Below, in pieces: positions 1 through 48,398 of a DNA stretch of 48,398 nucleotides. The stretch is from assembly GCA_040753495.1 (NCBI GenBank), contig JBFMEF010000037.1, positions 1-48,398 of the forward strand. The letters run 5' to 3'. Below the pieces are notes generated by a model. The model did not search any database, was not told the DNA's origin, and saw nothing but the letters and a program-made list of their open reading frames with translations. Made by a program: the position numbers and the translations under genes. The number at the start of each line of letters is the position of its first letter. Position 1 is the stretch's first letter. This stretch comes from Candidatus Zixiibacteriota bacterium. GTDB taxonomy: Bacteria; Zixibacteria; MSB-5A5; GN15; PGXB01.

Positions 1-355
1 CTTTCAAACCAAAAATTACGAAAGACGCCTCCTCAACGGCTACATCAGCTGATAGCAGGCGAATCTGAAGCGGGGTGATTGCCATCTGCGTGCCCTTAAG
101 CATTCCGGCATACTGCTCCTTAAGACCAATTGCGATTTCGGCACGCCCGCGGAGAGTTACGCCGTTTGCAAAAGTATGAGTGCCATCGACCGCATAAATG
201 GCCGCCATGCTGTCTGCCCTGCCCGCGTTGCTGGCTGCTTCATATTGCATAATACGTTTTTTGATTGCTTCTTCAGCTGATTCTTGACCGAAAGCAGAAC
301 CTGAAGCAACAAGTAATATCCCGCCAAGCAATACGGCGACGACGAGTTTATGCAT
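1..355 (-). CDS. NTF2-like (SnoaL/DUF4440-type) secreted protein, C-terminus cut off by window edge
   Basis: Reading leftwards from the ATG at 353-355 the frame stays open to base 1, giving 118 residues with no stop. The first 24 or so residues form a typical signal peptide (MHKLVVAVLLGG..., ending in SAFGQ). The mature part, with EEAIKKRIMQYEAASNAG, then AAIYAVDGTHTF and LRGRAEI, matches the helix-then-strand start of the SgcJ/EcaC/DUF4440 branch of the NTF2-like fold. These are small cone-shaped proteins with varied or unknown ligands. An AAAGGGG Shine-Dalgarno sequence lies about 7 bases upstream, which fixes the start. No function beyond the fold can be stated. Confidence 0.75.
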   Translation of the reverse strand, partial: MHKLVVAVLLGGILLVASGSAFGQESAEEAIKKRIMQYEAASNAGRADSMAAIYAVDGTHTFANGVTLRGRAEIAIGLKEQYAGMLKGTQMAITPLQIRLLSADVAVEEASFVIFGLK

Positions 356-805
356 CGCAAACCCCTTTCTGTTATGAGTCATATTACCATTTGCCATATG
401 ATAGCCATTCCACAGGGATTACTCAATGGGAAAGTGCACTAAAGGGGACCGTTGAGTCGTAGTTCCAGAAGTGTTAAGAAACCTGATTGACAGGAAGGAT
501 AGGTTACTAATTGTGTTTCAACAAGATGCTACAAAGCAGCATCGACCTTGCTCTCCCCTGGCTTCTGTACAATTTGCCTTTTGAATTGAATCAAGTTACT
601 CTACAATCAGCGGAGTCCTTTGAAAAACATGCCAATAGGGAAATGCCTAATGCTTTCACCCCATCGGTTTCGAGCGCGCCATGCCGGGGTGTCACACATG
701 GCACCTTCTTAGCGAGTCGCTGGCACAATACGAAGCCGTCCAGACTGGATTATAAGCGGGCATGACAGCCCCACTGGTCGCCGTAGCTAATCGTGGCAAG
801 ACAAA
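356..805. other. Gene-poor stretch
   Basis: About 450 bases between the NTF2-like gene and the DUF2200 gene. The only plus-strand frame of note (511-765, 84 codons) lacks a Shine-Dalgarno sequence, has no recognisable domain and has a residue composition unlike the neighbouring proteins. I see no RNA gene, terminator or repeat here. Confidence 0.5.
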
Positions 806-1156
806 CTATTGCCGCAGAATTTTCTCCATTGCTCTCCCTTTAGCGAGTTCATCAATCAGTTTGTCCAAGTACCGAATTTTCTGCATTAGCGGGTCTTTGA
901 TTTCTTCTACCCGCACGCCACAGACAACCCCCTTAATAAGCGAACTCTTCGGATGAAGCGCGGGAGCCTGCGCAAAGAAGGTCGCAAAGTCATTTCCCTG
1001 GTCGATCTGTTTCCGCAATCCCGCCTTATCATATCCGGTCAGCCAGCAGATTATCCGGTCAACTTCCTCTTTCGTGCGATTTTTCCGTTCCGCTTTTTGA
1101 ACGTACATCGGATATACACTCGCAAATTTCATCGCAAAGACCCTTTGGTTATCCAT
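806..1156 (-). CDS. DUF2200 family protein
   Basis: A 116-residue protein that matches the DUF2200 family along its full length. Recognisable blocks are [15 protein letters not shown] near the start, the IICWLTGYD segment, FFAQAP in the middle, and [14 protein letters not shown] followed by [14 protein letters not shown] at the end. The usual family length is about 110-120 residues, so the gene looks intact. The start is supported by a GAGGAGG Shine-Dalgarno sequence 7 bases before the ATG. DUF2200 is a small cytoplasmic family of unknown function that is patchily distributed and often found among accessory genes, consistent with the sparse surroundings. Confidence 0.9.
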
Positions 1157-1493
1157 TATAATTCCTCCTCTTTATCACAGTTCGATTAGCAGCGCTGTCG
1201 TTTGAACCGGCTCCCCCCTTTTGCATCGGTTTCCTAGACCAGATATATTACGAATGCAAGGGTTCACAGGTAGTCCTCCAATAAAAAAATCGCGCCACCC
1301 GGCGGGGTCATAAAAATCAATGCAGAGTTGACTATGCAATGCTTGAAACTTTTCGCTTCTTCTTTTGCAGTTGACAACATAGCAGAAGAAATCAGCCCCC
1401 AATGAACGGGCCCCAAATGACATCGCGTTCGTTGCCCCGCAGTCTATTCTCGCAGCTCTATTAAGCGACCTGCGGGACATAATAAGCTGCGTT
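1157..1493. other. Gene-poor stretch
   Basis: About 340 bases between DUF2200 and the ankyrin gene. A minus-strand frame (1175-1522) runs through it and overlaps the 3' end of the ankyrin gene, but it has no Shine-Dalgarno sequence, many Cys and Arg residues and no recognisable domain. I see nothing else. Confidence 0.45.
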
Positions 1494-2618
1494 CTATCTA
1501 TATTCCCGAAGCAAACCCACAATTTTTCTCTCCCCCCTCATCTCTGCAAGTGAAAGAGGAGTTTGACCCTCTGCTGAAATATTGGGATCAGCTCCACTCT
1601 TCAATAATAACTCAACAATTTCTAAGTGCCCCATTTCAGCTGCGCGATGTATAGATGTAAAGCCCCTATTATCTCGGGCGTTGACATCTGCACCAGAGGA
1701 AATCAATAAGTTCAAATGTTGAATCTTCTTTGATTGCACGGCATTCATCATAGGTGTTGCACCTTGGAGTGACCTGACATCCAAGTCCGCCCCTAATTTA
1801 AGCAGATGTTGCATTGCTTGTGTACCTTCTGATTCTAGAGACCAATGGAGCGGCGCAAGGCCGTCTGCAGCGAGAATATCAATAGGGATGCCATTTTCAA
1901 CTTGTAAGTCAATTTTATCCAATTCATTTCTAGCAGTGGCGATGTGCAGAAGAGAAAGGGAGCGCAAAGGTGATTCAGTCCAACCCTTAAGATTTGAGGT
2001 GAAAGTCCCGACTTTAGCCATATTACCGTATAAAGATAATGCCCATAAGCTAGCAGCCTTCTGGTCCGAGGAGAGAACTTTGGGGAGTGGTGCGGGAAAT
2101 ATTTCACCAATAGCATGACTAATCAGCAGATATCTTGCGATTGCTCGTATGAATTCCGGTTCATTTTCATCACAAAGTTGTCCTTTAATCTTATGGATAT
2201 GGAGCCGACCATTTTGTTGGGTGGAGTCAGCGGTCGCAACTACCTTTCTTAACCAACTGCGAACGAAAATGATCTTGTTTTGATGGTAGAATATCGCCCA
2301 TTTATTTTCCATTGCTCGCGGAAGAAATAGTACTCCCGGTGCAAGAATCGGATCAACATTGAAAGATATATCGGCCGTCATCTCAATGCCTGATTCAGGC
2401 TCTTGATTGATATATGAAGTCCCATCATCCGAACTAAAGGAAATTACATTCGCCGCCATTTGGGGGTCATCGGACCAGGAGAGCACTTTCTGTGTGATAG
2501 GTCGTAAATCTAATAATTTACTGCCCCAAGGATTTTCAGAGGCTTCAATCCAATTCAGAGAATGGGTATTTGAATATGATTCAATTATCACTCTGAAGAG
2601 ATTCCTAAAAAATCGCAT
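1494..2618 (-). CDS. Ankyrin-repeat protein with an unassigned N-terminal domain
   Basis: The C-terminal 150 or so residues are four to five ankyrin repeats, seen as TPLHWSLE-like, GATPMMNAVQ, NRGFTSIHRAAEMGHLEIVE and GQTPLSLAEMRGE blocks with LLxxGADxN loops. Ankyrin repeats bind other proteins. The first 220 or so residues (from MRFFRNLFR) form a domain I cannot assign, with a VLFLPRAMENKWAIFYH segment and a VRSWLRKVV segment. I place the start at 2618 because AGAAAGG lies 9 bases before it. An upstream in-frame ATG at 2720 would add 34 unremarkable residues and has no ribosome site. There is no signal peptide, so the protein is probably cytoplasmic. The gene is visibly more AT-rich than the bulk of the window, which may indicate transfer. 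Confidence 0.8.
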   Translation of the reverse strand: MRFFRNLFRVIIESYSNTHSLNWIEASENPWGSKLLDLRPITQKVLSWSDDPQMAANVISFSSDDGTSYINQEPESGIEMTADISFNVDPILAPGVLFLPRAMENKWAIFYHQNKIIFVRSWLRKVVATADSTQQNGRLHIHKIKGQLCDENEPEFIRAIARYLLISHAIGEIFPAPLPKVLSSDQKAASLWALSLYGNMAKVGTFTSNLKGWTESPLRSLSLLHIATARNELDKIDLQVENGIPIDILAADGLAPLHWSLESEGTQAMQHLLKLGADLDVRSLQGATPMMNAVQSKKIQHLNLLISSGADVNARDNRGFTSIHRAAEMGHLEIVELLLKSGADPNISAEGQTPLSLAEMRGERKIVGLLREYR

Positions 2619-3044
2619 ATGCACAAACCTTTCTTTGGCCAGCTGAAGATGATTACGAAATTTCCTATTACAATTTTCCGGCACAGAATTGCGGCTAAAC
2701 TCCCATACCCGAATCGGCATTGATTGAGTGAACGCATTTGCACACTAAAAATTAACTCGGCTAGGGATCAATAAAAGCTAATATAAACGATTCCAATTAG
2801 CAACCTCATTACGCTTGCACGAATTCTTATCATAAATCTGATTGGTGAAACGAGTTCTGAGCATTTAATAAGTCAAAAGCATGAAATTACTTGTACCACA
2901 GCAGCTTACTTTGCTGGCACCCCCGCCCTCACTCCCCCCAATCATTTGTACAGTGAACCTTCAAAGTGCTATCAAATTATGCTATTCTTGACAGAACGTA
3001 TTGGAGAATATTGAGATAATGAATACTGGGCCCGCTCGGTTGCC
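2619..3044. other. AT-rich gene-free stretch
   Basis: About 425 bases upstream of the ankyrin gene and downstream of the methyltransferase gene. No supported gene, RNA or repeat is visible. A TTGACA hexamer occurs near 2986, without a convincing -10 partner at 16-18 bases. Confidence 0.4.
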
Positions 3045-3842
3045 TCATTCATCACTTCTGAAAATATAAATCGCCCACCCTATAATATCTCTGCCCCACT
3101 TGAGATAGTTGTTCTTGTCCGACATCACTCGGTTCAAGAGTTCGGTTATGTCCGGGTCGTTGGGATTCTGACGGGCGTATTCGTCGGCCGCCAACCACTG
3201 CAGCCCTTCGTATTGATCCCAGTCATTCTTGTCGCTGACAATAGTATAAACAAGTTTCAGCCCCTGCTTCTCTCCAACCTTGACGTTATCGGCATGGGTT
3301 CCGAAGCTCTCTCTCTTAAGGCCTGATGCCTCCAGATATTCCTGTGCTGGTTCATGGAGCCAGAATGGCTCCCCAACGACTACCAGGCCGCCCGGGATAA
3401 CCCAACTTTTCAATTTTCTTACCGTTTCACTGTGGTTTTTGAACACCCAGCTCGCCCCGATGCAAGACGCCAGATGCAGACTTGCAGGTTGTTCAGGCCT
3501 GAACTCGGCGCCGTCCATCTCAGTGAATTTGATATCAGCTCCGGACACTCTCTCGGCGGCCTTCTTTCTGCAATCTTCAATGCAGTAGGGAGAAATATCT
3601 ACTCCCACCCCTCTGACTTCATATTCCTCAGCCAGTCGAATCAGAAACTCTCCTTTGCCGCAGGCGATATCGACCACTTCGGCCCCTTTCGGAAGGTCCA
3701 GAATTCTGACAAGGTGTGCCAGTTTGGCCTCGCTTGTCGGATTGCAGACGAGGTGCTTTTTATGCGTGATATTATAGAACTTCCAGGTATCCAAAGTCAC
3801 TCCGTTTTGTATTGAAATATAAATCAAGACATTGAGAACCAT
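3045..3842 (-). CDS. Class I SAM-dependent methyltransferase
   Basis: A Rossmann-fold methyltransferase. The SAM-binding motif I is VVDIACGKGEFL (around residue 56), followed by VGVDISPYCIEDCR (motif post-I) and LHLASCIGASWVF with PGGLVVVGEPFW (motifs IV-VI). The conserved WKFYNITHKKH segment at residues 20-30 and the closing WGRDIIGWAIYIFR are shared by a family of stand-alone small-molecule methyltransferases whose substrate is unknown to me. The start is uncertain: the ATG at 3842 has no ribosome site, whereas a TTG at 3794, just before the conserved region, has GGAG 5 bases upstream. A short inverted repeat, TCGGGA/TCCCGA (3851-3868), lies just upstream of the ATG. Confidence 0.85.
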   Translation of the reverse strand: MVLNVLIYISIQNGVTLDTWKFYNITHKKHLVCNPTSEAKLAHLVRILDLPKGAEVVDIACGKGEFLIRLAEEYEVRGVGVDISPYCIEDCRKKAAERVSGADIKFTEMDGAEFRPEQPASLHLASCIGASWVFKNHSETVRKLKSWVIPGGLVVVGEPFWLHEPAQEYLEASGLKRESFGTHADNVKVGEKQGLKLVYTIVSDKNDWDQYEGLQWLAADEYARQNPNDPDITELLNRVMSDKNNYLKWGRDIIGWAIYIFRSDE

Positions 3843-4084
3843 TTTGTCAATCGGGAATTAACTCCCGAATGGTTCCGGATTCCGCGAGGCGCTACAAACG
3901 GTACTATGCCCTGTACACAAGGAACCCTTTGACATACTTGCCAAAGAGTCTAAATTTTAATCTGCCCGCCCCACCCAATCTCAAACTCTCGCCATATCTC
4001 TACCGCTGAGCATACCGAATGTACCAGAAGCCCGCAAAATGAGCGGCAGACTTATTCGTCTCTTCTTCTCTCTCTTTTCAAAAC

Positions 4085-4102
4085 ATCAGAATCGCTTCTG
4101 AT
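4085..4102 (-). terminator. Possible weak terminator at the end of msrBA
   Basis: ATCAGAA and TTCTGAT pair across a 4-base loop and, read on the minus strand, are followed by GTTTTG. The hairpin contains the stop codon of the msrBA gene. The stem is short and AT-rich, so this is tentative. Confidence 0.3.
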
Positions 4103-5036
4103 AGAAATGGCAGTATGGCTCCTTGCCGGTGTAGTTGTAATAATCCTGATGATATTTCTCCGCTTCGAAAAACTCGCCGGCCTTGGTCACTTCGGTGACC
4201 ACTTTGTACCCTTTGTCTTTCAGAATCTTTATCAATTTCTCGGCAATCTGTTTTTGAGTTTCATCGACATAAAAAACCGCCGAGCGATACTGGTCGCCGA
4301 CATCAGGTCCCTGCCTGTTCAGCTGCGTTGGGTCATGAATTTCAAAGAAATATCGCGCCAGTTTCTCATAATCGGTCTTGGTCGGGTCGAAAACCACTTC
4401 AACCGCCTCGGCATGCCCGGTGTTTTCATAGCAGACCTCTTTATAGGTAGGATTCCTGGTTTTTCCTCCCATATAGCCGACCCGGGTTGAAATTACCCCT
4501 TCGACCTGCTCCAGAAGATACTCGGTGCCCCAGAAGCAACCACCGGCAAAATATGCTTTCTCGGTTTTGACCTCCTGAGATGCCGGTACGAAATTGAGCG
4601 AAATCGAATTGACGCAGTGACGGACATTTTTTTCGGTGAACCTTTCTCCTTCAAAGACATGCCCCAGATGTCCCCCGCATTTGGCGCAGGTGATTTCCGT
4701 CCGCATCCCGTCGGCGTCGGTCGTCCGCTTCACCGCTCCCGGGATTTCGTCATCGAAACTCGGCCAGCCGCAGCCGGAATCGAATTTGTCGCTGCTGCGG
4801 TAAAGGGGCGCTCCGCACTGTTTGCAAGTATATGTTCCGGCTTCCTTATGCTTATAATATTCGCCGGTAAACGGCGTCTCGGTCCCCTTGTGAATTATTA
4901 CCCGCTCTTCTTCGGGAGTCAATTTATTCAATGTCATCTTTTTTTCCTCCGAGGTTCCTTCTGACCTCAACATAAATACGATGCTGACTATAGCCATCAC
5001 TCCCAGAATCATCTGAAGCATTCTGCCGGTTTTCAT
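4086..5036 (-). CDS. msrBA: Bifunctional methionine sulfoxide reductase MsrB-MsrA with N-terminal membrane anchor
   Basis: This enzyme reduces both stereoisomers of methionine sulfoxide, repairing oxidised proteins. The MsrB domain comes first (about residues 37-150), with zinc-binding CKQC (71-74) and CAKC (117-120) and the catalytic Cys141 in RHCVNS. The MsrA domain follows (about 158-316), with catalytic Cys167 in GGCFWG and a likely resolving Cys309 in PYCHFY near the C-terminus. Residues 5-24 form one hydrophobic segment, so the long product should be anchored or exported. A second in-frame ATG at 4937 (Met34, just before the MsrB domain) has a perfect GGAGG exactly 8 bases upstream, while the first ATG has GAGGTG. 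Both starts look usable, so a soluble form may also be made. The domain order is MsrB then MsrA, the reverse of many fusions. Confidence 0.95.
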   Translation of the reverse strand: MKTGRMLQMILGVMAIVSIVFMLRSEGTSEEKKMTLNKLTPEEERVIIHKGTETPFTGEYYKHKEAGTYTCKQCGAPLYRSSDKFDSGCGWPSFDDEIPGAVKRTTDADGMRTEITCAKCGGHLGHVFEGERFTEKNVRHCVNSISLNFVPASQEVKTEKAYFAGGCFWGTEYLLEQVEGVISTRVGYMGGKTRNPTYKEVCYENTGHAEAVEVVFDPTKTDYEKLARYFFEIHDPTQLNRQGPDVGDQYRSAVFYVDETQKQIAEKLIKILKDKGYKVVTEVTKAGEFFEAEKYHQDYYNYTGKEPYCHFYQKRF

Positions 5037-5224
5037 TGCTGGACACCTCTATTTCTCTACGGGTGTAGATGCCAGGAATTTTAATCGTCTGTCCCTCTAT
5101 CAGATGAAGACAAAATTATCCCCGGAAATGTTCCGCCAAACTCTTGCGATTGTCAGATTAAGCGGTTCAATTACCCCCGAAGTTCAAGGCTCGCAAAGAA
5201 AAAGCGTTCCCTGTCTATAGAGAA

Positions 5225-5572
5225 TCAGTACTCTCCGCGGTTGGGAACGATACAGATAAATTCAAAATCTCTGTCGTACGGATTCTGGAACTGATGAATC
5301 TTATTGGGCGGCACCAGAGCGAAATCTTTCTCCGCCACTTCATGCATGACGCCGTCTATCATCAGACGTCCTTTCCCTGAAATGACATAGTTGACATGCT
5401 CCCAGTCGTGCTGATGTTTTGGGGTATGACCTCCCGGGGTAATCCTGAATACTCTGAGGGTGTATCCTTCCCAGCCCTCTTTAATTCCTATCGGGACTTT
5501 TTTGGTGACCCCCAGCACGTCCCCTGAACTCACTTCAGTCTCTTCTATTTCACTGAACTTGCGAACCGGCAT
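5225..5572 (-). CDS. Small cupin-domain protein
   Basis: A 115-residue single-domain cupin. Motif 1 is seen in GGHTPKHQHDWEHVNYVISGKG, supplying the usual metal-binding His and Glu residues, and motif 2 in DFALVPPNKIHQFQN, supplying the last His. Such proteins bind a divalent metal; activities range from isomerases to small-molecule sensing, and no substrate can be given. I chose the ATG at 5572 because AAGGAG lies 7 bases upstream. A longer frame from 5620 would add a basic stretch without a ribosome site. It lies downstream of the protease gene on the same strand. Confidence 0.85.
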   Translation of the reverse strand: MPVRKFSEIEETEVSSGDVLGVTKKVPIGIKEGWEGYTLRVFRITPGGHTPKHQHDWEHVNYVISGKGRLMIDGVMHEVAEKDFALVPPNKIHQFQNPYDRDFEFICIVPNRGEY

Positions 5573-5680
5573 TTCGTTCTCCTTTTTCATAAATCTACGA
5601 AGCAGCCGGCGTAATCGCAAGCCGTTCAGGCAGAAAGTATTTATAACCGGGTTGGCGCCGCATTCCGGCGGCGGGGTTAC

Positions 5681-7540
5681 TCAGAGAAGATTCTCCAGTT
5701 TCAGTTTCAGTCGCAGTTCCTTCCCGCCGCGCTCCACCGCAAAACTATATTCTGTTCCGGCTTTCTCGGAAAGGAGCAGCCGCAATTGACTCAGTTCACC
5801 CAGCTGTTCCATCCTGATGCCGTTGATAGATTTTATGATATCGGCGGTTTGGAATCCCGCTTTTTCTGCGGGTGTCCCGCCGGCGACAAAGAGAACCTCG
5901 ATATTTTTCCCGGAGCCGCGTTTTAACTGAAGCCCGGAGCGATCCACCGGATACTCCTTGTTGAAATTGGCGCCTTTTTCCAGTATCACTTTTTCCCGGT
6001 GATAATCGCAATAAATTACAAAATGCCGGAAGGTGGTATTTCCCAAGGTCCCAATCTCGTCGGAGACATGGGCGGTATCGACTTTGGAAATCTCAGTTCC
6101 GATTATCGGATTATCAATAACAAATCCACCCAGTTCCAGGCTCTTGCATCTGACCACTTTGGACCGATACTCCTGCCCGGCGCCTCGTCCCAGTCGCTCT
6201 ACCCCGGTGCGGTTTGTGAACCCTTTTCTTAGCGCGTAGCCGCCGTCAAGCGACGTATTTGATGCCCCCAGATCAAACAGCCACGAGCCGGAGTGTTCAT
6301 TGTCGAGATTTGCCGACACCATAAAAACACTGTTCTTGAAATAGAGAGGCAGTTCCGCGCCCGGTCCCTCGTATTTGAACGTCTCCGGGTCATAGAAAGA
6401 GACCAGCTGCGCGGCATAGTCCACCTTGGTCACAAATCGCGAGAGAAAGTCAAATCCGAGAATGCCGGCGCTTTCGATGTCGATTAGGCGGTTTAGTTCT
6501 GTCATATCGATTGCAGCGACTGTCTGCTGGTCGAATTCAATACCTCGAAGACTCAGCGAAGGAAGCGTGGCGAATGAAATGTCAACGGAGCCGCCGGCGC
6601 CCTTTCCTTTCATATCCCCTTTGAGTTCCAATCCCAGCTCTTCTGCGAACTCTTTGCTGATGACCGACATCCCCGCCCCGGTGTCCAGTATCCAGTACCG
6701 CTCTTTGCAGTTGACTGTAACCGGGATATAGAGATGATTCCCGGATAGACGGAAGGGGATATTTTCCGCGTTGACGCCATTGGTAAAGCGGTAGTCTTTG
6801 CGTGATTCTCCCGGAGGATAGAACTGGGATGGCTCAATCTCGGGGTTTGAGCGATACTCGCTGATTGTAATCTCCTGAGTTTGACCGGTCAGATGCTGGA
6901 TTTCCTTTATCTTGAAGGCAACTTTCAGCCCCTCGATTTCGCGGTAGTCGCCATAATAGGAATCGGTCCCGTCTTCCCCTTCTTTGGCGCTGGTCTTCTC
7001 CAGCATAAAATTTTCGGCATTTATGAAACTGGTGTAGATATCGCTGTTGAGAGCGTTGGCAATTTTGATGGCATAGCATTTTTTGCCCTCGACATCAGCC
7101 ATTCCGTCATATGAAACCTTGAAAATTTCCGATTGCGGGTTAAGGTATTCCAGCTCCGCCATTCGTTTCTTCAGTTCTTTTCGCTTCAGCGTCGGCTCAT
7201 CAAAAGTGGTTATTTTCTGAAGTTTCCCGTTGGAGTCAAGCACCCAGTCGAATTCAGGATTGCTTCCCTGAAACTGCTTCAATATTCCCAGGTCAACATC
7301 GGCGCGGGAGAGGTCCGGTTTCTTTGTCCAGATTTTAATGGTCCCGCTGAGACCGGCCACCGCCAGCGTTCCCTCCATATACTGCGAACGCTCCGCTTTA
7401 AGACGCTCCAGTCCGCCGTTCATTTCGATATGTTTGTTCAGTATCTCATACGGGTCAGTCAGCCCGGTCTGCGAATAAGCGGAAACGGCAACAACCAGAC
7501 ATAGTCCGGTTATCCAGAAAGATTTGACAACGCGATTCAT
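5681..7540 (-). CDS. Secreted double aspartyl protease (retropepsin-like) with C-terminal PDZ domain
   Basis: Starting at the ATG at 7540, preceded by AAAGGAG at 8 bases, the protein has 619 residues. A signal peptide occupies residues 1-23 or so, ending in VSAYSQ. Residues 30-240 resemble the LolA/outer-membrane-lipoprotein-sorting style beta domain often placed before such proteases. Two aspartyl protease lobes follow: the first with the active-site motif WILDTGAGMSVIS (Asp286), the second with WLFDLGASNTSL (Asp423), where Leu replaces the usual Thr. A PDZ domain covers the last 90 residues (FVAGGTPAEKAGF, then DIIKSINGIRM). This fits an envelope protease with a peptide-binding C-terminus. 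The tandem lobes suggest an intramolecular pseudo-dimer, but no substrate is evident. Confidence 0.85.
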   Translation of the reverse strand: MNRVVKSFWITGLCLVVAVSAYSQTGLTDPYEILNKHIEMNGGLERLKAERSQYMEGTLAVAGLSGTIKIWTKKPDLSRADVDLGILKQFQGSNPEFDWVLDSNGKLQKITTFDEPTLKRKELKKRMAELEYLNPQSEIFKVSYDGMADVEGKKCYAIKIANALNSDIYTSFINAENFMLEKTSAKEGEDGTDSYYGDYREIEGLKVAFKIKEIQHLTGQTQEITISEYRSNPEIEPSQFYPPGESRKDYRFTNGVNAENIPFRLSGNHLYIPVTVNCKERYWILDTGAGMSVISKEFAEELGLELKGDMKGKGAGGSVDISFATLPSLSLRGIEFDQQTVAAIDMTELNRLIDIESAGILGFDFLSRFVTKVDYAAQLVSFYDPETFKYEGPGAELPLYFKNSVFMVSANLDNEHSGSWLFDLGASNTSLDGGYALRKGFTNRTGVERLGRGAGQEYRSKVVRCKSLELGGFVIDNPIIGTEISKVDTAHVSDEIGTLGNTTFRHFVIYCDYHREKVILEKGANFNKEYPVDRSGLQLKRGSGKNIEVLFVAGGTPAEKAGFQTADIIKSINGIRMEQLGELSQLRLLLSEKAGTEYSFAVERGGKELRLKLKLENLL

Positions 7541-7646
7541 CACCTTACTCCTTTCGATTACACAGAAATTAACGTGGAGTCGCCGATTATGTTTCACCGC
7601 AATATGATTTGATAATGAACCGCCACAGCCGATTGATATTGCCGCC

Positions 7647-8291
7647 TTACTTCTTCAGCAGTTTGAAGGCGTGTGTCCAATTATTGTTCTTGAATCCATA
7701 GATAATCCAGAGCATCGCAAAAGCCTCCAGCCAGAACGATTCGGCGATACCTCCGATATCGACGCAGGAATTCCATCCCCATTTCTGCGCTAATTCTTCC
7801 ACCCATTTCTTGGCGGAGTCATCATTGCCGGCGATAAAGAGGTCGGGACGTCCTTCCTCCAGATGAGCATTTATCATCGTTAAGGCATTTACCGTATTGA
7901 ACGCCTTGACCAGTTTCGCTTGCGGAATAAATCTCTGTATCTGCTCCCCCAGCGAATTCCCCAGCTCCGCCGCAAATCTCGGCGGTACCCCTTTCGAGAA
8001 GTCAAGCGGATTGGTGGCGTCAATGACCATTTTCCCGCCAAATTTCTCTTTGCCCGCCATATCGATCGCTGCCAGAGTTGTTACGCCATGCGTGGCAAGA
8101 ACCAGCGCCTCCCCGAATGATGCCGCCTCGGCGAAAGAACCGAGTGAGACTTTTGGCGAATTTAGTTCCTTCTGCCATTTCTCAAGCTTGGATATGTCGC
8201 GAGTCCCCACCTTGACATCGTATCCCAGACCGGCGAACCCCCGCGCCAGCGACTGTCCTACCATTCCCGAGCCTAAAATTCCAACTTTCAT
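7647..8291 (-). CDS. NADPH-dependent F420 reductase-like oxidoreductase
   Basis: A 214-residue Rossmann-fold protein with the dinucleotide-binding motif GILGSGMVGQSLARG at residues 4-18 and a VKVGTRD segment that suits NADP(H). It continues with VIDATNPLDF and LVKAFNTVNA, both typical of the F420-dependent NADP oxidoreductase/NpdG-like family. Members act on F420 or on unrelated small substrates, and nothing here shows that the organism makes F420. The length is normal and the gene looks intact. It lies upstream of the protease gene on the same strand, with a gap of about 100 bases. Confidence 0.8.
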   Translation of the reverse strand: MKVGILGSGMVGQSLARGFAGLGYDVKVGTRDISKLEKWQKELNSPKVSLGSFAEAASFGEALVLATHGVTTLAAIDMAGKEKFGGKMVIDATNPLDFSKGVPPRFAAELGNSLGEQIQRFIPQAKLVKAFNTVNALTMINAHLEEGRPDLFIAGNDDSAKKWVEELAQKWGWNSCVDIGGIAESFWLEAFAMLWIIYGFKNNNWTHAFKLLKK

Positions 8292-8400
8292 TGCTTTTCC
8301 TTTCTGTTTCTCTCAACAAAATGATTTTCTGCTTTGATGAATTAATTCCTAAACAACTTTATTGCGGCTAATGTTCGGATATTCGTCTGCTCCCAACCTC

Positions 8401-8428
8401 TTGACTTGTAAGGTAATAATGTTATAAT
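8401..8428 (+). promoter_or_regulatory. Sigma-70-type promoter for the cysteine desulfurase/PNGase pair
   Basis: TTGACT (8401-8406) and a perfect TATAAT (8423-8428) are separated by 16 bases. Transcription would begin around 8435, about 30 bases before the ATG at 8465. Confidence 0.6.
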
Positions 8429-8464
8429 TACAGAAATTATGACCGCCAGCATGAGATTATCTTA

Positions 8465-9670
8465 ATGGACAAATTGATTTATCTTGATAACGGGGCTACT
8501 ACCTTTCCAAAGCCGGAGGAGGTCTATCGCGCGATGGACCATGCCTACCGCAATTACGGCGTCAATCCCGGTCGTTCCGGTTACGACCTCTGTATTTATG
8601 CCGGCAACATTGTCGATGACACGCGCCGTCTCTTGACTCGCTTTTTCAACGGCGGCCTCGACCATAATCGCCTGGTTTTCTCTTATAACGCCACCGATGC
8701 CCTAAATCTCGCCATCTTCGGCTCTCTTAAAGAAGGCGACCATGCCATCAGCACTACCATTGAGCACAACTCTGTCCTTCGCCCCTTATATCATTGCTGG
8801 CGCGACCATAAAGTTGAAGTCGATTATATCCCTTTTGACCGGAAAGGATTTGTCGACCCTGACGATATCGGGCGCAAAATCAGAAAGAATACTCGTCTGG
8901 TTGCGGTCAATCATGGCTCCAATGTCATCGGTACCGTTCAACCTGTCAAAGAAATCGGCGCAATCTGCCGCGAACGGGGAGTTACTTTTCTTATTGATGC
9001 CTCCCAAACTGCCGGGAAACTTCCTATCGATATGCAAAAAATGAATATCGATATCCTCGCTTTCACCGGTCATAAATCGCTTATGGGTCCTATGGGTATC
9101 GGCGGGCTATATGTCCGCGACGGTGTTAATATCCGTCACACCCGCGCCGGCGGCACCGGAGTTCGCTCCGCCCTTCGGGGGCATCTCGATGAATATCCCT
9201 ATCGCCTCGAATATGGCACCGGCAACCTGATGGGTATCGCCGGACTGAAAGCCGGTGTCGAGTGGATTGAAAAGAAAGGGCTCCTGAATATCGCTCATCA
9301 GGAAGACCTTTTGCTCAAAAAACTGCGTGATGGCTTGCGCGAAATTGACGGAGTGATTCTCTATTGCCAGGAGGATTTGACCGACCATATCGGTGTGCTG
9401 TCGTTCAATATCGAGGGACTTGAAGCCTCCGACACCGGCACCATGCTTGACGTAGATTATAACATCGCCTGTCGCACCGGGCTTCATTGCGCTCCTCTTG
9501 TCCATGAGCAGCTCGGCACCGACGCCGTCAAAGGGGCGGTCCGCTTTGGCCTGGGACCGTTCACTACTGATGGCGATATCGAGCATGCCGTTGCGGCGGT
9601 CCGCGAGATTGCCGCCGCCCGCAAGAAGGAGATATCGCCCGCTATCACCAACCGTAAACCAAGCTGCTGA
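8465..9670 (+). CDS. Class V aminotransferase / cysteine desulfurase family protein
   Basis: A 401-residue PLP enzyme of the SufS/CsdA-like class V fold, closest in pattern to the cysteine desulfurase family protein branch (TIGR01977-like). The N-terminus has the typical IYLDNGATTFPKPEEVY, followed by NPGRSGYD. The PLP lysine is Lys204 in FTGHKSLMGP, with the phosphate-binding LIDASQTAG upstream. The candidate catalytic cysteine is Cys342 in CRTGLHCAPL. Cysteine desulfurases release sulfur from cysteine as a persulfide for Fe-S cluster or thio-cofactor synthesis. The window's iscU is 6 kb away, so a direct partnership is not implied. The gene has its own promoter and is followed 9 bases later by a secreted protein gene, an unexpected pairing. 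Confidence 0.88.
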   Translation: MDKLIYLDNGATTFPKPEEVYRAMDHAYRNYGVNPGRSGYDLCIYAGNIVDDTRRLLTRFFNGGLDHNRLVFSYNATDALNLAIFGSLKEGDHAISTTIEHNSVLRPLYHCWRDHKVEVDYIPFDRKGFVDPDDIGRKIRKNTRLVAVNHGSNVIGTVQPVKEIGAICRERGVTFLIDASQTAGKLPIDMQKMNIDILAFTGHKSLMGPMGIGGLYVRDGVNIRHTRAGGTGVRSALRGHLDEYPYRLEYGTGNLMGIAGLKAGVEWIEKKGLLNIAHQEDLLLKKLRDGLREIDGVILYCQEDLTDHIGVLSFNIEGLEASDTGTMLDVDYNIACRTGLHCAPLVHEQLGTDAVKGAVRFGLGPFTTDGDIEHAVAAVREIAAARKKEISPAITNRKPSC

Positions 9671-9679
9671 TTCCCGGGG

Positions 9680-11629
9680 ATGCGGAATTTCATAATTCTC
9701 CGCCTCATTAACTATTTGATAACAGGCATTCTCCTTTCTGCCGCCGCCGTCGCCGCTGATGGAGACATTACTCATATAGTCTCGCATGACCGCATGAAAG
9801 TAGTCACCGACCCCTCGCGCGGTTACAACCCGTATCGTTCCTGGGCGCTTTTCCCCTCGACGGCAATCGAATACCGCAAAGTCTTTCTGCATATCCGCTA
9901 CCAGTGCCCCGATTCTCTTCACTGCGGCGAATGGGACTATATCGATAATATCTTTATCCGCCGCCGCGGCTCACAGGATGCCGACACCGGCAAGATAGAA
10001 ATCGCCCGGATGATATCTCCTTATGGATGGCGTTTTGGACCGGACTGGCAATTTGACTGGCAAACCGATATTACCGATTTCGGAATTCTGCTGCATGATT
10101 CGGTCGAAATTGAATTCAATCATACCGGGTATGAGAAAAATGATGACCGGGGGTGGGTAGTTACCCTCGACTTTGAAATAACGGAAGGTCCTCCGGCGAT
10201 GAAATGTCTCGGTTTCGATACCCTCTGGTGCGGCTCGTTCCCTTATGGCGACTCCGCCCGCCCTATCGAAAACTTTCTTTCACCGGTTTCATTAGTGAAT
10301 AAATATGACGCCGCCCTCGCCCGTGTGCGGATTCTGCAGACCGGTCACGGAATGGATGCGCAGGAAAACTGCGCCGAATTCTGCCGCAAATACCGGCGGC
10401 TCTACATCGGAGATTCTCTCATTAATGAAAGATTTATCTGGCGCGAATGCGGCGAGAATCCGCTCTATCCTCAGGCTGGCACCTGGATTTTTGACCGCGC
10501 CGGTTGGTGCCCCGGGGCGCTGGCGTATCCCGATATTTATGACTATCCGATTCTGGGGGATACTTTGATTAGAGTCAATATCGATATGGAGCCGTACCTG
10601 AATCCCAAAAATCCAACCGCCAATTTCTATATCTACTCCTACCTGTTCTATTACGCGCCGCCGTCGGCGCGGTACGACATTACGCTGGAAGAGCTGATTG
10701 CTCCGAACGACCGGGATGAATACTCCCGCCGGAATCCGGTCTGCGCTAATCCGCGGATAATAGTCAGGAACAACGGAAGCGAGAAGATTACATCATTTGC
10801 CGTGACATATGGATTTATTGGGGAAGAGACTTCCGTATATAACTGGAGCGGGAATTTGACACCCCAGAAATCAGTGGAGATAACGCTCCCCGGCACTATC
10901 GTACCGCGTGGGGAAAAACGTGACTATCTCATAAGACTTGATATGCCCAACGGTCAGACGGATGAATACCTGCCGGATAATTCGGCAATTACCGCTGCTA
11001 CGGCGGTTCCATTGCTGGGAACTGATTTTATACTAAATTTTCGCGCCAATCAGGATTCCAGTCATAATTTTTATCGATTAAGCGATGAGCCGGGAGAAGT
11101 TATCGCAGAGAGAAAACTGGGGACATTGAACTCGGCGAGAATATACTATGATACCCTGCATTTGGCGCCGGGATGTTATAATTTTCTTTTCGGCGACACT
11201 GCCGGCGATGGGCTCGATTTCTGGTTCAATCCCGAAGGGGGCTATGGCTTTGTCAGGCTCCTTGATATGCAGGGGAGGCTTCTGAAATCGTTCTTATCTG
11301 ATTTTGGAAGCGAGATAAACTTCTCCTTCCTGGTACAAGAGAACCCTCCTCCGATGCCCCCGGAGGATACCCTTCCTCTGGTTACCCCTTTCCCGGCGCG
11401 CAATTCCGGTAAGTTCAACCTCGATATCTTCTTCAATGAGAAATCTGATTTCCGCTTGGAAATCTGGAGTGAAGACAGCAGTAAGATAGTTTTTCGCCGC
11501 GATTACAAAGCTGTCAAAGAAGCCTTCCTTCCGCTCGATATATCTTCCGAGCCGGAGGGGATTTACTTTGTGAAAGTACTCACCGAGTCAAATACCACCG
11601 TACGACGGGTCAGGCTTAAGCGAACTTAA
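9680..11629 (+). CDS. Secreted PNGase F-like protein with C-terminal sorting-type domain
   Basis: A 649-residue protein with a signal peptide (residues 1-26, ending AVAA). Residues 40-330 resemble the two-lobed peptide-N-glycosidase F fold. CGEWDYIDNIFI (83-94, candidate catalytic Asp86) corresponds to the EWDR-type motif of PNGase F, and TGHGMDAQENCAEFC (221-235, candidate Glu233) to its GHG...CAEWC block. PNGase F cleaves N-glycans from asparagine. Residues 350-430 look like an Ig-like beta domain. The last 85 or so residues, ending in a GIYFVKV pattern and a basic tail, look like a type IX secretion sorting domain. The gene starts 9 bases after the desulfurase and probably shares its transcript. 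Actual deglycosylase activity is inference; many bacterial homologues are untested. Confidence 0.75.
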   Translation: MRNFIILRLINYLITGILLSAAAVAADGDITHIVSHDRMKVVTDPSRGYNPYRSWALFPSTAIEYRKVFLHIRYQCPDSLHCGEWDYIDNIFIRRRGSQDADTGKIEIARMISPYGWRFGPDWQFDWQTDITDFGILLHDSVEIEFNHTGYEKNDDRGWVVTLDFEITEGPPAMKCLGFDTLWCGSFPYGDSARPIENFLSPVSLVNKYDAALARVRILQTGHGMDAQENCAEFCRKYRRLYIGDSLINERFIWRECGENPLYPQAGTWIFDRAGWCPGALAYPDIYDYPILGDTLIRVNIDMEPYLNPKNPTANFYIYSYLFYYAPPSARYDITLEELIAPNDRDEYSRRNPVCANPRIIVRNNGSEKITSFAVTYGFIGEETSVYNWSGNLTPQKSVEITLPGTIVPRGEKRDYLIRLDMPNGQTDEYLPDNSAITAATAVPLLGTDFILNFRANQDSSHNFYRLSDEPGEVIAERKLGTLNSARIYYDTLHLAPGCYNFLFGDTAGDGLDFWFNPEGGYGFVRLLDMQGRLLKSFLSDFGSEINFSFLVQENPPPMPPEDTLPLVTPFPARNSGKFNLDIFFNEKSDFRLEIWSEDSSKIVFRRDYKAVKEAFLPLDISSEPEGIYFVKVLTESNTTVRRVRLKRT

Positions 11630-11641
11630 GAAAGTCCAGGT

Positions 11642-12130
11642 TTACTTCTTTCCCAGCCGCAGCTGCATCGTTTTCGCGCTGTCACTATCTTTGGCAGGTC
11701 CGCTCAGAGTGATAAATAAAGAGTCCTCACTGACCCTTTCATAGATGATATCCGTTGGCCAATCATTCTCTCTGTTCTGAAACGATGCCCGCCTGACAGC
11801 AGGGTCGTACCCAATCAGGCGGAATTTGATATCTTTCGGCCTGCCGCCGGGGTACGGGATAAGAAATGCTCCGGTGTCATCGTACCCAAATCGTTCGAAT
11901 TCGACGTAGCAGGGGTGTCCCTCAAGAAACTCCTTATTCATCGAAAGTATCGCCCCGCCTTCGGGCGAAGAGTAGGTCGCTTCAAACCGATTGCCGCCGA
12001 ATAGTCCGGTCCATTTACCCTCCATCCAGGTCATTGTCGCCAGTTGTTCAGCGGGGGCGAGAGCACCTCCAGTTACAGCGGCTGCGGTTAAGACGAACAG
12101 AAGAAGCCAGAAAAGAGATGGCTGAGCCAT
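11642..12130 (-). CDS. Secreted DUF6265 family protein
   Basis: A 162-residue protein with a signal peptide (MAQPSLFWLLLFVLTAAAVTGGA). The mature part, with LATMTWMEGKW, then EATYSSPEGGAILSM, and a closing FQNRENDWPTDIIYER segment, fits the DUF6265 lipocalin-like beta-barrel family of unknown function. The ATG at 12130 is chosen because GGAGG lies 6 bases upstream; an ATG at 12148 lies before that ribosome site. It converges on the PNGase-like gene with only 12 bases between the stops, and no clear terminator separates them. Confidence 0.8.
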   Translation of the reverse strand: MAQPSLFWLLLFVLTAAAVTGGALAPAEQLATMTWMEGKWTGLFGGNRFEATYSSPEGGAILSMNKEFLEGHPCYVEFERFGYDDTGAFLIPYPGGRPKDIKFRLIGYDPAVRRASFQNRENDWPTDIIYERVSEDSLFITLSGPAKDSDSAKTMQLRLGKK

Positions 12131-12211
12131 GAAATCCTCCGTTTTCATTTATTGTAATTGCTTATATATCAATAAAATATACAATTTTGTGGATAAAGGT
12201 AAAGATTTTCC

Positions 12212-12240
12212 TTGACAATCCGATGATATCATTATAATAT
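12212..12240 (+). promoter_or_regulatory. Promoter of the SPFH / ribbon-helix-helix operon
   Basis: A perfect TTGACA (12212-12217) is followed by TAATAT (12235-12240) at 17 bases, or by overlapping TATAAT (12233-12238) at 15 bases. The SPFH gene starts 28 bases downstream, behind an AAGGAGG ribosome site. Confidence 0.65.
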
Positions 12241-12243
12241 CAT
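12223..12243. promoter_or_regulatory. Inverted repeat over the -10, candidate operator
   Basis: ATGATAT (12223-12229) and ATATCAT (12237-12243) are perfect inverted arms separated by 7 bases, and they span the -10 hexamer. This is the position and symmetry expected of a repressor site. The small ribbon-helix-helix protein encoded second in the operon is the obvious candidate ligand, by analogy with self-regulating Arc/CopG-type proteins. The link is inference. Confidence 0.4.
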
Positions 12244-12267
12244 AACGATAGCAAGGAGGTAAACTAA

Positions 12268-13125
12268 ATGCTAAAAGAAAAAGAACGCAAAGCCATTTCC
12301 GGATGGGGACCATTCATCACCTTCTTTTTTCTTGGTCTCTTTTTCATCGCCGGAATAATCATTCTTGTCCCCTGGCTCAAGATTGTCTTCACCGTACTGC
12401 TGGTGCTGGATATCTTTTTTTTGACCGGACTATTCTTTATCAATCCCAACGAAGGGCGGGTGTTGCAGCTGTTTGGCAAGTACAATGGGACCGCCAAAGA
12501 GCCGGGACTTCGCTGGGCAAATCCGCTTTATACCAAGCGGCGGATATCTCTTCGTGTCCGCAACTTTGAAACTAACCGTCTCAAGGTAAACGACGTCGAC
12601 GGCAATCCGGTAGAGATCGGCGCCATTGTAGTCTGGAAAGTGGTCGATACCGCCGAGGCCTGTTTTCAGGTTGACAATTATGAGGAATTTGTAAAAATCC
12701 AGAGTGAAGCGGCGGTCCGTAATCTTGCCACTCAACATCCGTATGACACTCACCACGACGAGCGCGTTTCCCTGCGGGGTCACACGGCAATAATATCGGA
12801 CCAACTTCGGATAGAAATCCAGGAGCGGCTGGCGCAGGCGGGAGTGGAAGTGCTGGAAGCCCGTATCAGTCATCTGGCGTATGCGCCGGAGATTGCCGAG
12901 GCGATGCTTCGCCGCCAGCAAGCCGGAGCGGTCATTGCGGCCCGCCAGTTGATAGTCGAAGGGGCGGTCGGGATGGTTGAGATGGCGCTGGAGCAGCTTT
13001 CGACCAAGAAAATACTGGAACTGGATGAAGAGAAAAAAGCCGCCATGGTTTCCAATCTGTTGGTAGTCTTATGCGGCGAAACCTCAACCCAGCCGGTAGT
13101 CAATACCGGGACATTGTATCATTGA
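12268..13125 (+). CDS. SPFH (band 7/stomatin-like) membrane protein
   Basis: A 285-residue protein with two closely spaced hydrophobic segments at residues 14-58. An SPFH domain follows from FFINPNEGRVLQLFGKY, with ANPLYTKRRISLRVRNFET, a VEIGAIVVWKV strand and the long coiled-coil region beginning ISDQLRIEIQERLAQAGVEVLEARISHL. SPFH proteins form oligomeric cages on membranes and organise microdomains or protect membrane proteins from proteolysis. The ribosome site is AAGGAGG, about 8 bases upstream. The small DNA-binding gene starts 3 bases after the stop, so the two are co-translated. This pair (SPFH plus Arc-type protein) recurs in other bacteria as far as I recall, which suggests a functional link. 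Confidence 0.9.
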   Translation: MLKEKERKAISGWGPFITFFFLGLFFIAGIIILVPWLKIVFTVLLVLDIFFLTGLFFINPNEGRVLQLFGKYNGTAKEPGLRWANPLYTKRRISLRVRNFETNRLKVNDVDGNPVEIGAIVVWKVVDTAEACFQVDNYEEFVKIQSEAAVRNLATQHPYDTHHDERVSLRGHTAIISDQLRIEIQERLAQAGVEVLEARISHLAYAPEIAEAMLRRQQAGAVIAARQLIVEGAVGMVEMALEQLSTKKILELDEEKKAAMVSNLLVVLCGETSTQPVVNTGTLYH

Positions 13126-13128
13126 GTC

Positions 13129-13317
13129 GTGGCGGAACGGAAGTCATTTTTATTGCGGGTAGATGAGGAGACTCTCAATCTGGTCCAGAAATGGGCGAAC
13201 GATGAATTTCGGAGTCTCAACGGCCAGATTGAGTTTCTCCTCCGGAAAGCCCTTAAAGAAGCGGGGCGAATCTCCCCGAAAAGCAAGGATGAAAATATTT
13301 CCGGGCAACAATCATAA
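13129..13317 (+). CDS. Small Arc/ribbon-helix-helix DNA-binding protein
   Basis: A 62-residue protein starting at GTG. ERKSFLLRVDEETLNLVQKWA at residues 3-23 gives the N-terminal strand and first helix of the ribbon-helix-helix fold. SLNGQIEFLLRKALKEAGR gives the second helix with the typical N-x-Q-I-E-F-L-L pattern of Arc-like proteins. It follows the SPFH gene by 3 bases with no ribosome site of its own, so translation is probably coupled. RHH proteins bind DNA as dimers of dimers on palindromes, which makes the inverted repeat at 12223-12243 a plausible target. No toxin gene is adjacent, so a toxin-antitoxin role is not supported. Confidence 0.75.
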   Translation: MAERKSFLLRVDEETLNLVQKWANDEFRSLNGQIEFLLRKALKEAGRISPKSKDENISGQQS

Positions 13318-13373
13318 AAAGCCCCCAGGAATCTTACTTAAAAGACGGTCGGCAGGACGTAATTACTATGTGA

Positions 13374-13402
13374 TTGACAGTCTGTCGGCGATTTCTTATG
13401 AT
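13374..13402 (+). promoter_or_regulatory. Sigma-70-type promoter of the double-CxxC protein gene
   Basis: TTGACA (13374-13379) and TATGAT (13397-13402) are separated by exactly 17 bases. With AAAGGAG just before the GTG start at 13452 and a strong terminator after the gene, this marks a self-contained, probably well-expressed unit. Confidence 0.7.
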
Positions 13403-13451
13403 TAGGCAGAATCAAGCTCTAAATTAAGGTCTTCCAAAGAAAGGAGTATTT

Positions 13452-13943
13452 GTGAAAGGATTAAAGCCTGCATTTTTGTTGGTGGGGCTTCTGGCTTTTG
13501 TCGCGACTGCAGCGACCGCCCAGGAAAAACCGGCCGCGGAGAAACCGTGGTTTGATATGGCGAATTGTTCCTTCTGCAAGCACCTGGTGAAAGACACCAT
13601 GCTGCTTGAGAATATGACCTGGAACCACTATGATATCTCCAACGGTGTCATGGCGGTCACCACCGTAAAGCCGGAGTATAAAGCGGCATATCTGGAGGCG
13701 ATGAAGTCGATGCAGCAGGTCGGCGAAGATATGGCGGCTGGAAAAGTCCAGGTTCAGATGTGCGGTCATTGCGAAAACTACGGGAAGCTGATGATGTCGG
13801 GCGCGAAAATGGAATATGTCCAGACCGATGTCGCCGATATCGTTCTGATGACTTCTGATAAGCCGGAAATTGTTGAGATGATAAAGAAGTTTGGCCAGCG
13901 CAACCGTGAAGAACTGGCTAAGTGGGAAGCCGAAGCGAAATAG
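13452..13943 (+). CDS. Secreted protein with two CxxC motifs, function unknown
   Basis: A 163-residue protein starting at GTG behind AAAGGAG. A signal peptide covers residues 1-23 (ending TAATAQ). The mature part has CSFC at about residues 39-42 and CGHC at about 99-102, in FDMANCSFCKHL and VQMCGHCENYG. It is also rich in methionine (LMMSGAKM, AMKSMQQVGEDM). Paired CxxC motifs with Met and His nearby suit a metal site or a redox disulfide, but I do not recognise the family. A canonical promoter and terminator make it a single-gene transcript. It is not related in sequence to the HMA protein at 21962. Confidence 0.8.
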   Translation: MKGLKPAFLLVGLLAFVATAATAQEKPAAEKPWFDMANCSFCKHLVKDTMLLENMTWNHYDISNGVMAVTTVKPEYKAAYLEAMKSMQQVGEDMAAGKVQVQMCGHCENYGKLMMSGAKMEYVQTDVADIVLMTSDKPEIVEMIKKFGQRNREELAKWEAEAK

Positions 13944-13965
13944 CGGCTGGCGCGATTTTCCCAAT

Positions 13966-14000
13966 AAAAAAGTCAGAGTCATCGGACTCTGACTTTTTTT
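13966..14000. terminator. Strong bidirectional terminator
   Basis: A perfect 10-bp stem AGTCAGAGTC (13971-13980) / GACTCTGACT (13985-13994) with a 4-base loop is flanked by an A run on the left and a T run on the right. It can end transcription of the CxxC gene rightwards and of mutM leftwards. Confidence 0.9.
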
Positions 14001-14034
14001 GTTCTATCCTGATGATTATCCAAAGCCACTTTAG

Positions 14035-14859
14035 TTAACGAAGTTTCTGGCAGCGCGGGCAGTAGTGCGCCGAGCGACTCCCTATTTTCTCTCGTCGGAT
14101 ACTCCCTCCGCATCTTGGGCATTTTTCCCCTTCACGACCATACGCCTTAAGATATTTCTGGAATCCCCCCGGTTGCCCATCAACTCCGGCGAAACTGTCC
14201 ACCGATGTCCCCATCTTGTCAATCGCTTTCCGGAGCACCCTGATAATCGCGGAATGAAGCTCAGCCAGTTTTTTTGCGGAGAAGGAATCGGTCAGACGGC
14301 GGGGATGAATTCGCGCCAGGTACAACGCCTCATCGGCATAAATATTCCCCAGTCCGGCAAGAAAGGTCTGGTCCAGAAGAGCCGGCTTTATCATCCGATG
14401 GGTCGAACGAAACCGGGCGATAAAGTCGCCGGCAGGAATCTCCAGCGGCTCCGGTCCCAATTCCTTTAGCTCTTTTTGCAGATTCAGTTCTTTTGTCGAT
14501 ATCAGCCGGATATTTCCGAATCTCCGGTAATCGTTGAAGCGCAGTGTATGACCGTTGTCCCGGAAGTAGAAGATAAGGTGGTCATGTCTGTCAATCGGGG
14601 TTTCTTTGGGCAAAAAATAGAAATGCCCGGTCATTTTAAGGTGCACCCAGAGAGTCATTCCCTGGTCGGTCGCCATCAGGATATTTTTACCCCGGCGCTG
14701 GATATGCACAAAGCTGGACCCGGCCAGACTTTTGAGGTTACCCTCGAAATATCGCCGCGCAATTTTGGGCGGCTCCAGATAGACCGATTCAATTGTCTGA
14801 TGAAGAACTGTCCGGCGCAGACCGCGGACGACCGTTTCAACCTCGGGGAGTTCCGGCAT
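14035..14859 (-). CDS. mutM: Formamidopyrimidine-DNA glycosylase
   Basis: A full-length Fpg of 274 residues. It starts MPELPEVETVVRGL, giving the catalytic Pro2 and Glu3, with the conserved RRGKN lysine near residue 58. The helix-two-turns-helix region has LDQTFLAGLGNIYADEALYLARIHPRR. It ends with a zinc finger (CPRCGG, then YCPRCQ). The enzyme removes oxidised purines such as 8-oxoguanine and nicks the abasic site. It is the last gene of a minus-strand run (nadC, birA, iscU, lipoprotein, DUF1858, mutM), and the terminator at 13966-14000 follows it. Confidence 0.97.
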   Translation of the reverse strand: MPELPEVETVVRGLRRTVLHQTIESVYLEPPKIARRYFEGNLKSLAGSSFVHIQRRGKNILMATDQGMTLWVHLKMTGHFYFLPKETPIDRHDHLIFYFRDNGHTLRFNDYRRFGNIRLISTKELNLQKELKELGPEPLEIPAGDFIARFRSTHRMIKPALLDQTFLAGLGNIYADEALYLARIHPRRLTDSFSAKKLAELHSAIIRVLRKAIDKMGTSVDSFAGVDGQPGGFQKYLKAYGREGEKCPRCGGSIRREKIGSRSAHYCPRCQKLR

Positions 14860-14884
14860 TCCTCAATCCTTGAATTGTGGGACG

Positions 14885-15091
14885 CTATTTTTTTTGCGGA
14901 AGTCTTTCCAGTTCGGCGATTAAGACGTCAATATCATGGCCGTGAAGCATTGCCCCCATCTCCAGCGTTTCCAGTTTCATAGCCGGGCATTGATAGCATC
15001 CGCCATGGAAATATTTCTGGATAAGCGGTCCTGCCTCCGGGACCAGTTCTATAATCTCGCCGATGGTCATATCCTTATTTATCTTTTTCAC
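14885..15091 (-). CDS. DUF1858 small redox-disulfide-type protein
   Basis: A 68-residue protein matching DUF1858 along its length. It opens with ITKDMTIGEII-like KDMTIGEIIELVPEAGPLIQKY and carries the two conserved cysteines in GGCYQCPAM (about residues 32-35), followed by LETLEMGAMLHGHD. The family is small and helical and is often annotated as a hybrid-cluster-protein-associated disulfide domain. Its role is unknown, though a redox or regulatory disulfide is suspected. It lies 25 bases upstream of mutM on the same strand. Confidence 0.85.
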   Translation of the reverse strand: MKKINKDMTIGEIIELVPEAGPLIQKYFHGGCYQCPAMKLETLEMGAMLHGHDIDVLIAELERLPQKK

Positions 15092-15117
15092 TTACACTTC
15101 CTCCCGCGCCATCTCGA

Positions 15118-15771
15118 TTATGGAAAGCTTTTTCCTCCGACCCGGGCCGTGACAAGTTCACCGGCGCCGTGAGGAAACGCATATTTCACCAGTCCGACAT
15201 CTTTTGCATACCACCAGTAAAGGTCCCCCTGAATCAACTGCTCCTGCCGGCTATAGAGCGACTTGAAAGACAATCTTATTTCAACGCAATCCTGAAAACC
15301 TCCGGCCGGGGTTGTTACCGGCTCGGTAGCAATAATCTCCAGTTCGGCCTGCGTTCGAAGGTGGGAATTGAGAGAATCGCTTCGTATCTCCGCCGCCGAA
15401 AAGAGCAAAGTATCGCCTACGGTCAGCGACCAGGGGGTAATCGGAATCGGCGGTTCGAAAAAGAGCGCCGGAAGATTCCCGCCGCGGCTGACAGTGCTTT
15501 TCCAGCCGACCGAATGGTCGGTGCGGACAAAATCATTCCAACCGGTTATATTTCCGGCGCTGTCGAAATAGGTAAACGTGAAGAGGTCATTAATCTGACT
15601 GGAAACGACCGCCTTCCCGAGTGGTCCGCTGTACTGATATATAGCGCCATCCACCAGCGGAAAGTAACGGCTGAAATCAGTCCGCGCCGGACGCTCCGCC
15701 TTTTGAATACAGGATAGAATGAGAAGCAGCGAAAAGAACAGAATTAAAGTTGCTGTCGGACGGATTCTCAC
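15118..15771 (-). CDS. Predicted lipoprotein of unknown function
   Basis: A 217-residue protein with a lipoprotein signal: a hydrophobic stretch ending in LILSC, with the lipid-attached cysteine at about residue 21. The mature part begins with a FPLVDGAIYQYSG segment seen in many uncharacterised secreted beta-rich proteins that bear a FPLxxGxxWxY-type opening. No catalytic motif is visible. Its start overlaps the end of iscU by 4 bases (ATGA), so it is translationally coupled to a cytosolic Fe-S scaffold gene, an odd pairing. Confidence 0.75.
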   Translation of the reverse strand: MRIRPTATLILFFSLLLILSCIQKAERPARTDFSRYFPLVDGAIYQYSGPLGKAVVSSQINDLFTFTYFDSAGNITGWNDFVRTDHSVGWKSTVSRGGNLPALFFEPPIPITPWSLTVGDTLLFSAAEIRSDSLNSHLRTQAELEIIATEPVTTPAGGFQDCVEIRLSFKSLYSRQEQLIQGDLYWWYAKDVGLVKYAFPHGAGELVTARVGGKSFP

Positions 15772-16148
15772 GCGTTCTTGCCGCCCTTCCGGGAGCGGTA
15801 GTTTTCGATGGCGGCGCGAAGAGCATCGGTGGCAAGATTGGAGCAGTGCATCTTGATAGGCGGAAGTCCATCAAGCGCCTCCGCAACCTGATTGCGAGTC
15901 AGCCTTTCCGCTTCCGCAATTGTCCGCCCCTTGACCAGCTCCGTAGTTATGGAACTGGTGGCGATTGCCGCCCCACACCCAAAGGTCTTGAATCGGATAT
16001 CGGTGATGATATCATTTTCCACTTTTATATAAATTGACATGATATCGCCGCAGGAGGCATTTCCCACCGTTCCCACACCGTCGGCATCCTCAATCTCTCC
16101 GACATTCCGGGGATTCTGAAAATGCTCGATAACTTTCGCGGAATACAT
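15768..16148 (-). CDS. iscU: Fe-S cluster assembly scaffold IscU/NifU-type
   Basis: A 126-residue scaffold protein. It opens with MYSAKVIEHFQNPRNVGEI and has the three cluster-ligand cysteines in GNASCGDIM, KTFGCGAAIA and MHCSNLA, plus the ligand-exchange aspartate after the first. It assembles Fe-S clusters from sulfur supplied by a cysteine desulfurase. No iscS, hscA or fdx is adjacent, so this is a stand-alone scaffold; the desulfurase-like protein at 8465 is a possible but unproven sulfur donor. The gap to the upstream birA gene is about 100 bases. Confidence 0.95.
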   Translation of the reverse strand: MYSAKVIEHFQNPRNVGEIEDADGVGTVGNASCGDIMSIYIKVENDIITDIRFKTFGCGAAIATSSITTELVKGRTIAEAERLTRNQVAEALDGLPPIKMHCSNLATDALRAAIENYRSRKGGKNA

Positions 16149-16250
16149 ATAAAACCTTCTAAATTATATCAAACTTATCCGCTTTAATATAACAATTTCG
16201 TAAGAGATTGCAAGTGAAATAATTCACATACAATCGGTTTGAGGACAAAC

Positions 16251-17240
16251 TCAGTGTGTCGAGACCTCGCCGGCATTAAAAGGAATAATTCCTTCTCTCG
16301 TATCAAGCACCAATCGTCCCAGGGCATCTATATCTATTACGGTGCCAGTAATGGTTTTACGACCCATTTTCAGCTTTATTTCCTGATTGAGCAGGGCGGA
16401 GTATCGGAGAAGGCTCTTGCGGGCTTCTTTGAGGCCCGATTTGCGAAAGACAAAGTATTCTTTCTCAAAATTCCGCAGAAATCTTTGCAGAAATTCCCGG
16501 CGATTGACCTTCTCTTTGGTTCCGATACGGACGGAAGTAGCCGTTTCCCGCAATTCCGGCGGAAAATCGCTTCTTTTCTGATTCAGATTGACACCGACTC
16601 CAACTATCACATATTCGACCCGGTCGAGTTCAGCTGAAAGCTCTGTTAGAATTCCGGCCGCTTTCATTCCGGAGATGAGAACGTCATTGGGCCATTTTAT
16701 CTTGACGTCGATATCATCGTATGAATTAATAGTCTCCGCCAACGCCACCGCCGTCATCAGAGAGATTCCGGGAGCCTGAGTGGGGTGAATTTTCGGGTAA
16801 AGAATCAGCGAGCAGTAGAGGCCGACCTTTTCCGGAGAGTGCCATTCCCGTCCCAGCCGTCCCCGCCCGCGGGTCTGATGTTCCGCAATCACCAGGGTTC
16901 CTTCGGGGGCTTTCATTGCCGCCAGTTGCGCCGCTATGGTATTAGTCGATTGAACAGTCTGATACGCATAAATCTTGCGGCCTATCATCTTGGTCCCGAG
17001 ATGGTAGGCGATTTCTGCTGAGAGATAACTGTCGGGGATGCCCGTAAGGGTGTATCGTCCATTCCGGTCAGCTTTGATGGTGTACCCCCAGCTGCGTAAC
17101 TCGCTTATTGCCTCCACCACGTTTTCCGGGGAGCATTTGAGTTCTTTGATCAAACGCTTCGGCTCCACCGGCTGGCCTATTTTCTTGCGCAAGAATATCA
17201 GAACCCGGTCGGCGGTCGTTTCCGGATTGAAGGGATTCAT
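16251..17240 (-). CDS. birA: Biotin-[acetyl-CoA-carboxylase] ligase with N-terminal HTH
   Basis: A 329-residue bifunctional-type BirA. Residues 1-65 form a winged-helix HTH (TADRVLIFLRKK, then VVEAISELRSWGYTI). The ligase domain has the biotinyl-AMP loop GRGRLGREW, then KWPNDVLI and YVIVGVGVNLN, followed by a small C-terminal SH3-like domain. It attaches biotin to carboxyl carrier proteins, and the HTH suggests that it also represses biotin genes as in E. coli. No biotin operon lies nearby. nadC ends one base before this gene starts, so the two are probably co-translated. Confidence 0.96.
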   Translation of the reverse strand: MNPFNPETTADRVLIFLRKKIGQPVEPKRLIKELKCSPENVVEAISELRSWGYTIKADRNGRYTLTGIPDSYLSAEIAYHLGTKMIGRKIYAYQTVQSTNTIAAQLAAMKAPEGTLVIAEHQTRGRGRLGREWHSPEKVGLYCSLILYPKIHPTQAPGISLMTAVALAETINSYDDIDVKIKWPNDVLISGMKAAGILTELSAELDRVEYVIVGVGVNLNQKRSDFPPELRETATSVRIGTKEKVNRREFLQRFLRNFEKEYFVFRKSGLKEARKSLLRYSALLNQEIKLKMGRKTITGTVIDIDALGRLVLDTREGIIPFNAGEVSTH

Positions 17241-17241
17241 T

Positions 17242-18123
17242 TTACCGTGAAAACTCCATTGAAAAATCAGAGGACGGGGCCGAATGCGTTAAGGCGCCGA
17301 TAGAGATGAAATCAACGCCGCTTGCCGCTATGGCTGCAATATTGTCCAAGGTAACATTCCCTGACGCTTCCAGAATCACTTTTGGCTGAAGCGACCGGGC
17401 AGTATCGACTAATTTCTTTAAGCCATCGGGGGTCTGGTTATCCAGCAGTAGCCTGCCAATTCCGCAGGCGAGCGCCTCTTTCAGTTCCGCCTCTGAGGTC
17501 ACCTCCACCTCTATTTCAATATCATCCGGCTTTGTCACAAACTGCTCCTGGAACTCCTGGCTCCGCAGGAAATTGCGGAGACTTTCCACGGCGGCGGTAA
17601 TCGCGCCGGCGGCGGCGATATGATTGTCTTTGACCAGCGCCATATCATAGAGTCCGTAGCGATGATTCTCGCCGCCTCCACAGGTAACGGCATACTTTTC
17701 CAGATGGCGCAATCCCGGGGTCGTTTTGCGTGTGTCCAGAATCTTTACTCCGCTTCCCCTGGATTTCTCCACGAATTTTGATGTCAAGGTGGCGATTCCC
17801 GAAAGATGCCCCAGGAAATTAAGCGCCGTCCGCTCGCCGGTGAGAAGAGCCCGCCGGTTTCCCTCAATAATCGCTATTTTATCGCCGCGCCGAAAAGGCT
17901 GGCTGTCATACTTAAGACATTCCATTTTCACCTTCGAGTCGAGCTTGGAAAAGACTGTCTCCACCAGCGGCAACCCCGCTAAAAAGCCATCCGATTTGGC
18001 GACAATCTCCCCTTTTCCCGCTCCGTCAGGAAGGCAGCCGAGCGTGGTGATATCGCCCGGACCGATATCTTCCATCAGAGCCAGTTCCACCTGGCGCTCG
18101 ATTATGTCGTCGATAACAGTCAT
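17242..18123 (-). CDS. nadC: Nicotinate-nucleotide pyrophosphorylase (carboxylating)
   Basis: A full-length 293-residue quinolinate phosphoribosyltransferase of de novo NAD synthesis. Recognisable blocks are EDIGPGDITT near the start, LTGERTALNFLGHLSGIAT, the KILDTRKTTPGLRHLEKYAV segment, and LVKDNHI. It ends with VDFISIGALTHSAP. It converts quinolinate and PRPP to nicotinate mononucleotide and CO2. It is the first gene of the nadC-birA pair. No nadA or nadB lies in the window. Confidence 0.97.
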   Translation of the reverse strand: MTVIDDIIERQVELALMEDIGPGDITTLGCLPDGAGKGEIVAKSDGFLAGLPLVETVFSKLDSKVKMECLKYDSQPFRRGDKIAIIEGNRRALLTGERTALNFLGHLSGIATLTSKFVEKSRGSGVKILDTRKTTPGLRHLEKYAVTCGGGENHRYGLYDMALVKDNHIAAAGAITAAVESLRNFLRSQEFQEQFVTKPDDIEIEVEVTSEAELKEALACGIGRLLLDNQTPDGLKKLVDTARSLQPKVILEASGNVTLDNIAAIAASGVDFISIGALTHSAPSSDFSMEFSR

Positions 18124-18173
18124 GCTATAGAGATTACCAGTTGCATAAATAGACTTTCATTATAATCATTTCG

Positions 18174-19232
18174 TCATTCCTTTTCCAGCGAGATTTTGCT
18201 TCCGGAGGGAAGGTCGAGAGTGCGAATCGGGAACGGTATGACAATCCCCTCTTCCCTGTATCTCTTCTGTATCCCCTTTATAAATTCATGCTTTATAAGA
18301 TACTGATTGACATATTCCCGAACCCTTAAAATGACGCTGAAGTTGATACTGGAGTCGCTGAAAGTATGATACCGAATGAACGGTTCAAACTCCGCTATGC
18401 CGCCTTCGACCGCCCGTTCCGCCTCCCGCGCTACTTCAATCGTAACCCTTTCCACCTTTTCCAGGTCACTGTCGTACGCCACCCCCATCTGCACGATGAC
18501 CGACATCTCTGTCTCCGGCAGGTGATAATTGGTGGTGATGGTGGTCGCCAGTTTGGAATTGGGGATTATGATAAAATTATTCGAAAGCTGCCTGATGGTC
18601 GTGCTGCGCCAGGTGATATCGGTGATATAACCCTCCTGATTGTTTTCCAGTTTCACATAATCTCCGACTTTCAGTTTTCCCGCCAGCAGAATATTCAGCC
18701 CCGCGAAGAGATTGGAGAGGGTATCCTGAAGCGCCAGCGCTACCGCCAGACCGCCGACGCCAAGGGCAGTCAGGAGCGGCGTTATTGAAATATTCAGAGT
18801 TTGCAGGATAATCATCACGCCGATAGACATCACCACTATCTTCGCGAGAATGGAGAATATGGACGTTGCGAAAATTTCTCCTTTGACCTCGGAGGAGTAT
18901 ATCCCGATGAAACCGCTGACAATCGAGGATGCCGCAAAAGTGACTGACAGAATCACCAGAACCAGGAGAGCTTTTTGAGCGATGGCGTGGTATTCCGGCG
19001 AGAGATGAAGCATAGGCAGCGCGGCGTATAGTCCAATAATAATCGCCCAGATGATAATTTTCCCGCGGAGTCCCTCGACAATGACATTGTCCCCTTTCCA
19101 GTGGGTTTTCTCCACCATCTTGCGAAGGCGAGTATTGACAAAGGTCTGGATTATCAGTCCGATAAGTACGGCGACGCCGAAGGTAATTGCCGGCGCAATG
19201 AATTTTTCGAGTCCTTTCAGTTCTGGATTCAT
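18174..19232 (-). CDS. MscS-family mechanosensitive ion channel
   Basis: A 352-residue protein. The start at 19232 is set by GGAGG about 6 bases upstream. Four hydrophobic segments occupy roughly residues 10-190, and the last is the pore helix with ITPLLTALGVGGLAVALALQDTL. The MscS beta domain follows (KVGDYVKLENNQEGYITDITWRSTTIRQLSNN, with IIPNSKL). The C-terminal cytoplasmic domain includes FSVILRVREYVNQYLIKHEF. It releases ions under hypo-osmotic shock. It ends about 50 bases before nadC on the same strand. Confidence 0.93.
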   Translation of the reverse strand: MNPELKGLEKFIAPAITFGVAVLIGLIIQTFVNTRLRKMVEKTHWKGDNVIVEGLRGKIIIWAIIIGLYAALPMLHLSPEYHAIAQKALLVLVILSVTFAASSIVSGFIGIYSSEVKGEIFATSIFSILAKIVVMSIGVMIILQTLNISITPLLTALGVGGLAVALALQDTLSNLFAGLNILLAGKLKVGDYVKLENNQEGYITDITWRSTTIRQLSNNFIIIPNSKLATTITTNYHLPETEMSVIVQMGVAYDSDLEKVERVTIEVAREAERAVEGGIAEFEPFIRYHTFSDSSINFSVILRVREYVNQYLIKHEFIKGIQKRYREEGIVIPFPIRTLDLPSGSKISLEKE

Positions 19233-19398
19233 GTTTCCTCCAAATAAAGTGAGCGTGGAAGAACCTTGCCGCAAAATAAACGGTTATCGCGATATGTCAA
19301 GGAGTAACGGTCTTTCCAGGGCAATGCCAGAAGGCACTCTGCGCTCTTTGAAAAATGGATTTGGCATCGGCCTGTAAATAGCATAATATTCCGCTGTT

Positions 19399-19584
19399 AT
19401 GCCGTTTCTGTTGCTCTCTTTTCTCGGCTGGCTCTTTTTGGCCTTATTTGCGCTGCTTTTCTTAATAATAGCCGGCTGGGTTATCTTTGAAATGCTCGAC
19501 CTTCTGGGATATATCAAGAAGAGTTTTGAATACGATTTGAAACGACGCCGAAAAAAAGAAAATGACCGCGATACCAGATCATAA
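19399..19584 (+). CDS. Possible small single-pass membrane protein
   Basis: A 61-residue frame with a long hydrophobic segment (residues 3-30) and a strongly basic, charged tail (KKSFEYDLKRRRKK). This composition is typical of a real small inner-membrane protein with a cytoplasmic tail. There is no clear ribosome site before the ATG, and I do not recognise a family. It sits alone between the divergent mscS-like and beta-CASP genes. Confidence 0.4.
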   Translation: MPFLLLSFLGWLFLALFALLFLIIAGWVIFEMLDLLGYIKKSFEYDLKRRRKKENDRDTRS

Positions 19585-19654
19585 CCGGCGGTATATTCAA
19601 TTGCATTAACCTGTCATCTTCATTACCTTCACAAAAAAATCGGAGAGGTGAGGA

Positions 19655-21049
19655 TTGATAACAGTCGCTTTCCATGGCGCTGCCGGAACTGTTACCGGCT
19701 CCAAATATCTGGTGACGGTAAATGAGCAAAAAGTCTTGGTCGATTGCGGCATGTTTCAGGGCGCCAAGGCGCTCCGTCTTCGCAACTGGGAGCCGTTGCC
19801 GTTTGCCCCTGCCGAAGTTGCTGCTGTCATCCTGACCCATTGTCATATCGACCATGTCGGATATCTGCCCCGAATGGTCAAAGCCGGATTTGAGGGACCG
19901 GTTTATTGTACGCCGCCGACGGTGGAACTGAGCAGTATCGCTCTCCTTGACACGGCCCATCTGCAGATGGAAGATGCCGAGTATCGCAACAAGAAAAGAA
20001 TCTCCAGTCATCCGGTAGCCCTGCCGCTTTTCACCGATGTCGATGCCGAGGCTGCTATCCGTCTTTTCCAGGCCGTTGGCTATGATGACTGGTTCGACCT
20101 GCCGCCGGGGATTCGTTTCCGTTTCCATGACGCCGGGCATCTCCTCGGAGCTGCCGGTGTCGAAATGGTCCTCAATGACGGCGCCAAAGAGCGCACAATC
20201 TTTTTCTCTGGCGATGTCGGGCGATACGGCAATCCTCTGACCACCAACCCGTCCCGGCCTCCGGAAACCGATTATCTCATCTGCGAATCGACCTACGGCG
20301 GGAAAATGCATCCCCCGGAAGACCCCACATTTGAGATTATGAATCTCATCAAGGAGACCGTGGAGCGGAAAACGGTGCTTCTGATTCCGGCCTTCGCTGT
20401 CGGCCGAACACAGCAGTTGATTTATCTTATCAATGACCTTGCCCGCAATAACCTTGTCCCGCCAATTGAAATTCATGTCGATTCCCCTATGGCAATCGAA
20501 GCGACCGATATTTACGCCAAATATAAATCGTACCATGTTATCCCTTCCCGGAATCTGGAAGGGGAAAACAATATGCTCAAAGGCCCCAATGTCTTTTTTC
20601 ATAAAGACAAGAAATCATCCCAAACATTAAACCGGCTGCGCGGACCTGCGGTCATAATTTCGGCAAGCGGGATGCTTGCCGGAGGAAGAATCCTGCATCA
20701 TCTGCTCAACCGCCTCATCGACCCTAAGGTTATTGTGGCGCTGGTCGGTTTTATGGCCGAGGGGACGCTGGGGAGAAAACTTCTGGATGGAGAGAAAGAG
20801 ATTTATATCCATAAGACGCTGGTGCCGGTGCGTTCAAAGTTAGTTACGATTCAAAGCCTTTCGGGGCATGCTGACTATTATGAAATTTTGCACTGGCTGG
20901 AATCATACAGCAAGAAACCGCGGAAAGTGTTTGTGACACACGGCGAGATTACCCAGTCGGAAGGGATGGCGAAGCATTTGATGGAAGAAAAAGGGTGGGA
21001 CTGCGTAATACCGTCACTGGACGATGTTTTTAGTCTGGATAAAATTTAG
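19655..21049 (+). CDS. Beta-CASP metallo-beta-lactamase-fold RNA nuclease
   Basis: A 464-residue protein of the CPSF73/Ysh1-like bacterial family. The start is a TTG behind GAGAGGTGAGGA. It opens with FHGAAGTVTGSKYLV and has the zinc motif LTHCHIDHVGYLPR (HxHxDH). Next come DAGHLLGA and FSGDVGR, then the beta-CASP region with ICESTYGGKMH. It closes with the ISASGMLAGGR, QSLSGHADY and VFVTHGE motifs A-C. Family members are endo- and exoribonucleases. The length is normal and the active site is complete. A 362-codon open frame on the opposite strand is only its shadow. Confidence 0.93.
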   Translation: MITVAFHGAAGTVTGSKYLVTVNEQKVLVDCGMFQGAKALRLRNWEPLPFAPAEVAAVILTHCHIDHVGYLPRMVKAGFEGPVYCTPPTVELSSIALLDTAHLQMEDAEYRNKKRISSHPVALPLFTDVDAEAAIRLFQAVGYDDWFDLPPGIRFRFHDAGHLLGAAGVEMVLNDGAKERTIFFSGDVGRYGNPLTTNPSRPPETDYLICESTYGGKMHPPEDPTFEIMNLIKETVERKTVLLIPAFAVGRTQQLIYLINDLARNNLVPPIEIHVDSPMAIEATDIYAKYKSYHVIPSRNLEGENNMLKGPNVFFHKDKKSSQTLNRLRGPAVIISASGMLAGGRILHHLLNRLIDPKVIVALVGFMAEGTLGRKLLDGEKEIYIHKTLVPVRSKLVTIQSLSGHADYYEILHWLESYSKKPRKVFVTHGEITQSEGMAKHLMEEKGWDCVIPSLDDVFSLDKI

Positions 21050-21070
21050 AGTAAAGATGAATACTGTCAA

Positions 21071-21099
21071 CGCGCCGTCGGGAATCATTCCCGACGGAA
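21071..21099 (-). repeat. Palindromic repeat, TTCCGTC...GACGGCGCG family, copy 1
   Basis: Perfect 10-bp arms CCGTCGGGAA / TTCCCGACGG around a 3-base loop. Read on the minus strand it is TTCCGTC + stem-loop + GACGGCGCG, the same outer sequence as the two copies at 24123 and 24213 but with a different inner stem. Confidence 0.7.
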
Positions 21100-21234
21100 G
21101 TTCCGGTAGGGAGGAAACCAGGCTGGCTTGTCGGTGGCGGGCGACCCGGCCAGTTCAAGAATGGCAATGTCACCCTAAGTTCTCCAATGAAAGCGGGAAC
21201 GAGTTGGGTTTGGACAAACTTTGCTGGAGGTAAT

Positions 21235-21891
21235 ATGAAAAATAGCTTATTCGCGGCAATTGTGATTTTCGGAGTTTCTTCTTCGCTTGCGGCGGACGAT
21301 ATCTCCCAGCCCTCACTGAGGGATTCTTCATCCCCTGCAATTACGGCGAAAACGAAGCAAACAGAGATAGCGGAAGCATCATCCCGTTTCATTCAGCGCT
21401 TCCAATCGGCTCTTAAAGGGGAGCTGATGGCGGGAATGAAGGCGGGCGGGCCGGTCGGGGCGCTTGATATCTGCAAGATGGAAGCCCCTAAAATCGCCGC
21501 CGCCCATGCCCACTCCGGATGGAGTATCAAACGGGTCAGCGACCGCAATCGGAATCCCCAGAATCTCCCTGACTCGGTTGAGGCCGAAATTCTCAACCGA
21601 ATCATAGAAGGGAAAGCGACTCCGGCGGCTTTTGGTCACTGGGTCAGACCGGACAGTTTGTATCAGTATTATGCCCCTATTGTTACCGGCAAACTCTGCC
21701 TCAACTGTCATGGTGATGCCGCCTCTCTGGCATCGGGCGTCCCGGAAAAACTGAAAAAACTCTATCCTGATGACCGGGCGGTCGGTTACAAGGAAGGGGA
21801 TATTCGGGGGCTGTTTGTGGTGGAGGTCAAGTGGCCCGACGGGAGAGAATATATGGAGCAACTTCTGGCTGACTCGACCCTGGCGGAGTAG
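21235..21891 (+). CDS. DUF3365/Tll0287-like exported haem protein
   Basis: A 218-residue protein starting at 21235 behind GGAGG, with a signal peptide (MKNSLFAAIVIFGVSSSLAA). It carries one c-type haem motif, CLNCH, at about residue 155 in TGKLCLNCHGD. The surrounding KRVSDRNRNPQN and YYAPIV blocks are typical of the DUF3365 (Tll0287-like) family. This domain is found alone or in sensor kinases and is thought to bind a single haem for redox or gas sensing. No kinase is fused here. The 3' neighbour is the HMA protein gene, 70 bases on. Confidence 0.88.
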   Translation: MKNSLFAAIVIFGVSSSLAADDISQPSLRDSSSPAITAKTKQTEIAEASSRFIQRFQSALKGELMAGMKAGGPVGALDICKMEAPKIAAAHAHSGWSIKRVSDRNRNPQNLPDSVEAEILNRIIEGKATPAAFGHWVRPDSLYQYYAPIVTGKLCLNCHGDAASLASGVPEKLKKLYPDDRAVGYKEGDIRGLFVVEVKWPDGREYMEQLLADSTLAE

Positions 21892-21961
21892 GCGGGATTG
21901 AGAATTTCTCCGCGGATGGGGCGGCAGCGACCGTAAATGCTTGAGAACGATTGGAGAAGAA

Positions 21962-22180
21962 ATGTCTGAAAATAAACGAATGGTTCTGAAAATCGCCGGC
22001 ATGCACTGCAACGGTTGCGCCATGTCCGTAACCCGGGTGCTGAAGAAAGTGACCGGGGTGGTGAGCGCCGAGGTACATCTTTCGTCAAACACGGCGGTGG
22101 TGGAAGCGGGAGAGGATGTGACATTGGACGCCCTGACCGCGGCCGTAAAGAAAGCAGGGTACAAGGCAGAGGGGGCATGA
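21962..22180 (+). CDS. Heavy-metal-associated (HMA) domain protein, CopZ-like
   Basis: A 72-residue single HMA domain. MVLKIAGMHCNGCAMSVTRVLKKV has the metal-binding MHCNGC, and TLDALTAAVKKAGYKA is the closing helix. Such proteins carry Cu(I) or similar ions to P-type ATPases. The start at 21962 has GGAGA about 6 bases upstream. No ATPase gene is adjacent, so the partner must lie elsewhere. Confidence 0.9.
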   Translation: MSENKRMVLKIAGMHCNGCAMSVTRVLKKVTGVVSAEVHLSSNTAVVEAGEDVTLDALTAAVKKAGYKAEGA

Positions 22181-22291
22181 GGTCACCGGATTTGATAAGT
22201 CGGTTCCTTGATTATGATATATCAGTAATTCAACAGCGCTATTTGTATGCCGCGGCGGTGAAGCTACTTTCGTCAATGCTTCCTCGAAATT

Positions 22292-22801
22292 TCAAATCGA
22301 AAAGCGCCAGCCGCAATAGAAGTCGCGGTCGGTCTCATCAGGAGGGCAGCCCAGACATTCCGTCTTGATGCGCGGGTCGATGGCGCGGGCAAATTCGGTA
22401 TATTCCACGATGCCGACCGATTTACAGGGGAAGAGGGGAAGGTTCTTCCGCTTCCGTGCCGATTGGACACGGCAATCGACCATTTTGAAGACGAAATAGT
22501 TTTGAGTTTCTTCGGTGATAGACTGCTCGTTGAGAAAGGCGTACAGGCGGAACCCGAGCGCTTTCTTGAGGGCCTCCAGTCCGCCGCCTGGAGGGATTTT
22601 GTGCCGCTCCATTATCCGCTTGGCTTCGATTCGGGTGAATTCCGCCCAGGCTTCGGTATCGAGCTTGATAGCGGTTGCCATGCTGCATTCTCTTTCGACC
22701 GCCTGAAACCAGAGGCCGTCGTGAGCAAGCCAGTTTTTGGCAAAATCGACCAGCATCGCTTCAAGGGTTTCGCGGTCGAGAGATTTTAAATGAGGGTTCA
22801 T
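22292..22801 (-). CDS. DUF6125 family protein
   Basis: A 169-residue protein matching DUF6125. Blocks seen are LVDFAKNWLAHDGLWFQAVE near the N-terminus, IEAKRIMERHKIPPGGGLEALKKAL, and a C-terminal half with DCRVQSARKRK, FPCKSVGIVEYTEFA and ECLGCPPDE. The four conserved cysteines and a closing YCGW suggest a metal or Fe-S site, similar to L-2-amino-thiazoline-4-carboxylic acid hydrolase-like cytosolic proteins, but the function is unknown. It is divergent from the ftsB-like gene. Confidence 0.85.
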   Translation of the reverse strand: MNPHLKSLDRETLEAMLVDFAKNWLAHDGLWFQAVERECSMATAIKLDTEAWAEFTRIEAKRIMERHKIPPGGGLEALKKALGFRLYAFLNEQSITEETQNYFVFKMVDCRVQSARKRKNLPLFPCKSVGIVEYTEFARAIDPRIKTECLGCPPDETDRDFYCGWRFSI

Positions 22802-22940
22802 ACCATCCTCTCAGATTTCGAGTCATTTTCGCCGGTCGGTCGGCGACGTCGTCTTGGGTCAAAAGGTGAACCGGCTTAAAGAGACGGTCCATTTGTTGAG
22901 AGGGAATTTAGCAAAAAATCTTGTTGCATAAAAGAGGCAT

Positions 22941-23315
22941 TTGGATAAATTCTTCTCTATGAGGCGGAAAAGCAGGAGAACTGAATTCGGCGGTATCGAT
23001 ATGGCGCCCCTGAGCCGACTGTCGAACAATGAAAAACGTATGCGGCGGCTTATGTTTCGCCTGCTTCTGATATTATCCGTCATCTTTATCGTCTATGCCG
23101 TCTTCAACAGCAACAGCGGCTTTATCCAGATTTACAAACTGAAAAAGGCGCAAAACGAACTAATAGCGACTAATCATCGGTTGCTGGTTAAACTGATGAA
23201 TGCCGAGATCACCAAGAGAAGACTTCACGACGATATCGGGTATCTGGAATATATCGCCCGCAGCAAGTATAACATGTCGCTTCCCGGCGAAGTAATCTAT
23301 CGCATAACTGAATAG
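22941..23315 (+). CDS. FtsB/DivIC-like septum formation protein
   Basis: A 124-residue protein with a basic N-terminus, one transmembrane segment (about residues 38-57) and a short periplasmic coiled coil (IQIYKLKKAQNELIATNHRLL). The typical DivIC/FtsB ending follows: IGYLEYIARSKYNMSLPGEVIYRI, where the arginine and PGE residues are conserved. It would join FtsL and FtsQ in the division complex. The start is uncertain: TTG at 22941 has GAGG very close, and an ATG at 22959 has no site. recO begins 5 bases after the stop. Confidence 0.85.
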   Translation: MDKFFSMRRKSRRTEFGGIDMAPLSRLSNNEKRMRRLMFRLLLILSVIFIVYAVFNSNSGFIQIYKLKKAQNELIATNHRLLVKLMNAEITKRRLHDDIGYLEYIARSKYNMSLPGEVIYRITE

Positions 23316-23320
23316 AGCCG

Positions 23321-24121
23321 ATGCCCCAGGTTCGTTCCGAAGGGATCATCCTCAAAATAGTCAACTGGAAAGAGAACTCGCGGATTGTCACCTTTTTCAC
23401 CGACAACGCCGGGAGGCAGTCGATAATTGACCGGGGGGGGCGCTCTTTTAGAAGCAAACGGGGGCGGCTGCAGAGTTTCAGCCTTCTGGATATCGGGTAT
23501 TTCAAGTCGGAAAAATCGGGGACCGGGTATCTCTCCGATGTCGAGCCGCTGGAGCAGTTTTCATTTGAAAAAGAGGGGACTCTGGGTCGTCTGGCATTCG
23601 CCTCGGCGGCGCTGGAGATATTAAACGATTTGCTCGCCGAGGATGAGCCGCATCCGGAGCTGTACCATCTGACAGTTCAATTCTTACGGCTTACCGACAG
23701 AACGCCAAAGGGGGGGCTATATGGGCTTTTTATCGCTTATTTTCTGAAGACTCTCTCCTATCTGGGGTATCGTCCCAATTTCGCCGGCTGCGTGGCTTGC
23801 GGCAGAGGAAAAGAAACGGCCTTGCTGAAAAACGGCGCCTCGGAAAGGGAGTTCTTTCTCTTTTCGCCGGAACGGGGCGGGATAGTCTGCCCGTCTTGCC
23901 AAATGATGGGAGAGTATTATATTAGGCTTCAATTTGAGCATCAGGAGATGATTTATAGTCTGCAGACGGCGTCGCTGGCGGAAGCGGCGGCGGTAAGAGT
24001 GCGCCTTGGCGATGGTGATGAGATTCTGGAGTTGTTGACGTCGTTTTTTAAGTATCAGACCGAAGCGAAGGAGTTGAAGTCGCTGAAGTTTTTGGAGAAG
24101 TTGCGTAAAGCGAAAATATGA
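23321..24121 (+). CDS. recO: DNA repair protein RecO
   Basis: A 266-residue RecO. The N-terminal OB fold opens with SEGIILKIVNWKENSRIVTFFT and has a GGRSFRSKRGRLQSF segment. The helical middle part follows, and the zinc site is made by CVACGR and VCPSCQ at about residues 165-200. It loads RecA onto SSB-coated DNA in the RecFOR pathway. The start is 5 bases after the ftsB-like gene. Its last codons contain an 18-base sequence repeated downstream (see 24086-24172). Confidence 0.92.
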   Translation: MPQVRSEGIILKIVNWKENSRIVTFFTDNAGRQSIIDRGGRSFRSKRGRLQSFSLLDIGYFKSEKSGTGYLSDVEPLEQFSFEKEGTLGRLAFASAALEILNDLLAEDEPHPELYHLTVQFLRLTDRTPKGGLYGLFIAYFLKTLSYLGYRPNFAGCVACGRGKETALLKNGASEREFFLFSPERGGIVCPSCQMMGEYYIRLQFEHQEMIYSLQTASLAEAAAVRVRLGDGDEILELLTSFFKYQTEAKELKSLKFLEKLRKAKI

Positions 24122-24172
24122 ATTCCGTCAGGAGAGACTCCTGACGGCGCGAGAAAGTTTTTGGAGAAGTTG
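24086..24172. repeat. 18-bp direct repeats flanking a palindromic element at the 3' end of recO
   Basis: AAGTTTTTGGAGAAGTTG occurs at 24086-24103, inside the last codons of recO, and again at 24155-24172. The second copy follows immediately after the palindromic element at 24123-24151. The arrangement looks like an insertion or duplication footprint. Confidence 0.6.
24123..24151 (+). repeat. Palindromic repeat, TTCCGTC...GACGGCGCG family, copy 2
   Basis: Perfect 10-bp arms CCGTCAGGAG / CTCCTGACGG with a 3-base loop, followed by CGCGAGA. It starts 2 bases after the recO stop, so it could also act as a terminator-like hairpin, though there is no T run. Confidence 0.7.
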
Positions 24173-24182
24173 AAGAGAGTAG

Positions 24183-24207
24183 GTCGAAATCCTTCTTAGG
24201 TTTCGAC
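24183..24207. repeat. GTCGAAA/TTTCGAC inverted repeat
   Basis: GTCGAAA (24183-24189) pairs with TTTCGAC (24201-24207). A related hairpin TCGAAAC/GTTTCGA lies at 24362-24379. Both belong to a cluster of palindromes between recO and glyS. Confidence 0.5.
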
Positions 24208-24212
24208 ATCGA

Positions 24213-24249
24213 TTCCGTCAGAGTCCGCCAGAGGCGGACTGACGGCGCG
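24213..24249 (+). repeat. Palindromic repeat, TTCCGTC...GACGGCGCG family, copy 3
   Basis: The outer sequence matches copies 1 and 2, but the inner stem differs (AGTCCGCC/GGCGGACT with an AGA loop and a small bulge). It is followed by CGCGAGAGA, as in copy 2. Confidence 0.7.
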
Positions 24250-24278
24250 AGAGAGGATATGAAATATCCTTCACTGTC

Positions 24279-24298
24279 ATTCCCGTGAAGACGGGAAT
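24279..24298. repeat. ATTCCC-N8-GGGAAT element (dRS3-like)
   Basis: Perfect 8-bp arms ATTCCCGT / ACGGGAAT with a 4-base loop, within GTCATTCCCGTGAAGACGGG and followed by AATCCAG. The 20-bp form has the same consensus shape as the Neisseria dRS3 repeat, and similar sequences are common intergenic palindromes in other bacteria. A further hairpin, TCCCGCC/GGCGGGA, lies at 24316-24332. Confidence 0.65.
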
Positions 24299-24361
24299 CC
24301 AGAACCGGTTCGAAATCCCGCCAGTGGCGGGAGGTTACGACGCCAATTCGTTCAGACTATT

Positions 24362-24379
24362 TCGAAACTACGGTTTCGA
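24362..24379. repeat. TCGAAAC/GTTTCGA hairpin upstream of glyS
   Basis: Perfect 7-bp arms with a 4-base loop, ending 40 bases before the glyS start. It may belong to the same repeat type as 24183-24207, or be a leader hairpin. Confidence 0.45.
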
Positions 24380-24418
24380 CCGGCGAAGAATGTAATTGAT
24401 TATTGTATAGGATACTGA

Positions 24419-25738
24419 ATGGCAAAGAAAAATCCAAATGACGACAAGATGGAGCGGCTGGTCTCGCTGTGCAAACGGCGCGGTTTTGTCTTTCCCTCAT
24501 CCGAAATCTACGGCGGACTGAATTCCTGCTGGGATTACGGCCCGCTCGGAGCGGAACTGAAACGGAATATCAAGACCTTCTGGTGGGAGGCGATGACCGC
24601 CCGCCGGGATGATATCGAAGGGCTCGATGCCGCGATACTGATGCATCCGCAGGTCTGGGTGACCTCGGGACATGTGGCGGAGTTTCATGACCCGCTGGTC
24701 GATTGCAAGAGTTGCAAAGCCCGCTTCCGCGCCGATGATGTCGCGGGGAAGAAGAATTGTCCCAACTGCGGGAACGCGACCCTCACCGACGCTCGTCAGT
24801 TCAACCTGATGTTCAAGACCTTTATGGGACCGGTGGAAGATAATTCATCGGTGGTCTATCTCCGTCCCGAAACCGCCCAGGGAATTTATGTCAATTTTCT
24901 GAATGTCAAGAATTCCTCGCGGCAGAAGATTCCGTTCGGAATCGCGCAGATTGGGAAGGCGTTTCGCAACGAAATTACGCCGGGGAATTTCATTTTCCGG
25001 ACCCGCGAGTTCGAGCAGATGGAGATGCAGTTTTTTATCCACCCCTCAGAAGACGAGAAATGGTTTGAGTACTGGCGGGAGCAGCGCTGGAACTGGTATC
25101 TGGAGCTGGGGATAAAGAAAGAAAAGATTCGCTGGCATGAGCATGGGCCCGGCGAACTGGCGCATTATGCCAAAAAGGCGTACGATATCGAATATGAGTT
25201 TCCTTTCGGCTGGAAAGAGCTGGAAGGGATTCATAACCGGACCGACTTTGACCTCTCGCGTCATCAGCAGGCGACCGGAAAAGACTTGACCTATTTTGAC
25301 CAGCGGTTCACCGAGAAATTTGTCCCTTTTATCATAGAGACCTCGGCCGGCTGCGACAGAACATTGCTGACGGTGTTGATTGATGCCTATGACGAGGACT
25401 CCTCAAGAGGAGAAAAGAGCTCGGTGCTTCGCTTCTCCCCCAGAATTGCGCCGATAAAAGCGGCGGTCTTCCCACTTGTCAATAAGGACGGGATGCCGGA
25501 GATTGCCGAGAAGATTTTTCATGACCTCAAGAAAAAATTCAAGGTTTTCTATGACGATTCCGGGTCGGTGGGACGTCGGTACGCCCGGATGGATGAGGCC
25601 GGGTGTCCGTTCTGCATTACCGTTGACGGGCAGACCAAGGAGGATGAGACGGTGACGATTCGCGACCGGGATACAATGGTGCAGGAGCGTTACAAGATAG
25701 CGGAGCTGGAGGATATAATAGGAAAGAAGATAGGTTAG
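24419..25738 (+). CDS. glyS: Glycyl-tRNA synthetase, single-chain (eukaryote/archaea-like alpha2 type)
   Basis: A 439-residue class II synthetase of the dimeric GlyQS type. Blocks seen are [19 protein letters not shown] at the N-terminus, a zinc-ribbon-like CKSCKARF...CPNCG, motif 2 ([34 protein letters not shown]), and motif 3 in [12 protein letters not shown]. The C-terminal anticodon-binding domain has [15 protein letters not shown]. It charges tRNA-Gly. The alpha2 form, rather than the two-subunit glyQ/glyS form of proteobacteria, fits many FCB and deep-branching bacteria. It is preceded by a 297-base spacer full of palindromes. Confidence 0.96.
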
Positions 25739-25829
25739 GACAGAGGTAAGCATAGTTTCAAAACCCAGGAGTTATTTTTACCTGCTCGGCTGACAGTGGT
25801 TGAAATCACAACCTTAAAATGAGGACACA

Positions 25830-27941
25830 ATGAAATTTCTCCGTCAATTCCAAGCAATTATCTTTCTGATGCTTCTGGTATGCCCATCATGTCTACGGGC
25901 GCAGGAGAATGTAACAACAACAGATGACCCTTACCTCTGGCTGGAAGAAGTACAAGGGGATAAGGCGCTGGATTGGGTGAAGAGCCATGATGAGGCGACC
26001 ATGCAGGCGTTCCAGAATGACACCAATTTCCTAAGTTTCCAGAAAGAAGCGCTCAAGATTCTCAATGCCGACGACCGGATACCATACGGCTCCTACCGTG
26101 GAGGATATATCTACAATTTCTGGCAGGACGAAGAACATGTGCGAGGAATATTGAGGCGGACGACGCTGGTGGAGTATAAGAAGACAGAACCGGAGTGGGA
26201 AACGCTTCTCGACATCGACAAATTGAATCAAGACGAAGGGAAAAGCTGGGTGTACGCCGGCTCGTACAGCGTGCCGCCGGCATACGACAGGTGTCTGGTG
26301 ATGCTTTCTGACGGCGGGCGGGATGCGGTTCAGATTCGCGAGTTAGATTACAGCACCAGGAGTTTCGTGAAGGATGGTTTCTATCTTCCGGTTGCCAAGA
26401 GCGGCGCACTCTGGCTTGACAGCAACACGCTTATTATCGACACCGATTTCGGTCCGGGATCTCTGACCGAATCAGGGTATCCCAGGATTGTCAAACTCTG
26501 GAAGAGAGGGACGACTCTGCCAGAGGCGGTGACTTTACTGGAAGGGGAAGAGACCGATGTTAGCGCTTCGGCTTATGTCGTGCATCGACCGGAAGGGAAT
26601 GTCATGTATGTCAGCCGCAATGTTTCTTTCTGGGAATCGAAGCGATGGCTGGTCGATGAGAAGATGGAGAAGACTGAAATCCCGATACCAGATGACGCCG
26701 AAATCGAGACATTCTTCAAGGGGTATATGATAGTTAGACTGTTTTCCGATTGGCTGGGATTTCAGGAAGGGTCCCTGATCGCCTTGAAAACAAGCGACTT
26801 GAGTGCAGAAGACATGCAATCGAGGATTGAGCTAATTTATGCACCGGATGAGATAAGCACTATCAAGGGAGTCTCGACGAGCGAGGATTACCTGTTAGTC
26901 TCAATATTGAATAATGTGAAAGGGAAACTCCTCTATTTCAAATTACCCGTGACCGGTGAAAGACAGTGGAGAAAGGGGGAGGTGAGACTTCCCGAGGCCG
27001 GGTCGATAGGGGTTCAGTCGACCAATAATTTCACCAATATCGTATTGGTCACTTATGAGGATTTCCTCTCGCCAACAAAGCTGTATCTATTGCAGGATCC
27101 GGAGTCGAATCCGGAAGAGATAAAATCGCTGCCAGATTGGTTTGACGCGGCGAATATGCAGGTGGCTCAGTATGAAGCGAAGAGCAAAGATGGGACGATA
27201 ATACCATACTTTCTGGTCTCGAAGAAAGACTTAAGCCTCAATTCCCAGAATCCAACTCTTCTTTACGGCTACGGTGGCTTCCGGAGCTCCCAAACGCCTT
27301 ACTATTCAAGAATGCAAGGCAAATTCTGGCTTGAAAAGGGCGGGGTATTTGCGCTGGCAAACATCAGAGGGGGCGGTGAATTCGGCCCGAAATGGCACAA
27401 GGCGGCATTATTGGAGAACAGGCAGAAATCGTTCGATGACTTCATCGCCGTGGCGGAAGACTTGATAGCCCGAAAAATCACATCGCCGAGAAATCTGGGG
27501 ATAATGGGCGGGAGCAACGGGGGATTGCTGGTTGGAGCGGTCTTCACGCAAAGACCGGAGTTATTCAATGCGATCGTCTGCCAGGTCCCGCTACTGGATA
27601 TGATTAGGTATACGAAACTGGGAGCGGGAGCGTCCTGGGTGGGAGAGTACGGCGACCCGGCAATACCGGAGCAGAGAGCCTTTATCGAGAGATATTCACC
27701 GTATCAAAACCTTAAACCGGGAGTGAAGTATCCGCAAGCGCTATTCGTAACATCGACATTGGACGACCGGGTTCATCCGGGACATGCCCGGAAGATGGCG
27801 GCGCGAATGGAGGAGCTCGGTAATCAGGTCTATTTCTATGAAGAGACCGAAGGGGGACATGGCGCCTCGGCGGATAATATTCAACGGGCGAAACGGCATG
27901 CGCTGGAGTATTCTTACCTCGTGCGGATGCTATTCAATTAA
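25830..27941 (+). CDS. Secreted prolyl oligopeptidase (S9A family)
   Basis: A 703-residue serine peptidase with a signal peptide (residues 1-25, ending CLRAQ). The family opening DDPYLWLEEVQGDKALDWV is followed by a seven-bladed propeller and the alpha/beta-hydrolase domain. Ser562 lies in MGGSNGGLLVG, the Asp in TLDDRVHPGH (645/646) and His677 in EGGHGAS. The enzyme cuts short peptides, usually after proline; with a signal peptide it would act in the periplasm or outside. The start has GAGGACACA before the ATG. A small GGTTG/CAACC hairpin lies just upstream, and a terminator follows. Confidence 0.93.
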   Translation: MKFLRQFQAIIFLMLLVCPSCLRAQENVTTTDDPYLWLEEVQGDKALDWVKSHDEATMQAFQNDTNFLSFQKEALKILNADDRIPYGSYRGGYIYNFWQDEEHVRGILRRTTLVEYKKTEPEWETLLDIDKLNQDEGKSWVYAGSYSVPPAYDRCLVMLSDGGRDAVQIRELDYSTRSFVKDGFYLPVAKSGALWLDSNTLIIDTDFGPGSLTESGYPRIVKLWKRGTTLPEAVTLLEGEETDVSASAYVVHRPEGNVMYVSRNVSFWESKRWLVDEKMEKTEIPIPDDAEIETFFKGYMIVRLFSDWLGFQEGSLIALKTSDLSAEDMQSRIELIYAPDEISTIKGVSTSEDYLLVSILNNVKGKLLYFKLPVTGERQWRKGEVRLPEAGSIGVQSTNNFTNIVLVTYEDFLSPTKLYLLQDPESNPEEIKSLPDWFDAANMQVAQYEAKSKDGTIIPYFLVSKKDLSLNSQNPTLLYGYGGFRSSQTPYYSRMQGKFWLEKGGVFALANIRGGGEFGPKWHKAALLENRQKSFDDFIAVAEDLIARKITSPRNLGIMGGSNGGLLVGAVFTQRPELFNAIVCQVPLLDMIRYTKLGAGASWVGEYGDPAIPEQRAFIERYSPYQNLKPGVKYPQALFVTSTLDDRVHPGHARKMAARMEELGNQVYFYEETEGGHGASADNIQRAKRHALEYSYLVRMLFN

Positions 27942-27957
27942 GCAGCCAAAGAGGAAA

Positions 27958-28003
27958 ATGTCCCCTCAATCTCCGACATTAACAGGAGACTGAGGGGATT
28001 TTC
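27958..28003 (+). terminator. Terminator after the prolyl oligopeptidase
   Basis: TCCCCTCAATCTCC (27961-27974) pairs with GGAGACTGAGGGGA with one mismatch and is followed by TTTTC. It lies 20 bases after the stop codon. Confidence 0.75.
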
Positions 28004-28077
28004 ATTGTTCCCGAATTTCATATGGTCAGCCAGAAATCGCGGGGGTAGAGATATAGAATCGTTGCATTCGATTCTGC

Positions 28078-28105
28078 TTGCCTAATCGGGATTAATATAT
28101 ATTAT
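28078..28105 (+). promoter_or_regulatory. Possible promoter of the KamA-like gene
   Basis: TTGCCT (28078-28083) and TATTAT (28100-28105) are 16 bases apart. A perfect inverted repeat AGAATCG/CGATTCT (28055-28075) sits directly upstream and could be a regulator site. Confidence 0.4.
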
Positions 28106-28125
28106 AAAAATTAGAGGAGCGAATT

Positions 28126-29931
28126 TTGGATTCCGGCTTCGGGGGCAAGAGATGGAGGAATATGGATTACAGTCGAGATAGATTGCTTCGAGAAGCAGAG
28201 GAATTGATGGCGCTTGCCGGCTCGTCGAGCAGCCTGGAGGTTGTGCGCGAGCGGCTTTTTGGCCGGGTTACTCGATATCAGTTCGATGTTTTTGACGAGA
28301 GACATCTTCCAACAATAAATAATATCGTTCGGGTTCGCGACTGCGCCCGGGCGATGCGCTCCATACTGAGGATTCAGTCAGACCGCATGGCCGGTTTCAG
28401 TGTCACGCGGGCGCTTATGGACATCAGCAATGGCAAGCCACGGCCCGACCTGGGGCCCGGATTTTATGCCGAGTTGATTCATATGGTGCAGGGGATGCAG
28501 GGACGCGGCCCGGGACTGGCGCCATCAGATTTTGTCCGCCGTCAGAAGCTAACCGGCCGCCGCGCCGCCATCGCCCGTTCACGCGAACTTGACCGGGTCT
28601 GGATGAAGGTAGGGGCTTTCATGGCGCGATACCGTCATGGGCTGGAGGAATCCACAATTGAGATACGCAACAACAGGAGAGACAAGATTCGCGCGGTTCT
28701 GGGGGGAACGCTGAAGGAATGGTATGACTGGCGCTGGCAGGTGAAAAAAGTTGTCAGGGACATTAGTCTTCTCCGAAAGCTGGTTCCGCTGAGTGAAGAA
28801 GAAGAGGCGAATATCGCAGCGGCTTTAAGGGCTCGTCTTCCCTTTGGAGTAACTCCTTATTACCTATCGCTGATGGATCATCAAGGATATGACCACGCCA
28901 TTCGCGCGCAGGTCTTTCCGCCATCGGATTATGTCGAGATAATGGGGGCAAACCGGGGAAAAAGAGAGTGCGCCTTTGATTTTATGCTGGAGCAGGATAC
29001 GTCGCCGGTAGATTTAGTGACACGGCGGTATCCTTCCATTGTGATATTGAAACCGTACAATACCTGTCCGCAGATATGCGTTTACTGCCAGCGGAATTGG
29101 GAGATTGAGACAGCCATGGCGCCCGGTTCGCTGGCGCCATCACAGAAAATAAAGCGGGCGCTACGATGGATTAAGGCGCATCCGGCAATAAATGAAGTTC
29201 TGATAACCGGAGGCGACCCGCTGGCGTTAAACGACCGGACAATCGAGGCAATTCTCAAGCAGGTGTCGGAAATTGACTCGATTGAGCATATTCGTATCGG
29301 CTCGCGTACTCCCGTGACCATGCCGATGCGTATCACCCCGCAACTGGTGGCTATGCTCAGGAAATATATCTTTCCTTTGAAGCGCACGATTTCGCTGGTG
29401 ACCCATATTGAACACCCCTATGAGATAACGCCGGAACTGGCGACAGCGGTAAATATCTTGCGCAATGCCGGAATACCGGTCTATAATCAGCAGGTATTCA
29501 CATTTTACAATTCCCGGCGGTTTGAAACGGCGCTTCTGAGAAGGCTGCTCCGCAATATTGGAGTGGAACCTTATTATCTTTTCAACGCCAAAGGGAAGAG
29601 TGAAACTCGTCAGTATATCGTGCCGATAGCGCGGCTGCTTCAGGAGGTGAACGAAGAAGCCCGTCTTCTGCCAGGCTTGAGCCGGACCGATGAGCCGGTT
29701 TATAATGTTCCGGGACTGGGGAAAAATTATCTGCGCGCAAGGCAGCATCGCGACCTGGTTTCGATTCTGCCAGACGGCTCCCGGGTTTATGAATTTCATC
29801 CCTGGGATAGGAATCTGGCGGAAAGGAAAAATTACGTCGGTATTGACGCCTCCATATTTTCCTATCTGGAACGTCTAAAGGAGACAGGAGAGGATATCGA
29901 GGAGTACGAGACGATCTGGTACTATTATTGA
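28126..29931 (+). CDS. KamA-family radical SAM protein (lysine 2,3-aminomutase-like) with long N-terminal extension
   Basis: A 601-residue protein. The catalytic core from about residue 195 matches the lysine 2,3-aminomutase family: EWYDWRWQVKKVVRD, then PFGVTPYYLSLM. The radical SAM cysteines are Cys314, Cys318 and Cys321 in YNTCPQICVYCQRNWE, and VLITGGDPLALND and IRIGSRTPVTMP follow. Typical members have about 400-470 residues, so the first 190 helical, arginine-rich residues are extra. Family members move an amino group on lysine, glutamate or related substrates using PLP and SAM; the substrate here is unknown. The start appears to be TTG, with AGAGGAGC 5-9 bases upstream. An ATG at 28162 has a ribosome site only 3 bases away. 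Confidence 0.88.
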   Translation: MDSGFGGKRWRNMDYSRDRLLREAEELMALAGSSSSLEVVRERLFGRVTRYQFDVFDERHLPTINNIVRVRDCARAMRSILRIQSDRMAGFSVTRALMDISNGKPRPDLGPGFYAELIHMVQGMQGRGPGLAPSDFVRRQKLTGRRAAIARSRELDRVWMKVGAFMARYRHGLEESTIEIRNNRRDKIRAVLGGTLKEWYDWRWQVKKVVRDISLLRKLVPLSEEEEANIAAALRARLPFGVTPYYLSLMDHQGYDHAIRAQVFPPSDYVEIMGANRGKRECAFDFMLEQDTSPVDLVTRRYPSIVILKPYNTCPQICVYCQRNWEIETAMAPGSLAPSQKIKRALRWIKAHPAINEVLITGGDPLALNDRTIEAILKQVSEIDSIEHIRIGSRTPVTMPMRITPQLVAMLRKYIFPLKRTISLVTHIEHPYEITPELATAVNILRNAGIPVYNQQVFTFYNSRRFETALLRRLLRNIGVEPYYLFNAKGKSETRQYIVPIARLLQEVNEEARLLPGLSRTDEPVYNVPGLGKNYLRARQHRDLVSILPDGSRVYEFHPWDRNLAERKNYVGIDASIFSYLERLKETGEDIEEYETIWYYY

Positions 29932-30086
29932 CCATGTCCTGTCGCCGATGATGCCGCTTCGGTTCTGAAACCTAATCTGATAACTTTCAACAAAATACGC
30001 CATTCTTTCTGAAGAAAGTCCGATAAAATTTCGCCTCAAATCTGCCGATAATCTAATGGTACAAGCAGTGCCACCGGGTTATTGTT

Positions 30087-30425
30087 ATGCAGGAAAATTA
30101 TTCAGAAGAACTGATTCAAGAGATTTCTCGTATCCTGTTGGATTTGACCAAGATAGTCAGGGTCGTCTCGGTCTATCCGGAAAACAACCCGATTCCCACC
30201 AAGCTCAAAGAATCGTTCAGCGAGCGGTTCTCGGACCTGATAAAAGACAATCAAGGTCTACATTTCTTCATTCAGCAAGGGGAAATCAGGTACGGCAACC
30301 AGGTGGTTTATAAAGATAGTTCCGCTGAAGATTCTCTCGCTGCCATTTTTCATAATTCCGGGATAACCGAAATCTCCTTCTCCCCCCTTTTGGATACGAC
30401 GAAAGCAACCGCTTCTTCCGGGTGA
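30087..30425 (+). CDS. N-terminal fragment of a frameshifted HEAT-repeat protein
   Basis: 112 codons beginning MQENYSEELIQEISRILLDL. The fragment shows the opening of a HEAT-type regulator that usually precedes an HD-domain gene: a helical start, VYPENNPIP, FFIQQGEIRYGNQVVY, then ITEISFSP. After the C run at 30382-30387 the residues become meaningless (LLDTTKATASSG) and stop. In the frame one base back, the same DNA continues as YDESNRFFRVMKAYINREKG, which flows straight into the next entry. One extra C in the run would join both halves into a protein of about 617 residues. See the finding for error versus true mutation. Confidence 0.75.
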   Translation: MQENYSEELIQEISRILLDLTKIVRVVSVYPENNPIPTKLKESFSERFSDLIKDNQGLHFFIQQGEIRYGNQVVYKDSSAEDSLAAIFHNSGITEISFSPLLDTTKATASSG

Positions 30426-31939
30426 TGAAAGCCTATATCAACCGGGAAAAAGGCGCCGGCGACCTGGTAACCCTCTTCTGGCAGGAGAATATCCCCGGGT
30501 TTGATTACGCCACGGTTGAAGATGTCATTCTGCGGGAATATGACGGCGGGATGCTGGTACAAACTTCTATGGAAGGGGAGGAAACTTATGTTCGCGGCGC
30601 CGCCGATGATGAATCGGGCAAGGTAATTTACGGCAAGATTTTTCTTCCGGATGATTCCGGGGATGTGCCGCTTTCTGCAGAGGGGTTATCGGATGGCGGA
30701 CCGACAGCGGTCGCAACCGGGCGGAAAAAAGCGGGCGGTTTTGCCCTCACCGATATGCTGGCGGAGAAGAAAATGGGGCTTTCTCCTTTGCCGGCGGCGA
30801 AGAAAAGCTCCCTTCCCGACACCGCCCTGATTCTGAACGACGCCTTTGCACTGGGAGAATCGGAGCGGGAGAAAATCAATGAGATGCTTCAGCGCGACGG
30901 AGAGTTTGACGAATTTGGCTCCACCATTGAATTGATTAAAGAGATAAATTGTCAGGAGACAGAATTCCAGGAATTCAGTGAAGCGGTGACCATAGTGGAA
31001 AAATTGCAGTCGGAGTTTCTGCAACTGGGGAATCTGAAGGCGGCCGGTGAGCTTCTGAATTATTTCAAAGAGATGACGGAAAATACGTCCGACCTTCGCA
31101 GACAGGAGCGGGTCAAGCGGGCGCTGGCGCTGGCGGCAAGCAAAGAATCATTGGGCGGCCTGGCGGCCGCTTTAAACCACGCGCCCGAAATTGCTTTAGA
31201 GGAAGTAGAAAACTATCTGAACCTGTTCGGGTGGGAGGTTCTCGCGGCGGTCACCGACCTGCTGGGAGAACTGGAGCATCGCCCGCATCGTGAAGCGCTC
31301 TGCAATTATTTGACACGGACCGGCGCCGAGCATATCGACCTGATTTCGCGCGGAATATTTGACCGACGCTGGTTTGTGGTGCGAAACACCGTCTCCATTA
31401 TGGCGGGAATCGGAAGCGACCGGGCGTTTTCCTATCTGGAAAAAGCGATTAATCATGAAGAGAAACGAGTGCGCCAGGAAGTGATAAGAGGGCTGGCGCG
31501 CCATTCCCACCGAAAAGCGATAGGGCTGCTCTTGAAGATGGTCTGGGATAAAGACGCAGTGGTCGCCCAAGAGGCGCTGGAGGCGGTTATCGCCCGCGGG
31601 GAGGAAGCGCTCGATGCGGTCACCAGCATGATAAATGATGACCGTTTCAGCAGTCTTCCTGAGGAAGTGCAGGAGAATCTCTTTATAATATTCTCACAAT
31701 TGGGAGGGGAAAATGCGGTGTCGTATCTTGCCACGTTGATTCCCCGCTGGGGACTGGCATCAAACCAGTCCAAGCAGTATTACATGCAGCTGGCGTTCAA
31801 GGCGCTGGGATACAACAGCTCCGAGAAGGCGGAAAAAATCCTTTTGGGATACAGTCATTCCTGGAATAAGCGGGTGCGGTACCTGGCGAAAGAAGCGCTG
31901 GTGAATAGACGTCAGGTCAAATACGGAGGCAAACTATGA
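30422..31939 (+). CDS. HEAT-repeat protein, main part after the frameshift
   Basis: 505 codons from a GTG at 30422, although the true frame runs further back to about 30383. After a 130-residue region of low recognisability (GKIFLPDDSGDV, then Ala/Lys-rich) come helical repeats of HEAT type: GWEVLAAVTDLLGEL, GIFDRRWFVVRNTVSIMAGIG, EEKRVRQEVIRGLARH and WDKDAVVAQEALEAVIARG. HEAT arrays bind proteins. The stop overlaps the HD-GYP start by 4 bases (ATGA), so the two proteins are made together and probably interact. The GTG start is probably not the native start. Confidence 0.8.
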   Translation: MMKAYINREKGAGDLVTLFWQENIPGFDYATVEDVILREYDGGMLVQTSMEGEETYVRGAADDESGKVIYGKIFLPDDSGDVPLSAEGLSDGGPTAVATGRKKAGGFALTDMLAEKKMGLSPLPAAKKSSLPDTALILNDAFALGESEREKINEMLQRDGEFDEFGSTIELIKEINCQETEFQEFSEAVTIVEKLQSEFLQLGNLKAAGELLNYFKEMTENTSDLRRQERVKRALALAASKESLGGLAAALNHAPEIALEEVENYLNLFGWEVLAAVTDLLGELEHRPHREALCNYLTRTGAEHIDLISRGIFDRRWFVVRNTVSIMAGIGSDRAFSYLEKAINHEEKRVRQEVIRGLARHSHRKAIGLLLKMVWDKDAVVAQEALEAVIARGEEALDAVTSMINDDRFSSLPEEVQENLFIIFSQLGGENAVSYLATLIPRWGLASNQSKQYYMQLAFKALGYNSSEKAEKILLGYSHSWNKRVRYLAKEALVNRRQVKYGGKL

Positions 31940-33384
31940 CAACCACTCCCGTAGTTTCGGAGAAGGAACGTCTCGAACTGGCCGGTCCGGAAGAACTGGC
32001 GCTGGTCAACGCCTTTTTTGTTCTGCTGAAAACCGCCCAATATGTTGACACCAATAATGCCACCTTTCAAACGCAATCAGCAAAGTTCTATCTCTCTTTT
32101 CGCCGGATGGCTGATGAGAGAGGACGGGTATCGATAAAAATAAGCGACAACAGGATTTTTGTCTGTGATAAGCTGGTCAAATTCGACAGTGACGGACTGG
32201 TGCGGGCCAGAATTGTCAGCGATGTCTGGCAAAGTCTCGGGATTGGGGGAGTCGCCTTTGATGATTCTCTGGACAACCGTCAGATAGACAAATTCGTGCA
32301 TCTGGTGGCAACGATAAAGATGACCGAGCGCGACCATAACCGGATTGCGGAGAGGCTGCGGGAGCTGGGTATCGAGGGAATTACGCTTTTTGGAATGGAG
32401 CAGAAGACACCCCAGCCGCTTCTGACGGCGGAGAAGCGGTCGCTCTTGCGGCGCGCCGCCCGCGCCACGTTTTTCAGGGCTATTTCCGTGGTTGAGGATG
32501 TCATGGCGCAGGCGGCTGAAGACAAAGAAGTTGACCTGAGCAAAGCCCGCCGGGTGGTGCATTCCTTAATCGACCAGATAGCCGAAGATGAATCATCCCT
32601 GATAGAGCTGACATCGATTCGGGATTTTGACGAATATACATTCGCACACTCCACTAATGTTTGCGTTTACGCCTTGACGATGGGGATACGACTGGGAATG
32701 GACCGTCAGCGGCTCTCCGACCTCGGCTTTGCGGCGCTGTTTCATGATATCGGCAAAATCAAATTGCCGGGCGACCTGATTCGAAAACCGGATGCCTTCG
32801 ATGAAAACGACTGGGCGCAGATGCAGCGACATCCGATTCTGGGCGCCAAGACGATTCTGAGAAACCTGAAGTTTGAGAGAAATGTTGCCCGGGCGGCGCT
32901 GGTGGCATTTGAGCATCATATTAATGAAGATTTCACCGGCTATCCGGCGCTGACCGCCCGCCGGCCGACCAACCTCTTCTCCAAAATCATCGCTCTGGTG
33001 GACACGTTTGACGCCCTTACCTCGGGACGAGTCTATATGAAAAAGGCGATTCCGCCTGATGAAGTTCTTCGCAAGATGATGTACCAGATGAATATCAAGT
33101 TCGACGCCTTCCTGCTCAAAATGTTCGTCAGCATTATCGGCATCTATCCGGCCGGAACTTTGATACTTCTTTCGACCGATGAACTGGCGGTGGTGGTGCA
33201 GAACAATCCCGAGAATCTGGCGCGTCCGATTGTCAAGATAGTTGGAGACCGCAAAGGACCACATTCAGAGTATATGACGGTGAACCTGATGCTGGTGGAG
33301 AATGCCGAGCGGAAGATAATCCGGATTATTGACCCAAAGAAGTACAATATAGATATCAAGAATATACTTCTCTCCGACAAGTGA
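31936..33384 (+). CDS. HD-GYP-type phosphohydrolase
   Basis: A 482-residue protein. The C-terminal half is an HD-GYP-like domain: FAHSTNVCVYALTMGIRLG, then FAALFHDIGKIKLP (the HD pair at about residue 270), MQRHPILGAKTIL, FEHHINEDFTGYP (GYP kept, but with INED before it), and LVDTFDALTS. HD-GYP enzymes usually degrade cyclic di-GMP. The N-terminal 200 residues are an unassigned region with RDNR/ITLFGMEQK-type segments. It is coupled to the HEAT protein gene by a 4-base overlap, which suggests a signalling pair. Whether it cleaves cyclic di-GMP is untested. Confidence 0.88.
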   Translation: MTTTPVVSEKERLELAGPEELALVNAFFVLLKTAQYVDTNNATFQTQSAKFYLSFRRMADERGRVSIKISDNRIFVCDKLVKFDSDGLVRARIVSDVWQSLGIGGVAFDDSLDNRQIDKFVHLVATIKMTERDHNRIAERLRELGIEGITLFGMEQKTPQPLLTAEKRSLLRRAARATFFRAISVVEDVMAQAAEDKEVDLSKARRVVHSLIDQIAEDESSLIELTSIRDFDEYTFAHSTNVCVYALTMGIRLGMDRQRLSDLGFAALFHDIGKIKLPGDLIRKPDAFDENDWAQMQRHPILGAKTILRNLKFERNVARAALVAFEHHINEDFTGYPALTARRPTNLFSKIIALVDTFDALTSGRVYMKKAIPPDEVLRKMMYQMNIKFDAFLLKMFVSIIGIYPAGTLILLSTDELAVVVQNNPENLARPIVKIVGDRKGPHSEYMTVNLMLVENAERKIIRIIDPKKYNIDIKNILLSDK

Positions 33385-33447
33385 CGCCGCCATTAAATTC
33401 CAGCGCGGCATGGGCGTTCCACTTTTCGCGCCTTCAGTATCCGATTC

Positions 33448-33996
33448 TTAAAAATTCAATTGCAGATTGGCGGCTATGCCGCCGTCGGGATGGGGCGCCA
33501 GGTCAAATGAAATTCTTTTCTCGTATTGCGGAAATTTTGCCAGATGGGCATCAACGTAGGCATCGAACATGGAAAGAAAGATGGTGGTGCCGAGATACCA
33601 GGAAAAGCGATTGCGCTCGTTTTTGGCTTCCAGGAATTTGTTGAAATAGTATTCTTTGACCGTTGTGTTGGCAGCGGCATCAAATTTCTCCCGGGCATCC
33701 GAGGTTTTCTGAGAGTAATGAATCAGGGTAACGACCAGAGAGCCTTCCAGCGCCATAAAGATTCCGGCTTTGATATATTTCTTGTTTCCCAGCTGCCCCC
33801 AGCCGGGGACAAACATCGATTTGAAAAGCGCCACGGTTGGATTTTGAGTCCGGCTGCTGTCCACCGGGATATTGACATAGTACCCGCCGCTCTGGCGGTC
33901 GCGGTCGGCCGGTGGTTGCGGCTTATCCTGAGATTTGAGATATCCGGGAGTCAGGAAAGCGATTAGAAGAAGCGATATCGGAAACAGAGGCCGCAC
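33448..33996 (-). CDS. DUF5683-like membrane protein
   Basis: A 182-residue protein with a signal peptide (residues 1-22). The family hallmark is ALFKSMFVPGWGQLGNKKYIKAGIFMALEG, followed by a second hydrophobic segment (WYLGTTIFLSMFDAYVDAHL) and FDLAP near the end. DUF5683 proteins are common in Bacteroidota and relatives, with unknown function. It is the last gene of the minus-strand run, 6 bases after the lipid kinase gene. Confidence 0.8.
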   Translation of the reverse strand: MRPLFPISLLLIAFLTPGYLKSQDKPQPPADRDRQSGGYYVNIPVDSSRTQNPTVALFKSMFVPGWGQLGNKKYIKAGIFMALEGSLVVTLIHYSQKTSDAREKFDAAANTTVKEYYFNKFLEAKNERNRFSWYLGTTIFLSMFDAYVDAHLAKFPQYEKRISFDLAPHPDGGIAANLQLNF

Positions 33997-34002
33997 AGCA
34001 TT

Positions 34003-34956
34003 TCACTCGTCAACTGCCGACTCTTTTGCCGGCCGCGCCTCCAGGTCAAAGAGCCTGATTTTCTTCTCGAAAACTTCAATGGAGAGCGACTCTGACTTAA
34101 TCGGGAATATATCCCCGTCCAGATAGAGATTTTTCCCCCGCAGCGGTGTCAGCAGAATTTTGTGGCCGCGATAGATTCTGATTTCATCGGAGTAGATATA
34201 TTTTTTCTTAAAAATCATTCTGATATAACCGGAGAGAATCGCTTTGCCGTCGCCGACATCAAAGATGACTTCCGCTTTCCCGTCATCATCAAGAGAGGCG
34301 CCGGTCATGGGCAAGCCGAGAGTGTAAGGCAGGAGGTTGATATTAAGGAGTCGGGGAGCAATGTCGAACTGGAAAGCATCCATCTTGATGGAGATAGGTG
34401 TTTGCTGCACCCGCGCGGCCGCCTGGGAAGCGTAGCGGGACCAGGAGATACCAAACCGGGGTATCCGCCTTTTCCCGATTATTTCATTGAGTTCCGGAAT
34501 CAAGCCAATAGCAAGCGAGCCGAGGACAAGATTGCCATCAACCAGGGCATGGTCGATACGGCGGGCTCGGCCGGAGAGAAAATGTTTAATCGCCCGGCCG
34601 GTGTCCGGCTCACCGTAAAGCGACCTGTATATATTGTTGAATTTCCCCAGCGGAAAGATTCCGAGAATGGGGGAACGCCGGGCCAGATGTTGCGCCACCA
34701 GGTTAACGGTGCCGTCGCCGCCGCAGGCGATAATGCCTTCAGGATGACGGTTCACCGCCTGACGGATTAATGTCGATGCCCCGGCCGGGGAATCGGCGTC
34801 AATCAGATGAAACTCCCGGCTCTCCCTCTTAAGTTCGGCGATGAGGCTGTCAATCTCTTTGGGGAGATAATCGGAAGCGGCTTTATTTACCACCAGATAA
34901 AGGGTGCTCCGGTTCGGGGGTCGAAAACGCTGATATTGGTGCCGTCGGTAATTCAT
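34003..34956 (-). CDS. Diacylglycerol kinase-type (YegS/BmrU-like) lipid kinase
   Basis: A 317-residue protein of the DAGK catalytic fold. The nucleotide loop is IIACGGDGTVNLVAQHL (about residues 75-91). The second family motif reads LGIFPLGKFNNIYRSL, where most relatives have a GTxND pattern, so the usual Thr and Asp are replaced. It closes with a beta-sandwich carrying ILLTPLRGKNLYLDGD. These enzymes phosphorylate diacylglycerol, sphingosine-like or undecaprenol-type lipids. The changed motif leaves specificity and even activity open. The gene lies between the DUF3108-like and DUF5683 genes, with short gaps. Confidence 0.82.
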   Translation of the reverse strand: MNYRRHQYQRFRPPNRSTLYLVVNKAASDYLPKEIDSLIAELKRESREFHLIDADSPAGASTLIRQAVNRHPEGIIACGGDGTVNLVAQHLARRSPILGIFPLGKFNNIYRSLYGEPDTGRAIKHFLSGRARRIDHALVDGNLVLGSLAIGLIPELNEIIGKRRIPRFGISWSRYASQAAARVQQTPISIKMDAFQFDIAPRLLNINLLPYTLGLPMTGASLDDDGKAEVIFDVGDGKAILSGYIRMIFKKKYIYSDEIRIYRGHKILLTPLRGKNLYLDGDIFPIKSESLSIEVFEKKIRLFDLEARPAKESAVDE

Positions 34957-35002
34957 CTATTCCGTCATGGGACTGACTATACAGTCCACAGGATAGCTCA
35001 AC

Positions 35003-35758
35003 CTATTCGAATTTCTGCAGTTCCATTCTGACCACTTTCATGGTGTCGGCGGCGCGATAGATTTCCAAAAGAACCGGCAGATGTCTTTCATCTTTGCTGA
35101 AGTAAGTATAGGCGATGGCGCTGGGGTCGCTGCTTACCAGTTTATAGCAGGCGAAGGTTCCGGCGGCGACGGTTATCTCCTGCTCGGCGGCGACAGAGTC
35201 GATATCTTCGACGGCATTGAAAGGCATCCCGTTGAAAGTCAGCAGGTCAACTTCTCTATATTTTTTGACGGCGCCGAGTTTGAAATCGAAATCGCGGGCG
35301 GCAAGGATGGAGCCGACGCCGGTGGTAAGATTGTCGCTCATCGGGATTTTCCCGGGAGGAGCGTAGCGGGGAACATTGGAGCTAATTTCCACGGAATCGC
35401 CCCGGGCAATGGCGCTGAGACGAACCGTGTCGGTCCCAAGTTGCGCTTTGGCTTGCTCCGGGAATTTCAGCAGGTTTTCCGAGGAGGCGAAACGAAGGCT
35501 ATTGCCGTTGTATTTCTCCTGGGAATTGATAGTAATCTGCTGCATCGGGATATCGAAAATCTGGTTGACACTGAAAACCGGGTTGTCACCCCCGGACTTG
35601 GTGATTTCGACAGTAGTTGAGGCTTTCATTTCCGCCGGCACATAGGTGGTGACTTCGTAATAAAGTTTCTCCGATTTGCCGTCGGGCCAGGCAGTCAGAA
35701 AATCACCGGCGACGGCGGTAAAGGCAAGCAGTAATAGACAGGCAAGCCTGATAAGCAT
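35003..35758 (-). CDS. Secreted DUF3108-like protein
   Basis: A 251-residue exported protein with a signal peptide (MLIRLACLLLLAFTAVAG). The mature protein is beta-rich: KLYYEVTTYVPAEMKAS at the start, a TVAAGTFACYKLVS block, and a closing YFSKDERHLPVLLEIY segment. The last two are usual in DUF3108 and related periplasmic barrels. No enzyme motif is visible. The ribosome site AAGGAGG is ideal. A hairpin lies 46 bases upstream of the start, so it may be partly separated from the upstream operon. Confidence 0.7.
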   Translation of the reverse strand: MLIRLACLLLLAFTAVAGDFLTAWPDGKSEKLYYEVTTYVPAEMKASTTVEITKSGGDNPVFSVNQIFDIPMQQITINSQEKYNGNSLRFASSENLLKFPEQAKAQLGTDTVRLSAIARGDSVEISSNVPRYAPPGKIPMSDNLTTGVGSILAARDFDFKLGAVKKYREVDLLTFNGMPFNAVEDIDSVAAEQEITVAAGTFACYKLVSSDPSAIAYTYFSKDERHLPVLLEIYRAADTMKVVRMELQKFE

Positions 35759-35803
35759 TTATCCTCCTTGGGAGTTGTTATTTCTGACGGTAAATACCGA
35801 AAT

Positions 35804-35825
35804 AACCGCTAATAAGCAAGCGGTT
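35804..35825 (-). terminator. Hairpin between the DUF6599 and DUF3108-like genes
   Basis: Perfect 7-bp arms AACCGCT / AGCGGTT with an 8-base loop, overlapping the stop codon of the DUF6599 gene. On the minus strand it is followed by ATTTC, a weak T run, so it may attenuate rather than stop transcription. Confidence 0.4.
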
Positions 35826-36727
35826 TATTGAAAGGAGCCGACCCAGGAGGCCAGAAATTCGGCATGCGCCGGGCTGTAACCGACCATCCCGATAAGCTTT
35901 CCCTGCCTCAAACCGACGGCGGCGCGACCATAGAAGTCATCATATATGACAAAAGAGAGTCCGCTGTCGTACGGTATTGAATCGGGCGCCGGTTCGAAAC
36001 TCCCGATTGCTTTGGCATATTCCGACCAGCGAAGAAATTTCTCGCCCGATTCATCGGTGGTCAGGAATAGTGTGGCGGTATCCGGCTCCAGATAGAAGTC
36101 AAGAGCGTAAACTTTCGGCAGGAATTTGTGACCGAGGAAATCGGCGGCGTAATATTTGTCGGTCAATCCGATTCGATTGGGCACCGGAAAAAGCAGGAAG
36201 GGGTTGGGGCGACTGGTGGCGCCGGGAAGAGTATCGTTTATTGCCCGGGCAACCTGCGCCAGGGCATCGGTCGTCATTTCCGATTCATTATATCCCATCA
36301 GGTCCACCAGATAGACGCCCTTGACGAAAGTCAATTTCATCGGAGTTGAATACCCTTCTATTCCCAGAGTAACAAGGGTCGGATTCTCCGGCCTGCGGAC
36401 AGAGTAGATACCATAGGCATCGGTGGGGGTGCTGAAGCGGTAGATATCGGCGACCAGATGAAAGGTATCCCGGGTATATTCCATTGATGCCAGTTCAATG
36501 AAATTATAACTCTGATATAGCTCGGCTCCGCCGGGGATATACTCCCAGAGAGCATTTCCTTTATATATCCGGGGCTGGCCGGTAGTGACCAATCCGGTTG
36601 CGGGAATGGAATCGGGAAGGAAATTGGCGGCCCGGATTGCCGGGTCATCAGATTTGTCACCGGAGCAATTGAACGCCACCGGAATTAGAGTCATTAAGAA
36701 GAGTATCAGCATTAATCCTTTTTTCAT
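35825..36727 (-). CDS. DUF6599-like lipoprotein
   Basis: A 300-residue protein. The start at 36727 is chosen because GAGGAAAG precedes it and the protein then opens with a lipoprotein signal (MKKGLMLILFLMTLIPVAFNC, lipid cysteine at about residue 21). The body has IYKGNALWEYIPGGAELY, a VADIYRFSTPTDAYGIYSVRR segment and GVYLVDLMGY, all of which I associate with DUF6599. Its function is unknown. It overlaps the polyferredoxin gene by 4 bases. The context (polyferredoxin, DUF362) suggests an accessory role in an envelope electron-transfer unit. Confidence 0.8.
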   Translation of the reverse strand: MKKGLMLILFLMTLIPVAFNCSGDKSDDPAIRAANFLPDSIPATGLVTTGQPRIYKGNALWEYIPGGAELYQSYNFIELASMEYTRDTFHLVADIYRFSTPTDAYGIYSVRRPENPTLVTLGIEGYSTPMKLTFVKGVYLVDLMGYNESEMTTDALAQVARAINDTLPGATSRPNPFLLFPVPNRIGLTDKYYAADFLGHKFLPKVYALDFYLEPDTATLFLTTDESGEKFLRWSEYAKAIGSFEPAPDSIPYDSGLSFVIYDDFYGRAAVGLRQGKLIGMVGYSPAHAEFLASWVGSFQ

Positions 36728-38418
36728 ATCTTTCCTCGCAAATTGTACTGCGGAATATCGTTTTTCTTTTTGAGCAACATCTGGTTTTCCGACGAACGGG
36801 ATTCGCCGACCGAAGTAATATAAATTGCCGCTTTGTCTTCGACCGGGCAGGCATACTCGCAGGCGCCGCAGCCGGTGCAATGCTCCGGGTCAACATACGG
36901 TTGCTTTACGGTCACGGTTTCGCCGCGACTATTATACACCGTTTCCTCGCGAAGGTAAATGGACTTCGGTGAGGTTGGGCACCATTCCTCGCAAACGATG
37001 CAAGGGCGCGCCATCGCCCAGGGGAGGCATCTTCCCCGGTCGATAAAGGCGGTGCCGATCCGGTTGGGAGGAGTTTCCTTATCCCCTACTTTATCCTTGA
37101 GAGTCAATTCCAGAATGGCGCCGGTAGGGCAGACCTGTCCGCAGAGGGTGCAGGAGGGCTCGCAGTAACCGATGCGGGCAATAAGCAGAGGCGACCAGAT
37201 TCCTTCCAATCCCGACTCCATGAAAGTGGGATGAAGAGCATTATTGGGGCAGACCCGCATACATTGACCGCAGCGGATACAGCGGGCAAGAAAGTCATTT
37301 TCAGAAACTGAGCCGGGAGGACGAATCAGATAGGGGCTGGCATTGGCGGCAAAAGTATCACCGGAGCGAAAGAGAGGATAGAGGGCGGCTCCGCCCGCGA
37401 GAGAAGCGACCACTTTCCGGCGGGAGATATCTATTTTGGCGGTGCCGGCGGGATTGGACTTGGAGACCTCCTGCGAGGGGAAAAATCTGAATGACAACGC
37501 CTGGGTAGGGCAGACTCCCTGGCAGTTAAGGCAAAGATGGCACTCCGACTGCCGCCAGACTGAGCCGATATCAGGATTGTCCGCTCCCTGACAATGAAGC
37601 AGACACTCGTTGCAATGATTGCAGGCTGACTCTTTCTTCTCCAGACCGAATATGGCGAAGCGCGAGAAAACTCCCAGCATGGCTCCAAGGGGGCATATCC
37701 CGCGGCACCAGAAGCGACTGAAAATCCGATTGAGAACGATGATAGCGATAAAGAGGCTGCCGATGGTCAGTATGGTGTGGAAGTGCATTTTACGGAAAGT
37801 AAGAAGCAGGGGGGCAATGAGGTCGTAGAGGAATTGAGCGGCCGCTGAAAGCGGCGGAATACCGATTGATTTGACCCAGCCGGTGATGCCATCGGCGGAG
37901 GTATGTATAACCGGAAGTACCACGGTGCCGATAGAGCGCGCCAGTAGCGGCAGCGGGTCAAGCAACCCGACCTGCAGAGTCCCCATCAAAGCGGCGGCAA
38001 GGAAAATGAAAAGTATGTAATATTTTATTCGCTGGTATTTCTTGTAGCGGTTGGAATCAATTTTCTGCTTTCCTTTCCTTTTCATCCTTTCAGAGGGGAT
38101 TTCCGAAATCCAGTGGTTAAGAGTTCCCAGCGGGCAGACCCAGCCGCAGAAGAAGCGACCGATGAAAATGGTGGGAATCAGGATGACCAGCGACCAGAGG
38201 AGGCCTTTATAAATAGTGCCATTTGCCAGCAGAGTTCCCAGCGCCGTCAGAGGGTCGAACTCAAGAGCAATAGAGACCGGGTACGGCAGCCGGATTTCAT
38301 TGGGGTCGGCAGGATTGAAATTGACAGAGAAATTGGTCTTGAGAATCAACCAGAAGAAGATGACAAAGAAGATTACCTGCGATGCCCGGCGGAGATTTCT
38401 GACGGTCGCAATGGTCAT
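36724..38418 (-). CDS. NapH-NapG-like membrane polyferredoxin fusion
   Basis: A 564-residue protein with two halves. Residues 1-310 are NapH-like: several transmembrane segments, the paired FFCGWVCPLGTLNHW (about 89-103) and FWCRGICPLGAMLG (237-249), then two 4Fe-4S motifs (Cys266/269/272/276 and Cys293/296/299/303). Residues 330-564 are NapG-like. They begin with an internal twin-arginine segment (SRRKVVASLAGGAALY, 332-347) that also works as a transmembrane helix. Further cluster motifs start at Cys380, Cys423, Cys473 and Cys514. It would carry electrons from quinol or a cytosolic donor to the outer side of the membrane. It overlaps DUF362 by 1 base and DUF6599 by 4. No nap, nos or other terminal reductase is nearby. 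Confidence 0.88.
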   Translation of the reverse strand: MTIATVRNLRRASQVIFFVIFFWLILKTNFSVNFNPADPNEIRLPYPVSIALEFDPLTALGTLLANGTIYKGLLWSLVILIPTIFIGRFFCGWVCPLGTLNHWISEIPSERMKRKGKQKIDSNRYKKYQRIKYYILFIFLAAALMGTLQVGLLDPLPLLARSIGTVVLPVIHTSADGITGWVKSIGIPPLSAAAQFLYDLIAPLLLTFRKMHFHTILTIGSLFIAIIVLNRIFSRFWCRGICPLGAMLGVFSRFAIFGLEKKESACNHCNECLLHCQGADNPDIGSVWRQSECHLCLNCQGVCPTQALSFRFFPSQEVSKSNPAGTAKIDISRRKVVASLAGGAALYPLFRSGDTFAANASPYLIRPPGSVSENDFLARCIRCGQCMRVCPNNALHPTFMESGLEGIWSPLLIARIGYCEPSCTLCGQVCPTGAILELTLKDKVGDKETPPNRIGTAFIDRGRCLPWAMARPCIVCEEWCPTSPKSIYLREETVYNSRGETVTVKQPYVDPEHCTGCGACEYACPVEDKAAIYITSVGESRSSENQMLLKKKNDIPQYNLRGKI

Positions 38419-39371
38419 CAGAGAATTTCTTTATAACCAATAGAACGGTAGTCGATTTTGCCAAGTCCGCTTGTCTCGGCAAGAATAATATGCCCCACTT
38501 TCTCTCCGGTAAGCGACATAAATTCAGCGCCGCGGGAATCGGCGGCGACCGGGTCAATGGAGCAAATTACAGAATCGGCAATAAGAACGTCATCGAGCGA
38601 CCCGCCGGTGGGACCGTTGCGCAAGAGGACGCGAGTGGCATCGACCACAGTCAAGGTCGGCTTGAAAAAGGCGGTTAAATCGACTATCGACTGGTCGATA
38701 CTCTGGTGCAATTGATGTCGTCGTCCGCCCAGAACGCCATAGAGGTTTTTCATCCCGATAGTGCAGGCTGAGAGGGAGTGATGTTTCACTATCGGCATAT
38801 TTATCAGGCGGTCGGTTTCGATGAAATATTTGAGCACGGGCCAATTGGTCAAGAGCTTCCCCCGCAGGTCAATATTGAGCATATCATTGTCGTCAGGCAA
38901 GAAAACCTCGGCGCCCGCTTTCTCGGCGCTCTCCCTGATGCCGGAACGGAGGAAACAGCGCCGCGGGTCATGGCAGGTGATATCGGTAACGATAACCCGG
39001 GAGGCTCCCGCCTCTTTGCAGAGGCGGACCATTTCGCCGACCAGAAGTGGATTGGTGTCGGCCGCCTGTTCCGGAGTTCGGTCCCAACCGATATTCGGTT
39101 TTATGGTTACCCTCTCCCCCGGTTTGATAAACCGCTTGATGCCCCCGATGGCATCAAGCGCTTTATTCAAAGCGGCAATATGATTGCTGTCTTTCGCCAG
39201 AGTTAATCCGGGATAAGTTGAGTCGGCGGAGATGCCGAACTCGGCGGTTTCGGAAAGATGAGGTTGATAATTGAAAGGGTCGCGGTTGTGGAAAAAGGCG
39301 CCGACGGCACCGGTTGCCGCCGCAAAGGTGAGCGCCTGCCCGGACTTCTTCAAGAATTCGCGACGTTTCAT
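38418..39371 (-). CDS. Tat-exported DUF362 protein
   Basis: A 317-residue protein with a twin-arginine signal (MKRREFLKKSGQALTFAAAT). The DUF362 domain follows: RVTIKPNIGWDRTPEQAADT, ASRVIVTDITCHDPRRCF, INMPIVKHHSLSACTIGMKNLYG and VDATRVLLRNGPTGG. DUF362 proteins often carry ferredoxin domains, but this one does not, and the adjacent polyferredoxin may supply the clusters. The function is unknown. The Tat signal implies folding or cofactor loading before export. The stop overlaps the polyferredoxin start by one base. Confidence 0.9.
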   Translation of the reverse strand: MKRREFLKKSGQALTFAAATGAVGAFFHNRDPFNYQPHLSETAEFGISADSTYPGLTLAKDSNHIAALNKALDAIGGIKRFIKPGERVTIKPNIGWDRTPEQAADTNPLLVGEMVRLCKEAGASRVIVTDITCHDPRRCFLRSGIRESAEKAGAEVFLPDDNDMLNIDLRGKLLTNWPVLKYFIETDRLINMPIVKHHSLSACTIGMKNLYGVLGGRRHQLHQSIDQSIVDLTAFFKPTLTVVDATRVLLRNGPTGGSLDDVLIADSVICSIDPVAADSRGAEFMSLTGEKVGHIILAETSGLGKIDYRSIGYKEIL

Positions 39372-39378
39372 ACTGACC

Positions 39379-40251
39379 TTATAAAATATACAGGATGATT
39401 ACAACGGAGGCAAGCCAAAGAAGAACGTCAATTAATAGCGGCAGGTCGGTCAGAAGCATGGTTGTGGGAGAGCCGCCCTGTGCTTCTTTATGCACCAGGT
39501 AGAGGTAGCGGAAAATACCATAAATTACAAAGGGAATAGTGACAAAGAGGTATGGGGTATGCAGCTTGTCCTGGACTTCATGGGACATAGTATAGAAAAG
39601 ATAAGTGACAACGGTGGAAGCGGTAACGACACCGATAAGCTGGTCGAGGAGGTAGGGGGAATATTTCTCAAGAATTTGGCGGTGCGAAGCAGCGCTGTCC
39701 TGCAGAAAGGTCAACTCATGGCGGCGTTTGCCGAGTCCGAGGAAAAGAGCCAAAACAAAAGTCGTAATCAGGAGCCATTCGGAGAAGACAACCTGAATGG
39801 CAACTACCCCGCCATAGGCGCGCAGGACAAAGCCGGCGGCGATGGTCATGACGTCAATTATGACTATATTCTTCAAGATAACGGTATAGAAAATATTGAG
39901 CGTCAGGAAAGCCAGCGCGACCGTCAAGAATGCTTGACTGATAACAAGGGCGAGCGCGACTCCACCACCGGCAAGAATAACGGCAACGATGACGGCTGTT
40001 GCCGACGAGACTTTGCCGGAGGCAATGGGACGGTTCTTCTTGAGGGGATGCATCTGGTCTCGTTTCCGGTCAACCAGGTCATTAAAAACATAGACGGCGG
40101 AGGAGAGCAGACAGAAAGCGACAAAGGCCAGCAGGGCATTCTGCAAGAGCGGCGGTGTTTCCGCCTTGCCGGCGAAGATGAGACCGGCGAGTACGACACC
40201 GTTTTTGACCCAGTGCGACGGGCGAATCAGCTTAATTATATCGGAAATCAT
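39379..40251 (-). CDS. UbiA-family prenyltransferase, decaprenyl-phosphate phosphoribosyltransferase-like
   Basis: A 290-residue polytopic protein. Near the N-terminus it has IRPSHWVKNGVVLAGLIFAG, then the metal/pyrophosphate motif VFNDLVDRKRDQMHPLKKNRPIASG (NDxxDxxxD). A second conserved block, FVLALFLGLGKRRHEL, follows. These match the DPPR synthase branch of UbiA, which joins phosphoribose to a polyprenyl phosphate. In actinobacteria this leads to arabinose donors; elsewhere its product use is unclear. An alternative GTG start lies at 40272. It follows the exosortase gene on the same strand and precedes DUF362 by 7 bases. Confidence 0.85.
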   Translation of the reverse strand: MISDIIKLIRPSHWVKNGVVLAGLIFAGKAETPPLLQNALLAFVAFCLLSSAVYVFNDLVDRKRDQMHPLKKNRPIASGKVSSATAVIVAVILAGGGVALALVISQAFLTVALAFLTLNIFYTVILKNIVIIDVMTIAAGFVLRAYGGVVAIQVVFSEWLLITTFVLALFLGLGKRRHELTFLQDSAASHRQILEKYSPYLLDQLIGVVTASTVVTYLFYTMSHEVQDKLHTPYLFVTIPFVIYGIFRYLYLVHKEAQGGSPTTMLLTDLPLLIDVLLWLASVVIILYIL

Positions 40252-40298
40252 GTAACGCCCATTCCTTGCCACTTACAGGCTGCGTCCGGCAGCCGTTT

Positions 40299-41180
40299 CT
40301 ATCCGGCCGCGTTGAGCGGAGGCGGATTGCCGGCGGCAGTTTTCCCTTCAAATATTCGCTTGAGAATTACCCCAAAAAGAAATAGGAGCAAAAAAGCGAC
40401 GATAAAAACAGATGCCCCCATGATGGAGTGAAGCGGCTCGGCGGTGACATTGGCATCGGAAACATAAACGATTATGCCGGTGACAAAGACGCGGAAGACA
40501 TTGCCGCAGACCGCGATCGGAATAGTAGAAGCAAAGAGAATGATTTTGGCGAGAAGAGATTTCTGCGTCATATAGGCATATATCGCTCCCAGAGCCAGGA
40601 GCGACATCATGGAGCGCATCCCGGAGCAGGCTTCGGCAACCTCCAGCGATTGATTGGGCAGATGAATCATATTCCCCTGACGAATGGCCGGCATCCCGAT
40701 TAGATTCAGAATGGTGCCGGTGACCTTGCTTGCCAGAAGCTGCATTGGGAAGGTTGCGGAATAATAAAGAACATATGGAATCGGAATCATAAAAACCAGA
40801 AAGAGAATCTCAAACCAGGTTCGGCGGATGATATTATTGCCGAAGAAATAGAGCGCCATTCCGAAAATGGTCACAACCAGAGAGAAACGGACGGTGAAAT
40901 ATTCGGAGGCGCCATTCCCCGCGACAAAAAGAAACACGCCGACAAGAATGAAAAAGATTCCGAGCCTGTTGGAGGTTACCTCCAGCGCCGCCAGTTCCTG
41001 ACGCTTTCTCCAGAGCAGATATCCGGAGATGACCGGAATCAGAAACCCATGGGAATAGTTGCCGTCGGTTCCCCAGTCTTTGACCAGGTCAATAATGACG
41101 GGAAGATAAATAATAAGCAGGACTGCGGCCGCAACCAGCGGAAGAATCTTATTTATGTTTCCCGGAGGTTTTGTTTCCAT
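40299..41180 (-). CDS. Exosortase/archaeosortase family transpeptidase
   Basis: A 293-residue protein with about eight transmembrane segments. The catalytic residues are Cys185 in VAEACSGMRS, Arg230 in CGNVFRVFVTG and His251 in EPLHSIMG, the complete exosortase triad. The N-terminal part has YSHGFLIPVIS. Exosortases recognise a C-terminal PEP-CTERM-type signal, cleave it and attach the protein to a carrier or the cell surface. No protein in the window carries an obvious PEP-CTERM tail, and no exopolysaccharide cluster is beside it. It is the first gene of a tight minus-strand run. Confidence 0.92.
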   Translation of the reverse strand: METKPPGNINKILPLVAAAVLLIIYLPVIIDLVKDWGTDGNYSHGFLIPVISGYLLWRKRQELAALEVTSNRLGIFFILVGVFLFVAGNGASEYFTVRFSLVVTIFGMALYFFGNNIIRRTWFEILFLVFMIPIPYVLYYSATFPMQLLASKVTGTILNLIGMPAIRQGNMIHLPNQSLEVAEACSGMRSMMSLLALGAIYAYMTQKSLLAKIILFASTIPIAVCGNVFRVFVTGIIVYVSDANVTAEPLHSIMGASVFIVAFLLLFLFGVILKRIFEGKTAAGNPPPLNAAG

Positions 41181-41434
41181 GACTGTCTGAATATAATTTA
41201 AACAGAAAGATTAGAGTAATATATTTTTGTGGCGCTTTTTCATCTATTTTTCGGCGAAAAACGATTTCATTTTACCCCCTGTTTCGTTATCGCCGGCAGA
41301 TAACGCCGCCAACCGTTTGTTATGATTGGGCGACAATATATGATGACATAAAGATGCGACTTTAGTACTTTGTCGGCATGATTCAGAATAATGCATCATT
41401 TTACTTTGGGTGACGTATTACTGGGAAGCGACTT

Positions 41435-41860
41435 ATGAAGAAAATCCTCTTTGTTTGTACCGGCAATTCCTGTCGCAGCCAGATGGCGGAGGGTTTTGCC
41501 CGGCATTATGCCAACGGCAGGTTTGAAGTCCGTTCGGCAGGGATATTCCCGACGGGAATTCATCCGATGACCATCGAAACGATGAAAGAGGTGGCGATAG
41601 ATATTTCGGGGCACTGCTCCACCATGCTTTCAGCGAGCCTGATGGAGTGGGCCGATTATCTGGTCACATTGTGCGGTTCCGCCCGGGAGCGGAAACCGCG
41701 GGCGCCGTCGCATCTGACCGACCTTCACTGGGATATCGAGAATCCGGACATACTATATACCTCGGAAGAAGACCGGCGACGGGAGTTTGCCCGAATTCGG
41801 GATGAAATTGGTCGGCGGGTGGCTGATTTATTGAGTAAAATTGAAAAAGGAGAGATATGA
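41435..41860 (+). CDS. Low-molecular-weight phosphatase / ArsC-like protein
   Basis: A 141-residue protein opening with MKKILFVCTGNSCRSQMAEG, the P-loop of LMW phosphatases and thioredoxin-type arsenate reductases (nucleophile Cys8). The DFADYLVTLC-like stretch keeps Cys80, and NPD at about 103-105 supplies the acid. Arsenate reductases carry a third cysteine 7 residues after the second; here that position is Lys87, so the disulfide relay looks incomplete. The protein may be a phosphatase or use another reductant. Its stop overlaps the M16 peptidase start by 4 bases, with no ars genes nearby. Confidence 0.85.
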   Translation: MKKILFVCTGNSCRSQMAEGFARHYANGRFEVRSAGIFPTGIHPMTIETMKEVAIDISGHCSTMLSASLMEWADYLVTLCGSARERKPRAPSHLTDLHWDIENPDILYTSEEDRRREFARIRDEIGRRVADLLSKIEKGEI

Positions 41861-43395
41861 AGAAGCGGATGATTATCAACTGGTTGATGGCATGGGCGCT
41901 GATGGCAACGGGAGCGGCGGCGCAGACGGAAATGCAGATTCCGGTGCAGCAATTCAGTCTGGACAACGGATTGACCTTTCTGGTTGTGGAACGGCCTACG
42001 GCTCCGGTTTTTTCCGGATATATCTGTGTTTCAGTCGGCTCGGCTCATGAGATAAACGGCAATATCGGCACGGCACATCTTTTGGAGCATATGATGTTCA
42101 AGGGTTCTCAGAATATAGGCACGACCGATTATGAATCGGAAAAAGTGTTAATGGCAAAGGAAGATTCGGTCTGGGCAAAAATAGACGAAGCGCGTCGTCA
42201 GCTGCCGTATCTGAAGATAAACTATCCGGATAAAGTCGCGGAGCAGGAAAAATATATAGAGTCGCTGCAGATGATTCTTGATTCTCTGGCTGAAGCCAGT
42301 TCGCAATATGTAGTACAAAATGAATTTGACGGGATTTACACTCGTCACGGCGCCGCGGAATTCAACGCCAGCACCGGCTATGACCATACCAATTATTATG
42401 TTTCGCTGCCGTCAAATCGCCTCGAGCTCTGGTTTGCGATGGAATCAGACCGTCTAAAAAATCCGGCTTTCCGGGAGTTCTTCACGGAACGCTCCGTGGT
42501 CAGCGAAGAGAGACGACTTTCGGTGGAAAACAATCCCGATACGAAGCTGTATGAGCAGGTAATCGGAACGGCATATATGGCGCATCCTTACAAGATATTC
42601 TGGGAGTGGCAGTCGGAAGTGAACAATCTGACCCGCCAGGATCTTGAGAATTTCTTCCGCAAGTACTATATCCCGCAAGAAATGACGGTGGCAATTGTCG
42701 GCAATGTCAAGCTGGCCGAGGTAAAGAGACTGGCGGAGAAGTATTTTGGAGATATCCCGCGGGGGACTCTGCCGGAACCGATTTATACCGAAGAGCCGCC
42801 TCAGACCGGTGAGAGGCGCATCGATGTGAACTATGAATCCTCGCCGGCGCTATATATCGCCTTCCATAAGACGGCATTCGATTCGCCGGAGGAGCCGGTT
42901 TTTCAGATTATTCAGCGGTTGCTGGGAGACGGGCGGACTTCGCGTCTATATAAGGCGCTGGTGCTTGACAAGCAGACCTGTCTTGATATCTCGGTAGGGG
43001 AATTTCCCGGCGGAGAACTGGGAAGCGAAGACCCCGGTCTTTTCCTGATATTCGCCTACCCCAAAGAAGGGGTCAGCACCGCCGAAGTGGAGAAAGGGGT
43101 TTACGAGGAGTTGGAAAAACTCGCCGCGACTCCGGTGGACGAAAAAGAACTGACCAAGATAAAGAACCGGATTGACGCCGATTTTATCTGGGGCTTGCAG
43201 TCCAATATCGGGCTGGCGGGAAGGCTGGCATCCACTCACTTGCAGGCGCAGGATTGGCAATATCTGCTTAGTTTTCGAGACAAACTCAAGCAGGTGACGG
43301 CCGATGATATAATGGCAACAGCAAAGAAATATCTTATCAAGGAGAATCGTACGGTGGCGACTTTGATTCCGAAGATATCCGGGGAGGGAAAATGA
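41857..43395 (+). CDS. M16 (insulinase-like) zinc peptidase, catalytic subunit
   Basis: A 512-residue protein with a signal peptide (residues 1-23, ending AAAQ). The inverted zinc motif is HLLEH at residues 74-78 in GTAHLLEHMMFKGS. The further conserved GAAEFNASTGYDHTNYYVSLP and ESDRLKNPAFRE follow. About 70 helical residues (DEARRQLPYLKINYP...) are inserted after the zinc motif, longer than in many relatives. It should work with the inactive partner encoded next (4-base overlap) as a periplasmic heterodimer that degrades peptides. Confidence 0.93.
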   Translation: MKKRMIINWLMAWALMATGAAAQTEMQIPVQQFSLDNGLTFLVVERPTAPVFSGYICVSVGSAHEINGNIGTAHLLEHMMFKGSQNIGTTDYESEKVLMAKEDSVWAKIDEARRQLPYLKINYPDKVAEQEKYIESLQMILDSLAEASSQYVVQNEFDGIYTRHGAAEFNASTGYDHTNYYVSLPSNRLELWFAMESDRLKNPAFREFFTERSVVSEERRLSVENNPDTKLYEQVIGTAYMAHPYKIFWEWQSEVNNLTRQDLENFFRKYYIPQEMTVAIVGNVKLAEVKRLAEKYFGDIPRGTLPEPIYTEEPPQTGERRIDVNYESSPALYIAFHKTAFDSPEEPVFQIIQRLLGDGRTSRLYKALVLDKQTCLDISVGEFPGGELGSEDPGLFLIFAYPKEGVSTAEVEKGVYEELEKLAATPVDEKELTKIKNRIDADFIWGLQSNIGLAGRLASTHLQAQDWQYLLSFRDKLKQVTADDIMATAKKYLIKENRTVATLIPKISGEGK

Positions 43396-44795
43396 AACGG
43401 CTTATATTTCTGTATCTGGTTTCAGCAGTCCTGCTGGCCGTAAGCGCCACGGCGGAAAACCCGCGCGATATGCGTTTCCCCCCGCTCAAATTTGAGCCGC
43501 CGGAGCCGGCGCGATTTGTAACCGACAACGGCATAATTGTCTATTTTCTCGAGGACCATCAACTGCCGGTCATCACTGTCGAAGCGCTGTTCAAAGGGGG
43601 AAGCGCCTATGACCCGCCCGACCTTGCCGGGCTGGCGGAGATAACGGCGACAGTGCTTCGCACCGGAGGGGCGGGAAAACGTAATCCGGAGGAGGTTGAT
43701 GCCGCGCTCGATTTTGTCGGAGCGTCAATATCCAGTGTCGCTCTCAACGATTACCTGATGCTCGATATGCGCGCCTTGAAGAAAGATGCCGAGTTGGGTT
43801 TTGAAGTACTTGCTGATTTACTGCAAAGGCCGCTGATGGATACAGCCAAGATTGCCCTGGAAAAGTCGAATCGGCAGGACGCCATTCGTCGTCAGAACGA
43901 TGAGCCGGGCGGTATCACCCGTCGCATCTTCTACCAGACCGTCTATGAGGGGCATCCTTACGGCCGATTTCCGACTCTGGAAACGGTCGGGGAAATTAGC
44001 CGTGAGAGTATCATAGAGCAGCACCGAAAGTACTACAATCCGGACAACTGCATAATGGCGATTTCGGGCGATTTGTCGCCGGAAGAATTGAAGACGCTTT
44101 TGCATAAGTATTTCGGGCAATGGCAGCGGGGGAATATGACGATATCGGCGTTGCCGCGGGCGGCGATGAACTATAAGCCGGGGGTGTACTTCGCTTCGAA
44201 AGATATCAATCAGGCGCATATTCGTCTCGGTCATCTCGGCATCGACAATAAGAATCCGGACCGTTTCGCGCTGGAGGTGCTCAATTTTGCGCTCGGCGGC
44301 GGCGGTTTTACCTCCCGCCTGACGGGGCAGGTGCGAACGACCGCGGGGCTGGCATATTCGGTCGGAAGTTATCTTCTGAATAGACCGCTGGTGGGAAGTT
44401 TCTTTGCCTTTTGCCAGACCAAGGCGGAATCGATGTCGCAGGCGATAAGGATGATGCTCGACATTATCGGCAAGGTAAAAGATTCCGGAATTACCCTTGA
44501 CGAAATGAATATGGCGAAAGAATCTATCATAAACAGTTATATATTCAACTATGCCACCTCGGAGCAGATGGTAAACGCGCGTGCCTTTCTGGAGTTCAGC
44601 GGATTTCCTCCGGACCAGTTGAAAAAGGACCTGGAAGCATATCAGGGGGTTACCCTTGAGGATTGCAACCGGGTGGCATCGCTCTATCTGGATACCGCCA
44701 AAATCGCTCTAATTGTCACCGGCAACAAGGCTCTTTTTGATAAGCCCCTCGAAAGTTTCGGACCGGTGACGGAGGTCTCGCTGGAAATCAAGTAA
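43392..44795 (+). CDS. M16 peptidase-like protein, non-catalytic partner
   Basis: A 467-residue protein with a signal peptide (ending VSATAE). At the place of the zinc motif it has DLAGLAEITATVLRTGG, so HxxEH is missing, while the partner-type features are kept: GHPYGRFPTLETVGEISRESI, then YYNPDNCIMAISGDLS and GGGGFTSRLTGQVRTTAGLAYSVGS. Such subunits pair with an active M16 subunit and help to form the peptide chamber. Its start overlaps the catalytic gene stop by 4 bases. Confidence 0.92.
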   Translation: MKRLIFLYLVSAVLLAVSATAENPRDMRFPPLKFEPPEPARFVTDNGIIVYFLEDHQLPVITVEALFKGGSAYDPPDLAGLAEITATVLRTGGAGKRNPEEVDAALDFVGASISSVALNDYLMLDMRALKKDAELGFEVLADLLQRPLMDTAKIALEKSNRQDAIRRQNDEPGGITRRIFYQTVYEGHPYGRFPTLETVGEISRESIIEQHRKYYNPDNCIMAISGDLSPEELKTLLHKYFGQWQRGNMTISALPRAAMNYKPGVYFASKDINQAHIRLGHLGIDNKNPDRFALEVLNFALGGGGFTSRLTGQVRTTAGLAYSVGSYLLNRPLVGSFFAFCQTKAESMSQAIRMMLDIIGKVKDSGITLDEMNMAKESIINSYIFNYATSEQMVNARAFLEFSGFPPDQLKKDLEAYQGVTLEDCNRVASLYLDTAKIALIVTGNKALFDKPLESFGPVTEVSLEIK

Positions 44796-44813
44796 GTCCA
44801 CCGAGTCGGCGAC

Positions 44814-47423
44814 TTAGAAGTTGAAACCGATATTGAGATAGTAGCGGTCGGTGCGGTCTTTGGCTTTTCCGTAGGTGAAATCGACCGGTCCGATGGGGGA
44901 ATCAAAAGCGAGCGAAGCGCCATAGCCGTAGCGGAGATTGTCCAGCTTGATATCGTCAATGGAGCGATAGATTTCTCCCAGGTCGTACTTGGCGGTAATA
45001 TAAAACCGATAAGGGAGGCGATAGCGAAGCTCCAGATTAGCCAGAATCATTTTATCGCCGGCCAGTTCATCGGTCTTGAACCCGATGAATGAGTAAGCGC
45101 CGCCGAGGTAGAATTTCTCCGACAAGGGTATTTTATAGTCGGTTTGCATCCAGCCGACAGCGAACCGGGGGTGAAAGTTGAGATGGCGCGAAAGCGGGAA
45201 GTATGATTCGAGGGAACTGAATACTTTAGTGTATTCGGTTTCGCCGCCGAGGATATCGGCGGCGTACTCAATGAAAAACTGATGTTTTTTCCCGGCGGTC
45301 GGGAAGGAGCGTCGGTTGAAGGTCTCCACCAGAGAGCGGATGGTAATCGCGCGCAGACGGATTTCTTCTTCTGACCCACCGGGGCGGAATCTGTTTTTAA
45401 CCTGTTCCCACTTTATTTCGCCGGTGACCGTCCCCAGGCGGGCGATTTGCTGTCCCAGCAGAAATTCGAATCCGTATCTTTTTTCGAGGACGCGGCGGCT
45501 CGATTTTCCCCGTTCATCATAAAGTTTGCGCTCCAGCAGACCATAATATCCTCGGGCGCGGTAGGTCAGATAGGTGGAGAAGAAGCGGTCGGCTTTGAGC
45601 GACAATTCGTACCGCTGTCGGCGCGGTGCATAACGGGCATGCAGGAGTATCTCCTGCCCGGTTCCAAAGAGGTTATCGTCGAGAACTTCGGCGAATTCCT
45701 CGCTGCGATATTCATCATCCCAGCGCCATCCGAACCGCGCCTGGGTGTACTTCTTCTCCGCCACATTGAGAGTAACGACAGCGCCGGAATCGCCTGGAGT
45801 TAGAAACATCGATACCCGCTCAAAAAGCCCGGTGGCATAGATATTGGTAATTCCGGCGGAAGCCCGGGTGGAGCGAAACGGCTCCCCTTCCCGCAGCGGA
45901 AAATTGGCGGAGACCAGCCATTTCTTGGTCCGCTCCCGGCCCGTGACCTCGATCTTTTCTATTAAACCTTCATCGACATCGATGATGATGGTCTTATGCT
46001 CCGGGTCCAATCGGACCGAGCGCAGATGCGCCAGGTCATGGCCTCGTTTGCGGTAGAGCGATTCCAATGTGCGAGCAAAATTCTCAATATCTTCCGAAGA
46101 GACCGTTTTTCTGCCCTCGGTCAAAAGCGCCGCAATGACGGAAGAGTCAAAGACGGTATTGCCGCGGCAGATGATTTGGAGACTGTCAACGGCCGGCCGC
46201 GGGACGGTCTGCATTCGGAGGTTCACAATGTTATATGAGCCGAATTTGAAGCCGGTTTCGCTGACGACCGCATTAACAGAAAAAAGGAGTTGCGACCGGT
46301 ACAGGTCAGAGAGGGCGGCGGCGATATCGGTTCGTCGTACAATTGCCCCGTCTTTGAGAGGAAAGACGGCGCTGAAGAGCGAGTCCGGCATACCTGTTTG
46401 TACTATCGATTCCAGGCAGACCGTGTCGCGGTCGCAGGTCAGCTGTAACCGCTTAATTATTTCCGGGGCGGCGCGCCAGCCTGCCTGATAGCCGCTGTCA
46501 ATCAGTTCCGCCGCAGACTGAAAGTCGCTCGAATATATGCCGGCGATGGCGGGAGTAATGACCCAATCGGCCTGTTTGAGTCCCGATTCTTTTTCATCCA
46601 GCGACATGATTGTGGTAACCTGGTCGGCAATATCAATCGGGTCTCTGATTTTGTTTTTGGGAAGAAGGTCGCTGGTGGTATTGACTGCGACTACGAACTT
46701 GCTTCCGAGAGCGCGCACGACATCCACCGGTATCGGATTGACCAATCCGCCGTCCATAAGAATCATATCCTCTTTTTCCACGCCGGTAAAAGCCAGAGGA
46801 AACGCCATAGTGGCGCGGATGGCGTCGGCCAGGTTGCCTTTGCCAATAACGGTCTCTTTTCCCGAGACAATGTCGGTGGTGACCGCCCGAAAGGGGACTC
46901 TCATTCGCGAGAAATCGGTGCCGGAGATATAATTGGACTGGAGTGTCAGACTGGAAATAAGGTCGGTCAATCTTTGACCGGCGGTGAGCGCCTGAGGAAT
47001 ATGCGGCACAAAACCGTCAAAACGGATGGATAGCAGATATCGCTCTTTTTCGGAGCGCTGTGTGGTCAATAGCGATGTCCGCGAGGGACGGTCTCGAAAG
47101 AGACTGGGAAAGTTGATATTCAGGAAAATCTTTTTCAGGCTGTCGGCATCATAGCCGGAGGCGTAGAGTCCGCCGATAATTCCTCCAATCGACGTTCCCG
47201 CAATAGCGGAAATCTTAAGCCCTGATTCTTCGAGCGCCTTAATCACCCCGATCTGGGCAATACCGCGGGCGCCGCCCCCTGAAAGCGCCAGCCCTATTTG
47301 CCGTCCCGAATCGGGGGATTGAAATCGGTAGCCATCCCAGCCGATATAAATAATAGTAGAGTCGGCGGCATATAAGGGTTGTACCGCAAGCATCAAACCA
47401 ATGATTATGCCCAGAGTTTTCAC
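44814..47423 (-). CDS. Patatin-like phospholipase fused to POTRA and outer-membrane barrel (type Vd-like)
   Basis: An 869-residue protein. A signal peptide (residues 1-19) precedes a patatin domain (about 43-320) with the oxyanion loop SGGGARG (48-54), nucleophile Ser78 in GTSIGG and the dyad Asp224 in DGGLVNPIP. After a linker with POTRA-like segments (LRSVRLDPEHKTIIIDVDEGLIEKIEVTG) comes a 16-strand-type D15/Omp85 barrel with the FYLGGAYSFIGFKTDE motif. The protein ends in a terminal Phe. This is the layout of PlpD-type autotransporters. The phospholipase could face or leave the cell surface, or stay in the periplasm. It converges on the M16 pair with an 18-base gap. Confidence 0.9.
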   Translation of the reverse strand: MKTLGIIIGLMLAVQPLYAADSTIIYIGWDGYRFQSPDSGRQIGLALSGGGARGIAQIGVIKALEESGLKISAIAGTSIGGIIGGLYASGYDADSLKKIFLNINFPSLFRDRPSRTSLLTTQRSEKERYLLSIRFDGFVPHIPQALTAGQRLTDLISSLTLQSNYISGTDFSRMRVPFRAVTTDIVSGKETVIGKGNLADAIRATMAFPLAFTGVEKEDMILMDGGLVNPIPVDVVRALGSKFVVAVNTTSDLLPKNKIRDPIDIADQVTTIMSLDEKESGLKQADWVITPAIAGIYSSDFQSAAELIDSGYQAGWRAAPEIIKRLQLTCDRDTVCLESIVQTGMPDSLFSAVFPLKDGAIVRRTDIAAALSDLYRSQLLFSVNAVVSETGFKFGSYNIVNLRMQTVPRPAVDSLQIICRGNTVFDSSVIAALLTEGRKTVSSEDIENFARTLESLYRKRGHDLAHLRSVRLDPEHKTIIIDVDEGLIEKIEVTGRERTKKWLVSANFPLREGEPFRSTRASAGITNIYATGLFERVSMFLTPGDSGAVVTLNVAEKKYTQARFGWRWDDEYRSEEFAEVLDDNLFGTGQEILLHARYAPRRQRYELSLKADRFFSTYLTYRARGYYGLLERKLYDERGKSSRRVLEKRYGFEFLLGQQIARLGTVTGEIKWEQVKNRFRPGGSEEEIRLRAITIRSLVETFNRRSFPTAGKKHQFFIEYAADILGGETEYTKVFSSLESYFPLSRHLNFHPRFAVGWMQTDYKIPLSEKFYLGGAYSFIGFKTDELAGDKMILANLELRYRLPYRFYITAKYDLGEIYRSIDDIKLDNLRYGYGASLAFDSPIGPVDFTYGKAKDRTDRYYLNIGFNF

Positions 47424-47490
47424 TTGCTAATGACCGTCAGAGTTTCGTTTAATGAAATAATCGCAATTTGACACCGGAAAGCAAGGATAT

Positions 47491-48288
47491 TTGTCAATCT
47501 TAACGGAGCGCGATAAAAGCCGGATCAGGTCGCTTCTGACTAAGAAGGGACGTCGTCAGCATCGGCAGTTTTTAGCCGAAGGGGTTCGTCTGCTGGAAGA
47601 ATCCCTGCGGCACAATTTCCTGCCGGCGACTATATTTTTTTCACCGGCGGAACTGAACGAGAGAGGACAGAGCCTTATTGGGCGATTTCGTGAGTTCGGA
47701 GTCCCGGTGCAGTCGATTTCCCGCAAGGAACTGTTCCAACTTGCCGACACGGAAACGCCGCAGGGGCTCATTGCCCTTTTTGATGAGCCTGAGCATTCGG
47801 TTAAACAGTACCTGACCCGGAAATATTTCCGGGCGCTGCTTCTGGACAGTATCGCCGACCCGGGTAATGCCGGCACACTTCTCCGCTCGGCGCTGGCTTT
47901 CGGATTTGACCTGGCTCTTTTAGGACCGGGGACGGTTGACCAATTCAGCCCCAAAACGATACGGGCATCATCAGGAGCGGTCTTTGGTCTGCCGATAATA
48001 AGAATAGAGCCGGAAAATTTGAACCATCTAAAAGAAAGCGAGCCGGTCCTGATGATGGCAGCCGACATAAATGGAATGAATCTGAATCTGATAAAAGCGG
48101 AGCGATTTCGACAAGGGCGTTTGATTCTGGCGGTCGGCTCGGAGGCGACCGGTCTTTCGGGTTATGTTCGGGCGGCGGTCGATGAACTGGTGCGGATACC
48201 GCATCGCGACACCATCGAATCATTGAATGCAGCTGTCGCTGGGTCGATTATCATGAAAGCGATATATGACGCCGGCAGGCAGGTGTAG
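47491..48288 (+). CDS. TrmH/SpoU-family RNA 2'-O-methyltransferase
   Basis: A 265-residue SPOUT enzyme of the 23S rRNA Gm2251/RlmB-like type. The N-terminal L30-like substrate-binding part has the RQHRQFLAEGVRLLEE block. The catalytic domain has the three knot motifs: DSIADPGNAGTLLRSA, LAVGSEATGLS and IESLNAAVAGSIIMKA. It methylates ribose in rRNA or tRNA; the exact site cannot be read from sequence. The start is a TTG with AAGGA just upstream. The next gene starts directly after its stop codon. Confidence 0.92.
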   Translation: MSILTERDKSRIRSLLTKKGRRQHRQFLAEGVRLLEESLRHNFLPATIFFSPAELNERGQSLIGRFREFGVPVQSISRKELFQLADTETPQGLIALFDEPEHSVKQYLTRKYFRALLLDSIADPGNAGTLLRSALAFGFDLALLGPGTVDQFSPKTIRASSGAVFGLPIIRIEPENLNHLKESEPVLMMAADINGMNLNLIKAERFRQGRLILAVGSEATGLSGYVRAAVDELVRIPHRDTIESLNAAVAGSIIMKAIYDAGRQV

Positions 48289-48398
48289 ATGATAAGACTG
48301 CGCACTATATTGACCTGGATTTTTCTCCTCACTCCGTTACTGTCGGCGAGGGGTGATGAGGTGGCACTGCTGGAAGACGGCCGATTTGCCACCAGCCC
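48289..48398 (+). CDS. Start of a secreted protein, cut by the window edge
   Basis: The ATG lies directly after the TAG of the methyltransferase gene, and 36 codons follow to the end of the window. They encode a signal peptide (MIRLRTILTWIFLLTPLLSA), then RGDEVALLEDGRFATS. Too little is present to name the family. Confidence 0.6.
   Translation, partial: MIRLRTILTWIFLLTPLLSARGDEVALLEDGRFATS

Follow-up and report, generated by a model that had tools for sequence, protein, structure and literature searches.

The five-gene row and its surroundings

The window, by which we mean the whole stretch of DNA analyzed here, is contig JBFMEF010000037.1 (C37) at its full length of 48,398 nt, from a Candidatus Zixiibacteriota MAG (assembly GCA_040753495.1; GTDB lineage Zixibacteria; MSB-5A5; GN15; PGXB01) with a genome of 3.08 Mb that is 98% complete. 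An ORF check identified five minus-strand genes arranged head to tail from position 41180 to 35825. The row starts with an exosortase of 293 residues that has no fused EpsI domain (40299..41180) and continues with a UbiA-family polyprenyl-phosphate phosphoribosyltransferase (39379..40251), a Tat-exported DUF362 protein (38418..39371), a protein that joins a NapH-like membrane part to a NapG-like multi-[4Fe-4S] part (the FeS fusion; 36724..38418), and a putative lipoprotein of a redox-linked DUF6599 subfamily (35825..36727). The UbiA and DUF362 genes are separated by 7 bases, the DUF362 and FeS genes overlap by 1 base, and the FeS and DUF6599 genes overlap by 4 (ATGA), while the exosortase-UbiA gap is either 26 or 47 bases, depending upon whether UbiA starts at a GTG (40272) or at an ATG (40251). 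The ATG seems the likelier start, since most alignments with homologues start with residue 8 of the GTG-initiated protein or a neighboring residue, and an AAGGA is found upstream of the ATG. Both the spacing and the five gene assignments given in a preliminary description of this DNA agree with the ORFs and with the Pfam and NCBIfam profiles. That description also had the row ending in a hairpin. A minus-strand stem-loop is indeed present (35804..35825; 7-bp stem, 8-base loop), but it is weak, as judged from its z of -2.45 and from its having been missed by the terminator scan. Promoter and terminator scans overall returned slightly more sites than were found in shuffles, which does not fix the ends of the transcript.

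Three further minus-strand genes follow, encoding a DUF3108-like protein (35003..35758), a DAGK_cat lipid kinase (34003..34956), and a DUF5683 protein (33448..33996) that closes a block conserved in the family. Relatives carry these genes downstream on the same strand as well, and thus the transcript may extend past the five genes. The lipid kinase accompanies UbiA in most relatives and is divergent from it outside the family. Elsewhere in the window (44814-47423), an 869-residue patatin phospholipase is fused to POTRA and Omp85 domains.

The comparison covered 133 Zixibacteria genomes and recorded whether and where each gene occurs; here, f1 and g1 denote the window's own family and genus, G000 the window genome, and G078 the second genome of that genus. 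Several genera of the family repeat the five-gene order of the preliminary description, in their case with an EpsI gene inserted between the exosortase and UbiA, and this recurrence indicates that the gene order is not due to chance.

The exosortase, EpsI, and UbiA genes

The exosortase matches PF09721 with an E-value of 2.7e-74 (250 bits vs. a cut-off of 25.7) and exceeds the cut-off of the EpsH subfamily model TIGR02602 (205.6 vs. 105.6), while it falls short of that for Exosortase A (XrtA, TIGR03109; 203.2 vs. 208). Cys185, Arg230, and His251, previously described as a complete triad, are invariant in all 27 readable relatives from the family and order. Many relatives had been flagged for one in-frame TGA, raising the idea of a selenocysteine exosortase, which we discarded because those read were ordinary C-terminal stop codons. 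PEP-CTERM substrates were counted by PF07589 matches only, and four in the genome exceed the Pfam cut-off, with tails such as VVPEPATLALFGLGLSGLGLMRRRK. All four are located outside of the window, in agreement with the earlier observation that the window contains none. The exosortase system accordingly does have substrates, and the enzyme would be expected to cut their PEP-CTERM tails. On contig C101 of the window genome (40763-41603), neighboring PEP-CTERM genes form a tandem pair.

EpsI (DUF3485) is the usual partner of an exosortase, either adjacent or fused, even though it is not required. Among the relatives, an EpsI gene of ~211 codons with a HSPKHCLPGGGW motif sits between the exosortase and UbiA in nearly all that have both, and it is absent from this interval in both genomes of the window's genus (G000 and G078). 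The window genome encodes one intact EpsI on contig C65 (11619-12221), in a polysaccharide cluster beside glycosyltransferases. The window's genus has lost EpsI from between the exosortase and UbiA. A different outcome is seen in G083 (L076:9063-9860 and 9860-10495; contig C9), where the UbiA-linked exosortase has no catalytic Arg and EpsI has no His/Cys motif, while both decayed frames are still open and the downstream genes are retained. In this genome, the exosortase and EpsI decay together and separately from the rest of the row. G083 also carries a second exosortase from another clade on its contig C11.

The general features of the window system resemble those of the PEP-CTERM/exosortase system (EpsH with EpsI; Haft 2006, PMC1569441), as both have an 8-TM exosortase, a Cys/Arg/His triad, PEP-CTERM substrates, and an EpsI partner in the genome with polysaccharide genes near it. 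The two differ in that EpsI is removed from the exosortase operon of the window's genus and that the window exosortase adjoins a lipid-pentose UbiA enzyme rather than glycosyltransferases.

The UbiA protein matches PF01040 and passes the cut-off of the decaprenyl-phosphate phosphoribosyltransferase model NF008977 (308.6 bits vs. 234). It also aligns over its full length to PDB 8j8j, the M. tuberculosis enzyme Rv3806c (E = 4.9e-33), and its motif NDxxDxxxDxxHPxKxxRPIAxG is intact, with the NDxxDxxxDxxH portion aligned to Rv3806c. The cut-off and the full-length alignment both bear out its initial assignment to the decaprenyl-phosphate phosphoribose type, and its product is presumably polyprenyl-phosphate ribose-5-phosphate. 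It thus shares full-length homology and an intact first Asp-rich motif with the DPPR synthase Rv3806c and with the bacterial PPPRS of pentofuranose three-component systems (PMC11127046), but has no phosphatase domain. In other bacteria, the DPPR-type product feeds pentofuranose transfer onto surface glycans (PMC11127046).

The exosortase and UbiA genes are neighbors in 43 of the 86 Zixibacteria genomes that have both, spread over seven families. When UbiA linkage was mapped as a label onto a tree of 71 exosortases, it proved to be clustered, requiring 7 changes compared with a mean of 24.1 for shuffled labels. The window's exosortase clade has 34 members, 30 of which are UbiA-linked, while three are cut by contig ends and a single one is unlinked. 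None of the eight members of a second Zixibacteria clade (L066-L072 and L096) is UbiA-linked, nor was UbiA found beside any of the 16 exosortases, some located on short contigs, that were inspected in 12 other-phylum genomes. These distributions mark the exosortase-EpsI-UbiA linkage as old, inherited, and proper to a single Zixibacteria exosortase clade, and a pairing of this kind supports a functional tie between the exosortase and UbiA. Among the papers searched, none ties an exosortase to Zixibacteria or describes it as forming a system together with a UbiA enzyme.

One form that such a tie might take is that the UbiA product, whether polyprenyl-phosphate pentose or a lipid derived from it, serves as the acceptor for this exosortase clade, which would join the cleaved C terminus of PEP-CTERM proteins to it. 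The exosortase-EpsI-UbiA linkage is tight and co-directional as well as being inherited within one clade, and there is a precedent in Methanosarcina, in which the position of artA beside pssA led to a demonstrated role for PssA/PssD in ArtA-dependent maturation; the archaeosortase ArtA is thought to use archaetidylethanolamine made by PssA and PssD (PMC7157517). Here, too, a sorting-enzyme gene adjoins a membrane-lipid enzyme gene, although the lipid enzyme of the window is of another class, the link is one of gene position, and UbiA also occurs without a sorting enzyme. Indeed, UbiA is present in 36 Zixibacteria genomes without an exosortase, which leaves room for a main role unrelated to the exosortase, and its retention in these genomes disfavors the acceptor role. 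Also arguing against this role are the lack of UbiA beside the 16 other-phylum exosortases and beside those of the second Zixibacteria clade, the lack of an amine nucleophile on a ribosyl lipid, and the fact that DPPR-type enzymes are known for glycan pentosylation (PMC11127046). Overall, we consider an acceptor role to be improbable. The most likely role for a UbiA-made polyprenyl-phosphate pentose would instead be to supply surface glycans, which is the plain reading given the role of DPPR-type enzymes in glycans (PMC11127046) and the usual location of exosortases among exopolysaccharide genes (PMC1569441).

The redox module and its distribution

The remaining three genes of the row have a distribution of their own. 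DUF362 and FeS genes are neighbors in 75 of the 80 Zixibacteria genomes that have both, DUF362 adjoins the FeS gene in 66 of 80 GTDB loci, and DUF6599 is usually found near the pair. Within the window's family, UbiA and DUF362 are neighbors in 12/12 genomes and the exosortase and DUF362 in 10/12, whereas the corresponding counts elsewhere in the phylum are 0/63 and 0/49, and there the redox genes occupy their own locus, which in several genomes faces the convergent genes listed below. Beyond the phylum, the module is widespread, with records from Acidobacteriota, Nitrospirota, Deltaproteobacteria, Myxococcales, and Bacteroidota, and no exosortase match was obtained in 38 of the 50 module-bearing genomes from other phyla.

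These counts bear directly upon whether all five genes could constitute one pathway, in which the Fe-S chain would give electrons for modifying or anchoring exosortase substrates. Such a pathway would fit the conserved order in the window's family and the overlaps of 1 and 4 bases. The preliminary description held that its reading would fail if homologous exosortase and DUF362 genes were seldom adjacent in related genomes. Adjacency is 10/12 within the family, but we reject the five genes as a single system based upon the 0/49 adjacency outside of it. The 38 module-bearing genomes without an exosortase, the retention of the module behind a decayed exosortase in G083, and the presence of the FeS gene without an exosortase match in G079 and G086 all speak against it as well, which makes one pathway highly improbable. 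The same distribution upholds the earlier warning of a possibly separate Fe-S part: given its own loci elsewhere and the 38/50 genomes without an exosortase, the redox part appears to be a separate cassette that came to be placed behind UbiA in one family.

Several other genes were observed near the module. In seven loci (L098, L099, L100, L102, L081, L082, and L083), it is convergent with genes for a membrane protein of ~711 residues, for a radical SAM protein with Tat export, and for another DUF362 protein that is not of the Tat type. A Memo/AMMECR1 protein, reminiscent of AmmeMemoRadiSam, is also encoded nearby in L102 as well as in some loci of Acidobacteriota (L115, L121, and L142). A ~405-residue aldo/keto reductase-like protein adjoins the module in 11 loci, including L103, L104, L106, L107, L159, and L162; the single copy read is Tat-like and has C-terminal ferredoxin cysteines.

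The FeS fusion contains Fer4 family domains (Pfam) with conserved cysteines, and it resembles NapG/NapH and MauM/MauN in having a NapH-like 4-TM CX3CP half and a NapG-like ferredoxin half. Unlike these proteins, its halves are fused, its partner is DUF362 rather than a nitrate reductase, and its scores are far under the NCBIfam cut-offs (111.8 vs. 269 for NapG and 88.4 vs. 213 for NapH/MauN). At the NapH/NapG junction, near residue 332, there is a twin-arginine motif, SRRKVVASLAGG, with one invariant Arg that might belong to an internal Tat signal. The DUF6599 protein matches PF20244 (E = 1.6e-34) and groups, with moderate support, with redox-linked rather than UbiA-linked copies. Its structural model is confident (pLDDT 90.4), and a fold search with it found no PDB match at E ≤ 0.001, the best being RseB (1.4e-3, TM ~0.2). 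None of the papers searched mentions DUF6599.

For the DUF362 protein (PF04015), the twin arginine near its start is invariant in 45 homologues, as are residues that include His198, Lys208 (ten residues on), and His222, a spacing that resembles H174, K184, and H200 of LarA (the LarA in L181). The AlphaFold model of the protein (pLDDT 92.4) was compared with the PDB using Foldseek, and its 18 best matches were all LarA-family racemases (E = 1.6e-8 to 6.5e-5; prob 1.00; TM ~0.5). DUF362 and LarA also belong to the same Pfam clan (PMC11770544). All 45 members match the DUF362 profile and none matches PF09861, and hhalign found nothing when the DUF362 profile was compared with a two-sequence LarA alignment. 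The structural model predicts a LarA fold for the DUF362 protein. It is like LarA (DUF2088) in this predicted fold and in how its H-x9-K is spaced near the Lys that tethers the cofactor, and unlike it in being Tat-exported, in having no PF09861 match, and in often occurring without the cofactor genes.

A further step would be to regard the DUF362 protein as a LarA-superfamily enzyme that works in the periplasm, transfers hydride by means of a nickel-pincer (NPN) cofactor, and gives electrons to quinone, or takes them from it, via the FeS fusion. Besides the structural matches, the invariant H-x9-K with its later His, and the common Pfam clan, this suggestion came from lar genes adjoining the module: in nine Acidobacteriota loci (L109, L110, L112, L119, L120, L124, L128, L131, and L138), larE, larC, or larB-like genes lie directly upstream of FeS-DUF6599-DUF362. 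The Zixibacteria genomes do not bear this out. Among 52 module-bearing genomes with a completeness of 90% or more, LarC/LarE are present in 34 and both absent in 18, without a significant association (p = 0.36). The claim for a LarA fold is supported, while the claim for the cofactor is not. Together with the empty LarA profile comparison and a TM-score of only ~0.5, this leaves NPN dependence doubtful.

A probable composite operon

The row is probably best explained, as far as comparisons of sequence and gene order can tell, as a composite operon in which an exosortase/UbiA part and an independent redox cassette have been joined in one bacterial family. The exosortase/UbiA part would cut PEP-CTERM tails and supply surface glycans, as outlined above. 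The cassette would comprise a Tat-exported, LarA-fold DUF362 protein, a quinone-linked NapHG-like ferredoxin fusion, and a DUF6599 lipoprotein, and its likely work is the exchange of electrons between quinone and the exported enzyme via the FeS fusion. That the composite is kept across several genera could mean that its parts share a function invisible in the sequence, and some of the adjacency could simply reflect synteny passed down by descent.

The row is a real operon but not one system, and its split serves as a warning that a tight operon need not be one pathway. The split also reveals a widespread module that combines a Tat-exported, predicted LarA-fold DUF362 protein with a quinone-ferredoxin chain. 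The old exosortase-EpsI-UbiA linkage is the more interesting part. The archaeosortase case was opened by the neighbor-gene clue of artA by pssA, and the Zixibacteria linkage is a similar clue that comes with a named enzyme. If the UbiA product were truly the acceptor, this would put a name to what anchors the substrates of an exosortase system.
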